IMG/VR virus record: IMGVR_UViG_3300009285_001154
Location: 1 to 41,372 of that record
DNA length: 41,372 nucleotides
Reading direction: 5' to 3' (one strand)
Source of the DNA: a virus
In this document: in pieces, positions 1-41,372 of the stretch
Numbering within the stretch: position 1 is the stretch's first letter
How the letters are laid out: each line of letters starts with the position of its first letter
The notes under the pieces: generated by a model
Seen by the model: only the letters and a program-made list of their open reading frames with translations
Database searches by the model: none
Told to the model about the DNA's origin: nothing
Translations under genes and position numbers: made by a program

Positions 1-606
1 ACTCACAAGGGATATGACTTTAGGGGTCTTGATCTACCCGATGAGGTTGTGGCTAGTGCAAGTGGAGTTATCGAGCAGAGAGTAGACTTATACTCGACTA
101 ATTGGATCAATACAGGGACTCTCACAACTAAAGATTATGGTAATTATATTAAGATCAAACACGACGACGGGAGTTATGAACTACACGCCCATCTTAGACA
201 GGGATCAGCACTTAACCTGGGAACCAGGATAGGATCAGGACAGATCATCGCCAGGATCGGAAATACTGGCAACTCAACAGGCCCCCACTTGCATTCAGAA
301 TATAGAAATAGTAGTAATATCAATATAGAAGTAACATTTGAGGAGGTTAATATGGCAGAAATAGACGACTTGAGAATCCAGGTAACAAACCTACAAAAAG
401 AGGTTGAGGAAAAGAACATCCAGATAGGTAACTATGCCAATCAGGTTAAAGGACTAGAACAGAAGTGCAAAGACGAATACGCCCGAGGGTTTAACGAGGG
501 GAAGGCGTTTGTCTCGCCCGTAATCGGCTGGGAAGAGAACGGACTCACAATTGAGACAACTAACGGCAACGAAAAACGTATAATAAATTATAAGAGGAAG
601 GTCTGA
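1..606 (+). CDS. M23 family metallo-endopeptidase (endolysin-like), 5' end missing
   Basis: Peptidoglycan-cutting zinc peptidase, probably the endolysin or a virion muralytic enzyme. The frame is open from base 1, so the N terminus lies outside the window. Zinc-ligand motifs of the LytM/M23 fold are all visible: HKGYD (H2, D6 of the visible part), HAH (62-64) and GPHLHSE (HxH at 96-98). Residues after about 117 form a charged coiled coil and a short C-terminal domain. An in-frame ATG at 352 sits behind a perfect AGGAGG (341-346, 5 nt spacing), so a separate 84-residue C-terminal product may also be made. The next gene overlaps its stop codon. The M23 assignment is firm; the exact role in lysis or entry is inference. 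Confidence 0.88.
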   Translation, partial: THKGYDFRGLDLPDEVVASASGVIEQRVDLYSTNWINTGTLTTKDYGNYIKIKHDDGSYELHAHLRQGSALNLGTRIGSGQIIARIGNTGNSTGPHLHSEYRNSSNINIEVTFEEVNMAEIDDLRIQVTNLQKEVEEKNIQIGNYANQVKGLEQKCKDEYARGFNEGKAFVSPVIGWEENGLTIETTNGNEKRIINYKRKV

Positions 607-938
607 GCGACCCCAACATAGAGCTTATTCTCGACAAAATAAGCATCTTGGAGAAAAAAGTCAATGAATTACAAAAAAGTACGGACATCCAGCAGAGCGA
701 CCAAGACCAAGACAGAAAGCATTTTACCGAGTGGGACATTAGGATGGGAGCTATTGAGGCTCGACTTAAAGATCTTGCGGATAAGTTTACAAGGCTTACT
801 CGGGATGTTATATCTGGGGTGCAAGACGTTATTGATGAGGCTCCTGGGGAAATCGCAAGCCAAGTCCTCTCAACGGCCAATAAGAAGAAGGGAAAGATAT
901 TAAAAAAGAGTCTTTGGACTCGTATATTTGGGAGGTAA
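603..938 (+). CDS. small coiled-coil protein of the lysis region, probable CTG start
   Basis: Unrecognised protein of about 111 residues. The first half is predicted coiled coil with heptad-like leucines and isoleucines; the end is very basic (KKKGKILKKSLWTRIFGR). The frame is open back to 594 and contains no ATG or GTG near the front. The CTG at 603 overlaps the upstream TGA as CTGA and has GAGG 5 nt before it, giving an N terminus (M)SDPNIELILDKI that continues the coiled coil naturally; the first common start codon is TTG at 648. It lies between the M23 peptidase and a membrane protein, so a lysis-accessory or structural role is possible but unproven. Confidence 0.6.
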   Translation: MSDPNIELILDKISILEKKVNELQKSTDIQQSDQDQDRKHFTEWDIRMGAIEARLKDLADKFTRLTRDVISGVQDVIDEAPGEIASQVLSTANKKKGKILKKSLWTRIFGR

Positions 939-939
939 T

Positions 940-1182
940 ATGTTTGAATGGATGAAGTCTACTAGATCAATTATCGCAGTTATGGCGATGCTCCTTTTAT
1001 TTGTCGTCGTATTCGGAACTATCTTCGGCGCATCATTCCCTAACGAAATCTTAATGCTCGTAGGGACTGCTGTTGGGTCTGTTACTACCGCCTACTTTGG
1101 TAAGAGAGATAGTGCAGAAGATCAAGGTGGAGATATTACTCGAACTACGACTGAAACAGTCAAGCCTAAAGTAGAGGAATGA
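940..1182 (+). CDS. holin-like two-helix membrane protein
   Basis: An 80-residue protein with two hydrophobic segments (about residues 9-29 and 33-53) and a charged, soluble C-terminal tail. This is the shape of small phage holins. The ATG at 940 was chosen over an upstream TTG because GGAGG (931-935) lies 4 nt before it. It follows an endopeptidase and precedes another single-helix membrane protein, which supports a lysis cassette. No specific holin family signature is recognised, so the call rests on topology and position. Confidence 0.55.
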   Translation: MFEWMKSTRSIIAVMAMLLLFVVVFGTIFGASFPNEILMLVGTAVGSVTTAYFGKRDSAEDQGGDITRTTTETVKPKVEE

Positions 1183-1183
1183 T

Positions 1184-1393
1184 ATGGTAAAAGATAATAC
1201 TATTGTGTGGAGAGTAACTCAGCTAGAGAAACAACTAGATGAGGCAAATAATAGTCTTATTTTGATAATGACCAATCATTTACCCCACCTCTCGGCGGAT
1301 ATTATGTCACTTAAAACTAGAATAAACGTCTTAACGGCGGTAAATATAGGGTCTGTAATTATGGGTATAATCGTAGCAAGGATATTACAATAA
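1184..1393 (+). CDS. XhlA-like membrane-anchored coiled-coil protein
   Basis: A 69-residue protein with an N-terminal amphipathic coiled coil (residues 5-45) and a single C-terminal transmembrane helix (about 48-67). This is the organisation of the haemolysin XhlA / holin-accessory group found beside holins and endolysins. It starts one base after the upstream stop (TGA-T-ATG) with GAGGAA as a possible ribosome-binding site. Assignment is by topology and neighbourhood, not by a diagnostic motif. Confidence 0.5.
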   Translation: MVKDNTIVWRVTQLEKQLDEANNSLILIMTNHLPHLSADIMSLKTRINVLTAVNIGSVIMGIIVARILQ

Positions 1394-1394
1394 T

Positions 1395-1952
1395 ATGGTA
1401 AACGGCAAACAGGGAATACAGGGATTTGGGGGGATACAGGGGGTGCAGGGCGTTCAGGGAGTCCCAGGAGTTCAGGGACTAAATGGAGTGCCTGGAGAGC
1501 AGGGGAAGCGTGGACAATCTGGATTTGTCAACCACCCCGTCTCTTATAAAATATCTTCTGTGATTTTGTTTATTATGCTTATTTCTCTTATGGCAGTAAG
1601 TTATTTTATCCTCGTTCCCTATAAAATCTTCGAGGTGTCTGGTATCGAGATACTTACCCCCGAAGTCAGGGCTGGTGAACAACTAATTTATAAAGTTAGT
1701 TACTGTAAATACAGTAACCTGCAAGGCACAATATCTAAAACTCTAGTTAATAGTATTATTATTCCTTTTACCCCCTACGTTATCAACGCTCCCGTAGGGT
1801 GTGGAATCAGGACAGTCTACCAAGAGATACCACTATTTGCTCCAAGCGGAACCTATCATCTGGGGATTATCTCTACTTACAGACCCAACCCCATCCGAGT
1901 TGTCAACATTGAATATAAGACTGGAGATTTTACAGTTAAGGGGGATGAATGA
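1395..1952 (+). CDS. collagen-like membrane protein
   Basis: A 185-residue protein with an N-terminal collagen-type stretch (about residues 6-43) of roughly a dozen G-x-y triplets rich in QG, followed by one transmembrane helix (about 55-75) and a C-terminal beta-rich domain of about 110 residues with two cysteines. The order places the collagen segment and the C-terminal domain on opposite sides of a membrane. It begins at a TAA-T-ATG junction and ends overlapping a 25-residue membrane peptide. Collagen repeats are common in phage fibres, but a transmembrane version in a lysis cassette is unusual. The function is unknown: a trimeric surface or spanin-like role is speculation. Confidence 0.75.
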   Translation: MVNGKQGIQGFGGIQGVQGVQGVPGVQGLNGVPGEQGKRGQSGFVNHPVSYKISSVILFIMLISLMAVSYFILVPYKIFEVSGIEILTPEVRAGEQLIYKVSYCKYSNLQGTISKTLVNSIIIPFTPYVINAPVGCGIRTVYQEIPLFAPSGTYHLGIISTYRPNPIRVVNIEYKTGDFTVKGDE

Positions 1953-2026
1953 CCTCGCAAATATACTATCTTGTCTTTATTCCTTTGCTTACCATTATAT
2001 TTATCGCGGTGTTGACTAGGAGGTGA
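1949..2026 (+). CDS. 25-residue single-helix membrane peptide
   Basis: A very small ORF starting at an ATGA overlap with the collagen-like gene and ending in AGGAGGTGA, so its last codons form the Shine-Dalgarno of the next gene. The peptide (MTSQIYYLVFIPLLTIIF and onwards, ending in RR) is almost wholly hydrophobic with a basic C terminus, as expected of a one-pass membrane peptide. An alternative 24-residue reading from the ATG at 1945 is not membrane-like. Translational coupling on both sides supports a real gene; its function, perhaps in lysis, is inference. Confidence 0.5.
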   Translation: MTSQIYYLVFIPLLTIIFIAVLTRR

Positions 2027-2031
2027 AAGAC

Positions 2032-2166
2032 ATGAGCGGGATGTTTTTATGGTTAGGGCTAACGGCAATTATAGCGTTACCTCATTTATTTAACGGACTA
2101 CCCTGGGTCCTATTGGGTTCAATCTCAATGGTAATAGGGTGTGTTCTACTGGTGATCGGAAGATAG
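2032..2166 (+). CDS. 44-residue two-helix membrane protein
   Basis: Starts at an ATG 5 nt behind the strong AGGAGGTG motif (2019-2026). The product has two hydrophobic segments (residues 3-20 and 24-42) joined by a short NGLPW turn, like a minimal holin or antiholin. It ends in TAG, which shares its last base with the GTG proposed as start of the HNH gene. Together with the genes at 940, 1184 and 1949 it makes four adjacent small membrane proteins. Confidence 0.55.
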   Translation: MSGMFLWLGLTAIIALPHLFNGLPWVLLGSISMVIGCVLLVIGR

Positions 2167-2534
2167 TGTCACCAGAGGGCTACAAACCCTCTGAAATACT
2201 CAAAGATGTAGCCCTTCTCGGGGGGTTGTTTTTAATTTCTCAACTAGCCTTTTCGCTAAAGACGAGAAAAGAGATAGGCGGACGCGATCATTGGCACTGT
2301 GCTGACTGCGGAGATCAGTGGTGGGACGGAGTAATGTTACACGCCTCGCACTATAATCACGATCAATCCCTACCCACATATGACTCTCCGGAGTCCGGCA
2401 GAATGCAATGTGTGGACTGTCATCAGTCATACCACGAGCTATATGTTGGTAACGCGGCGGCGATAGGCTTAACAGAAGAAGGAAATATGGCAGCCATAGC
2501 TTTATTAGAAGCAACTGAGAGGTTTCACAAATGA
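2166..2534 (+). CDS. HNH-type zinc protein with N-terminal hydrophobic segment
   Basis: A protein of 122 residues counted from the GTG at 2166, which overlaps the upstream TAG; a GTG at 2139 is also possible. It has a hydrophobic segment near the N terminus (about 13-32), then a zinc-finger nuclease-like core: CADC (45-48), HASH (59-62) and CVDCHQSYH (82-90). The spacing of two CxxC pairs around HxxH resembles HNH endonucleases, and the dry motif QSYHELY is typical of them. Whether it cuts DNA (packaging-associated nicking, homing) or is a structural zinc protein cannot be told. Confidence 0.6.
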   Translation: MSPEGYKPSEILKDVALLGGLFLISQLAFSLKTRKEIGGRDHWHCADCGDQWWDGVMLHASHYNHDQSLPTYDSPESGRMQCVDCHQSYHELYVGNAAAIGLTEEGNMAAIALLEATERFHK

Positions 2535-2537
2535 GTT

Positions 2538-2732
2538 ATGGAGATCATCACGCATGACCAGGATGATGAATATACCACCGAGATGCGCGATCTCATCTTG
2601 GCATGGATGGAGGTTATACTAGAAAAGTATGCTAGAAATACAGAAGATGGTGGAGATGTTCAATCTGGATCGCCCGATCATGTCGAGCGCGGATCAGAAC
2701 CAAGACCGCCAGAAAGAACTTTTAATGGATGA
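2538..2732 (+). CDS. small acidic ORF overlapping mazG (doubtful)
   Basis: A 64-codon frame beginning at ATG 2538, just after the HNH gene. The first 35 or so residues look protein-like (amphipathic helix DLILAWMEVILEKYA), but the last 30, where it overlaps the MazG frame, are low-quality shadow sequence. It may be a short real gene, or the original N-terminal part of the MazG gene displaced by a frameshift near 2630. Kept because the gap would otherwise be 94 bases without a gene. Confidence 0.3.
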   Translation: MEIITHDQDDEYTTEMRDLILAWMEVILEKYARNTEDGGDVQSGSPDHVERGSEPRPPERTFNG

Positions 2733-3018
2733 GGTTGAAGAGGCGTTTGAGGTACTAGATGATCCACAGAAACTAGGTACAGAATTGGCTGATATTCTCT
2801 GGTATGTTTGTGTGATCGCCAACATCCACGGGATTGATCTTGAGACAGAGGTTAGAGAAAAAGCGAGTCGGAATATGTGCAAGTATCCCAGTATCAACTT
2901 CCAATCAGGAGATTATCAGGTCGAGCGGGATAGAGCCATAAGAGAGTGGAAAGAAATGCGAGGCGAGGAGTGGTTTTACTCTATAGAAAGAACCAACCCA
3001 CCGATAAGTGAAAAGTAG
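2629..3018 (+). CDS. mazG: MazG-like nucleotide pyrophosphohydrolase
   Basis: All-alpha NTP pyrophosphatase fold. The metal-binding helix pair is visible as DEVEEAFEVL (34-43) and ELADILWYV (52-60), matching the ExxE...ExxD signature, followed by the typical helix with ETEVREKASRN. Phage MazG proteins hydrolyse (d)NTPs or alarmone-like nucleotides and are thought to tune host metabolism during infection. The frame is closed by a TAG at 2620, so the first ATG (2629) is used. No Shine-Dalgarno is close. A TATACT box at 2615-2620 ends 8 nt before the ATG, hinting at a near-leaderless start. Last gene of the rightward block; the neighbours converge here. Confidence 0.85.
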   Translation: MLEIQKMVEMFNLDRPIMSSADQNQDRQKELLMDEVEEAFEVLDDPQKLGTELADILWYVCVIANIHGIDLETEVREKASRNMCKYPSINFQSGDYQVERDRAIREWKEMRGEEWFYSIERTNPPISEK

Positions 3019-3077
3019 AGGTTAAAGTCTACCTACCCTACGAGTGGGTTCGTCCATGCACAGTTGAAGTGATTTCA

Positions 3078-3491
3078 TTATAGCAGGTCTTGGTATTTCT
3101 GTTTATAGAGTTCCGCCAATTCTTCCCATTCATAAGACTTTATGGGTTTAGATTTGCTCCGACTATCCTCGGCTCTCCTAACCCCTTCCTCTCCGTATAG
3201 CTCAACCATCTTCCGACGGTATGGAACCCAGTTGCCTTTAAGGTTCACGTTGCAGTTGTAACATTGTCCAAAAACGAACTTCTCGTCAATTAAAACGGTG
3301 TTCCCTCTTCCTGGGATAAAGTGACCAGCCTGGGCGCACCCGATCCCAAAAGAGGGGTAGGGTTTCCCACAAGTTATACATAATAGAGTATCTTTGGTTT
3401 TAGTGGTGTTGAGTGCATCCCGCAAACGAACGTACTTTGAGAAAGCATCCCAGGCTTTTTTCTTTGACTTCTTAACTCCAGGTTTACTCAT
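3078..3491 (-). CDS. ninG: NinG/Rap-like recombination nuclease
   Basis: A 137-residue protein resembling lambda NinG (Rap), a Holliday-junction or branched-DNA endonuclease acting in phage recombination. Visible landmarks are the basic N-terminal helix leading to YVRLRDA, CITCGK (38-43), AQAGHF (53-58), QCYNCN (76-81), then NLKGNWVPYRRKM and a helical C terminus. Lambda NinG carries the same CxxCGK, AGHF and CxxCN order. Shorter than lambda NinG because the extra N-terminal zinc finger is absent. It is the distal gene of the leftward early operon; start overlaps the stop of the gene at 3488 (ATGA). Confidence 0.85.
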   Translation of the reverse strand: MSKPGVKKSKKKAWDAFSKYVRLRDALNTTKTKDTLLCITCGKPYPSFGIGCAQAGHFIPGRGNTVLIDEKFVFGQCYNCNVNLKGNWVPYRRKMVELYGEEGVRRAEDSRSKSKPIKSYEWEELAELYKQKYQDLL

Positions 3492-3676
3492 AGGACATCA
3501 ATAATACACCCATACTCTGCTCCCGTCTCATCCTGTAGCTCTTGAGCCTTCTTAAGTGCTTGTAGGGGAGTATTGGCTACCTTCTTAGAATAGTACTCCG
3601 CGCTATCGCTATCGGCATGGATTATCTCGTAGTGGTTTTTAACTCTCAAAAGATAGATTACATCATTCTGCGACAT
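3488..3676 (-). CDS. small unknown early protein
   Basis: 62 residues, no recognised family. A beta-alpha pattern (VIYLLRVKNHYEIIHAD, then a helix with LQALKKAQELQ) suggests a compact fold like small phage host-interaction proteins. It overlaps both neighbours by a few bases, consistent with translational coupling in the leftward operon. A GGAG motif lies upstream of the ATG. Confidence 0.6.
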   Translation of the reverse strand: MSQNDVIYLLRVKNHYEIIHADSDSAEYYSKKVANTPLQALKKAQELQDETGAEYGCIIDVL

Positions 3677-3881
3677 TTTTCTCCGGTCTTTTGTAAACTG
3701 TAATCGTTAAGACGTGTTCAGGGTGTCTTTCTTCATGGAGATTGGCTTTACCTAGTAGAAAATCTACCGCAGCCTGGGTGATAGCTTCCAGTCCGTCTTG
3801 CCTATCTAATATCTTCATACACTCCCTACATCCGAGAGTTGATTTATTAGTAGCACCTTCCATTTCTAAGACTGTAATCAT
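3663..3881 (-). CDS. small unknown early protein
   Basis: 72 residues from the ATG at 3881, which follows GAGGAG closely; a TTG at 3923 would add 14 residues but has no ribosome-binding site. Contains a single CRECMKIL motif and a helix with AITQAAVDFLLG. The product is not recognised. It overlaps the next gene and belongs to the run of small proteins between NinG and the transglycosylase. Confidence 0.55.
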   Translation of the reverse strand: MITVLEMEGATNKSTLGCRECMKILDRQDGLEAITQAAVDFLLGKANLHEERHPEHVLTITVYKRPEKNVAE

Positions 3882-3906
3882 ATCTCCTCTGTCCTGGCTG
3901 TAGGGG

Positions 3907-4152
3907 TCATAGGGAGTCCTCAATTACTAGCTCTGTAACTACCTTCTTTTCTCTGGGAATAATCACCTCATATCTGATTAAAACCGCTTCTTCAGTAGAC
4001 CAGTTCTCTGGATATTTATCTTCGTGTTTTTCAATAAACTTAGTAATGCTATAATCTTCCATTACTTGTAAAAGGTTATTTTCTTCACCATCGTCTAGTG
4101 GTTTGAAGCAGTTACCATCTTCGTCTCCAGTTAAAAGTGCATATTTTTTCAT
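3907..4152 (-). CDS. small acidic unknown early protein
   Basis: 81 residues starting at ATG 4152, chosen because a long purine tract AGGAGGGGGAAC stands directly before it; an upstream in-frame ATG at 4263 lies inside the preceding gene. The sequence begins MKKYALLTGDEDGN and is rich in acidic residues, with a C-terminal beta segment (VLIRYEVIIPREKKVVTEL). No family recognised. Confidence 0.6.
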   Translation of the reverse strand: MKKYALLTGDEDGNCFKPLDDGEENNLLQVMEDYSITKFIEKHEDKYPENWSTEEAVLIRYEVIIPREKKVVTELVIEDSL

Positions 4153-4171
4153 AGTTCCCCCTCCTATATTA

Positions 4172-4549
4172 TTATTTGTCATTGGATTCCTTGGTGAGTG
4201 TTGATATAAAATCAGCCATTTCGTTTGCCCATACATGGATGTTGGTAAACTGGGCGTGTTCATTGGAGTTTCTCAAGGTTATCTTTTTTACCTCATTAAC
4301 TATCCTCTCCCGCTCTCCACTTATGCTCTCGGCTATTAGGTTAGAGACAAATTGTTCTATCGTTCTTGGGTTGCCGATAACTCCAGTCTTCCCATCTGGT
4401 CTACCGTTCTCGTGATAGCTCCAGAGCAACCTTTCAAGGTCAAGTTTCCAAGTTTCAATCCAGTTTTGTGGCGTTATTGATTGGGCATACCTAGAGTCAC
4501 AAGAAAAGCAACCATCAGTACAGTATTTACATTTTCCATCTTTTTTCAT
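4172..4549 (-). CDS. unknown early protein with N-terminal cysteine cluster
   Basis: 125 residues. The N terminus carries KCKYCTDGCFSCDS, three closely spaced cysteine pairs that could bind zinc. The middle and C-terminal parts are helical (LERLLWSYHENGR, IEQFVSNLIAESISGERERIVNEVKKI). Start supported by GGAGGAAGT just upstream and by overlap with the gene at 4546. Similar mixtures of short helices and an ERERI motif occur in the protein at 9926, so the two may be distant relatives. Function unknown. Confidence 0.65.
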   Translation of the reverse strand: MKKDGKCKYCTDGCFSCDSRYAQSITPQNWIETWKLDLERLLWSYHENGRPDGKTGVIGNPRTIEQFVSNLIAESISGERERIVNEVKKITLRNSNEHAQFTNIHVWANEMADFISTLTKESNDK

Positions 4550-4779
4550 ACTTCCTCCTCTATGTCTAAAATTATTTTCTTTTCACTATATCCAATATCT
4601 GTCACCCAGTTTATTTTGAATGAGGTATAAAGGTCACGATGGGGACATTTATTAATTTCTTTCATCGGCATATCTCGTAAGTAGCCACCTATACAGTTGC
4701 ATTTTCTAACCATTCTTGGCTCTATTTCAAAGTCTAGGTATTCATCTCGTAGTATTTTAATCAGTTCTCTTACTTTCAT
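4546..4779 (-). CDS. small phage protein, MKVRELIKxL type
   Basis: 77 residues. The opening MKVRELIKILRDEYLD is a pattern seen in many small uncharacterised phage proteins that begin MKVxELIxxL. Four cysteines (CNC near 28-30 and CPHRD near 46) may bind metal. An AAGGAT motif precedes the ATG. No function known. Confidence 0.6.
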   Translation of the reverse strand: MKVRELIKILRDEYLDFEIEPRMVRKCNCIGGYLRDMPMKEINKCPHRDLYTSFKINWVTDIGYSEKKIILDIEEEV

Positions 4780-4844
4780 AAATCCTTTCGGCTTAGTGCC
4801 TGTGTGTTAAAACATCATCTCCTTCGGCAGTTACGCCTGTTTTG

Positions 4845-5072
4845 TTAATACATAGCTCTAACTAAAGCAATAAGACTAATTATCATTGATATTAAACACA
4901 TATAAAATACAAATGATTGACCATTTGCTAAATATTTAATTGAGTCAGAATGACTAATATTTATTTCTGTTTGTTTATCAAATTTAACAAAATCAAAGTT
5001 TCTCATAGTTTTATAAATAGTTGGTAGTATCTTTGCTATTTTTACATCATCTTTATTATTTGGTTTTTTCAT
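4845..5072 (-). CDS. small C-tail-anchored membrane protein
   Basis: 75 residues with a polar N terminus and one C-terminal hydrophobic segment (about residues 53-72, FVFYMCLISMIISLIALV), so probably tail-anchored in the inner membrane. Strikingly AT-rich compared with its neighbours, which may reflect recent acquisition. A clear AGGAGGTAAAGT precedes the ATG, and the start overlaps the upstream stop (ATGA). Not recognised. Confidence 0.6.
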   Translation of the reverse strand: MKKPNNKDDVKIAKILPTIYKTMRNFDFVKFDKQTEINISHSDSIKYLANGQSFVFYMCLISMIISLIALVRAMY

Positions 5073-5377
5073 ACTTTACCTCCTATTAACTCTTGAGCTT
5101 TGAGGGATGATATAACATCACTTATGTAGATAAGTCCTGGAGTTCCACCTCCACTTCCCCCCTGTTGGGGTAGAGTTGTTTGAGGTAATAAACTAATCTT
5201 CTCTATCACTTGTTGGTTGTGTTTTTCAATCGCTTGGTCTATTTGGGAGTGGAGGAAGTCTTTAACTTCGTCAGTTACATCAACTTCCCATTCATCATTC
5301 TTTTCGTCCCAATCTATCATTACTCCATCGGGAAACTTCTCATCAAACGCCTCATCAATAGCTTTATAGTCTTTCAT
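5069..5377 (-). CDS. unknown early protein
   Basis: 102 residues from ATG 5377 (preceded by AAGGAG at 10 nt); an in-frame ATG at 5431 with AGAGGAAT upstream would add 18 residues, so the start is uncertain. The N-terminal half is acidic and helical (YKAIDEAFDEKFPDG, then WDEKNDEWEVDVTDEVKDFL); a glycine-rich linker (QQGGSGGGTPG) precedes a short C-terminal helix. No recognised family. Confidence 0.55.
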   Translation of the reverse strand: MKDYKAIDEAFDEKFPDGVMIDWDEKNDEWEVDVTDEVKDFLHSQIDQAIEKHNQQVIEKISLLPQTTLPQQGGSGGGTPGLIYISDVISSLKAQELIGGKV

Positions 5378-5433
5378 AGTATTGTTACTCCTTATTCTTT
5401 TTTTAAGTGGTAAGCCTTTTCCGTTGTTCATAG

Positions 5434-5961
5434 TTATTTATTCCTCTTATAGAAAGGAACTACTCCAACTCTGTCTGAGCAAGTCCAAGCCTGTAGTCCC
5501 TGGCTATCTTTGATAATCTTGGCGCAGTCTAGGTTGTCTTTCCAGCTATTTTGGAAGTCTAGCCCTTTACAGAGTTTAGAGTTAGCGTCGTTTATTTGAG
5601 CCAGCCCCCAGTCTATTGTTCCATTCCTGTTAGTATTGGTTCGGCTCTGATCCCAGGTTCCATTCTCACAGGTTCCGATGATTGTAATCAGTTTGTCGGC
5701 ATCGTCTCCAAACTTCTCTACTATGTAGTTAAGGATGCGCTGTTTTTGTGTTATGGGAGGTAGTACAATCGTTTCTACGGACGGTTTAGGCTCTACTGCC
5801 ATAACTTCACCAGTGATGGGTCTATGGAGTTCTACGGGGGCATACAACCAGTTAATAAACGCCCCGATAGCGACAGTGGCAAGGAGAAGACGGATTCCGG
5901 CGAAGGTAGATCGGGAGAAGGGTTTGATGTAGTATTTTCCTTGGTGTCGCAGTTGTTTCAT
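5434..5961 (-). CDS. membrane-anchored lytic transglycosylase (SLT-like)
   Basis: 175 residues: short basic N terminus, one transmembrane helix or uncleaved signal (about 20-40), a proline-rich linker, then a lysozyme-like domain. The proposed catalytic glutamate is E99 in TCENGTWDQS, followed by the GTIDWGLAQIN motif (114-124) that matches the GSxxYGLxQIN signature of transglycosylases, and an AWTCSD segment near 158. It would cut glycan strands outside the membrane. Its place in the early leftward operon, away from the M23 lysis gene, argues against simple timed lysis; see findings. Overlaps no gene; the stop abuts the gene at 5377/5431. Confidence 0.8.
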   Translation of the reverse strand: MKQLRHQGKYYIKPFSRSTFAGIRLLLATVAIGAFINWLYAPVELHRPITGEVMAVEPKPSVETIVLPPITQKQRILNYIVEKFGDDADKLITIIGTCENGTWDQSRTNTNRNGTIDWGLAQINDANSKLCKGLDFQNSWKDNLDCAKIIKDSQGLQAWTCSDRVGVVPFYKRNK

Positions 5962-5986
5962 ATTGCCTCTAGATTACCACATATTG

Positions 5987-6583
5987 TCAAATGTTGTCAA
6001 TACCCAATTCCTTACCCATTACTTTTGTTTTCAATACAAACAGCTTTATTGTTTCTCCCGTCGCCCTAGGAGACAATTTACCATCTTCCCCAAAAATACC
6101 ATTAAAATAAACGATCAACTTTTTAATTGTTTTCTTGATGGACTCCTCTTTATTTTCTAGCCCTTGAAGAAAAGTAATAAAATCCATCGTAGTCATTTTT
6201 CTGGCCATCGCTCGTGCCTCAAGTCTTTTAATTTCAACACCGAAAGATTTCCTGTTTATGAAAAATGATTCCTTATTGTGGTAGTTTCTATGACAATTGT
6301 TGCACAGTGGTGTTAGATTCTCGGCGGAGTTATTAAGCCTATTTCTGTCTATGTGATGTATTTCGATGCCCCCTTTCTCCCCACACAGCGCACATCCAAG
6401 CTCTTTATTTTTCTGGACAAGTTTTTGATAAAAGTTTATTTCGTTGTTTTTTATCTTTTTCTTTAGCTTTAATAACTGGTAGATTCTAGATGAAGTAATC
6501 TTGTACTTCGACACAAGATCAACAATGTTCATCCCGTTGTCATAGTCTTGTATCAATTCTATATTCCTATCAATTCGTTTCAT
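5987..6583 (-). CDS. HNH endonuclease with N-terminal HTH (mobile type)
   Basis: 198 residues from ATG 6583 (AAGGAG 5 nt upstream; the upstream ATG at 6601 lacks one). The N terminus contains a helix-turn-helix (about 18-40, IVDLVSKYKITSSRIYQLLK) resembling NUMOD or resolvase-type DNA binding. The nuclease core is CALC (64-67), IEIHHIDRN (74-81), N82-N90 region and CNNCHRNYH (94-102). This is a typical free-standing phage HNH homing enzyme. The gene is more AT-rich than its flanks and separates the transglycosylase from the operon upstream, consistent with later insertion. Confidence 0.85.
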   Translation of the reverse strand: MKRIDRNIELIQDYDNGMNIVDLVSKYKITSSRIYQLLKLKKKIKNNEINFYQKLVQKNKELGCALCGEKGGIEIHHIDRNRLNNSAENLTPLCNNCHRNYHNKESFFINRKSFGVEIKRLEARAMARKMTTMDFITFLQGLENKEESIKKTIKKLIVYFNGIFGEDGKLSPRATGETIKLFVLKTKVMGKELGIDNI

Positions 6584-6617
6584 TTGGCTCCTTATAAGCA
6601 TTATTAAATAATCTATT

Positions 6618-6647
6618 GCCCCCCACTCCTGCCCGGCTATGGGGGGC
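6618..6647. repeat. perfect 8-bp inverted repeat upstream of the HNH gene
   Basis: GCCCCCCA (6618-6625) and TGGGGGGC (6640-6647) flank a 14-nt loop. No T-tract follows on either strand, so this is not a normal terminator. It sits between the small membrane protein and the HNH gene on the leftward transcript, where it could slow polymerase, stabilise an mRNA end or hold down HNH expression. Confidence 0.6.
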
Positions 6648-6652
6648 GTAGG

Positions 6653-6835
6653 TTATCTAAGTCCTCCCGATTGGTAAGCCTTTTGGATGTCTACCGTCAT
6701 GGGACGGTCTTCAACCAAGGGTTTGACCAAGCTAGGGTTCCCGTATAACAGAAGCATAAAAGCTCCCGCTACGATCACATCAAATAACGCTAGAACCCAG
6801 ATAGCTATTGATAGCTTCTGAATAGATTTCTTCAT
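6653..6835 (-). CDS. small single-pass membrane protein
   Basis: 60 residues from ATG 6835, which follows AGGGAGAG; the longer frame to 6886 lies within the preceding gene. One transmembrane helix (about residues 9-30) and a C-terminal polar tail (DRPMTVDIQKAYQSGGLR). No family recognised. It follows the winged-helix gene by 8 bases. Confidence 0.6.
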   Translation of the reverse strand: MKKSIQKLSIAIWVLALFDVIVAGAFMLLLYGNPSLVKPLVEDRPMTVDIQKAYQSGGLR

Positions 6836-6843
6836 AACTCTCC

Positions 6844-7134
6844 CTATATGAGGCTGTTTTGCCCCCTTGTAATTAAGCGATAACATTCTTGCTGCTTTCC
6901 GAATGACGAAGTGGTGAAGCCGTGGTATTCAATAACTCCTTTAGCCCTCAACTCTTTTAACCTTCCTGAAACTCGGTTAGGGGTATATCCCAGGTGTTTG
7001 CAGATATTTTCACAACTGGCGGGGATACTCCGCCCCTCTAAGTGTCTGATCGCCGAGGCCACCTCGTATTGCCGATCTCCTAAATTTAGGTCGTAGTATG
7101 AGATTATGCTGGTGTGGGAAACGTCAGTTTTCAT
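6844..7134 (-). CDS. winged helix-turn-helix DNA-binding protein
   Basis: 96 residues. The region 17-80 reads as a winged helix: helix 1 DRQYEVASAIRHLEG, helix 2 CENICKHLG, recognition helix TPNRVSGRLKELRAKGVIEYHG and a wing leading to CYRLI. This MarR/IclR-like layout fits a transcription regulator or a replication accessory factor. It is the only clear regulator in the leftward operon and so a candidate to bind the palindrome at 8411-8427; that link is inference. Overlaps the upstream gene by 11 bases. Confidence 0.7.
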   Translation of the reverse strand: MKTDVSHTSIISYYDLNLGDRQYEVASAIRHLEGRSIPASCENICKHLGYTPNRVSGRLKELRAKGVIEYHGFTTSSFGKQQECYRLITRGQNSLI

Positions 7135-7486
7135 ATTCTTGTATTTTCTCCTTTACTTTGTCGATTATTTTTTCCATCTGTTGTGAGTAGTAAGTGGAAA
7201 ATTCCGTGTCCGAACCTGACTTTTGATGTAGTACATAGAGCGCGCCCCGTAACCGCGAGCTGGCGGTCTTCCTCTCTACCTCACTTTTCGTTTCAACTAT
7301 CTCTGGGAATTCCTCGTCCTGGGGCTGGATTAACATATCACAAACGATGTCTTGCAGGTCAAAAATCACTCCCCGCTCGTCTTTGTTAAGCTCTGGGGTG
7401 CTGACCCTAAAGGATACGCCGTTGTTTTTACTCTTAGCGGTGATGCTTCCGATAACGGCTGATGGTAGGTGGATGGCTTTGATCAT
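7124..7486 (-). CDS. unknown protein next to ERF/Rad52-like gene
   Basis: 120 residues, not recognised. The N-terminal part is beta-rich (MIKAIHLPSAVIGSITAKSK, then GVSFRVSTPEL), the C-terminal third is helical with a terminal coiled coil (YYSQQMEKIIDKVKEKIQEYEN). It starts at a TAA-T-ATG junction with the recombination gene and has no Shine-Dalgarno, so it is probably translated by reinitiation. Position suggests a recombination or DNA-repair partner. Confidence 0.6.
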   Translation of the reverse strand: MIKAIHLPSAVIGSITAKSKNNGVSFRVSTPELNKDERGVIFDLQDIVCDMLIQPQDEEFPEIVETKSEVERKTASSRLRGALYVLHQKSGSDTEFSTYYSQQMEKIIDKVKEKIQEYEN

Positions 7487-7487
7487 A

Positions 7488-7949
7488 TTATTTTACAAAA
7501 TAAGGCTTGTGGCTTCTATCTTTAGAGCAAAAGTATCCCTTCCAGCTCTTACCCTCGGCGGTTGTGCCTGTTTTGTAGATAGTCTCTGATCCACATTGTT
7601 TACAGGGTACTCTAACCCCGTCAAAGTTCTCATCTGTTTTTGGTTCGGGGATCTTTCTCATCTCCTCGGCACTAGCTATTCCGTTGGTTGTCTCGTATCC
7701 GGCGAAAGCAAGGGCGCGCCCGACTGCGCTAGTCTCGGCGACCTCCCAGGGACTTTCCTTTTCTAGTGTCTTACTAGGATTGGCGGCACTGATGCCGGTG
7801 AAAGTACCCTTCTTGGTCGTTATGGTGGCTTTGATGACCACTGGCTCGCTAAAGAGTACCTCGGTACTTACACCCGTTAGGTCGTCCCCTGCGGCCAGTA
7901 CGCGCTCTGCTACGGTGTTATACGACTTACCGTGAATCTGTATCGGCAT
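7488..7949 (-). CDS. ERF/Rad52-like single-strand annealing protein (putative) with zinc ribbon
   Basis: 153 residues. The N-terminal domain (1-100) has the pattern of a phage family often annotated as ssDNA-binding or annealing proteins: NTVAERVL near the start, alternating strands, then PWEVAETSAVGRALAFAGYE (68-86) and IASAEEM. The ETSAVGRAL segment plays the part of the conserved RRYAL-type motif of ERF relatives. A C-terminal ribbon with CKQCG (116-120) and C141 could bind zinc. Start supported by AAGGAGAACAACC. With NinG it suggests a phage recombination module. Family recall is moderate, so function is provisional. Confidence 0.5.
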   Translation of the reverse strand: MPIQIHGKSYNTVAERVLAAGDDLTGVSTEVLFSEPVVIKATITTKKGTFTGISAANPSKTLEKESPWEVAETSAVGRALAFAGYETTNGIASAEEMRKIPEPKTDENFDGVRVPCKQCGSETIYKTGTTAEGKSWKGYFCSKDRSHKPYFVK

Positions 7950-8079
7950 GGTTGTTCTCCTTTACGAATTTAGTAACAAAGTTGATAACATCTAAGTTTT
8001 TACTGTTGTTAGCTTCTTCTTGTAGTTTAAGAAGAACTTGTAATTTAGCTAGGAACGCTTTGGCTTCGAGTAAGTTCAT
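7927..8079 (-). CDS. 50-residue helical protein
   Basis: Small ORF starting at ATG 8079 behind AGGAGA (6 nt) and overlapping the 3' end of the acidic gene upstream by 4 bases and the next gene by 23 bases. The product is a leucine- and lysine-rich helix (MNLLEAKAFLAKLQVLLKLQ and onwards). Its coding sequence contains the ribosome-binding site of the ERF-like gene, so translation of the two is likely coupled. Confidence 0.6.
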   Translation of the reverse strand: MNLLEAKAFLAKLQVLLKLQEEANNSKNLDVINFVTKFVKENNHADTDSR

Positions 8080-8360
8080 GACCAGTCTCCTGTTAATTGA
8101 TGATAATCATGTTGTTCCCAATCTTCTAATAGGTCGTCAGTGTCTCCAGCTTCTTCGCTTGAGTCGTCGTCTTCATCAGTCTCGATATTAACTTCGTGGG
8201 ATATTTCTTTAACTATAGAGGGGTCGATCTTTTGAGCGATGGTGGGATCAAGATCGGTGTCGTCAAGATCTTCTAAGAGTTTATCGGCTGGGTCTACAAA
8301 CTTCCCGTACATTTTCTCGTATTCCTCGGTTGTGGTGGGGACTGGGTAGACATCGCTCAT
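8076..8360 (-). CDS. acidic protein, first gene of the leftward operon
   Basis: 94 residues with a strongly acidic C-terminal half (TDEDDDSSEEAGDTDDLLEDWEQHD region). As the promoter-proximal leftward gene it should be made first after infection. Small, very acidic early proteins often mimic DNA or bind host polymerase or nucleases; that is only a hypothesis here. An AAAGGTC motif, part of an 11-base direct repeat, lies before the ATG. Confidence 0.65.
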   Translation of the reverse strand: MSDVYPVPTTTEEYEKMYGKFVDPADKLLEDLDDTDLDPTIAQKIDPSIVKEISHEVNIETDEDDDSSEEAGDTDDLLEDWEQHDYHQLTGDWS

Positions 8361-8364
8361 ATCT

Positions 8365-8375
8365 TTGACCTTTCA
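8365..8375. repeat. direct repeat copy 1, TTGACCTTTCA
   Basis: The same 11 bases recur at 8471-8481. The copies flank the divergent promoters about 50 bases either side of the palindrome. Copy 1 covers the ribosome-binding region of the leftward acidic gene. Possible half-operators since they share TTGAC with the palindrome. Confidence 0.45.
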
Positions 8376-8398
8376 TGTAAAGATAAGTAATTAACCAG

Positions 8399-8427
8399 AT
8401 AATACCAACTTTGACAACACTTGTCAA
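8399..8427 (-). promoter_or_regulatory. leftward sigma70-type promoter
   Basis: Read on the minus strand: -35 TTGACA (8427-8422), a 17-bp spacer, and -10 TATTAT (8404-8399). The -35 is a perfect consensus and lies inside the palindrome at 8411-8427. Drives the whole leftward block from the gene at 8360; the leader is about 30 nt. Confidence 0.75.
8411..8427. promoter_or_regulatory. palindromic operator TTGACAACACTTGTCAA
   Basis: Perfect 7-bp inverted repeat with a 3-bp centre. Both half-sites double as -35 elements of the divergent promoters, so a dimeric protein bound here would block both. The 10-bp half-site centre spacing fits one helical turn. The regulator is not identified; the winged-helix protein at 6844-7134 is the only obvious candidate in the window. 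Confidence 0.65.
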
Positions 8428-8451
8428 GCCCCTATTGTGATCTGATATAAT
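8421..8451 (+). promoter_or_regulatory. rightward extended -10 promoter
   Basis: TGA-TATAAT (8443-8451) is a perfect extended -10. The best -35 is TTGTCA (8421-8426), with a rather long 19-bp spacer, so the extended -10 probably does most of the work. Predicted start near 8458, leaving a leader of about 130 nt before the gene at 8588. Confidence 0.7.
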
Positions 8452-8470
8452 TACGGCAGATCAACTCATG

Positions 8471-8481
8471 TTGACCTTTCA
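8471..8481. repeat. direct repeat copy 2, TTGACCTTTCA
   Basis: Exact copy of 8365-8375, here in the rightward leader. It overlaps a small inverted repeat TCAACtcatGTTGA (8461-8474). Confidence 0.45.
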
Positions 8482-8486
8482 CCACT

Positions 8487-8507
8487 GGGGAGCTTAGGCT
8501 CCCTTTT
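8487..8507 (+). terminator. terminator-like hairpin in the rightward leader (possible attenuator)
   Basis: GGGAGC-TTAG-GCTCCC (8488-8503) followed by TTTT, about 30 nt after the predicted start of the rightward transcript and 80 nt before its first gene. The U-run is short, so termination would be partial. An ATG-TAA minimal ORF (8512-8517) comes straight after. The rest of 8361-8587 holds the divergent promoters and no gene. Confidence 0.5.
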
Positions 8508-8587
8508 GGTATGTAATGGGTATGGTTGACAGTCTCCCAAAAAAGTGGTTAAGTGGAGTAGTTAATTGATAGATGGAGGACAGAGAG

Positions 8588-8767
8588 ATGGAAGTACAAA
8601 ACTTTCCTAAACCCAAGAAAATACCCTTTAAGTGTCCGGTCTGTAACGGATTCGGGACTCTTAAGTACGGGGCGATTACCTGTCAAGCCTGTGGGGGCAA
8701 GGGGTATGTAGTTGTTAATCAAGATGGACAGATGGAGGATCAAGATGGACAACCAGGGATGGATTAA
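8588..8767 (+). CDS. small DnaJ-type zinc-finger protein
   Basis: 59 residues from ATG 8588 (GGAGG 8 nt upstream; ATG 8573 is alternative). Two CxxCxGxG motifs, CPVCNGFG (16-23) and CQACGGKG (32-39), make one DnaJ cysteine-rich module, as in many phage zinc proteins. The C-terminal tail is repetitive (GQMEDQDGQPGMD), mirrored in the DNA by repeated GATGGA units. First gene of the rightward operon, immediately before and overlapping the replisome organizer, so an accessory role in replication is plausible. Confidence 0.7.
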   Translation: MEVQNFPKPKKIPFKCPVCNGFGTLKYGAITCQACGGKGYVVVNQDGQMEDQDGQPGMD

Positions 8768-9455
8768 ATTACATAGGTCAATTGTTGATTGGGAATGGTT
8801 TGATGATGCGAACACCCTATCCCTATGGATTCACCTTTTACTAAAAGCAAACTACAAAGACAGCACTTGGCATGGGATTGAGATTAAGAGGGGATCGATG
8901 GTGGCTGGCAGGATAGAGTTATCTAAAATGACTGGTATATCAGAACAATCAATCCGCACATCACTAGCCAAGCTAAAATCAACCAACAATATAACCATCA
9001 AGTCAACCAATAAATATAGCGTTATATCAATCAATAACTATAATCTCTACCAAGACACTAACCAGCTAGATAACCAGCAACTAACCAGCAATCAACCAGC
9101 AACTAACCACGTACTAAGAAGTAAAGAAGGTAAGAAAGAAAAGAATATATATGGATCGCTCTCTTCTTTGAATGAGGAAGTGTATGGGGACATAGCCAAA
9201 CAATACTCAGCATCTCTTAAAAGTGTAGCTGGACTCGGAGAGGAGTTGAGGTTGTACTGCGAGTCTAAGGGTAAGAAGTATGCCAATTACAAGTCTGCAT
9301 TGCAAAACTGGACTCGGAGGGCCATTGAGGTTAAGAAGATTACCAAGATAGCCAGTAATCCAGTCCCAGATGACGACCCCGACTACGACCCCGAAATAGC
9401 CAAACAAAACCTCGAGAAATTAAGGGAGATGAAGAAAAATGTACTCGGAATCTGA
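8745..9455 (+). CDS. replisome organizer / DnaD-like replication initiation protein
   Basis: 236 residues from ATG 8745, which has GGAGG 6 nt upstream; ATG 8712 lacks one. Residues 5-102 form the N-terminal winged helix of phage replisome organizers (GWIKLHRSIVDWEWF, then WIHLLLKANY, MVAGRIELSKMTGISEQSIR, YSVISINNYNLYQ). A polar linker rich in N, Q and T follows. The C-terminal domain (150-193) ends in KKYANYKSALQNWTRRA, the DnaD/DnaB_2 YxxxxxxWxRR-type signature. Such proteins bind the phage origin and recruit the host helicase; no phage helicase is visible here. The N/Q-rich, repetitive middle is also the kind of sequence in which an origin may lie. Confidence 0.8.
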   Translation: MDNQGWIKLHRSIVDWEWFDDANTLSLWIHLLLKANYKDSTWHGIEIKRGSMVAGRIELSKMTGISEQSIRTSLAKLKSTNNITIKSTNKYSVISINNYNLYQDTNQLDNQQLTSNQPATNHVLRSKEGKKEKNIYGSLSSLNEEVYGDIAKQYSASLKSVAGLGEELRLYCESKGKKYANYKSALQNWTRRAIEVKKITKIASNPVPDDDPDYDPEIAKQNLEKLREMKKNVLGI

Positions 9456-9639
9456 TATTACAAGGGCCGCAGGATTAGCCAAGTGGCTCATTGAGAAGAA
9501 GAATACCAAGTCTAGCGCGGCATACTTAATCGCTTGCCGTAAATATAACTTGCCACCAGTTACAGGTAGGGAGCTGGTACGAAAGGAATACCAGAAGATT
9601 AAAGGGATAGACCCAAACCAAATAAGTCTATTGCAATAA
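9439..9639 (+). CDS. small basic protein after the replisome organizer
   Basis: 66 residues overlapping the previous gene by 17 bases. Helical, basic, with a segment AGLAKWLIEKKNTKSSAAYLIACRKYN that could be a helix-turn-helix, and a C-terminal KEYQKIKG. Possibly a helicase-loader substitute or DNA-binding partner by position only; no family recognised. Confidence 0.6.
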   Translation: MYSESDITRAAGLAKWLIEKKNTKSSAAYLIACRKYNLPPVTGRELVRKEYQKIKGIDPNQISLLQ

Positions 9640-9659
9640 CTACATCATTATGGTATACT
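9631..9659 (+). promoter_or_regulatory. promoter giving a leaderless transcript
   Basis: -35 TTGCAA (9631-9636), 17-bp spacer, extended -10 TGG-TATACT (9651-9659). The ATG of the next gene is at 9667, 7 nt after the -10 box, so the predicted start site is at or one base before the A of ATG. It overlaps the stop of the gene at 9639. Confidence 0.65.
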
Positions 9660-9666
9660 ACTAGAT

Positions 9667-9939
9667 ATGACCTGGAAGCCCCCAAGCTATACCTTAACCC
9701 CTAAAGAGAGAACCCTGATCAATAACTTTGGAGAGAAACCCAAGCGAGAGAAGAGAAGCTGGGAACTCCCCTCACTCAAACCCAAGAAGTATTATCCTCG
9801 ACGCAAAAAGATTATCATTACAGAACAAATGAACGAAGAATTTAACAAGGAATGGGAACAAGCCAAGAAGACTTGGGAGTGGCACAACAACAACCTAGCA
9901 GTTAATCAATCAATAGGAGACACCCATGACACCAACTAA
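9667..9939 (+). CDS. small basic protein, leaderless
   Basis: 90 residues. N-terminal half proline- and lysine-rich (KPKREKRSWELPSLKPKKYYPRRKK), C-terminal half helical with several tryptophans (EEFNKEWEQAKKTWEWHNNN). Not recognised. There is no room for a Shine-Dalgarno between the predicted transcription start and the ATG. Its stop overlaps the next gene's start. Confidence 0.6.
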   Translation: MTWKPPSYTLTPKERTLINNFGEKPKREKRSWELPSLKPKKYYPRRKKIIITEQMNEEFNKEWEQAKKTWEWHNNNLAVNQSIGDTHDTN

Positions 9940-10240
9940 CGCTAAGTGGGAGGAGGAGTTTTCTAAGAAGTTTGTTCACAAGGGAGAAGTGGGAGGAAGT
10001 TTTGAGGTGGCTGGGGAAGATGCAGAAGAAATAAAATCATTTATACGTAAGGCACTCCTAGAACGGGAGAGAGAGTTGATTAGAGTTGTAGAAAAATGGA
10101 TAGAGGAAAGCGGAAATCCTCCAGAAGATAAATTCTATGGAATAGGTGAAGCTGAGGTGGCTTATCGTGGCTACTGTCACATTATAGGAAATCAAATATT
10201 AGAGGCTCTCAAAGCCCAATCACTACTGAGGGACAAATGA
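9926..10240 (+). CDS. unknown small protein
   Basis: 104 residues, overlapping the previous gene by 14 bases and with AGGAGA upstream. A central helix FIRKALLERERELIRVVEKWIEE and a C-terminal helix IIGNQILEALKAQ. Its helical ERERE segment recalls the leftward protein at 4172-4549. No function assigned. Confidence 0.6.
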   Translation: MTPTNAKWEEEFSKKFVHKGEVGGSFEVAGEDAEEIKSFIRKALLERERELIRVVEKWIEESGNPPEDKFYGIGEAEVAYRGYCHIIGNQILEALKAQSLLRDK

Positions 10241-10569
10241 GTATGACAGATAAAGCAACTATAGACTCACAACTTAAAAACAAAATCATTCTCGTATGGA
10301 ACGAGATAATAGTCGCTGCACAAACCACTAACGGAGAAGATAATAAACTACCCCAAGCATATGAAAAATTCAAATCCCTCCTCCTAGAAGTAGTGAGAGA
10401 GGTGCACGAGGACTACAAAGAAGCACAAGATGACCACAACAGGCTAGTTAGAGAGCTTGATGTGTTGATGAACGGAGACGGAGCGGCGAAACAAGCAAGT
10501 TTATGCGACATCGTAGCACAGTTTCCTAAATGGAAATTAGAGCAACTCGAGAAAGTGAGGGGATTGTGA
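10237..10569 (+). CDS. unknown helical protein upstream of terminase
   Basis: 110 residues, ATGA overlap with the gene before. Predicted mostly helical with a coiled-coil middle (FKSLLLEVVREVHEDYKEAQDDHNRLV region). Last gene before the terminase operon; the promoter for terminase begins immediately after its stop. Confidence 0.6.
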   Translation: MSMTDKATIDSQLKNKIILVWNEIIVAAQTTNGEDNKLPQAYEKFKSLLLEVVREVHEDYKEAQDDHNRLVRELDVLMNGDGAAKQASLCDIVAQFPKWKLEQLEKVRGL

Positions 10570-10572
10570 GGG

Positions 10573-10581
10573 TGATATAAT
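10573..10581 (+). promoter_or_regulatory. extended -10 promoter giving a leaderless terminase transcript
   Basis: TGA-TATAAT directly before the terminase small subunit gene: six bases separate the -10 box from the ATG at 10588, so the expected transcription start falls on the A of ATG. No -35 match is visible at 16-18 bp; the extended -10 should compensate. Confidence 0.7.
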
Positions 10582-10587
10582 ATACTC

Positions 10588-10995
10588 ATGCCAAAGGTAA
10601 AACCTAGCGCAATAATTACCGCAGATTTCCCGCAAAGTGTCGCACAGTTTAATCCCACAGCCTCAATGAAAGTTTGGCTTGATACAGCAATAAATTTAGC
10701 AACAGATTCACCAGCAGAAATAGCAGAAGAGAGTAACCTCAGTAGACAGGGATGGTACAAATGGCTTGATATACCAGGCTTTGAGGATTGGTACTTCGAA
10801 AATTACAGACAAAAGCGCAGACGTTGGCTACCAAAATTAGATAAGATTGGTATGGAAAACGCCCAGAACGGCAAATATGATTTCTGGAAGGATATGAATA
10901 AGAAGGCGGGGGAGATTTTAGATGGAGTTTCCACCAATGTTCAGGTCAACGTGTTAAACCAAATCAAGAGCGACAAGGATAAGTATGGGATATAG
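10588..10995 (+). CDS. terS: terminase small subunit (putative), leaderless
   Basis: 135 residues directly before the terminase ATPase gene and overlapping it by 11 bases. Residues 40-60 make a helix-turn-helix (SPAEIAEESNLSRQGWYKWL), as in small terminase subunits that recognise the packaging site. The rest is helical and basic (NYRQKRRRWLPKL), with a C-terminal segment suited to contact the large subunit. The call depends on the HTH plus gene order; no catalytic motif is expected. Confidence 0.75.
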   Translation: MPKVKPSAIITADFPQSVAQFNPTASMKVWLDTAINLATDSPAEIAEESNLSRQGWYKWLDIPGFEDWYFENYRQKRRRWLPKLDKIGMENAQNGKYDFWKDMNKKAGEILDGVSTNVQVNVLNQIKSDKDKYGI

Positions 10996-11776
10996 CCCCG
11001 GATACCGACAGTTTATTGAGGACAGGTTATCAATTGTGGATAAGTCAGGCGAACTCGTAGACTTTATCCCCAATAAGATACAACTCAAATACCTAGAGGA
11101 GGGGACGGGAAAAGACATTATCCTTAAAGCACGCCAACAGGGATTCTCAAGTTTAATTCTTGCTATCTTTACCGCCGACTTTATTCTAAAAGAAAACAGC
11201 CGAAGTGTAATCGTGGCTGATATAGCCGATAACGCGATGGAACTCTTAGATCGTGTGAAGCTCTATCTTGAGTCCTACGGAGAGAAAACAGGAGCACCTA
11301 TCCCACTTAAGTATAATTCCAAGTACGAGCTTTACAATGAGACCAACAGGGCCCGGTATACCATAGGAACGGCAGACAAGACAGACTTCGGGCGATCTAA
11401 AACTATTACTAATTTACACTTATCCGAGTTTGCCTTTTACCGTGACGCAGAAAGACTACTGGCCGGGGTGATGCAAGCAGTGGTCCCCGAAGGAAGAGTG
11501 ATTATTGAGACCACAGCTAACGGGTTTAACTTCTTTAAAAACTACTGGGATGATTCCGAGCGGGGAGAAACAGGATTCAAGCCTTTATTCTTTAAGGCGA
11601 GTGAGTTTTATGATCCAGAATTCCTAGCAGTTAAAAAGAGAGACCTAGGAAGACTCTATGTACAGGAGTATCCTGACAATTTCCTAGAGGCGTTTGTGAC
11701 ATCGGGCGAGAGCTACTTTGACAAAGCCAGTTTAGCTACTTACTTACAGGAGACATCAAGTGCTAAAGAGATATAG
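10985..11776 (+). CDS. terL: large terminase, ATPase half (split gene)
   Basis: 263 residues corresponding to the N-terminal motor domain of a Terminase_6-type large subunit. Walker A-like KARQQGFSS (48-56), Walker B NLHLSEFAF (143-151), and the coupling motif IIETTANG (173-180) are in order. It powers DNA translocation into the prohead. The frame ends with TAG at 11774-11776 before the nuclease domain, which is encoded by the next, overlapping gene. AAGGATAAGT precedes the ATG. A single large subunit would be near 480 residues; the two products together make about that. Confidence 0.88.
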   Translation: MGYSPGYRQFIEDRLSIVDKSGELVDFIPNKIQLKYLEEGTGKDIILKARQQGFSSLILAIFTADFILKENSRSVIVADIADNAMELLDRVKLYLESYGEKTGAPIPLKYNSKYELYNETNRARYTIGTADKTDFGRSKTITNLHLSEFAFYRDAERLLAGVMQAVVPEGRVIIETTANGFNFFKNYWDDSERGETGFKPLFFKASEFYDPEFLAVKKRDLGRLYVQEYPDNFLEAFVTSGESYFDKASLATYLQETSSAKEI

Positions 11777-12404
11777 AAACCTAGACCACGGAGAGTTTAT
11801 TGTCGTCGGGGTTGATACTGCCGCCGGGGGAACAGACTATTGTGCAGCTCAATTCCTCTCTAAGACCAAACTAGATGTTCCGATTGTCTATCACAAGCAC
11901 ACTCTAGCCACCGAGATGACTCCCACCCTACAACAAGAGCTAGAAAGAATCTATGACGTTACTCAGGTAGCGCCCGTGGTAGCCTACGAAAACAACAACG
12001 GAGGGATATTCGAGTTAGAGAGATTGGCTTCACTCAACCGACTCAACAAGTATAAGATCTTTACTATGCCTCAGTACGGAGCTATCCAGAACGGACAACC
12101 AACCAAGTTAGGATGGTCCACCAATACAGCAACCCGACCCAAAATGCTCACCGATCTCAAAGAGTGTATCGATGGGCATTTAATTAGACTCTACGACAAA
12201 AAAACAATAGAAGAAATGTTTTCATTCATTGTTGTGCAGGGGACTACTACTTGGAAAGCCCAGGCTGAACAGGGCGGACACGACGATTTGGTCATGAGTT
12301 TAGCTATAGCATGGCAGCTCTACCAGTCAGAACAAGCCCCACAAGCGATTTGGCGAGCACCAATTTCGGATATTAGCAATAAAAACTGGGGGATTGGACG
12401 ATAA
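11760..12404 (+). CDS. terL: large terminase, RNase H-like nuclease half (split gene)
   Basis: 214 residues starting with GTG at 11760, behind AGGAGA at 8 nt. It carries the three acidic positions of the packaging nuclease: VVGVDTAAGG (D19), VVAYENNNGG (E77) and GGHDDLVMS (D175/D176). It cuts concatemeric DNA at packaging start and finish. The overlap with the ATPase gene is 17 bases in a different frame. A ribosome-binding site at the right distance supports two polypeptides rather than a sequencing error, although a +1 frameshift would also join them. The stop overlaps the next ATG (TAATG). Confidence 0.88.
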   Translation: MLKRYRNLDHGEFIVVGVDTAAGGTDYCAAQFLSKTKLDVPIVYHKHTLATEMTPTLQQELERIYDVTQVAPVVAYENNNGGIFELERLASLNRLNKYKIFTMPQYGAIQNGQPTKLGWSTNTATRPKMLTDLKECIDGHLIRLYDKKTIEEMFSFIVVQGTTTWKAQAEQGGHDDLVMSLAIAWQLYQSEQAPQAIWRAPISDISNKNWGIGR

Positions 12405-12694
12405 TGAACTCACTGCCTACCATAGTCGAACCCCAAACCAACGATGAAAGGTTCCTACAGGTCCTCATGCAAGGCGACCCAGAACTGGCAAGAGTCTATG
12501 CGTATATCAGAGAGACCAACTTTAACACAGCCATTCTCCCTCCACTCATCAGAACTCTAAGTAACTTAGCTATGGGCACAGGGTTTGGGAAGGTGCAGAT
12601 ATTTATGGAGTCAAGGGTTATTACAGCCATTAAACCAGAAGAATCAAACAAGGTTAATTTGCCCGTAGTTGACGATTCGGTAGAAAGTGTATAA
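12404..12694 (+). CDS. unknown protein between terminase and portal
   Basis: 96 residues, one-base overlap with the terminase nuclease gene. Mostly helical: FLQVLMQGDPELARVYAYIR and a second helix ending with TAIKPEESNK. No family recognised. A head-assembly role is likely from position only. A promoter overlaps its stop codon. Confidence 0.6.
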   Translation: MNSLPTIVEPQTNDERFLQVLMQGDPELARVYAYIRETNFNTAILPPLIRTLSNLAMGTGFGKVQIFMESRVITAIKPEESNKVNLPVVDDSVESV

Positions 12695-12697
12695 TAT
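12669..12697 (+). promoter_or_regulatory. promoter upstream of portal gene
   Basis: -35 TTGACG (12669-12674) with either TATAAT at 12690-12695 (15-bp spacer) or TAATAT at 12692-12697 (17-bp spacer). It overlaps the stop of the gene at 12694. The transcript would start near 12702 and run into the hairpin at 12729 before the portal ATG. Confidence 0.55.
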
Positions 12698-12728
12698 AAA
12701 CTAAATCAGTCCGAAACCTAGAAGGTAG

Positions 12729-12762
12729 AGACTCTCACAAATTATTGTGGGGGTCTTTTTTT
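12729..12762 (+). terminator. terminator-like hairpin immediately before the portal ATG
   Basis: A 12-bp stem (12729-12740 with 12745-12756, two G-T pairs) with loop ATTA, running straight into seven T. AGAAGG (12720-12725) stands just 5' of the stem and the ATG at 12768 just 3' of the U-tract. By itself it has the form of an intrinsic terminator; its place between promoter and gene makes it a possible attenuator or structural bridge. Confidence 0.7.
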
Positions 12763-12767
12763 GTACT

Positions 12768-14768
12768 ATGAAGCAAGGATCGCTCTCAAAAGAAACATCA
12801 AGGGGAACAAAATCAGAGAGAACTTTATTCAAGGATGTTATCTCTCACTACGAACTAGCAAAACAAGATCTTGATGCTCGTATTCCAGACTGGGATAAGA
12901 AAGACGAACTATTCCGATCATTTATTGACGAATCCAAGTGGCCTTACAACTCGGTGGTGTTTGATCCCAGGGTATTTACCGCTATATTTGAGAAAACTGC
13001 GCGTCTAATGGCTAATAAGCCCCGTGGCCGCATGATCCCACGTGAGGGGGGCGATGCTATTGGAGCCAAGATCAACAACGAACTCCTATCTTTCCAATGG
13101 GACGAGAACGAACGAGTTGACGGGACCCCCATGCTGGCCAAGTGGGCCATGATGGACCAAAACGCACGCAAATACGGAGCATCATTCGCCTTAGTCAAGT
13201 GGCAATACCAGACTTGTAAGAAGAAAGTTGATGGTAAATACGTTACCAAGCCATTTTATGATGGTCCAGACTTCAAACCTCTTATTAACCGAGATGTCTT
13301 AGCTAATCCTTCATACTCAAGTGTTAAAGGTTGGTTCCAGTACAGAGATTATGTAACCCTAAAAGAACTTGAGTACACCAATGACTCAGCTAGGACCGAA
13401 CCCGTATACAAAAACCTTGATCTACTTAAAGACGCTATCCACCAGGACGAGGCTAAGGGGTCTGACACCCGAGAATCTAACTGGATGTCTAAAAATAAGA
13501 ACATCAAGTCGATTCCAGATCTATTGGGATCAGATACAACCAACAAAACTATTGAAGTGGTAACGGAATACTCAAACGAGAGATGGGTAACATTTGCCCC
13601 TAAGCACGGTGTAATTCTTAGAGACATCGCTAACCCCATGGATCACGGGCAAATCCCCGTAGTCATGCTTAAGTATTACCCAATTGATGATGATTTATAT
13701 GGACTCTCAGAGATTGAGCCCGTAGAAAGACTTCAGAGAGCCATCAACGCCCTACTTAATCAATATCTAGACAACATCAACATTTCTCTTTACACACCCC
13801 TTAAGATTCGAGCAACAGGCGTACAGATGCACACCATCGAGTTTGGTCCAGGGAAGAAATGGATAATGAACGATCCAGCAACTGACGTAGTTCCTCATGT
13901 TTCCGCAGGCAACGGAGTCGCTGAGTTTGCCTCAACCTATAGATTCTTAGTCTCAGCTATGCAAGAAGCACTCGGAGAAACCTCGGCCGTTACTTCTGGA
14001 GCTATGCCTGGTGCGCCCGAAAAGACCGCAACAGAGATCAAATCATCTGATGTACAGCGCAACGCCCGGGACAACTATAACCAGATGTACTTAGCCGAAG
14101 CCCTCAAAAAGCAAATGTTGTTCTGGCACACAATGGATAGACAGTTCTTATTTTCAGACCCCTCAGCTCAACAGAAAGTAATCAGGATCGTGGGTAAAGA
14201 AGCGCTTCGCTACTTCCAGGGCGCAGGACTTGATCAGGAATCACTACAAGAGAACGAGGCCATGGCGATTGCCGAAGCTGGTGCTCCCGAAGTTGATGAC
14301 CAGTTTAAGAGTCCAAACTTCCCGGTTGACCTGGACGGAATTACTGTTCCCAAGATGACAATGGATGACACGGGTGAGATGGGTACTCTAGTTCTCGAAC
14401 CTGAAGATCTCATGGGTGAGTACGACTACATTCCAGATATTGAGTCTATGAGTCTCCCAAGCGATCAGGCTACAACCGCAGCCCAGAGGTCAATGGTAGA
14501 GTCCGCAGCCAGTCCAGAACACGCTCAAGCTCTCGCCATGGAAGGATACAAGATTAAACTCAAGGAACTAGAGGAAGACTACTACGAAAAACTAGGCCTT
14601 AAAGATGCGGATAAATACTATGAGAAGTTACCACAACAACCACAATTACCAGTACAAGGAGGTCAGAATGCAGCTCTCCCCCCAGGAAGAACTAGCCCTC
14701 AAGGACAGCCTGGAGTTCAAGGCGCTATGCCAAACCCAGGGATGGCTCAAGCTCCGCAAATGGCTTGA
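12768..14768 (+). CDS. portal protein
   Basis: 666 residues. The dodecameric ring at the capsid vertex through which DNA passes. Recognisable by gene order (after terminase, before scaffold and capsid), length, and typical segments: ARLMANKPRG, WNAI-like helix ARKYGASFALVKWQY, EVVTEYSNERWVTF, GLSEIEPVERLQRAINALLNQ and a C-terminal proline/glutamine tail. The start is ATG 12768, since the frame before it is hairpin sequence. No classical Shine-Dalgarno stands within 10 nt of the ATG; the nearest is AGAAGG on the far side of the hairpin. It overlaps the next gene by 101 bases. Confidence 0.88.
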   Translation: MKQGSLSKETSRGTKSERTLFKDVISHYELAKQDLDARIPDWDKKDELFRSFIDESKWPYNSVVFDPRVFTAIFEKTARLMANKPRGRMIPREGGDAIGAKINNELLSFQWDENERVDGTPMLAKWAMMDQNARKYGASFALVKWQYQTCKKKVDGKYVTKPFYDGPDFKPLINRDVLANPSYSSVKGWFQYRDYVTLKELEYTNDSARTEPVYKNLDLLKDAIHQDEAKGSDTRESNWMSKNKNIKSIPDLLGSDTTNKTIEVVTEYSNERWVTFAPKHGVILRDIANPMDHGQIPVVMLKYYPIDDDLYGLSEIEPVERLQRAINALLNQYLDNINISLYTPLKIRATGVQMHTIEFGPGKKWIMNDPATDVVPHVSAGNGVAEFASTYRFLVSAMQEALGETSAVTSGAMPGAPEKTATEIKSSDVQRNARDNYNQMYLAEALKKQMLFWHTMDRQFLFSDPSAQQKVIRIVGKEALRYFQGAGLDQESLQENEAMAIAEAGAPEVDDQFKSPNFPVDLDGITVPKMTMDDTGEMGTLVLEPEDLMGEYDYIPDIESMSLPSDQATTAAQRSMVESAASPEHAQALAMEGYKIKLKELEEDYYEKLGLKDADKYYEKLPQQPQLPVQGGQNAALPPGRTSPQGQPGVQGAMPNPGMAQAPQMA

Positions 14769-14973
14769 AGCTAAAAGGGACGAATCGTTCCCTATGGTGA
14801 CTTCTTCTAGGAATCTAGAGGAGTTTACCTATGCAGCTCTAGCCTCATCTGCTCTAAAGCAGGGAATTGTGGAGGTGTTGCAGTATGTTGAGCAACAATC
14901 GAGCATGAGTGAAGAACTAATTAAAAAACAAAAGGCAGAGAAAGATACTTTCCGAGCCGTAACAGGAGGTTAA
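14668..14973 (+). CDS. small head-region protein overlapping portal
   Basis: 101 residues from ATG 14668 behind a strong AAGGAGG; the longer frame from 14605 is portal shadow. Helical and charged (PQEELALKDSLEFKAL, WLKLRKWLEAKRDE, ALKQGIVEVLQYVEQQ). Genes of this kind, buried in the 3' end of portal, are common in podovirus-like genomes but have no known function. Possibly a head completion or chaperone protein. Confidence 0.65.
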   Translation: MQLSPQEELALKDSLEFKALCQTQGWLKLRKWLEAKRDESFPMVTSSRNLEEFTYAALASSALKQGIVEVLQYVEQQSSMSEELIKKQKAEKDTFRAVTGG

Positions 14974-14975
14974 GT

Positions 14976-15179
14976 ATGGCAGATACAATCCGCTATCGTT
15001 TTGTACCCCAGGGTTCCACTGACTACAGTGAAGATCAGCGCCAGGTTACTGACGAAGAAGGTTATGTGACTACGTTCGGCGACAATGAAGCCAAGGTGGT
15101 CCCCTTCCACGATTACAGCGTATCTTTAGCAGCTGGTGCCGTGATCGTTGATAACAGAGAGCAACCCGCAAGGATCTAA
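14976..15179 (+). CDS. small beta-rich head-region protein
   Basis: 67 residues behind AGGAGGT. Reads as beta strands (TIRYRFVPQGS, GYVTTFGDNEAKVVPFHD, YSVSLAAGAVIVDN), as expected of a small capsid-associated or decoration-like protein. Overlaps the next gene by one base (TAATG). Family not recognised. Confidence 0.6.
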   Translation: MADTIRYRFVPQGSTDYSEDQRQVTDEEGYVTTFGDNEAKVVPFHDYSVSLAAGAVIVDNREQPARI

Positions 15180-15403
15180 TGAAAGTAAACCTGGAACCTC
15201 TCCCAGCCAGTACCGATGAGTACTGGAAAGAGGCGAACATTAACAAGCACGAACTATCTAAGCCAGAGGCTTGTGAGCACTACTTTGCTCGCACCTCTGG
15301 CACGGAAGTCAAATGTAATAAGTGCTCGATAGGGTTTATCATTACTCCAGACATAGAGCTGGTAGATGGACACCTGTTTAAGCACGGATCGAAAATGATT
15401 TAA
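15179..15403 (+). CDS. small zinc-ribbon-like protein
   Basis: 74 residues. C32 and H34 (CEHYF) with C45 and C48 (CNKC) followed by IGF and a terminal DGHLFKHG make a zinc-knuckle-like pattern typical of small phage proteins found between portal and scaffold genes. No known role. Confidence 0.55.
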   Translation: MKVNLEPLPASTDEYWKEANINKHELSKPEACEHYFARTSGTEVKCNKCSIGFIITPDIELVDGHLFKHGSKMI

Positions 15404-15529
15404 AGAGGGGGGATTTTTAATCCCACGAAGAGGCAAACGACTTATCAGTCCCCGCCTCTTTAGATCAATTAGATCTAATGCCCTTGCTATGCGTGCAAGT
15501 AAAAAAGCGTCATATAAAAGGAGGACATC
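15404..15529 (+). promoter_or_regulatory. structured untranslated region before scaffold gene
   Basis: 126 bases without a gene but full of inverted repeats: GGGATT-TTT-AATCCC near 15409-15423; AAGAGGC/GCCTCTT enclosing GACT-TATC-AGTC (about 15426-15463); TTAGATC-AATTA-GATCTAA (15462-15480); CTTGC/GCAAG (15484-15500). The region ends with AAAGGAGG for the scaffold gene. It may set the stoichiometry of scaffold and capsid relative to portal by mRNA processing or stabilisation; no promoter with good spacing is seen. Confidence 0.45.
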
Positions 15530-16270
15530 ATGGCCGATGACCAACGGGCAGAAATTGTGGAGGAGACACCACAGGAGCCAATGCCTAGCTCAGATCAAAC
15601 CACTGAAACCCAAACTGAGGAAGTCGAAACCTCACAAACGGAGACAGTAGACGAACTATCGCCAGACGTGAAATCACGCACTGCCGAGCAGTTTAACAAG
15701 TTAAAAAGAGAGCTTGCCGAGGAGCGAGAAAGGAGAACTAGACTCGAAAGGGCCTATACTCCCCCCGTCCCAGCAGTCCCCGAGTGGTATGACCCCACGA
15801 CTGGAATTGTTGATCCTAACAAGTTGCAACAGCGAGAACAGACTCTGATAAGTCAGTTGAACTCACTCCAGCAACAAGTTCAGGGTTATACAAAACAGTC
15901 TGAGGCTCAACAGGAGAAAGAGGCTTATGCCGCTTATCCTGATCTCAAGTCTAACGAGAGATTCCACGAGGAAGTTATCCGCAAGATGGCAACTGAATTT
16001 GCGGTTGGAAACAACCCAACAATGAAAGAAGCCGCTGACGCGGTAATGGGATTCGCTAAAAGCCTTACAACTAAGGCTGAAAAGGAAGGTGCTCGCAAAG
16101 CACTCGAACAATTAGCTCCTAAGGAACAAGCGTCCTTAGAAGCCACGGGAAGATCGGATCGTAGACTACCAAGTCAGGATCTTGCTCAACTTTCTCGTCA
16201 AAGCCGTTATGGTGGAGACGCAGGAACGGCGGCAGTTCTGGCAAGGCTACGAAATGTTCCTTCTGTGTAA
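15530..16270 (+). CDS. scaffolding protein (putative)
   Basis: 246 residues, acidic and low-complexity at the N terminus (runs of E, T and Q), coiled coil in the middle (AEQFNKLKRELAEERERRTR and LISQLNSLQQQVQGY), with a small basic C-terminal region that would bind the capsid. This composition and the location directly before the major capsid gene are characteristic of scaffolding proteins that guide prohead assembly. Strong AAAGGAGG ribosome-binding site. Confidence 0.82.
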   Translation: MADDQRAEIVEETPQEPMPSSDQTTETQTEEVETSQTETVDELSPDVKSRTAEQFNKLKRELAEERERRTRLERAYTPPVPAVPEWYDPTTGIVDPNKLQQREQTLISQLNSLQQQVQGYTKQSEAQQEKEAYAAYPDLKSNERFHEEVIRKMATEFAVGNNPTMKEAADAVMGFAKSLTTKAEKEGARKALEQLAPKEQASLEATGRSDRRLPSQDLAQLSRQSRYGGDAGTAAVLARLRNVPSV

Positions 16271-16271
16271 A

Positions 16272-16307
16272 AGTAAAAATATATTGGAAAGGAGTAAAAA
16301 TATATGG
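16272..16307 (+). repeat. tandem duplication at the capsid gene ribosome-binding region
   Basis: AGTAAAAATATATTGG (16272-16287) and AGTAAAAATATATGG (16293-16307) repeat with a 21-base offset. The second copy carries the true ATG after AAAGGAG; the first has TTG where the ATG would be. The AT-rich, unstructured setting should favour high translation of the capsid gene. Confidence 0.6.
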
Positions 16308-17233
16308 CATATGGACTTTTAACACAAACCGGTGTTAGAGATACCGATGCTGCGATGAGAGAGGATCTGATTGACATCATTACTGATGTTAGCCCAGACT
16401 CCAATCCCCTCATGACCATGCTTGGTCGCACCAAGGCTTCACAGCCTTTGCACCAATGGCTCGAGGATTACATCGCGCGTCCTACAACTGTTTCATCTTC
16501 AATCGAAGGTGCCGCAGCTACGTACGCCGATCTGGCAAACCCAGAACGACGCACTAACTGGACAAACATCGTGACTCAAACATTCCGAGTTTCTGGTACT
16601 GAAGCCGCCGTTGATCATGCTGGCATGGGCGATCCCTACGATTACCAAGCCGCTAAAGCATTGACCAACTGGAAAAATCAGGCTGAGTTCACCCTCGTTC
16701 GTGGAGCTATGGCTTCGGGTTCGTCAGGTGTGGCTCGTCAGATGGCTGGCCTTGATTCCGTGATTACGTCGCACTTTACTGCACGTAACTCTGGATCGAG
16801 TCTTTCTGAGACTGAGTTTAACGACGCAGTTAAAGAAGTGTGGAACGATGTAGGTTCTAGCGACGTGTTCGATATGGTACTTGTACCTTTCGCGCTCAAG
16901 CAACGAATCTCACAATTCACAGCTGGTAGTACCAAAACCGTGGATGCAAGCGACAAGCGCTTAACACGACCAGTCGATGTGTACGAATCCGATGGTGGCA
17001 TCGTTCGTATCTTCGCTCACAAAGATGTCCGATCCGCTGCTGCTACCCCAGGCCCAACGTTCTTGGGTATTAAGGAAGACAAGTACAAGATCGCTTATCT
17101 GCGTGATCCTAAGAGGGAAGAGCTCGCTAAAGATGGTGACCGCCGAAACGGTCAGATCGTTGGTGAATTCACCCTTGAGTTCCTTGCGGAGCGCACCTCT
17201 GTTCGCAGAGTTGGCTACAACATGAACGGTTAA
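16304..17233 (+). CDS. major capsid protein, SU10-like HK97 fold
   Basis: 309 residues. The segments PLMTMLGRTKASQPLHQWLEDYI, RTNWTNIVTQTFRVSGTEAAVDHAG and the C-terminal KDKYK...FTLEFLAERTSVRRV match the pattern of SU10-type (DUF5309) major capsid proteins that assemble the icosahedral shell. It differs from its neighbours by codon choice with more C and G at third positions, as expected for a very highly expressed gene. GAAAGGAG lies before the ATG and a strong terminator follows the stop. Confidence 0.88.
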   Translation: MAYGLLTQTGVRDTDAAMREDLIDIITDVSPDSNPLMTMLGRTKASQPLHQWLEDYIARPTTVSSSIEGAAATYADLANPERRTNWTNIVTQTFRVSGTEAAVDHAGMGDPYDYQAAKALTNWKNQAEFTLVRGAMASGSSGVARQMAGLDSVITSHFTARNSGSSLSETEFNDAVKEVWNDVGSSDVFDMVLVPFALKQRISQFTAGSTKTVDASDKRLTRPVDVYESDGGIVRIFAHKDVRSAAATPGPTFLGIKEDKYKIAYLRDPKREELAKDGDRRNGQIVGEFTLEFLAERTSVRRVGYNMNG

Positions 17234-17256
17234 TTACTAACAGTAGTAATACAACT

Positions 17257-17278
17257 AGCCCCCGAAAGGGGGCTTTTT
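17257..17278 (+). terminator. intrinsic terminator after capsid gene
   Basis: AGCCCCC-GAAA-GGGGGCT (17257-17274) with a GAAA tetraloop, followed by five T. The strongest terminator in the window. It closes the head operon. Confidence 0.92.
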
Positions 17279-17283
17279 GTTGG

Positions 17284-17292
17284 TGGTATAAT
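17284..17292 (+). promoter_or_regulatory. extended -10 promoter giving a leaderless transcript of the next operon
   Basis: TGG-TATAAT six bases before the ATG at 17299, immediately after the capsid terminator. The predicted start is the A of ATG. No -35 match is possible because that position is inside the terminator stem (17264-17269). Confidence 0.75.
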
Positions 17293-17298
17293 ATAGAC

Positions 17299-17706
17299 AT
17301 GGATAGCACTAAGCTACTAGCCGATAATCTTCGTTGGGCTCCAGCTAAAGCAGTAGATATGGGCAACCGCCTAGTCTCCCTCCGTCAAACTCAAGGACTA
17401 TGGACCGTAATTGAAGAAATAATGCGGATGTGGGCTGACACAAACCCCAGAGAATATCAATCTTATCTAATTGACTTAGAAGATACCAAAGAAGACGGAA
17501 AGATTACCTCGGTAGGCAATAAGAGGTGGTCTAACGTCAGCAAAGATCTCAACGGGTCCATGCTACGCCACCGACTAGATATACCCGTCAAAGTGGTCTA
17601 CATGATCCGCAGGTTATATTCTGTAGACGAGTGTCCCATGGACGCTGACTTTTATGATGAGTGGTCCCGCAGATTCCCCAAAACAGTAGTATCGGAGCTA
17701 AGATGA
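17299..17706 (+). CDS. unknown protein, leaderless, first gene of the glycan cassette operon
   Basis: 135 residues, helical, with several tryptophans (LWTVIEEIMRMWADTNP, YDEWSRRFPKTVVSEL). No family recognised. It is the first cistron after the capsid terminator and overlaps the glycosyltransferase gene by 4 bases (ATGA). By position it could be a head-tail connector protein or the entry gene of the cassette; nothing in the sequence decides this. Confidence 0.65.
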   Translation: MDSTKLLADNLRWAPAKAVDMGNRLVSLRQTQGLWTVIEEIMRMWADTNPREYQSYLIDLEDTKEDGKITSVGNKRWSNVSKDLNGSMLRHRLDIPVKVVYMIRRLYSVDECPMDADFYDEWSRRFPKTVVSELR

Positions 17707-19541
17707 GCATTGCCCTGTCGATGATTGTTAAAGGAGACGAACAGGTAAGCGACTTAAAGCGCGCCATAGAGTCAGTAAAGTCTCAAGTTGATGGAATGTT
17801 TATTACGATTACTACAGAATCAGACGGGGAACTCAAGAAAATGGCCGAGGGGATGGGGGCGATAGTAGCTTATGAACCCAATTTATTTTTTCACTCGGTA
17901 ACTAAAGACGAAATTAAGTGGGCTAAGGACTTTGGGCTTACTCCTACGGCAGTACCGGGGGATAAAATCTTTCTCTTTGACCAGGCTCGTAACTACTGCA
18001 TGAACCTGATCCCCAAAACCTTTGACTGGATCTTCTGGATGGACACAGATGACGTGTTTAGAGGTGAATCACTCAAGAAACAAGCTCAGATAGCGGATGA
18101 AAACCAGGCTCAAAGCGTGTTTATGAACTACATTTACCAGGCAGACATAGTCGATGGGAAAATCCAACACATCCTGATCGAACATCTACGGGAGCGCCTG
18201 ATTAAGAACGACGGATCGTACAAATGGGTAGCACCAATCCATGAAACCTTGATTGAACAGCGGCCCACCAAGAAGATTGACACTAAAGAGTGTGATGTTT
18301 TACATCTCTCAGACAACGAGCGTAAGGTAAGGGCGATAAGTAGAAACATTAAAGTCCTTGAGTACGCCGTGATGCTGTGTAAGGCGGAAGATCCCCGCCC
18401 CGTTTACTATCTAGCTAAGGCATATTTTGATGTCTGGCTCAATGATAAAAACAAAGACTCGCTAATGCAGGCCAAACACTTGTTTGGACTTTATCTGGAT
18501 GGTCCTCATCCCTCAGGATGGACCGAGGAGCGAGCACAGTGCTGGGAATACCTTGTTGAAACATATAGATCACTAGGAGAACTCAACAATGCCATCAAAT
18601 GCGCTCACAACTCGATGATCGAGGACGAGAGATTCCCCTCTGTCTATATCAATCTAGCCCTCTGTTACCTCTATAAGATGGACTACAACCGTGCCCTGTT
18701 CTGGGTACGACTAGGAACCAAGATAGATCAGCCCCAAACCACTCTCGTAGCCTCACCCAAAGACTTACAAAGTAGAACACTTGAGGTAATATTTCACTGC
18801 GCCCTCAATACCAGCAAGATTGATGAAGCCATGGCGGCGGCCGAGAAACTGTGTGAACTGCACCCGGGAAATCAAGAGTTTATTAACCGCGTTAACTTAG
18901 CCAGAAACATTAAAAATCAATCTGAACTAACTAGAATCATGGTGGAGATGGCCAAGTATCTTGAATCAACCGGAGAAACAGCCAAACTTAAACCTCTAAT
19001 CGACGCTACTCCCCAACTAATTAAAGACAATCCATTTATGATCGAGTGGGCTAATAAGGTCTATCCCCCCAGAGTACACTCCAATAACGAGATAAGCATC
19101 TATGTGGGACCATGTTTTACTACTTGGTCGCCCAAATCGCTTGAGAACCCCGGTCAAGCATTTATTGGTGGGAGTGAGGAGGCAGTTATTTACCAGGCCC
19201 TAGCCCTTACTAAGTGCGGTTGGAAGGTAACGGTATACGCAGACCCAGGAGCGGATGAGGGAGAGCATGACGGAGTTACCTATTTACCCTACTACAAATG
19301 GAATAAACAGGATGAGTTCAACATTGTAATTGGCTGGCGCAGACCAGACTTCGTAGACCAGAACTACAAAGCTAAGAAAAACTATATCTGGTGCCATGAT
19401 CTTCTTAACCCACAAGACTTCACTGAGGAGAGACTGGCTAAAATAACCAAGGTGATGGTTCTTTCTCCATTTCACAGATCTAATATCCCCAACGTACCAG
19501 ATGAAAAGATTATGATTACGAGTAACGGAGTGGCCCTATGA
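17703..19541 (+). CDS. GT2 glycosyltransferase with TPR repeats and half of a GT-B domain
   Basis: 612 residues from ATG 17703 (GGAG 5 nt upstream). Residues 1-220 form a GT-A domain: IALSMIVKGDE, then FDWIFWMDTDDVF with the DxD metal motif at 114-117. Residues about 235-420 are tetratricopeptide-like helical repeats (ARPVYYLAKAYFD, YINLALCYLYKMDYNRALFW, SKIDEAMAAAEKLCELHPGN). From about 468 a Rossmann-type N-terminal GT-B domain begins (ISIYVG, GGSEEAVIYQALALTKCGWKV) and stops abruptly at KIMITSNGVAL. The matching C-terminal half is encoded at 19701. GT2-TPR proteins often glycosylate proteins or peptidoglycan-linked chains. Confidence 0.82.
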   Translation: MSIALSMIVKGDEQVSDLKRAIESVKSQVDGMFITITTESDGELKKMAEGMGAIVAYEPNLFFHSVTKDEIKWAKDFGLTPTAVPGDKIFLFDQARNYCMNLIPKTFDWIFWMDTDDVFRGESLKKQAQIADENQAQSVFMNYIYQADIVDGKIQHILIEHLRERLIKNDGSYKWVAPIHETLIEQRPTKKIDTKECDVLHLSDNERKVRAISRNIKVLEYAVMLCKAEDPRPVYYLAKAYFDVWLNDKNKDSLMQAKHLFGLYLDGPHPSGWTEERAQCWEYLVETYRSLGELNNAIKCAHNSMIEDERFPSVYINLALCYLYKMDYNRALFWVRLGTKIDQPQTTLVASPKDLQSRTLEVIFHCALNTSKIDEAMAAAEKLCELHPGNQEFINRVNLARNIKNQSELTRIMVEMAKYLESTGETAKLKPLIDATPQLIKDNPFMIEWANKVYPPRVHSNNEISIYVGPCFTTWSPKSLENPGQAFIGGSEEAVIYQALALTKCGWKVTVYADPGADEGEHDGVTYLPYYKWNKQDEFNIVIGWRRPDFVDQNYKAKKNYIWCHDLLNPQDFTEERLAKITKVMVLSPFHRSNIPNVPDEKIMITSNGVAL

Positions 19542-19714
19542 GGTGGGGAGAATTGGCTATTAAGCTGGGGAAGAGAAACTGGGTGGCCCTAGATTTGATT
19601 ACCCCCTTATCCACCCACTACAAAATAAGTAAGACAGAAGTTAAGCGCATAGTAGAACAGGGCGGTCTAACGGTTGAGTTCCTAGACCCAAAGGTAAAAA
19701 ATGAGAAACAATAA
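19538..19714 (+). CDS. 58-residue S4-like ORF inserted between two glycosyltransferase halves
   Basis: Small gene overlapping the upstream stop (ATGA) and the downstream ATG by 14 bases. The second half, KISKTEVKRIVEQGGLTVEF, matches the SKxExxRxIxQGG pattern of S4 RNA-binding domains such as those at the end of tyrosyl-tRNA synthetases and sugar nucleotidyltransferases. It splits a GT-B enzyme exactly at the inter-domain linker. Origin and role unknown; a fragment of a nucleotidyltransferase is one reading. Confidence 0.55.
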   Translation: MRWGELAIKLGKRNWVALDLITPLSTHYKISKTEVKRIVEQGGLTVEFLDPKVKNEKQ

Positions 19715-20276
19715 GAAAGTGTGTTATACATCAAGCTATGATAGAGGCTTAGAACACCTCCTAAAAATGTGGCCTGATGTTAAAAAGGTTGTCCCCGGGG
19801 CCGAGCTATTCATAGCCTACGGATGGCAATTGTTCGTCAAGTTCTACTCCAATAATCCAGCATCAATGGGATGGAAAACAAAAATGGATGAGCTGATGAG
19901 TCAACCAGGGATCACTCACCTAGATCGCCTACCCCAAGACAAGTTGGCAGAGGAGATGAAAACCTGTGGAATTTGGGCTTACCCTGCTCACTTTGGGGAG
20001 ATAAGTTGCATTAGTGCCATGAAGGCCCAGTGCTACGGAGCAATCCCTGTTGTAGTGAACTACGCAGCCCTCCAGACCACCGTCCAACATGGGATCAAGG
20101 TTGATGGTGATGTATATGACAAAGAGACTCAAGAGAAGTTCAAACAGGAACTAATCTCTCTCTTAAAAGACGACAAACGACAAGAAGAGATTAGAAAACC
20201 CATGATTAAGTGGGCAAAAGAAACCTTCTCTTGGGATAAAGTAGCAAGTGAATGGACAAAGGAGTTTAGGCTATGA
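19701..20276 (+). CDS. glycosyltransferase, GT4 C-terminal half
   Basis: 191 residues: KKVCYTSSYDRGLEHLLKMWP at the start is the usual beginning of the donor-binding domain of GT4-type enzymes, followed by ITHLDRLPQDKLAEEMKTC, AYPAHFGEISCISAMKAQ (the E-x7-E region) and AIPVVVNYAALQ. An N-terminal acceptor domain is missing; it is at the end of the protein encoded upstream. AAAGG precedes the ATG by 6 nt, so this half is translated separately. Activity would need association of the two halves. Confidence 0.8.
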   Translation: MRNNKKVCYTSSYDRGLEHLLKMWPDVKKVVPGAELFIAYGWQLFVKFYSNNPASMGWKTKMDELMSQPGITHLDRLPQDKLAEEMKTCGIWAYPAHFGEISCISAMKAQCYGAIPVVVNYAALQTTVQHGIKVDGDVYDKETQEKFKQELISLLKDDKRQEEIRKPMIKWAKETFSWDKVASEWTKEFRL

Positions 20277-20446
20277 GTCAAATACCTTGCCCAGAATGCG
20301 CCTCCTGTGGTCTAAGGATTAGAGATGGGAAGAAAGCCGAGGTTTTCATCTGGCAGAAACCAGAAAGAGGTAAGGAAGGGTTTATGTGGCACTTGGATTG
20401 TTATCAGAAAATTATCGAATCAATGGGAGGTAAAGATGGAAATTAA
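20273..20446 (+). CDS. 57-residue zinc-finger protein
   Basis: Starts at an ATGA overlap with the GT4 gene. CPECASCG (6-13) and a distal HLDC (40-43) give a zinc-binding set. It ends overlapping the next gene. Unknown function; small zinc proteins of this sort are frequent phage cargo. Confidence 0.55.
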   Translation: MSQIPCPECASCGLRIRDGKKAEVFIWQKPERGKEGFMWHLDCYQKIIESMGGKDGN

Positions 20447-20621
20447 AATGCACGACAAGAAATGTCCTCAGTGTGGTAAAGATTTTCAGTATTGGGACAT
20501 GAGCCACGTTCCAGATACTTGCGGATCAAGAATGTGTGAGCGCAATGAAGCCTGGGCCAAACGCCACACCGATCAGTACGGCAATAGACCCAGCGGTGAG
20601 GAGATTAAGAAATGGAACTAG
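20436..20621 (+). CDS. 61-residue zinc-finger protein
   Basis: From ATG 20436 behind GGGAGGT at 6 nt; the longer frame from 20325 is shadow of the gene before. CPQCGKDF (11-18) and CGSRMC (31-36) make a two-CxxC-type zinc finger, followed by a basic helix (ERNEAWAKRHTDQYG). It overlaps the methyltransferase start by 10 bases. Confidence 0.6.
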   Translation: MEIKMHDKKCPQCGKDFQYWDMSHVPDTCGSRMCERNEAWAKRHTDQYGNRPSGEEIKKWN

Positions 20622-21223
20622 TAGAGATCGACAAGCTGATCAGAAAAACTCCCTTCGAGATGACGGAGGCTCTACCCTATTTGGGTGGAGTTGAGCCATC
20701 CAGCTTGGCCGACATTACAGGGGGCTGGTCTGACTACTACAAATATCTAGCTAAGATGATGAAGGCTCTCAAGCCCAAGCAGGTAGTAGAACTTGGAAGT
20801 GCAGCGGGGACAGGGGACTTAATGATTCTCTCGACTCTACCCAAAGATTCCATGCTCTATGCTCTCACTATCCCAGAACCAGAGGGTGAGTGGAGATTCA
20901 TCAAGGAGGAGTACCCGAACCTAACCATGATTAGAGGAAACTCACTTGAGTTAAATAATTGGAACAACGTTGATCTTTATGCTACGGATATATTATTTCT
21001 GGATACAGACCATCAATATGGTCTATTTACCGCAGAAATGGATCTTTACTCTCCCCTACTGAAAGAAGGGGCGATTTTTCTTTTTGATGATATTCGGATT
21101 AATAATGGTATGAGTAGGGCATGGGAGGAAATGAAGTGGGATAAACTGGAGTTATTAGATCTGCACACTTATAAGAACACGGGCTTTGGTATGGCAATAT
21201 CAAACGGGAAAAAATGGAGATAA
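20612..21223 (+). CDS. class I SAM-dependent methyltransferase, Methyltransf_24 type
   Basis: 203 residues. Motif I VVELGSAAGTGD (58-69), acidic loop with ILFLDTDHQYG (127-137) and LKEGAIFLFDDI are typical of the Methyltransf_24/CmcI-like group, often found in sugar and O-antigen clusters. AGGAG stands 8 nt before the ATG. The last 20 residues ([18 protein letters not shown]) are partly duplicated at the end of the HNH gene that follows, see findings. Confidence 0.75.
   Translation: MELVEIDKLIRKTPFEMTEALPYLGGVEPSSLADITGGWSDYYKYLAKMMKALKPKQVVELGSAAGTGDLMILSTLPKDSMLYALTIPEPEGEWRFIKEEYPNLTMIRGNSLELNNWNNVDLYATDILFLDTDHQYGLFTAEMDLYSPLLKEGAIFLFDDIRINNGMSRAWEEMKWDKLELLDLHTYKNTGFGMAISNGKKWR
21168..21193 (+). 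repeat. duplicated gene end, copy 1 (inside methyltransferase)
   Basis: 26 bases that recur at 21734-21759 with 3 differences by eye. Encodes YKNTGFGM in both places, in the correct frame of two different genes. Confidence 0.75.
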
Positions 21224-21225
21224 GT

Positions 21226-21774
21226 ATGGGTAGATTTGAAAAAGGACACCCTGGATACAATAAAAAGGCCAACGGCGGATCTCTTAAGAAAGGTCTGGTC
21301 CCTTGGAATAAGGGAAAGACTAAAGAAGATCTCCCTCAACTATCCAACTCTGGAGTTAAAAAGGGAAATATCCCTTGGATAAAAGGAAAGAAACACTCTA
21401 AAGAAACGATTGATAAGTATGTTGAGCAACGAGCAGGATCAAAAAGCTATCACTGGAAGGACGGCAGAAGTAGCATCCCTGGCTATCTTAACTGGTTAAA
21501 AAACCAATATAAAGCGAGAAAGAAAAATGCCGAAGGATCCCATACCTTCAAAGATTGGCTATTTCTAAAAGAAAAATTTAATAATACTTGCCTGTGTTGC
21601 GGAAGAGTCGAGCCTGAAATCAAACTTACAGAGGATCACATATTGCCAATAACTAAGGGGGGTAGCGACTACATCGACAACATCCAACCCCTGTGTCAAT
21701 CTTGCAACAGCCACAAGAATGTAAAGACAACATCTTATAAAAACACTGGGTTTGGTATGTTCCAAAAAAACTAA
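21226..21774 (+). CDS. HNH homing endonuclease inserted after the methyltransferase
   Basis: 182 residues from ATG 21226 (GGAGATAAGT before it). N-terminal NUMOD3-like DNA-binding repeats: [12 protein letters not shown] and [18 protein letters not shown]. The HNH core is [25 protein letters not shown] and CQSCNSHKN. The C terminus, [14 protein letters not shown], is not part of any HNH family and copies the end of the preceding methyltransferase. This fits a mobile gene that supplied its own version of the target's 3' end while leaving the old end fused to itself. Confidence 0.85.
21734..21759 (+). repeat. duplicated gene end, copy 2 (inside HNH gene)
   Basis: Matches 21168-21193 with 3 differences. 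Marks the probable 3' junction of the HNH insertion; the distance between copies is 566 bases. Confidence 0.75.
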
Positions 21775-22265
21775 TGGAATTAACTGGAAACTCATACACA
21801 GCATCAGATTTGAACTTAGACGACTTCTCCTGTGGTAAATATGTTTCAATAGCTGGAGGGTGCAGGTTCCACGGCCCATCCAATCATCCCTGGGTGACAG
21901 ATAGAAAGTGTGTAACTAATTACCCCTTTGGAGATAAGAACCCAGACTGGGACTTTCCCAAATCAAGTGGTAAGGGAAAGGGGTCAATAGGAAATGATGT
22001 CTGGATAGGTGAAGATGTTATTGTTTTGTCTGGGGTGAACATAGGAGACGGGGCGATCATAGGGGCAGGAGCTGTTGTTTCTAAGAATGTCCCCCCCTAC
22101 GCAGTTGTTGTTGGGAATACCGCTAGAGTAGTTAAATACAGATTCGATAAACACCAGATAAAAACATTGCTTAAAGTAAAATGGTGGGAGTGGAGCGATG
22201 CTGAAGTAAGAAGTAAGTTACCACTATTGGCTAATATCAACAAATTTATGGAGGAATATGCTTAA
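21774..22265 (+). CDS. hexapeptide-repeat acetyltransferase, CatB/Vat-like
   Basis: 163 residues forming a left-handed beta-helix: [24 protein letters not shown] and the classic end [18 protein letters not shown]. This group transfers acetyl from acetyl-CoA to sugars or antibiotics; in this setting a sugar hydroxyl or amino-sugar is the probable acceptor. An FHGPSNHPW segment near 32-40 carries the putative active-site histidines. TAATG overlap with the HNH gene and no Shine-Dalgarno. Confidence 0.85.
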
Positions 22266-22938
22266 ACCAAACATGACAAACGAGGAATACTTTGCCCTAT
22301 ACCCAGAACATACTGTGGATTTTATGGAACTTCAGGTCGAAGATTATAAAATGCCCAAGGACTTTGAGCATCGGGTAGAAGGAAGATCTTTACTGGCTAT
22401 CTACTCGGCGGTGAGAGACGTTAAACCCAAAACTTGTCTACAGCTTGGGTGTTGGCACGGAGGGACAACCAACGTAATTATGGCAGCTCTCAAGAAAAAT
22501 GGTGGTAAGTTTAGATTCGTAGCCTCAGAACTACTAAATGACATGAAGGAAAACACAAGACAACACGTTTTAAGGGAGACTGGACTTGAGCCAGAGATGG
22601 TGGGTGACTGCACCAAAGAAATACCTAGTGACTTGAAGAACATTGACTTCCTTTATCATGACACAGATCATGATCTTGAAACAACCAAATGGGTTGTTGA
22701 GAATGTCTTTCCTAAACTTAAGGGCGGAGCATTAGTTATCTTTCATGACTGGGCAGTAACTGACGTAAATGGCGAGTGGAAGGGCAAGGGAGAGGGTGGA
22801 GTAGGTGGATGGGGAGAGACGGAATACCTTTTAGATCTACACAGACAAGGGAAACTACCCCTTAAGAAAGTCTACTGGAATTATGGTAATCCAGGTCAAG
22901 AAGAGTTGGGAGTTTTTTTGTATGAACATAGCGTTTGA
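22258..22938 (+). CDS. class I methyltransferase-like protein (Methyltransf_24/CmcI type)
   Basis: 226 residues. [11 protein letters not shown] (60-70) is motif [12 protein letters not shown] (132-142) the acidic loop, and [10 protein letters not shown] the next strand, as in the protein at 20612. The two are paralogues in outline. A sugar O-methyltransferase or hydroxylase-like role in the cassette is likely. Starts behind GGAGGAAT and overlaps both neighbours. Confidence 0.75.
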
Positions 22939-23740
22939 ATGGGAATGGGGAAGAGCCAAAGAAATTGAACCCAATTGGAGGGATGGTCTTCGGGCATGCC
23001 TAGAAAACATTGAGAAAGAACATAAAGTAGACTGGTTACTTTACGAACCCCCCAAGAAAGAATATAACTGGATTATTACCTGGTGCGACTCAAACTCACA
23101 GTTTTCCTACTTCTTTACTCCCCAATTCAAGTCTAAGAGGGGGATTTTCTTAACCACCAATCCCACTAATTACCACAACCTAAGGGGGTTTGATGTAGTA
23201 TTTTGTGAGTCAAGTGTGGTCTTAAACGAGTGTAGGCAGTGGGGAATCCACGCAGTTAAGGCGTTTGGGACTGATGACAACTTCTTTGTGCCTGGAGAAC
23301 TAGAGAAAGACCTGGAATACTTCTACCCCGCTACCTTCTCTCCCTGGAAAAAACAATCAGAGATAGCTTACTTGGGTCCAAAACTAACCTGTATAGGGAC
23401 TATTCAACCCGACGGACAAACAGAATATGACGCTTGCGTTAATAATGCGGTAAATACTGAGGTTGGCTATTTTCCTCCAGAGAAAATCAGGGATTACTAC
23501 CAGCGTTCTAAGGGAGTGATTATTCCAGCGGCACATGGGAGCGAGAGAACGGTCCTTGAGTCAATGTCTTGTAACATATTGCCAGAAGTCACAAACCCCA
23601 ATAACTTAAAATCAAAAACCTACCTTGAAGAGTTTGCCAGGTCGGGAGCCAATTCACCAAGAGAATTTATAGTGGGGAATTATAGTGGAAAAAAGTACGC
23701 CCAAGACGTTCTGAAAGGACTATATGACTGCGAAGATTAG
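22922..23740 (+). CDS. glycosyltransferase, GT-B type
   Basis: 272 residues from ATG 22922 (GGGAG upstream); the longer frame to 22883 lies in the previous gene. The N-terminal half ([57 protein letters not shown]) looks like an acceptor domain and the C-terminal part has PPEKIRDYYQRSKGVIIPAAHG and SERTVLESMSCNILPEVTN, the E-x7-E donor-site motif of GT-B enzymes. Sugar specificity unknown. Confidence 0.72.
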   Translation: MNIAFEWEWGRAKEIEPNWRDGLRACLENIEKEHKVDWLLYEPPKKEYNWIITWCDSNSQFSYFFTPQFKSKRGIFLTTNPTNYHNLRGFDVVFCESSVVLNECRQWGIHAVKAFGTDDNFFVPGELEKDLEYFYPATFSPWKKQSEIAYLGPKLTCIGTIQPDGQTEYDACVNNAVNTEVGYFPPEKIRDYYQRSKGVIIPAAHGSERTVLESMSCNILPEVTNPNNLKSKTYLEEFARSGANSPREFIVGNYSGKKYAQDVLKGLYDCED

Positions 23741-24452
23741 TGTGATTATCCCCTGCTTTAATACCAGCGAAGAAATCCACCGGATGACCCAGATGAGTGT
23801 GGAAACAATCAAAACGGCCAGACAAGACGTTGAGATGATCATTGTGGATAACGGGTCTACATTCGCTCCGGGATACCTAAGGGAAGTCGCAGACATCTAC
23901 ATTCAAAATAGGTCTAACTTAGGATACCCAGGGGCAGTTAATCAGGGCTTAGCACTGGCTAACGGAGATGTCTTGTGTATCTCAAACAACGATATTCGCG
24001 TCCCCGAGAACATTTTTGAAGTAGGCGAGGAGATCTTAAAAGATCCCAAGGTGGGATCAGTCCACTACAAGATGATCCCCTATGATGAGCCGTTTAACTT
24101 TGGAGACAAAATTTGGTTAACAGGTAAAGAGCGATGGTGTACCTCCTCATTCTTTCTAATCAAGAAAGAAGCGTTGCCAGAAGGAAACTATGACCTTAAC
24201 TTCGGCATGGGTGGGTACGACGACTGGGATATGTGGCATCGGGTGCGCCACCTAAACGGGTGGAAAACTGCCTACACCAACAAATCAGCTTATCAGCATT
24301 GGGGGAGCTGGACACTTTCTAAGATGCCCCAGTTTAAAATGGACGAGAACCGAGAGTATTTTAAAAGTAAACACGGCGAATATGCCGAAGACATCTGGAA
24401 TAGATTATATCCCGACCAGATGCGGGAAGAATACTATGGAGGGTTCGCATGA
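23724..24452 (+). CDS. GT2 family glycosyltransferase
   Basis: 242 residues with a clear GT-A fold: ISVIIPCFNTSEE (5-17), MIIVDNGS (38-45), NLGYPGAVNQGLALANGD and SNND (87-90) in the DxD position, then FGMGGYDDWDMWHR (the ED/DWD acceptor motif). No membrane segment, so it works in the cytoplasm on a nucleotide sugar and a soluble or membrane-surface acceptor. AAAGGA upstream; overlaps both neighbours. Confidence 0.88.
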   Translation: MTAKISVIIPCFNTSEEIHRMTQMSVETIKTARQDVEMIIVDNGSTFAPGYLREVADIYIQNRSNLGYPGAVNQGLALANGDVLCISNNDIRVPENIFEVGEEILKDPKVGSVHYKMIPYDEPFNFGDKIWLTGKERWCTSSFFLIKKEALPEGNYDLNFGMGGYDDWDMWHRVRHLNGWKTAYTNKSAYQHWGSWTLSKMPQFKMDENREYFKSKHGEYAEDIWNRLYPDQMREEYYGGFA

Positions 24453-25633
24453 ACTACACCACCGTTACTAAATGCCGTTCGTGCGGCTCTGATAAATTAA
24501 CCGAGGTTTTTTCACTCGGAGAGCAAAAGATTGTCGAGTTCACCAACACCTCTGTACTAATTCCTTTAGAACTAATCCAATGTGAGACCTGTATGCTAGT
24601 CCAGCTACGCCACACCACCAAACCAGAGTTATTGTGGAATGATGGGTACGGATACCGATCTGGGGTAAATGATGCGATGGTCAGGCATCTTCACGGGATT
24701 GCTCATGAGGCGGAGAAGTTTGTCGAGGACGGGGACACTGTTTTAGATATAGGGTGTAACGATGGGACTTTGCTCGATGGGTACACCAAAAAGGTTAAAC
24801 TCGTGGGCATTGACCCCTCTGAGAACGTCGCCTCTTATATCAACGAGACCCTAAAGGGTAAGGACTATTCTGTAGTTTTTGACTTCTTTAATGCAAAAAA
24901 ACTACAAGATAAGTTTAAGGTTATCACCGCGATCTCAATGTTCTATGATTTGGATGATCCCAACAAATTTATGAAGGATATATCCGACGTTTTACTGCCC
25001 GGAGGGGTATTCATCATCCAACAAAACTATTTAGGTTCGATGATTAAGAACTGCGCCTTTGATAACATCTGTCACGAACATCTTGAGTATTACTCGCTTA
25101 CCTCACTCTCCAATTTATTACTGCGTCACGGGATGATGGTTTTTCGGGTAGAGGAGAACGATCTTAATGGTGGATCAATCAGAACCTATATCTGTCGGAT
25201 AGGAGAAAGACCACCAGAAAAAAGTGTTGAGGAAATGATAAAGAAAGAATCAATGCTGAGTGTTGGGGAGTTCTCCAAGAACGTTAAGAGAACCATTGAG
25301 TCGATTCGGGACGTAGTTCTAGAACTTTACAAGGAAGGCCATACTATCTATGCCTACGGAGCTAGTACTAGGGGCGGCACACTCTTACAGGCTTGTGGGC
25401 TAGATAGTCGTGTTATCCTAAAAGCCGTCGAGCGTAACCCCGACAAATGGGGCAAAGTGATGGAGTCAACGGGAATTCCGATTATCTCAGAGACTCAAGC
25501 CCGCAAGGAAAACCCTGACTATATGATTATTCTCCCCTGGTTCTTCGCTGATACGTTTATGGAGCGAGAGAAGGAATACACCTTTCACGGGGGAAAGTGG
25601 ATCGTCCCCTTGCCGAAACCGAGGATAGTATGA
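24449..25633 (+). CDS. sugar C-methyltransferase, NovU/TylC3-like
   Basis: 394 residues with the three-part layout of nucleotide-sugar C-methyltransferases: zinc-binding domain (CRSC 9-12, CETC 45-48), SAM domain with VLDIGCNDG (98-106) and VGIDPS, the catalytic-region motif ICHEHLEYYS (207-216), and a C-terminal Rossmann-like domain with YAYGASTRGGTLLQ and ILPWFF. These enzymes add a branching methyl to a deoxy-sugar nucleotide. Unusual in a phage, and a strong hint that a modified or branched deoxy-sugar is handled here. Start by ATGA overlap behind GGAGGG. Confidence 0.88.
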   Translation: MNYTTVTKCRSCGSDKLTEVFSLGEQKIVEFTNTSVLIPLELIQCETCMLVQLRHTTKPELLWNDGYGYRSGVNDAMVRHLHGIAHEAEKFVEDGDTVLDIGCNDGTLLDGYTKKVKLVGIDPSENVASYINETLKGKDYSVVFDFFNAKKLQDKFKVITAISMFYDLDDPNKFMKDISDVLLPGGVFIIQQNYLGSMIKNCAFDNICHEHLEYYSLTSLSNLLLRHGMMVFRVEENDLNGGSIRTYICRIGERPPEKSVEEMIKKESMLSVGEFSKNVKRTIESIRDVVLELYKEGHTIYAYGASTRGGTLLQACGLDSRVILKAVERNPDKWGKVMESTGIPIISETQARKENPDYMIILPWFFADTFMEREKEYTFHGGKWIVPLPKPRIV

Positions 25634-26346
25634 TTTCCGTTCTCAGTCCGAGTGTGCGCGAGGGTGGGTTAGATATGGTAGCTAAGTGTCTATCCCGTCA
25701 GACTTATGATGGAGAGGTGGAGTGGCTAGTATCTACCCCATACAAGCCTCCAGAACCCGCTATACAGGTCGGAACCACCCCCAAGGGTGATTACCACTAC
25801 GCCCTCAATCGTGACTGGAATAAGCTCTATAGAAAGGCCCAGGGAGAGTTGATCGTTAACATAGTTGATCTACTCTGGTTCCCCCCCGATATGCTTGAAA
25901 AGTTCTGGTATCACTACCAATCTAACCCTAAAGCCCTAGTAACTACCATTGGACATCAGTACGATCAAATGGTAGACGGAAAGCCAGAGAACAAAATGTG
26001 GTCAGATCCTAGAGCTAGACTGGATCAGGGTTCCTACTGGGAGATATTCCCTCAAGATATGGAAATGTGTGTTGCAAGTATACCTAGACAAGCAATTATT
26101 GATTGCAAGGGATTAAAAGAAAAATATGATTATGGGGCGGCACTAAGCGAAAAAGAGATGTGTTTTAGATTAGACACAATGGGATATAAATTTTACCTAG
26201 ATTCTACTATCGAATATAGAGCATTACACCATGAAAGAATTGGTGGAACAGAGTCTTGGGATAAACATTATAAAATTGCTTGCGATATGTTTGCAGAAGA
26301 TATGGCTAAGATTAGGGGTGGTCAAGAGTTAATTGGTGACTTATGA
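25630..26346 (+). CDS. GT2-like glycosyltransferase, last gene of the cassette
   Basis: 238 residues from ATG 25630 (ATGA overlap with the C-methyltransferase, GAGG upstream). MISVLSPSVREGG is the first strand and helix of a GT-A fold; KAQGELIVNIVDLLWFPPDM is the region of the DxD motif, with only one aspartate; YDYGAALSEKEMCFRLDTMGYKF corresponds to the acceptor motif. From about 26040 to the stop the DNA is clearly more AT-rich than the first 400 bases, next to the inserted HNH gene, which points to a recombination junction inside the gene. Confidence 0.72.
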   Translation: MISVLSPSVREGGLDMVAKCLSRQTYDGEVEWLVSTPYKPPEPAIQVGTTPKGDYHYALNRDWNKLYRKAQGELIVNIVDLLWFPPDMLEKFWYHYQSNPKALVTTIGHQYDQMVDGKPENKMWSDPRARLDQGSYWEIFPQDMEMCVASIPRQAIIDCKGLKEKYDYGAALSEKEMCFRLDTMGYKFYLDSTIEYRALHHERIGGTESWDKHYKIACDMFAEDMAKIRGGQELIGDL

Positions 26347-26798
26347 GTATCCCTGAGAAAGTTATGCTCCAACAAGTGCTCCACTTGGTTCTTTAACAAC
26401 TTTAGGTTTTCTATCCGATTATCATGTTTATCCCCATTTATGTGGTGTACTACCTCTCTTTTAGTTAGCTTCCTACCAATATGATTCTCCATAACTAAAC
26501 GATGTTCTTTAACATAAATCTTGTTCCCTATTAATACTTTAATATAACCATTCTTATCAATTGTTTTTCCTCCCCTCCACTGCCAATTCCCCTCCCCACT
26601 ATTATTTTTACTAGCCGCTTCGGACATTCTCTTTCTAATAACGGGATCAGAGTTAAGTCTTTTTAGATTATTACTCCTAGACAACCTTCCTCCTGGAGAA
26701 AGAGAGGAACATTTATATCCGCAAAATCTTTGTTTTCGAGGACTTAGAAAACTTTTATTACAAAGTTCGCATATATGGGGAAATGGTTTGTAAGGCAT
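26322..26798 (-). CDS. antisense HNH homing endonuclease
   Basis: 158 residues on the minus strand, overlapping the end of the glycosyltransferase by 25 bases tail to tail. N-terminal zinc cluster (CELC 10-13, CGYKC 26-30), a basic linker, a WQWRGGKTIDKNGYIKV segment, and an HNH_3-type core EHRLVMENHIGRKLTKREVVHHINGDKHDNRIENL. This is the organisation of free-standing phage homing endonucleases. It has its own leaderless promoter against the direction of the late operon and is AT-rich, both signs of a selfish insertion. Confidence 0.88.
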   Translation of the reverse strand: MPYKPFPHICELCNKSFLSPRKQRFCGYKCSSLSPGGRLSRSNNLKRLNSDPVIRKRMSEAASKNNSGEGNWQWRGGKTIDKNGYIKVLIGNKIYVKEHRLVMENHIGRKLTKREVVHHINGDKHDNRIENLKLLKNQVEHLLEHNFLRDTHKSPINS

Positions 26799-26804
26799 AA
26801 TAAC

Positions 26805-26813
26805 ATTATATCA
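26805..26813 (-). promoter_or_regulatory. extended -10 promoter of the antisense HNH gene, leaderless
   Basis: On the minus strand TGA-TATAAT (26813-26805) is followed by six bases and the ATG at 26798. Spacing is identical to the promoters at 10576 and 17287. No -35 match at 17 bp. Confidence 0.7.
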
Positions 26814-26828
26814 TAGAACGATCCCTAG

Positions 26829-26857
26829 TTGAATTATGTTTAATAAAAGTGTAAGAT
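26829..26857 (+). promoter_or_regulatory. promoter upstream of tail operon
   Basis: -35 TTGAAT (26829-26834), 17-bp spacer ending in TG, -10 TAAGAT (26852-26857). The sequence TAAGATTATCCAAA that starts at the -10 is repeated exactly at 29252. Predicted start near 26864; the ATG of the gene is at 26922. Confidence 0.6.
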
Positions 26858-26887
26858 TATCCAAAGAGTCATCATCCAAGAAGGAGT

Positions 26888-26921
26888 AGCTCGGCATAAA
26901 TAATGTATGTCGGGCTTTTTT
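26888..26921 (+). terminator. terminator-like hairpin immediately before the ATG at 26922
   Basis: An 11-bp stem (26888-26898 with 26906-26916, two G-T pairs) followed by six T and directly by the ATG. AAGGAG (26881-26886) lies one base 5' of the stem. If the stem is folded, the AAGGAG-to-ATG distance becomes about 6 nt, the normal Shine-Dalgarno spacing; unfolded it is 35 nt. Confidence 0.7.
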
Positions 26922-27470
26922 ATGCAATTAGTATTTGACCCAAGGTATCGCCGAATTGTAGATTTTCTTTCCTTGGACTCTGTCGAGCTAGAAGAGCCAC
27001 ATGTCCCAGAGAAGATTATGTTTCTCTATGATTGGGCGGAGAAGAAAACTGGCGGAGACTTAACTGCGGTACTTAATAAACTGTCCTCTCTTAAAAAGGA
27101 AGTAGGATCTACTCTCCGGGGTAAACCACTACTCATTGATTTGTACAAGTGGACCAAGCTCGATGCCAACAAAACCATTGACAGAGAATTAAAACAACTT
27201 GAGAAGGAAACAGAGGAAGAGCGCAAGGAGCGTGAGGATAGAATGGTCAAGAAAACTCAAGAAAAGATTAAAACCTGGAACCAGACCAAAGACCAGATTT
27301 ACAAAGAGTCAGACGAGAAAGATCTGGAGAATATCTACAAAACGAACACCGTAGCTCGCATGATCAGGAGCGAAGACAAACAACAAAGCAAGACTAATAT
27401 CAATTATAGAATAGCCAAGGATGAGAGTCCTAAAGCTGTAGGAGTAAAACCATATGACAATCCCACTTAA
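26922..27470 (+). CDS. virion-region protein, paralogue of the gene at 38439
   Basis: 182 residues from ATG 26922. Residues 24-70 (FLYDWAEKKTGGDLTAVLNKLSS...GKPLLIDLYKWTKLD) align by eye with the protein at 38439-38810 (MRWAREKTGEFSGTKLLSFIKD...GKSLLTKLRLYSALD). The middle is a long charged coiled coil (about 75-120). A structural or assembly role is likely from position at the head of the tail operon. No Shine-Dalgarno lies between the hairpin and the start. It overlaps the next gene by 17 bases. Confidence 0.7.
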   Translation: MQLVFDPRYRRIVDFLSLDSVELEEPHVPEKIMFLYDWAEKKTGGDLTAVLNKLSSLKKEVGSTLRGKPLLIDLYKWTKLDANKTIDRELKQLEKETEEERKEREDRMVKKTQEKIKTWNQTKDQIYKESDEKDLENIYKTNTVARMIRSEDKQQSKTNINYRIAKDESPKAVGVKPYDNPT

Positions 27471-28500
27471 TGGATTTGATAGAGAAGAACACGACGGAGA
27501 TCTGCATGCCAAGAATGTTAAGTTGGTCGGTAGTACCGCAACAATATATGCTGTAGTTAATACAAGTGCAGCAGGAGTAGGCCAGTCTATTGTGACCGTG
27601 GCTAATCCAGTATCTATTGCGGGGAACGTTACGATTAGCGACTCTAAGGGGTTTATTGGTTTAGTAACTATTGGAGGTGGAACCATTGGGACCACCTTTG
27701 CGGGGAACGTAACCCTAGATCCGGGGAGTAAAACTGGCGTTGTCGGGAACGTGACTCTAAGTGATAGTAAAACATTCATCGGACTTGTTACGGTGGGTAA
27801 TACGGTAGCCACCACATTCTCTGGAAATGTGACTCTGAGCGACAGCAAAACCTTTATTGGCCTTACCTCGGTTTCAGGATTCACCAATCCCTTGCCCGTA
27901 ACTCAATCGGGTACCTGGGATGAGGTCGGAATTAACGACTCGGGCAACTCTATAACTATTGACGGAAACGTGGGTATATTGGGGAATGTTACTTTATCAG
28001 ACAGTAAAACCTTCATAGGGCTAGTCTCAGTTGGAGGAGGAATACTCAACACCGTGACTGCCGTGACTGATATTACTAACCCCGTAGCTATTAAGGGTAA
28101 CTTAACCCTCTCTGACTCCAAAACATTTATCGGATTAGTCACCGCATGGAGTAGGAACGCCGGGACCACCAAGACTATAGATTGGAAACCAATTACCCTA
28201 TCTAGTGCCTCTATTTTAACTGTGTTTACCCCTACTAACGCAAATAAGTTTTACATCACAAATCTACTCGTAAGCTCAGACGCTACAGTCCGCGTCTCAA
28301 TTAAGTCTGGTGTAACCTATTTAACTGGGAATGCGACCATTGGAGTAGTGTTAAATCCTGGTGGTGGGTGGGCAGAAAGAGGCAGTGCTGACGCTCCATC
28401 ATTCATCGGTTGTGCGTCTGGACCACTTATTGTGGAGAAGTTTGATATGACAGGAACTAAAGCAAATGTAGGCGGTAAGGTGGTCTATTTTGAGGAGTAA
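27454..28500 (+). CDS. repeat protein with GNVTLSDSKTFIGLV motif, tail-associated
   Basis: 348 residues. Five copies of a 15-residue motif GNVTLSDSKTFIGLV with small variations occur in DNA at 27622, 27745, 27823, 27982 and 28096, spaced irregularly by beta-prone G/T/V-rich linkers. The C-terminal 110 residues form a separate domain (KFYITNLLVSSDATVRVSIKSG). Such repeats build elongated beta structures in phage fibres or decoration proteins. A gene at 38807 carries a related GNVTINEVKT segment. Start by overlap; a binding or decoration role is likely but not proven. Confidence 0.7.
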   Translation: MTIPLNGFDREEHDGDLHAKNVKLVGSTATIYAVVNTSAAGVGQSIVTVANPVSIAGNVTISDSKGFIGLVTIGGGTIGTTFAGNVTLDPGSKTGVVGNVTLSDSKTFIGLVTVGNTVATTFSGNVTLSDSKTFIGLTSVSGFTNPLPVTQSGTWDEVGINDSGNSITIDGNVGILGNVTLSDSKTFIGLVSVGGGILNTVTAVTDITNPVAIKGNLTLSDSKTFIGLVTAWSRNAGTTKTIDWKPITLSSASILTVFTPTNANKFYITNLLVSSDATVRVSIKSGVTYLTGNATIGVVLNPGGGWAERGSADAPSFIGCASGPLIVEKFDMTGTKANVGGKVVYFEE

Positions 28501-28503
28501 AAT

Positions 28504-29232
28504 ATGGCAGCAATTGAACTAGGATCTACCCCGCTAGTATCTGACGCTAACCTCCGAGCATACTGGAAACTTGAGGATGTTAATGATTCAACGGCAAACG
28601 GATACAACCTAACCAATAATGGAAGTCTAAGTTTTGGTGCGGCACTTTTTAATAATGGTGCAGATTTGGGGAACCCAAACACCACAAAGTTTCTTAGTAC
28701 AACCAATGTTTTTGGAATTTCGACTGGGAGTAGGACCCTTTCATTTGGAGGTTGGTTTAAACTAAATGCCGAAATCTCAACCTCACAGTTTGATATGGCC
28801 GCCAAAAGAATTGATATTGATGGTACGAATCGAGGTGTTTACTATCTTGTTTATGAGTATAATGCAGGTACTCGTAGATTTAATGTTGGGTATTATGATG
28901 GGACAAACAATAACGCTTATTATGACGTTACCCTTGGAACTACCTGGCATCATATCTTTATTACCTCGGATAATACTGGTTGGATCTTTTATTTAGATGG
29001 TGTTTCTAGGATAACGGGAACCACCGCCGCTACCTCTACCTGGGCAGTAGATACCTCTTTCTGGCTGGGTTATGGAGGGTCGGCTGCCTACTGGACTCCA
29101 GGTATTTATGATGATTGGTCTTTCTTCAGTAGAAAATTGGCAGATACGGAAGTATCTAATCTTTATAATGGAACTTGGCCAATTATTGGCAGATCACACA
29201 TGACCCCCAACACCTCATTCTGGGGCGCTTGA
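28504..29232 (+). CDS. LamG/concanavalin A-like lectin-domain protein
   Basis: 242 residues. YWKLEDVNDSTANGYNLTNNGS, FGGWFKL, WHHIFITSDNTGWIFYLDGV and the IYDDWSFFSRKLADTEVSNLY end motif are the hallmarks of LamG_3 domains, which bind carbohydrates. In a tail region this is a likely receptor-binding or capsid-decoration adhesin. The start has only TAA-AAT-ATG, without a Shine-Dalgarno. Confidence 0.85.
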   Translation: MAAIELGSTPLVSDANLRAYWKLEDVNDSTANGYNLTNNGSLSFGAALFNNGADLGNPNTTKFLSTTNVFGISTGSRTLSFGGWFKLNAEISTSQFDMAAKRIDIDGTNRGVYYLVYEYNAGTRRFNVGYYDGTNNNAYYDVTLGTTWHHIFITSDNTGWIFYLDGVSRITGTTAATSTWAVDTSFWLGYGGSAAYWTPGIYDDWSFFSRKLADTEVSNLYNGTWPIIGRSHMTPNTSFWGA

Positions 29233-29257
29233 TTTTATTTCTTAATAAGTATAAGAT
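29229..29257 (+). promoter_or_regulatory. promoter upstream of the 29330 gene
   Basis: -35 TTGATT (29229-29234), 17-bp spacer, -10 TAAGAT (29252-29257), followed by the same TTATCCAAA as at 26858. It begins inside the last codons of the lectin gene. Predicted start near 29264. Confidence 0.55.
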
Positions 29258-29289
29258 TATCCAAACGACTATCACTTTAGAATAAAGGA

Positions 29290-29323
29290 AGTCCGAAATA
29301 CTTATTGTATCTCGGGCTTTTTT
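29290..29323 (+). terminator. terminator-like hairpin before the ATG at 29330
   Basis: Stem 29290-29301 with 29307-29318 (one A-C mismatch and one G-T pair), loop TTATT, then six T ending at 29323. AAAGGA (29284-29289) sits at the 5' foot of the stem and the ATG follows at 29330. Third example of the same arrangement in the window. Confidence 0.7.
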
Positions 29324-29329
29324 GGTATT

Positions 29330-29524
29330 ATGGCAGACCAAACTTTAACCACGCAACAGAAAGTAATTATCCTTCAGAAGAATTTATCTAGTACCAAAAT
29401 ACACCTTGACGATTTGTTGTTTGAAAAGTTTGGATCTAACAGACAATCTGAAATACTTGGAATTATCGGAAACAAAGGTCAAGGGTTTGAAAAAACTCTT
29501 AACGATTATTTATTAAGTTTATAA
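29330..29524 (+). CDS. small helical tail-region protein
   Basis: 64 residues, helical (TLTTQQKVIILQKNLSSTKI, LLFEKFGSNRQSEILGIIG). No recognised family. Located between a lectin gene and a beta-rich structural protein. No Shine-Dalgarno beyond the hairpin. Confidence 0.6.
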   Translation: MADQTLTTQQKVIILQKNLSSTKIHLDDLLFEKFGSNRQSEILGIIGNKGQGFEKTLNDYLLSL

Positions 29525-29534
29525 GGAGGCCAAC

Positions 29535-29879
29535 ATGGCTTACGTAAGAAACCTAGACGCTGATTCAGGCGCAAACTTTATCGGGGATGACTCTTCCCCC
29601 ACATTATCAATGTCCAACACTGTAGGGCCAGCCCTAGAGGTGGTGGCCAAGGGTACGGCTAATGCCAGTATCTCTGGACTTAAGCTGACCAGTTCAGTGG
29701 CTAGTGAAGCTGTTTTACAGCTTGGCGGGACTTCATTCGTCTCAGCAGTAACTATTAAATTTATAACTGGCGGAGTGGCTGGTAGTGGCGCAATCCGCGT
29801 TGCTCTAACTGACGGAACTTTTGGCTGGATTCCAGTTCTACCTGACGCAGCAGTAACAGCAGCAGCTAAAGCGGCTTAA
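29535..29879 (+). CDS. small beta-rich virion protein
   Basis: 114 residues rich in A, G, S, T and V with alternating strands (ALEVVAKGTANASISGLKLTS, AVTIKFITGGVAGSGAIRVALTDG, FGWIPVLPDA), typical of decoration or short fibre proteins. Strong AAGGAGG ribosome-binding site, so high expression is expected, in keeping with a structural protein. Ends with an alanine-rich helix. Confidence 0.65.
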   Translation: MAYVRNLDADSGANFIGDDSSPTLSMSNTVGPALEVVAKGTANASISGLKLTSSVASEAVLQLGGTSFVSAVTIKFITGGVAGSGAIRVALTDGTFGWIPVLPDAAVTAAAKAA

Positions 29880-29883
29880 TAAT

Positions 29884-30573
29884 ATGAGTACAACAGTAGA
29901 TCAAATCCAATCTCGTGTAGCTGGTTTTGTTGATCAGGATCAGGATACGGCGAACATTGAGGCTACTGACTATGCACTTAGGTTAAATTATATAAATCGT
30001 CGGGAGCGAACGTGGAGTGAAATTGGGAAATGGCAATCCTTAGTTAAAGAATATAACACTTTAACAAGTACCATCTCCGGAAATTGCTCCATATCGCTCC
30101 CTTCTGATTTTAGATCCCTGGCAATCCTGCCACAAATATCTTTCGATGGGACTCAAACTTTAGAATTCCAAGACATCCGACCTCAAGATGAATCTAAGTT
30201 TGATCCTAGAACCTCCGCTTACGTTAAACTAATGGGCAACCCCGCAAATGGGTATGTAATGAGGGTTAACCCTCCAGTAACTAGCGGTCAACTAGCTTCC
30301 GGTGCTTCGATTAAAATTGTCTATTACTCGACCCCCGCCTCACTTTTGTCGCCCTCAGATATAACAGCCTGTCCCAATCCTGAGTACCTAGTCCAAGGAG
30401 TGATCGCTGACGTGTGGGAATCTAAAGAAGATCCACGCTATCAAAACGCTAAGTCTGAAGCTAATACTTTACTCCAAAACATGATCGAATTTGAGAGCAC
30501 CCCAAGTGAAAGGTCTTATTCTGCTGAAGTCCACACCGTAGAACAGAGAAACAATTTTAGATGGGGGCGGTAA
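29884..30573 (+). CDS. head-to-tail adaptor protein, gp4-like
   Basis: 229 residues. The pattern of a short helical N terminus (VDQIQSRVAGFVDQDQDTANIEATDYALRLNYINRRER), a beta-rich middle (NCSISLPSDFRSLAIL, IKIVYYSTPASLL) and a C-terminal helix (PRYQNAKSEANTLLQNMIEFE) matches adaptor proteins that cap the portal in podoviruses. It lies directly before the propeller-type tail gene, the usual order. Confidence 0.72.
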   Translation: MSTTVDQIQSRVAGFVDQDQDTANIEATDYALRLNYINRRERTWSEIGKWQSLVKEYNTLTSTISGNCSISLPSDFRSLAILPQISFDGTQTLEFQDIRPQDESKFDPRTSAYVKLMGNPANGYVMRVNPPVTSGQLASGASIKIVYYSTPASLLSPSDITACPNPEYLVQGVIADVWESKEDPRYQNAKSEANTLLQNMIEFESTPSERSYSAEVHTVEQRNNFRWGR

Positions 30574-30574
30574 G

Positions 30575-32509
30575 ATGGCCTACCTCTATACTAGAATATC
30601 ACCACTTAAACCCTCAAAAGACGTAGACCTTACCTGGGACTCATTTCGTAAAGGACTAAACACCCTACTTAAAGAAACTGAGGTTGGTAAAGATGAACTT
30701 GTCCAAGCGGACAACTTAATTCTAATAGGTAAGGGAGTCCCGACTAAAAGGTGGGGAACCGCCTTGTATTTTCTTGCAAACGCTACGGGTAGTGTTAGGG
30801 GGATCAGGGGATTCTATCAAGCTGATGGTACTAATCAATTATTAGCAGTCACAGACCAAGGTCTGCTAACCAAACAGTCGGGAGCTTCGTATGCGGTTTT
30901 GACTGGAGCCTCTTGGGCTTCTGGGTATAACGTTAACATGGAACAGCTTGGAAATAATATGTATATCGTAAACGGACAGCGAGAGTTGGTTCGTTACTCT
31001 AATCCAACCCTAACCTCGTTCCCCACAATCTCAACCCCTACAAACACATTCGCAACTGGAATATCTGGAGTATCCGGGACTAACACTTTGGGGTATCGAG
31101 TATCAGCTATCGGTAAAGTGGGGGAAACCTTAGCTACTTCTGCCTATGCGCTAGGAAGTCAACCCGCTACTCCCGAGGAGGGAACTGTTAAAGTTACCTG
31201 GACTGCAACCTCCGCAGCCTCAGGGGATCTCCTGGGATATAACATTTATGGTCGAGCCCTTGGAGATGAGCGATTCTTAGGCTCTGTAGACCAGTTTACA
31301 ACTACTTATATTGATAATGGGGCGGCTACGCCATCTGAGTTTACTTATCCTCCCACGGCCGATTCTACGGGCGGGGTTAAAGCTAAATATATTAAACGCT
31401 TCCAAGACCGCCTGGTGTATGCGGGAATTTCAGGAGAGCCAAGTAAAGTAGTAATTTCTGGTCGCTGGCCCAATCAAGAGAAGAATGATGTGTCTTATGG
31501 TGGAAATATCTGTATTATCGAGCCTGACGCTGGAGACAACATTACCGGGCTTGAGGTGTTTGAGCAGAGGATTATCGTATTTAAACAGCGAAGCATTTGG
31601 CAGATTACCTTAACCGGTGCTCAAGCGGGGAACTTCTTTATTTGGACCCCAGAACTACAACTCATTACTAGATCACACGGTTGTATCGCTCCTCGTTCGC
31701 TGATGGCGGTAGAGAATGACGTGTTCTTCTTAACTCGTCGAGGAGTGTATGCACTAGGTTACGAACCTAACGTTCTAGTTGTTCTAAGGACTAACGAAAT
31801 ATCCGCTCGTATCCGTCCGTTCTTTGACTCCTTGAGTCCCGATCAACTGATGGGAGCCACGGCTTTCTATCATGACTTTAAATATGGGATCTCTTTCCCT
31901 GGTAAAAATAAAACCGTTGTCTATGACCGAGAAAGAATGGCCTGGATGGGGCCATGGAATCTTGATGCCAATGTTTATGAATCTTACTTTGACTCATCAG
32001 ATCAGGAACATCTTTTGTACGGGGACAACTCTAATCCTAACGTTGTTGAGTATTCTTCTGACTACGGGGATGACCAGGGGACGGCCATCGCTACTATTTT
32101 AAGAACTAAAAAGGATGACTTTGGGGACTGGACTAAATTCAAAAACTTAAGAACGGTTCAGACTGAGTTTCGTAACGTCTCGGGAACCGTGAATGTAGAC
32201 ATCCGTTTACAAACGCGTGACGGGCAAGTAACGACAACTAAGTCATTTAACATCTCCCCCGCCTCAAGTAACGCAGGTTGGGCTTCGTTCTTATGGGGAG
32301 ACGCTTTATGGGGTGACTCCCCGGAACCAGGGGCATCCTCAGATGTTAATGAAATTTACCGCAGGGCAGAACTAGGAGGGAAAACAACTAGGTCTATTCA
32401 GGTTATAATCTCTACATCTAATCGAAATGACAATTATGAATTATTATCTATTCGCTCAACAGCAAACATGCAAGGACGCGGTATCTTACCAGCATCCGAA
32501 AGGGTTTAA
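30575..32509 (+). CDS. tail hub/stabilisation protein with beta-propeller repeats
   Basis: 644 residues. WDSFRKGLNTLLKETEVGKDELVQADNLILIGKGVPTKRWG at the start, followed by blades such as GIRGFYQADGTNQLLAVTDQGL and RLVYAGISGEPSKVVISGRWP, matches the P22 gp10/T7 gp12-like tail stabilisation family that follows the adaptor in podoviruses. A fibronectin-like insert (TNTLGYRVSAIGKVGETLAT) is present near 155-220. It plugs the tail tube exit. Starts one base after the previous stop without a Shine-Dalgarno. Confidence 0.78.
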   Translation: MAYLYTRISPLKPSKDVDLTWDSFRKGLNTLLKETEVGKDELVQADNLILIGKGVPTKRWGTALYFLANATGSVRGIRGFYQADGTNQLLAVTDQGLLTKQSGASYAVLTGASWASGYNVNMEQLGNNMYIVNGQRELVRYSNPTLTSFPTISTPTNTFATGISGVSGTNTLGYRVSAIGKVGETLATSAYALGSQPATPEEGTVKVTWTATSAASGDLLGYNIYGRALGDERFLGSVDQFTTTYIDNGAATPSEFTYPPTADSTGGVKAKYIKRFQDRLVYAGISGEPSKVVISGRWPNQEKNDVSYGGNICIIEPDAGDNITGLEVFEQRIIVFKQRSIWQITLTGAQAGNFFIWTPELQLITRSHGCIAPRSLMAVENDVFFLTRRGVYALGYEPNVLVVLRTNEISARIRPFFDSLSPDQLMGATAFYHDFKYGISFPGKNKTVVYDRERMAWMGPWNLDANVYESYFDSSDQEHLLYGDNSNPNVVEYSSDYGDDQGTAIATILRTKKDDFGDWTKFKNLRTVQTEFRNVSGTVNVDIRLQTRDGQVTTTKSFNISPASSNAGWASFLWGDALWGDSPEPGASSDVNEIYRRAELGGKTTRSIQVIISTSNRNDNYELLSIRSTANMQGRGILPASERV

Positions 32510-32511
32510 AT

Positions 32512-33333
32512 ATGGCACAAGCACTCTACAAAGCTCCAGGTGTTAACTTTGGTAGCACCTCACTTAACGGAAACATCAACGATACTGTTGATACTATTAC
32601 GCTAAGTTCTACAACTAACCTCAAGAGTCCGGGTTATCTAGTAATTAACCGTCAGAACTCTCTACAGGAAAACACCCCCAACGCTCGCGAGGTGGTTAAA
32701 TACACGGGAATTGCGGGCAATGATGTAACCGGAGTTACCCGCGCAGCTGACGGATCTACCGCCAGATCACATTCAGACGGAGCTTTGGTTGAGCCCGTCT
32801 TGACAACGGGGATGTGGAATGACCAGCAGGATTTTTTGGCGGTCTCACTCTCAACGGTTGATGGAACGCTTCGCCCCCAGTCGACAGCAACGATTACTAA
32901 CATGTTCGGCAATCTGTACGCCTCGACTATCACCGTTGCAGATCTGTCAGTCACAAGTTCTCTCTTTGCTTCGGGAGCCTCGATCTCGGGGAACTTCCCA
33001 CTAAACCCAGTGTTCTCGTTTGTAGGATCATTATCAGGGGCCACAGTTTCTCCTCAGACTGCTCTCTCAATGCCACACGCAGGATCGTTTAAATGGTTCT
33101 CAGTTATGACAAGAACCGTAGCCTCTGGGGCTTCAGCGATCATCGATATTAACATTAACGGATCGTCAATCTTTGACGCGGGGACTAGGCCAGCAATTGC
33201 AGGAGGGGGGACGTTTGTCTCTACAGCCTCAATCGCCACCAAGAACTTCGCCGCAGGATCACGCCTGACCTGGGACTTTGACGGAGCCGCACCCGTACAC
33301 ATCACCGACTTTACAATTCAGGGGAGGTCGTAA
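32512..33333 (+). CDS. beta-rich tail protein
   Basis: 273 residues. The first third has the phrase DTITLSSTTNLKSPGYLVIN, VVKYTGI, GVTRAADGSTARSHSDGALV, common in phage tail or baseplate-associated proteins that recognise a spike. The remainder is strands of S, T and A with a C-terminal domain (FKWFSVMTRTVASGASAIIDININGSS). Likely fibre or spike-attachment protein. Confidence 0.65.
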   Translation: MAQALYKAPGVNFGSTSLNGNINDTVDTITLSSTTNLKSPGYLVINRQNSLQENTPNAREVVKYTGIAGNDVTGVTRAADGSTARSHSDGALVEPVLTTGMWNDQQDFLAVSLSTVDGTLRPQSTATITNMFGNLYASTITVADLSVTSSLFASGASISGNFPLNPVFSFVGSLSGATVSPQTALSMPHAGSFKWFSVMTRTVASGASAIIDININGSSIFDAGTRPAIAGGGTFVSTASIATKNFAAGSRLTWDFDGAAPVHITDFTIQGRS

Positions 33334-33971
33334 TGGCTATTACTCTTGACTCATCCAACGACGGGACGGGAGGAACCGCCTCGTCGTTTACTTATGCCCA
33401 CAACTGTACTGGGACTAATTTAGGTTTATTTGTTGTTATCCGTGGTGGTGGTGGAGAGGGCGATAGGGTGACTGGTGTTACATATGCGGGAGCAGCCATG
33501 ACAAGGCTCCAATACTACAACCCAGGAGGAGAAGGAATATATGTTTACTACAAAATTGCCCCCGCAACTGGATCAAATAATGTTGTTGTCACTTGCTCTG
33601 CTTCATCTTTTATACAGGTGGGAAGTATCTCCTATAGGGGAGTAAACCAAACCACTCTTACCGAAGGGTTAACTACAAATACAGCAACCGCAACAAGTAT
33701 AACTACCAATATTACCGTTTCTACTCGAAATTCCTGGACTGCCCTATTTTCTAAAAACGCCTCCGAAACAATCCTTGCGGGGACTGGATCAACTCTCAGG
33801 GTAAACGCTGGCTCAGAGGGAGCTAGAAGTGCCGACAGTAACGCCCCACTATCTACTGGATCTCAAAGTATGCAACTTACAGCCGCCGGATCTGCCGCTT
33901 GGTATGTAATTGCCTGGGCAATAGTTCCATTCCCAGAACCAACTAGCGGATCAATCGCTTACTTTATGTAA
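33333..33971 (+). CDS. beta-rich structural protein
   Basis: 212 residues, one-base overlap with the preceding gene. Rich in G, S, T, A, with a beta-sandwich-like pattern (GLFVVIRGGGG, GIYVYYKIAPATGSNNVVVTCS, SWTALFSKNASETILAG, AWYVIAWAIVPF). Similar sequences are seen as small capsid or tail decoration proteins in environmental phages. No motif indicates an enzyme. Confidence 0.6.
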   Translation: MAITLDSSNDGTGGTASSFTYAHNCTGTNLGLFVVIRGGGGEGDRVTGVTYAGAAMTRLQYYNPGGEGIYVYYKIAPATGSNNVVVTCSASSFIQVGSISYRGVNQTTLTEGLTTNTATATSITTNITVSTRNSWTALFSKNASETILAGTGSTLRVNAGSEGARSADSNAPLSTGSQSMQLTAAGSAAWYVIAWAIVPFPEPTSGSIAYFM

Positions 33972-33974
33972 CTT

Positions 33975-34082
33975 ATGAAACTAATTAGAAGAATAAAAAC
34001 AACCTACCGTACCTGGACCAAGGTCTTCAACAAGTGGTACACAAAAGTGGTCTCCACCAAAAATGGGAAGGCTAAAAAATAA
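33975..34082 (+). CDS. 35-residue basic peptide
   Basis: Small ORF, MKLIRRIKTTYRTWTKVF and onwards, strongly basic (more than one third K or R) and helical. No Shine-Dalgarno; begins 4 bases after the previous stop. It could be an internal virion peptide; evidence is limited to length and composition. Confidence 0.35.
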   Translation: MKLIRRIKTTYRTWTKVFNKWYTKVVSTKNGKAKK

Positions 34083-34083
34083 T

Positions 34084-34155
34084 ATGATGAACAAAAATAC
34101 AACCATTAAATTTATTAACTTCATAGGAACAATTATAACCTATAAGTCAAATTAA
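34084..34155 (+). CDS. 23-residue peptide (doubtful)
   Basis: ATG-ATG start at a TAA-T-ATG junction with the previous small ORF, the same junction found at real genes elsewhere. The peptide MMNKNTTIKFINFIGTIITY is hydrophobic in the middle. It ends in TAAGGAGG, which supplies the ribosome-binding site of the next gene. Reported because of the junction pattern; little else supports it. Confidence 0.25.
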   Translation: MMNKNTTIKFINFIGTIITYKSN

Positions 34156-34164
34156 GGAGGATAT

Positions 34165-35316
34165 ATGGCACTAAGAACAGGCTCATGGGGAACGCCCGAA
34201 TTTGGAATCACTGAAAAGATCCAAAGCTTATTCGCGCCCCAAAAATCTTATACTTCATCTGGGGGGAGTAACTTGTTTAGCAGTTCTTCGGCAAACAATA
34301 CAACCACCTCAGTCCCCGTTCCCAACGCTTACTCATATCAGACCAGTTCTCCCGGTGTATCTCAACCAGTTACACAGCCATCTGGATCAATTCTCGGTGC
34401 ATCAACTAGCGGAGGGACGGATCAGCAACAACAAGCCCCCATGGAACCAGCTCCAGATGGAACTGAAATAAACTGGGATGAGATCTATGCTCCAGCTTTT
34501 GACGCACTTAACCAGGCAGAGCAAGGACTTCAATCAAGCTACCAAGCTGGACTAGGTGAAGCAACAAGCGGAACCGCCTCCCGGAAAGCTAACCTAGCTT
34601 CCGAAGAACAAGCTCGTATGGAAAACTTTGGTCAACAAAGAACTGGTGAAACCAAGCGCACCGAAGGAGCTATCTCAGAAGCCCGCAGAATGGCCTCACA
34701 GCTCTTACAAGGACTTCAGAGCCAGTATGGTGGATCAACTGGGACAGGCGCCTTTAGAGGCGAGCAGATTGGCGCAGCCGCTACTCAGAACATAGCTGGG
34801 AATCGCGCGGCACTCCAAACTGCTCTAACAGGAATTGCTAGCTCAGAAACGGCCCTGCAACAGAAAGTCCTACAACTTCAGAACGAAGAAGATCGTGGAC
34901 TAGAACAAGCCAAGCTCCAACTGAGAGCTAACCTTGATCGTGAACTAGGGGCTATTGCTTCAGAGCGAGGAAAGTTGAGTGTTGATAAAGGACTACAGAG
35001 AGCTGATGCTCTGCAAAATTATCGTGCAGCTTTGGCTGATGTAGAAGCTAGAAACACTCAGTTCAAGCAACAGCTCTATGTCCAGGCTCAACAGCAAGCA
35101 CAAAAACTAAGCACGCTTAAGCAGTCTGCTCAGGAGAAATATAGTGCTAACCTGAAAGCCGCCAACCTAACCAACGGTCAACAGATCACGGTAGGAAACA
35201 AGGTGTATCAACCAATGCCTACATCGAGTGGAGACATCCAATACCTTGAAGGGTCTGTTAACCAAGTAGAGGGAGACTATGATGGAGACGGAGTTCCAGA
35301 CTACTTAAACGGGTAA
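34165..35316 (+). CDS. internal virion / ejection-type coiled-coil protein
   Basis: 383 residues. A low-complexity N terminus rich in S, Q, T and P (1-100), then a long alanine- and glutamine-rich coiled coil (about 110-325), then a short C-terminal domain ending DYDGDGVPDYLNG, a calcium-loop (DxDxDGxxD) of the type in thrombospondin-3 or dockerin repeats. Composition and position before a 1039-residue internal protein fit an ejection protein. Strong AAGGAGG before the ATG. Confidence 0.65.
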   Translation: MALRTGSWGTPEFGITEKIQSLFAPQKSYTSSGGSNLFSSSSANNTTTSVPVPNAYSYQTSSPGVSQPVTQPSGSILGASTSGGTDQQQQAPMEPAPDGTEINWDEIYAPAFDALNQAEQGLQSSYQAGLGEATSGTASRKANLASEEQARMENFGQQRTGETKRTEGAISEARRMASQLLQGLQSQYGGSTGTGAFRGEQIGAAATQNIAGNRAALQTALTGIASSETALQQKVLQLQNEEDRGLEQAKLQLRANLDRELGAIASERGKLSVDKGLQRADALQNYRAALADVEARNTQFKQQLYVQAQQQAQKLSTLKQSAQEKYSANLKAANLTNGQQITVGNKVYQPMPTSSGDIQYLEGSVNQVEGDYDGDGVPDYLNG

Positions 35317-35326
35317 AAGGAGAATC

Positions 35327-38300
35327 ATGGGATTCATGGATGAGGTCAGAAAACAACTAGATATAATGAGACAAAAAGCTCAAGCGTCTAAGTTTGGGCA
35401 AACTTTAAGAACCCCCGTTGCCGTGAGTCCCGGAGTAGCTAGAACTGCTGCAAAGTTTGCGGGAGCTACCCCAGGCAGGATTGTGAGTCAGGGAATCCGA
35501 CAAAACGCGCCCCTATATAAGCAGGCAGCATCTGGGTTTACAGGATCATCAACTTTTGGGCTGGCTCCAAGTTTTGCCCCTGCTCCACAGGGACTGGCGC
35601 AAAAAGCAGCTTATGGTGTGGGGTTTGTTGGCGGACTTGTAAATCCACTTAATCCTGTGACTCGTGTAGCCGCAGGACTTAAAACACTCAAACCAGTCGA
35701 GACTGCTTTTAGAGCAGCACAGCGACCGCTGGGTAATGTGGCGGGTAAGCTCATATCTAAAGGTGGAGCTACTAAGTTATTGGGTAAAGGCGTTGCCAAT
35801 CTTTCACAAGGAATTCCACTGACCGCCGCCTATGCACTGGGGAAAATGGGAACAGGACAAAAGTATGAGGGAAAAGATCTGGCATTAGATACAGGATTTG
35901 ATTTAGCTGCTGGAGCTTTAATCCCTGGGGCCGGTGCGGCCATTCCTTTACTTGCAGGTCTATCTAAAAAGGTAGTTAATACCGAAATAAAGAACGCCCT
36001 TAAAAACGAACCAGGGATAAGGTCGTTAGTAGGACGGATAAAATCTATTGATAAATTACCGATTACAGATCAAATAAACCTAAGACCTAAATTATCTAAA
36101 CTACTTAAAGACATGCTTGATGAGGTAGCTCCAACTGTATCTAAAACCCTGTCTAAAATAGAAAAGACCAATCCCGATTTATGGGAGAAGCAAGCAGTTG
36201 CCGCACTAGAGGATCGCCTAATGACCGCCAAAGATCCTGTACTTAGTGCAGGACTACAAGCTAGAACCATGAAGAAACTAGACACCCCCAAGCTAGAAGT
36301 GGGGGGTGTTAAACAGGTGACACCAGAACTACCTCAACAGGCAATACAAACAACCAGTAAAGGAACAACCATCCCAGAATCAGTAATATCACAGCAACTA
36401 TCAAAGGGTGTCGATCAAGTAGATAATCTAAAAACTTCATCAGAGTCTATTTTATCACCAGTACAAAAAATAACCCAAGCTCTCCAAGAAGCTAAGCCTA
36501 TTCGTGGACAGCAAGAAGCTCTCTATGCCAAGGCTCGCTCTCAACAGGCTGCACGATTAGCTGGAGTAGGATCAAGCGTTAAGGGCGAGAAGGGGTACTT
36601 CGCACAACTAGGACAACTAAAAGGTCAACTTCCTAAAGCGCAGTTTGAAGGAGTAAGAAACAAGATTCAACAATCAGACATTGACGAACTGTTTAACGTG
36701 GTAGAAAACAAAGCAATATTCTCACCATTCGAAAAGGTAAACGCCAAGACAGCCCTATCTAAACTACTAGGATCAGAGGGTGGTCAAGTACCCACTAAGA
36801 GTGAACTATCTTTACTAGGAGAAGTATTCCCCCCAGAAATGATTGATGCAATCTTGTCTAACCGAACTAACTTCCAGAAATTGATGTCGATAGGTGGAAA
36901 CGTAATCAACATTCCAAGAGCCATGATGGCTACTGCTGACCTATCTGCTCCCCTAAGACAGGGAGTGTTCCTGGTTGGTAGACCCAAACAATGGGTTCCC
37001 GCTTTCAAAGATATGTTTAAGTACGCCTTTAGCGAGGACGCCTATAAGGGTCTAGCAGAACAAATCCAATCACGTCCAACCTATAAAGCCATGAGGCAAA
37101 ACAAGCTTGCCATTACGGATATGGGTCCCAACATGTCCAGCCGTGAGGAAGCCTTCATGTCCAACCTTCCAGAAAAGATCCCCATCTTTGGGTCAATAGC
37201 TAAAGGATCTAACCGTGCATACTCTGGGTTTCTTACTAAACTCAGGGCTGATGTGTTCGACGATCTCTATAAAAAAGCAGGAGAACAGGGGCTCTTAAAA
37301 GACAACCCCAAGGTAGCCGAAGACATAGCTAAGTTTGTGAACGCGGCAACAGGTAGAGGAACCCTGGGTGCTTTTGAGAAAGCTACTGAAATCCTAACCC
37401 AAACCGCCTTTGCTCCACGCCTCGTTGCCTCAAGAGTTCAACTACTTAATCCTATTTACTACGCCAAGCTAGATCCCTTCGTCCGCAAGGAAGCACTTAA
37501 ATCACTCCTAACATTTGTAGGTACTGGAGCTACTGTACTAGGACTAGCCAAGATGGGTGGGGCCGAGGTAAATGACAACCCAACCAACTCTGACTTTGGC
37601 AAAATCAAAGTGGGTAATACAAGATATGACATCTGGGGAGGATTCCAACAGTACGTTAAACTAGCATCACAGTTAGCCTCTGGCAAGATCACTAGCTCCA
37701 CAAGTGGGAAAGTAATGACGCTCGGTGAGGGCTACAAGCCCATGACCCGCAAGGATATTTTACTTAGATTCTTTGAGGGAAAAGAAAGCCCGGTGGCCTC
37801 GTTTATCACGGGACTGATGACAGGACAGAGTGGAACAGGAGAACCCTTAAATATCCCAGCAGAGACGATCTCCAGATTTATCCCGCTTCTAGTCCAAGAC
37901 TTATACGATCTTTATAACGAGTACGGTCCCAAGGGAATTGCCATGGGAATTCCCGGAGCGTTTGGTATCGGCTCGCAAACCTACGGGAAAACAGAGTTAG
38001 TATCAGGACAGAATAAAGTAGGACAACCAACTCAACAGATTAGACCAACGCAAGACTTGCCAACCAAACTAGCCGAGAAGGCGTTTGGTCAACGCCCACT
38101 AGGGTCTACAAGTTCGTGGAACGCCGAAGTCTGGCTAGATCAGTTTAAAAAGATGTCTAAAGAAGAAAAGACTGCGGCCTGGAAACAATTATCAACCAAC
38201 CCAGATCTTAAAAAGAAGGTCGAAGGTGTTGCTAAGGCTAGAGCCAAGGGGATCACAGTCCAAGATGAACAACTTAAACTTAAAGGTGTTGCTTCAGGAG

Positions 38301-38446
38301 ATCGTGCTATAGCAATCGCCAAGACTCTAAACAAAGCCAAGACTAAAGAAGAGCGCAACAAACTCTACTCCGAGTATGTCCGTAAAGGTATAATTACTAA
38401 AGAAGTAGCTAAACAATTACCAACCTTACTTAAAAAATATGATTGA
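35327..38446 (+). CDS. large internal virion protein (ejection-type)
   Basis: 1039 residues. Glycine/alanine-rich N-terminal region with membrane-active-looking helices (FDLAAGALIPGAGAAIPLLAG, PSFAPAP), a long helical middle and a C-terminal half with SNRAYSGFLTKLRADVF, TGRGTLG and YDIWGGFQQYVKLASQL; these occur together in very large phage virion proteins, often carrying polyvalent-protein-associated regions. It would be carried in the head and delivered with DNA. No peptidase or transglycosylase motif could be found, so it does not obviously cut peptidoglycan. AAAGGAG before the ATG. Confidence 0.7.
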   Translation: MGFMDEVRKQLDIMRQKAQASKFGQTLRTPVAVSPGVARTAAKFAGATPGRIVSQGIRQNAPLYKQAASGFTGSSTFGLAPSFAPAPQGLAQKAAYGVGFVGGLVNPLNPVTRVAAGLKTLKPVETAFRAAQRPLGNVAGKLISKGGATKLLGKGVANLSQGIPLTAAYALGKMGTGQKYEGKDLALDTGFDLAAGALIPGAGAAIPLLAGLSKKVVNTEIKNALKNEPGIRSLVGRIKSIDKLPITDQINLRPKLSKLLKDMLDEVAPTVSKTLSKIEKTNPDLWEKQAVAALEDRLMTAKDPVLSAGLQARTMKKLDTPKLEVGGVKQVTPELPQQAIQTTSKGTTIPESVISQQLSKGVDQVDNLKTSSESILSPVQKITQALQEAKPIRGQQEALYAKARSQQAARLAGVGSSVKGEKGYFAQLGQLKGQLPKAQFEGVRNKIQQSDIDELFNVVENKAIFSPFEKVNAKTALSKLLGSEGGQVPTKSELSLLGEVFPPEMIDAILSNRTNFQKLMSIGGNVINIPRAMMATADLSAPLRQGVFLVGRPKQWVPAFKDMFKYAFSEDAYKGLAEQIQSRPTYKAMRQNKLAITDMGPNMSSREEAFMSNLPEKIPIFGSIAKGSNRAYSGFLTKLRADVFDDLYKKAGEQGLLKDNPKVAEDIAKFVNAATGRGTLGAFEKATEILTQTAFAPRLVASRVQLLNPIYYAKLDPFVRKEALKSLLTFVGTGATVLGLAKMGGAEVNDNPTNSDFGKIKVGNTRYDIWGGFQQYVKLASQLASGKITSSTSGKVMTLGEGYKPMTRKDILLRFFEGKESPVASFITGLMTGQSGTGEPLNIPAETISRFIPLLVQDLYDLYNEYGPKGIAMGIPGAFGIGSQTYGKTELVSGQNKVGQPTQQIRPTQDLPTKLAEKAFGQRPLGSTSSWNAEVWLDQFKKMSKEEKTAAWKQLSTNPDLKKKVEGVAKARAKGITVQDEQLKLKGVASGDRAIAIAKTLNKAKTKEERNKLYSEYVRKGIITKEVAKQLPTLLKKYD

Positions 38447-38810
38447 TAGAGTACCACTAAGCGAAGCAATAACCGAGGAGATAGTAGAGTCTTCAGCTCC
38501 AGCTGCTGTCGGTCCTGAAGTATCTCAGCAGTCTACTCTTGATGAGATGAGGGATATGGGAGTCCTATCTTCAATGCTAGGATTTGTACATGGATTTGAA
38601 GGGATGAATAACGACGCAGATCTAATAATGCGGTGGGCAAGAGAAAAGACTGGGGAGTTTAGTGGGACTAAACTGTTGTCTTTTATTAAGGATACTATCA
38701 AGGGAATGGGGACTACTGAAAAAGGCAAATCACTCTTGACTAAACTTAGATTATATTCAGCCCTGGACACCAGACAATCTGACCTACAAAAACAAAAGGA
38801 TCTTTTATGA
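38439..38810 (+). CDS. paralogue of the 26922 protein
   Basis: 123 residues, overlapping the internal protein gene by 8 bases. Residues 62-112 match the 26922 protein by eye (WAREKTGEFSGTKLLSFIKD, GKSLLTKLRLYSALD). An acidic N-terminal stretch precedes this. Presence of two copies at the two ends of the tail operon suggests an assembly or chaperone domain with two partners. Confidence 0.65.
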   Translation: MIDRVPLSEAITEEIVESSAPAAVGPEVSQQSTLDEMRDMGVLSSMLGFVHGFEGMNNDADLIMRWAREKTGEFSGTKLLSFIKDTIKGMGTTEKGKSLLTKLRLYSALDTRQSDLQKQKDLL

Positions 38811-39172
38811 CACGCAAACCATCACTCTTAATTCAACACGACGAGCACGCAGAAGTCGGTGGGGTGGCCGGGAAGAAAGTGTTTATTATCGACAACGCCG
38901 GAAATCAGATTATTTCCTTTGGAAGTGCGACCATCTCTATAATCGGCAACGTCACAATCAACGAAGTCAAAACCTCTTACTACACCAACGAATCCTTAGC
39001 CTCTGGATACACCTTTCACGGGTTCTGCACTCCAGGGAGCAATCCCACCACGGCCTCTTTTAGAGTTATGCGAGAGACGTCCTTAACGGGGGAAATTTTA
39101 TTTGGGGCAGGGACACCTGACTTTACCCATCAGTGGTCAGTCTCTTCTTTGCCGAGTATAAGCTGGAGTTAA
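38807..39172 (+). CDS. beta-rich tail protein
   Basis: 121 residues, ATGA overlap. KKVFIIDNAGNQIISFGSATISIIGNVTINEV has strands and a GNVTINE motif that recalls the repeat unit of the protein at 27454. Likely a small fibre or decoration protein. No enzyme motif. Confidence 0.6.
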   Translation: MTRKPSLLIQHDEHAEVGGVAGKKVFIIDNAGNQIISFGSATISIIGNVTINEVKTSYYTNESLASGYTFHGFCTPGSNPTTASFRVMRETSLTGEILFGAGTPDFTHQWSVSSLPSISWS

Positions 39173-39173
39173 T

Positions 39174-39752
39174 ATGAGCACAATCGAACCATCAACAGGA
39201 CAGGTCTTATCACACAAACACAAAGTCGCTGATCTAAAGTCGGTGGCGATTGTTAACACAGAGGCTGTAATATTGGCCTCTACTCCCTCATCTGGCAAAA
39301 TCGCCTACGGCACAGACACCCAATTCTTCTATGTCGCAGATGGAAGTGCTTGGCATCAGGTTGTTCTTCCCCTTGGGACTCGCAGTTCAGCTGTGGATAT
39401 AGGAATTTTCCCTTATGGAGCAGATAACGGATATAGTGCCTCCAATTTAAGTAATAAATACTTGCACAACATTGTTATAAAACACTTTAACAGTCAACTA
39501 ATCGGAGAGGATGGAGCATTACGCACCAACACAACCACTCACAAGTTACAGGTGTACCTTAATGGCTCATGGACAAATGCTTTAGCATACACAGATGCTG
39601 GGGAAAATGCTATCATGTTATGGACAGATATTTGGCAATCATTTGACAGTTATGGAAAAAATTATATTCATGGTGGTAAGGTGGACATTGGGCCGTTAGC
39701 CAGTGACCACATATTAGACGGAGGGGTCATTAGTGACCAAATAGAAGTATGA
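39174..39752 (+). CDS. tail fibre-type protein
   Basis: 192 residues starting at a TAA-T-ATG junction. SSGKIAYGTDTQFFYVADGSAWHQVVLPLGT is the standard fibre-shaft segment (also GxIAYxTDTxxxYVxDGxxW) found in phage tail fibres and hyaluronidase-like proteins. The C-terminal part, KLQVYLNGSWTNALAYTD, continues as a fibre. Likely host-binding. Confidence 0.72.
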   Translation: MSTIEPSTGQVLSHKHKVADLKSVAIVNTEAVILASTPSSGKIAYGTDTQFFYVADGSAWHQVVLPLGTRSSAVDIGIFPYGADNGYSASNLSNKYLHNIVIKHFNSQLIGEDGALRTNTTTHKLQVYLNGSWTNALAYTDAGENAIMLWTDIWQSFDSYGKNYIHGGKVDIGPLASDHILDGGVISDQIEV

Positions 39753-40003
39753 TAATCCAAACAAGCGAAAACAAGTATTTTGAATTTCAGGACAATCCTA
39801 CTAAAGGAGAGATAATTGACGTTGGTGCAATAAACACGGAAATAGAAGATATAAATGAAATTCTAACCAGAAAGAAAGCAATACTATCTGATAGCAAGAA
39901 ACTTCTTGCGTGGGCAGTTTCAGAATATCCTTTTATATCGGGAATAAATGATTTAGAAAACAGAAAAAAAGAACTCTTACTTAAGTTAGAGAGGACTAGA
40001 TAA
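39749..40003 (+). CDS. small coiled-coil fibre-associated protein
   Basis: 84 residues, ATGA overlap. Two helices (TEIEDINEILTRKKAILSDSKKLLAWAV, DLENRKKELLLKLERT) form a coiled coil after a short beta segment. Comparable short proteins act as fibre adaptors or assembly chaperones. More AT-rich than neighbours. Confidence 0.6.
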   Translation: MIIQTSENKYFEFQDNPTKGEIIDVGAINTEIEDINEILTRKKAILSDSKKLLAWAVSEYPFISGINDLENRKKELLLKLERTR

Positions 40004-40004
40004 T

Positions 40005-40772
40005 ATGGCAACAAAATATGTAACCAAAACTGGAAACGATACAACAGGCGATGGTACAAGTAGTCTGCCCTATTTAACCATATCAAAAGCACTAACCGTT
40101 ACGACAGACAACGATACAATAAATATCGGTGAGGGAACTTGGGCAGAAAATATTGGGTCTTACAGTAGAACTTTTCAAGGTGTTTCTATGTTTAAGACCA
40201 TCGTATCTTCAGTGACAACCGTCTGGGTAAACAAGACAGTGGTTTTTAATGATATTAAAATCATTCATAATCTGGCGGGTAGTTTTCCTATCGGTGGCTC
40301 TACTGGTTCTTACACGTTTAACAGGGCGTGGCACGATATGTCCGCAGCGGCAACAGCCTTACTCACATATACCGAGGCGGCGATTACTGTTACTTATAAT
40401 TACTCAATACTGTCGGGAAATAGTTTGGCGATGACCTATACACATTTTTCTCTAGGTGCGACTTTTAATTTTAGCCACAGTGTTATTGTCGGAATGTACG
40501 CTACTGGATATTTATTTAACACAAATAATGTTGTCAGTATAGAAAATTCAATCTGGTACTTACCTGTCGCCTGTCCAATATCATTAGGAAGTCAGGCTTT
40601 TGTTTTGGAGCAGTACAACTGTTGGTATGCCCCAAGCGGCACGATTACCAGTAAACCTGGCGGGGCTTTTAACGCTACAGATATACTAACCAATCCTTCC
40701 TTTGTTGACCTTACGGGATTTGATTTAAGATTAGCATCTAATTCACCCTGTATAGGAACAGGACACGCATAA
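40005..40772 (+). CDS. right-handed beta-helix fibre protein
   Basis: 255 residues. YVTKTGNDTTGDGTSSLPYLTISKAL is the common DUF1565/pectate-lyase-like entry; then repeats of short strands (VVFNDIKIIHNLAG, ITVTYNYSILSGN, FNFSHSVIVGMYATG, SIENSIWYL) and a closing NPSFVDLTGFDLRLASNSPCIGTGHA, typical of parallel beta-helix domains. Such proteins bind or depolymerise surface glycans. TAA-T-ATG start. Confidence 0.8.
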   Translation: MATKYVTKTGNDTTGDGTSSLPYLTISKALTVTTDNDTINIGEGTWAENIGSYSRTFQGVSMFKTIVSSVTTVWVNKTVVFNDIKIIHNLAGSFPIGGSTGSYTFNRAWHDMSAAATALLTYTEAAITVTYNYSILSGNSLAMTYTHFSLGATFNFSHSVIVGMYATGYLFNTNNVVSIENSIWYLPVACPISLGSQAFVLEQYNCWYAPSGTITSKPGGAFNATDILTNPSFVDLTGFDLRLASNSPCIGTGHA

Positions 40773-40773
40773 T

Positions 40774-41016
40774 ATGGCAGTAACTAAAGACGTTGTGAGA
40801 ATAAGGATTCGGAGGGACACTCTTGCTAATTTATTGGCAGGAGAACGAGATAGTGGAATAACCAAATACCAGGGCGAGCCTTATTACACCACAGACACCA
40901 AACAACTCTTTATCCATGATGGGACAGTAGTACAGCCAGTACAGAGTTTGGATATGGCGTGTATAAATGATGGGGACGTGGTTACAAATGAGGGCGAAAT
41001 AGTATATGCTTATTAA
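40774..41016 (+). CDS. small tail fibre-type protein
   Basis: 80 residues. IRIRRDTLANLLAGERDSG, YYTTDTKQLFIHDGTVVQPV has the well-known fibre pattern RRDTxxNL...GExxYxTDTKxLFIGDG. TAA-T-ATG start. Likely part of the host-recognition apparatus. Confidence 0.72.
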   Translation: MAVTKDVVRIRIRRDTLANLLAGERDSGITKYQGEPYYTTDTKQLFIHDGTVVQPVQSLDMACINDGDVVTNEGEIVYAY

Positions 41017-41027
41017 GGAGGTAAATT

Positions 41028-41372
41028 ATGGCAAATCTTAATGGATTGGCAATTGCGAAATTAAGTACTGCGTCGGCAGTAAATATGCAGACTGCGGGGG
41101 GTGCGCAGACACTTTATACTGTACCGACAGGGAAAGTAGCGTACATTACTCATGTAGTTGTGAGAGACATTTCGGCGACTTTAGCAGGTGGAACGGACTA
41201 CGACTTTACCCAATGGAGGCAAACAGTAGACCTATCGGCAATGACAACTGCAAATACTGATTACAGGGTAATTAACGGAAACGACACAAAATATCAAGAA
41301 CTGGCTGCAGCAACAGCTTTTCAGATAACACCAAGTACGGGAAGTACGGGAGCTGCGACTGCGACTATTGAT
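41028..41372 (+). CDS. beta-rich structural protein, 3' end missing
   Basis: First 115 residues of a longer gene, cut by the end of the window with no stop. ATG 41028 has AAGGAGG before it. The pattern AQTLYTVPTGKVAYITHVVVRD with DYDFTQWRQTVDL is common in small phage tail or capsid-decoration proteins. Strong ribosome-binding site suggests high expression. Confidence 0.7.
   Translation, partial: MANLNGLAIAKLSTASAVNMQTAGGAQTLYTVPTGKVAYITHVVVRDISATLAGGTDYDFTQWRQTVDLSAMTTANTDYRVINGNDTKYQELAAATAFQITPSTGSTGAATATID

Follow-up and report, generated by a model that had tools for sequence, protein, structure and literature searches.

We find that, in a large group of uncultured tailed phages, the DNA-packaging enzyme is encoded by two genes, one for the motor and one for the cutter. 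The locus was analysed in a 41,372-bp IMG/VR virus record (here called the window; its completeness is not shown, and a search of it for end repeats found none), and we consider it very probable that the large terminase is naturally encoded there by two genes, one for an ATPase subunit (TerL-A) and one for a nuclease subunit (TerL-B). What we observe is a pair of separate, conserved genes with intact active-site residues, purifying selection and clear domain identity, whose junction varies, carries cargo and can open into a long separation. Separate translation products, their non-covalent assembly and their function in packaging are inferred, with no protein or activity data to hand; their union in a single packaging machine is likewise inferred, the grounds being conservation, active sites, neighbourhood and the existence of natural single-chain forms. 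The evidence base throughout is sequence and predicted structure.

The earlier note had read the large terminase in the window as two overlapping genes, an ATPase gene and a nuclease gene sharing 17 bp, the second with its own GTG and AGGAGA, and both the ORFs and the PHROG matches agree with it (see the table). The TerL-B frame is in +1 phase relative to TerL-A, whose TAG falls within the TAT-AGA (YR) codons of TerL-B. Upstream, the assignment of TerS is tentative and rests on weak matches only, to TerS PHROGs 2538/24579 (E 0.09-0.13). Downstream, the predicted portal matches SU10_portal at E 2.8e-5 (under the Pfam cut-off) and the portal family phrog_1216 at E 3e-8, and a portal homologue follows TerL-B in 46/68 relatives; the small ORF after TerL-B has a homologue in place in 3/68 and so is not a conserved neighbour. 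About 26 window ORFs were compared with PHROGs, which was not an exhaustive search for a second TerL. Also present in the window are two glycosyltransferase-like genes shortly downstream of the capsid gene (17661-19541, phrog_13126; 19701-20276, phrog_2170), a tRNA methyltransferase-like protein downstream of these (24449-25633, phrog_4752) and an HNH endonuclease gene on the minus strand (5987-6601).

Table. Features of the terminase locus in the window (positions counted from its first nucleotide).
Feature	Position	Strand	Details or basis
Small terminase TerS (probable), 135 aa, immediately before TerL-A	10588..10995	+	position, weak PHROG matches; tentative
TerL-A, ATPase (motor) subunit	10985..11776	+	ATG start, 263 aa
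AGGAGA, Shine-Dalgarno-like site for TerL-B, 6 nt upstream of GTG	11748..11753	+	sequence
TerL-A/TerL-B stop/start overlap, 17 bp	11760..11776	+	sequence
TerL-B, RNase H-like nuclease subunit	11760..12404	+	GTG start, 214 aa
Small ORF, 96 aa, after TerL-B	12404..12694	+	no Pfam or PHROG family
Portal protein	12747..14768	+	SU10_portal, phrog_1216
Major capsid protein (context)	16304..17233	+	phrog_1328 E 8e-59

Each half can be identified by profile and by predicted fold. TerL-A matches the TerL family phrog_2 (E 1.8e-13) and TerL-B the terminase family phrog_24361 (E 3.5e-11); a Pfam search of the two window proteins reached no family and found no intein splicing domain. Among PDB sequences, the TerL-A profile matches the ATPase domain of T4 gp17 (E 1e-8) and the TerL-B profile the nuclease domain of RB49 gp17 (3c6a, E 7.8e-10), in an alignment that begins at about gp17 residue 384, just ahead of D401, which is catalytic in T4 gp17 (PMC3012670). 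The AlphaFold models of TerL-A (pLDDT 83) and TerL-B (pLDDT 79) both have T4 gp17 (3cpe) as their top Foldseek match, with E 7.7e-11 and 1.8e-8, respectively. The motifs of TerL-A comprise a P-loop region KARQQGFSS (48-56), E148 in HLSE and an ETT motif at 175-177, and K48, R50, G53, R137, E148, E175 and T177 are invariant in 75-77 clusters of relatives; the acidic residues of TerL-B, D19 (GVDTAAGG), E77 and D175/D176 (HDD), are invariant in 77-78 clusters. TerL-A and TerL-B alike have dN/dS values of 0.03-0.14 wherever synonymous change can be measured, which indicates purifying selection on both.

Measured against a T4 gp17-type TerL, TerL-A has an ASCE ATPase complete with its P-loop, the catalytic Glu and a coupling motif, and the RNase H-like nuclease with its acidic triad is present on a separate gene, TerL-B; what is lacking is a single hinge-joined chain carrying both domains. 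The break lies near the position of the T4 gp17 hinge, and because it falls within the inter-domain linker no catalytic part is lost. A one-chain relative (L073) consists of the same two parts with a short linker between them, so that the split loses little except the peptide link.

Relatives were collected by scans of IMG/VR and genome contigs, with the best 80 matches kept per scan, and the loci were grouped at about 90% protein identity into at least 109 clusters. Among the 109 clusters listed, 74 are split and have no more than 100 bp between the genes, 25 are split and have over 100 bp there, one (L284) has TerL-B elsewhere, four have TerL-B fused, two are fused to another C-terminal part, and three are cut or without one half, leaving 106 in which the state can be read. 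The split state is found in 100/106 of these and the single-chain state in 6/106, again among the matches listed. A natural split enzyme with subunits, as the earlier note had suggested, is thereby strongly supported, its two-subunit function being inferred; intact one-frame relatives, which the note had named as a possible refutation, do exist, but only as that scattered minority. Homologues at 52-76% identity keep both frames open and break likewise between the domains, which places the split far beyond chance. In the records of ten relatives, searched with the TerL-B profile only, there is exactly one TerL-B match each, and a search of plasmids for TerL-B gave no match. One Oscillospiraceae contig (L188, coverage 1.86) looks split within a distant one-chain group and was set aside as a possible sequencing error.

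The same counts bear on the possibility that an assembly or sequencing indel has broken an ordinary one-chain terL. The reading frame does change at the junction, and the published phiPDS1 case (discussed below) looks alike; against this, the same break recurs in the 100/106 split relatives among the matches listed, together with starts, Shine-Dalgarno-like sites and inserts, and the junction recurs unchanged in another IMG/VR contig (L002), which matches the window at 99.984% across 6204 bp with a single mismatch and no gap. We therefore give an indel next to no credence: as a refutation of the split, it is excluded by conservation.

The junction itself varies among relatives. TerL-B is in phase +1 in 44, +2 in 12 and 0 in 3 of the 59 adjacent pairs of our first set; in the same set its start overlaps TerL-A in 51/74 pairs and is ATG, GTG or TTG in 67, 5 and 2 cases, respectively. 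A Shine-Dalgarno-like site of at least 4 nt precedes 32 of 74 TerL-B starts, compared with 8.5% of control ATGs. The stop codon of TerL-A is TAG, TGA or TAA in different relatives, and stop-codon reassignment was rejected on that ground.

These features weigh on the earlier note's second suggestion, a +1 frameshift that makes a fused form as well, considered here as a programmed shift within the overlap that would yield a fused TerL, either alone or beside the two parts. The prevalence of the +1 phase and the natural single-chain forms known in the clade would suit it, but other members need a different shift, or show phase 0 with a stop and a spacer, so that the conserved relative phase expected of a programmed frameshift is lacking. 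TerL-B moreover has its own start and Shine-Dalgarno-like site, no conserved slippery site was apparent by eye in the junctions inspected (no formal test was made), and whole genes lie between TerL-A and TerL-B in many of the 25 insert clusters. With differing phases, intervening genes and, in L293, a separation of 7.3 kb, across which a single chain by frameshift is impossible, the suggestion is unsupported as a general mechanism and we think it very improbable; a minor fused product by readthrough or frameshift in some members is not excluded by the sequences.

In place of a fixed junction, we find a slot for other genes. The 25 clusters with inserts of more than 100 bp, among the matches listed, carry 0.1-1.3 kb of unrelated genes, including HNH endonucleases (L005, L015, L048), a NinG-like protein (L079), N6/N4 and C5 DNA methylases (L075, L126, L092) and other methyltransferases (L048, weakly L057), nucleotidyltransferases (L068, L086), a HAD-like protein (L113) and, elsewhere, unknowns. 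In L126 the methylase sits exactly at the TerL-B start codon, a site that is empty in the close relatives L129/L131/L142, and on our first TerL-A tree the insert state switches at least 8 times on well-supported branches. In L284/L293 the two genes are 7.3 kb apart, the order in L293 being TerS-like, TerL-A, the 7.3-kb stretch, TerL-B and portal-like; this stretch holds a 1432-aa ORF of unknown function (L293 4137-8435). Among other loci, L147 has a 76-aa GroES-like ORF between TerL-A and TerL-B (4762-4992; Cpn10 E 3.5e-4, just under the cut-off), and the insert of L012 (1830-2890) consists of two unknown ORFs beside many short GGTATGG-like repeats. Besides its NinG-like insert, L079 has a TerL-B with an internal intein-like domain (4900-6555; Hint_2, Intein_splicing).

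Such cargo raises the question of whether the split is merely the by-product of an intron, intein or homing gene, with removal at the RNA or protein level restoring one TerL. Related HNH_3 genes, 47-62% identical to one another, occupy the slot in three clusters, and the L079 TerL-B does contain its intein-like insert. Yet 74/109 listed clusters have at most 100 bp between TerL-A and TerL-B, most of them overlapping, and in many insert loci an ORF spans the interval from the TerL-A stop to the TerL-B start. Rfam searches of 17 insert loci and the window junction gave no match, including to group I/II intron ribozymes, and the criterion for an intein or split intein is not met at the break, L079 having the only such domain, internal to TerL-B. 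A mobile element that is removed to restore one chain therefore receives hardly any weight from us; a homing gene may nevertheless have caused the first split.

To place the two-gene form in time, we rooted a quick tree (SH-aLRT supports) on one-chain prophage TerLs of Clostridia (~30% identity). Ingroup support is 100, and the six single-chain forms stand at six places inside, at least four of them on strongly supported branches; scattered as they are within the split clade, re-fusion is likely. One split followed by several re-fusions is the simplest account, although an unsampled fused ancestor inside the group is not excluded. In L046/L056 the clade ATPase is fused to a Terminase_3C nuclease, and a TerL-B profile search of these records found no TerL-B. 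A different fusion is seen in L245/L246, where the C-terminal part joined to the clade ATPase matches neither TerL-B nor any Pfam family.

Lineages also seem to have traded parts. L113, L146 and L160 have a common divergent ATPase type and TerL-Bs of differing relationship: the TerL-A data reject a grouping of L113 with its TerL-B neighbours (AU p about 1e-70), and the TerL-B data disfavour the three as one clade (AU test p = 0.04), the groups having been picked after the trees had been seen. For L135 and the window group, incongruence between the TerL-A and TerL-B trees is not significant (p 0.46, 0.22). As these trees indicate, ATPase and nuclease have been exchanged between lineages.

Exchange invites a two-gene variant in which TerL-A alone translocates DNA, while the cutter, TerL-B, is exchangeable, bound only loosely and without a part in translocation. 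Consistent with it are the weak co-variation of TerL-A and TerL-B identities (r = 0.21), the change of ATPase type while TerL-B stays (L113, L146, L160), and the L046/L056 fusions without TerL-B. Modular exchange is no proof of independence while pumping, however; the two genes are almost always adjacent, the low r is perhaps partly noise at 56% median identity, and the AU-test groups were chosen post hoc. We judge this variant unlikely, though a serious possibility.

The best reading remains a two-subunit terminase that is old and stable and whose two genes flank a slot for cargo. One operon would make TerL-A, equivalent to the N-terminal domain of T4 gp17, as the ATPase subunit, and TerL-B, equivalent to the C-terminal RNase H domain, would be translated separately, with a ribosome-binding site and start codon of its own that overlap TerL-A; the two chains presumably join non-covalently with each other, TerS and the portal into a working machine that packages and cuts the DNA. 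A single old split of a one-chain TerL is the most likely origin of the clade, after which the junction would have turned into a slot where genes come and go, and single-chain forms may have been re-made several times later, with the same or another nuclease. Models of T4-type motors disagree about the nuclease domain, some assigning it the movement of DNA and others cutting alone. With its parts kept as separate genes through deep divergence, the clade makes their coupling testable by omitting, mixing or swapping subunits. That its motor is two-component, with separate, exchangeable subunits, so that it can dispense with the covalent hinge regarded as essential in T4 and the ATPase may pump DNA unaided, is a proposal we hold only tentatively and would not presume. 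An essential packaging locus, in any case, harbours a gene slot, and surveys and trees built on terL may miss or wrongly join such split genes in uncultured phages.

In the open-access literature, beyond which lie most subscription journals, we found no account of a TerL conserved as two genes. The half-length PHROGs 24361, 26724 and 5653, which match TerL-B, TerL-A and the nuclease portion of L046, respectively, are catalogued as terminase or unknown function, and the same literature holds no description of them as a split enzyme that we could find. The nearest named phages checked for a TerL-A homologue (MW202692, Roseobacter phage CRP-7, MW202485 and Vibrio phage 1.182.O; about 28-29% identity) have TerL annotated as a single CDS of 513-642 aa. 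In Parabacteroides phage phiPDS1 (MN929097), the ATPase and nuclease domains of terL are in two CDSs, and its authors were undecided between codon table and assembly as the cause (PMC10773633); this TerL belongs to a different family (phrog_38), and its nuclease frame extends without a stop far ahead of the start annotated for gp46 (L022 4402-5055), which suggests a frameshift or indel in the published genome. The terL of phD2B and K1E is likewise in two ORFs, with a homing gene between them, which the authors suggest are exons of one gene (PMC4246154), whereas the clade described here is without an Rfam intron and most of its junctions are overlaps lacking an insert. The best fold match, with the same type of motifs, is to T4 gp17 (PDB 3cpe, 3ezk, 2o0h) and the RB49 gp17 nuclease domain (3c6a). 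T4 gp17 has its domains on a single chain, whose hinge is reported to be essential for translocation (PMC9958956; PMC3012670), and the clade's chain is broken there. Reviews of T4 report that gp17 cut at the linker retains ATPase and nuclease activity while translocation is lost completely (PMC3012670; PMC9958956), so that the covalent link matters, at least in T4, and the phages described here constitute a natural test of that rule.
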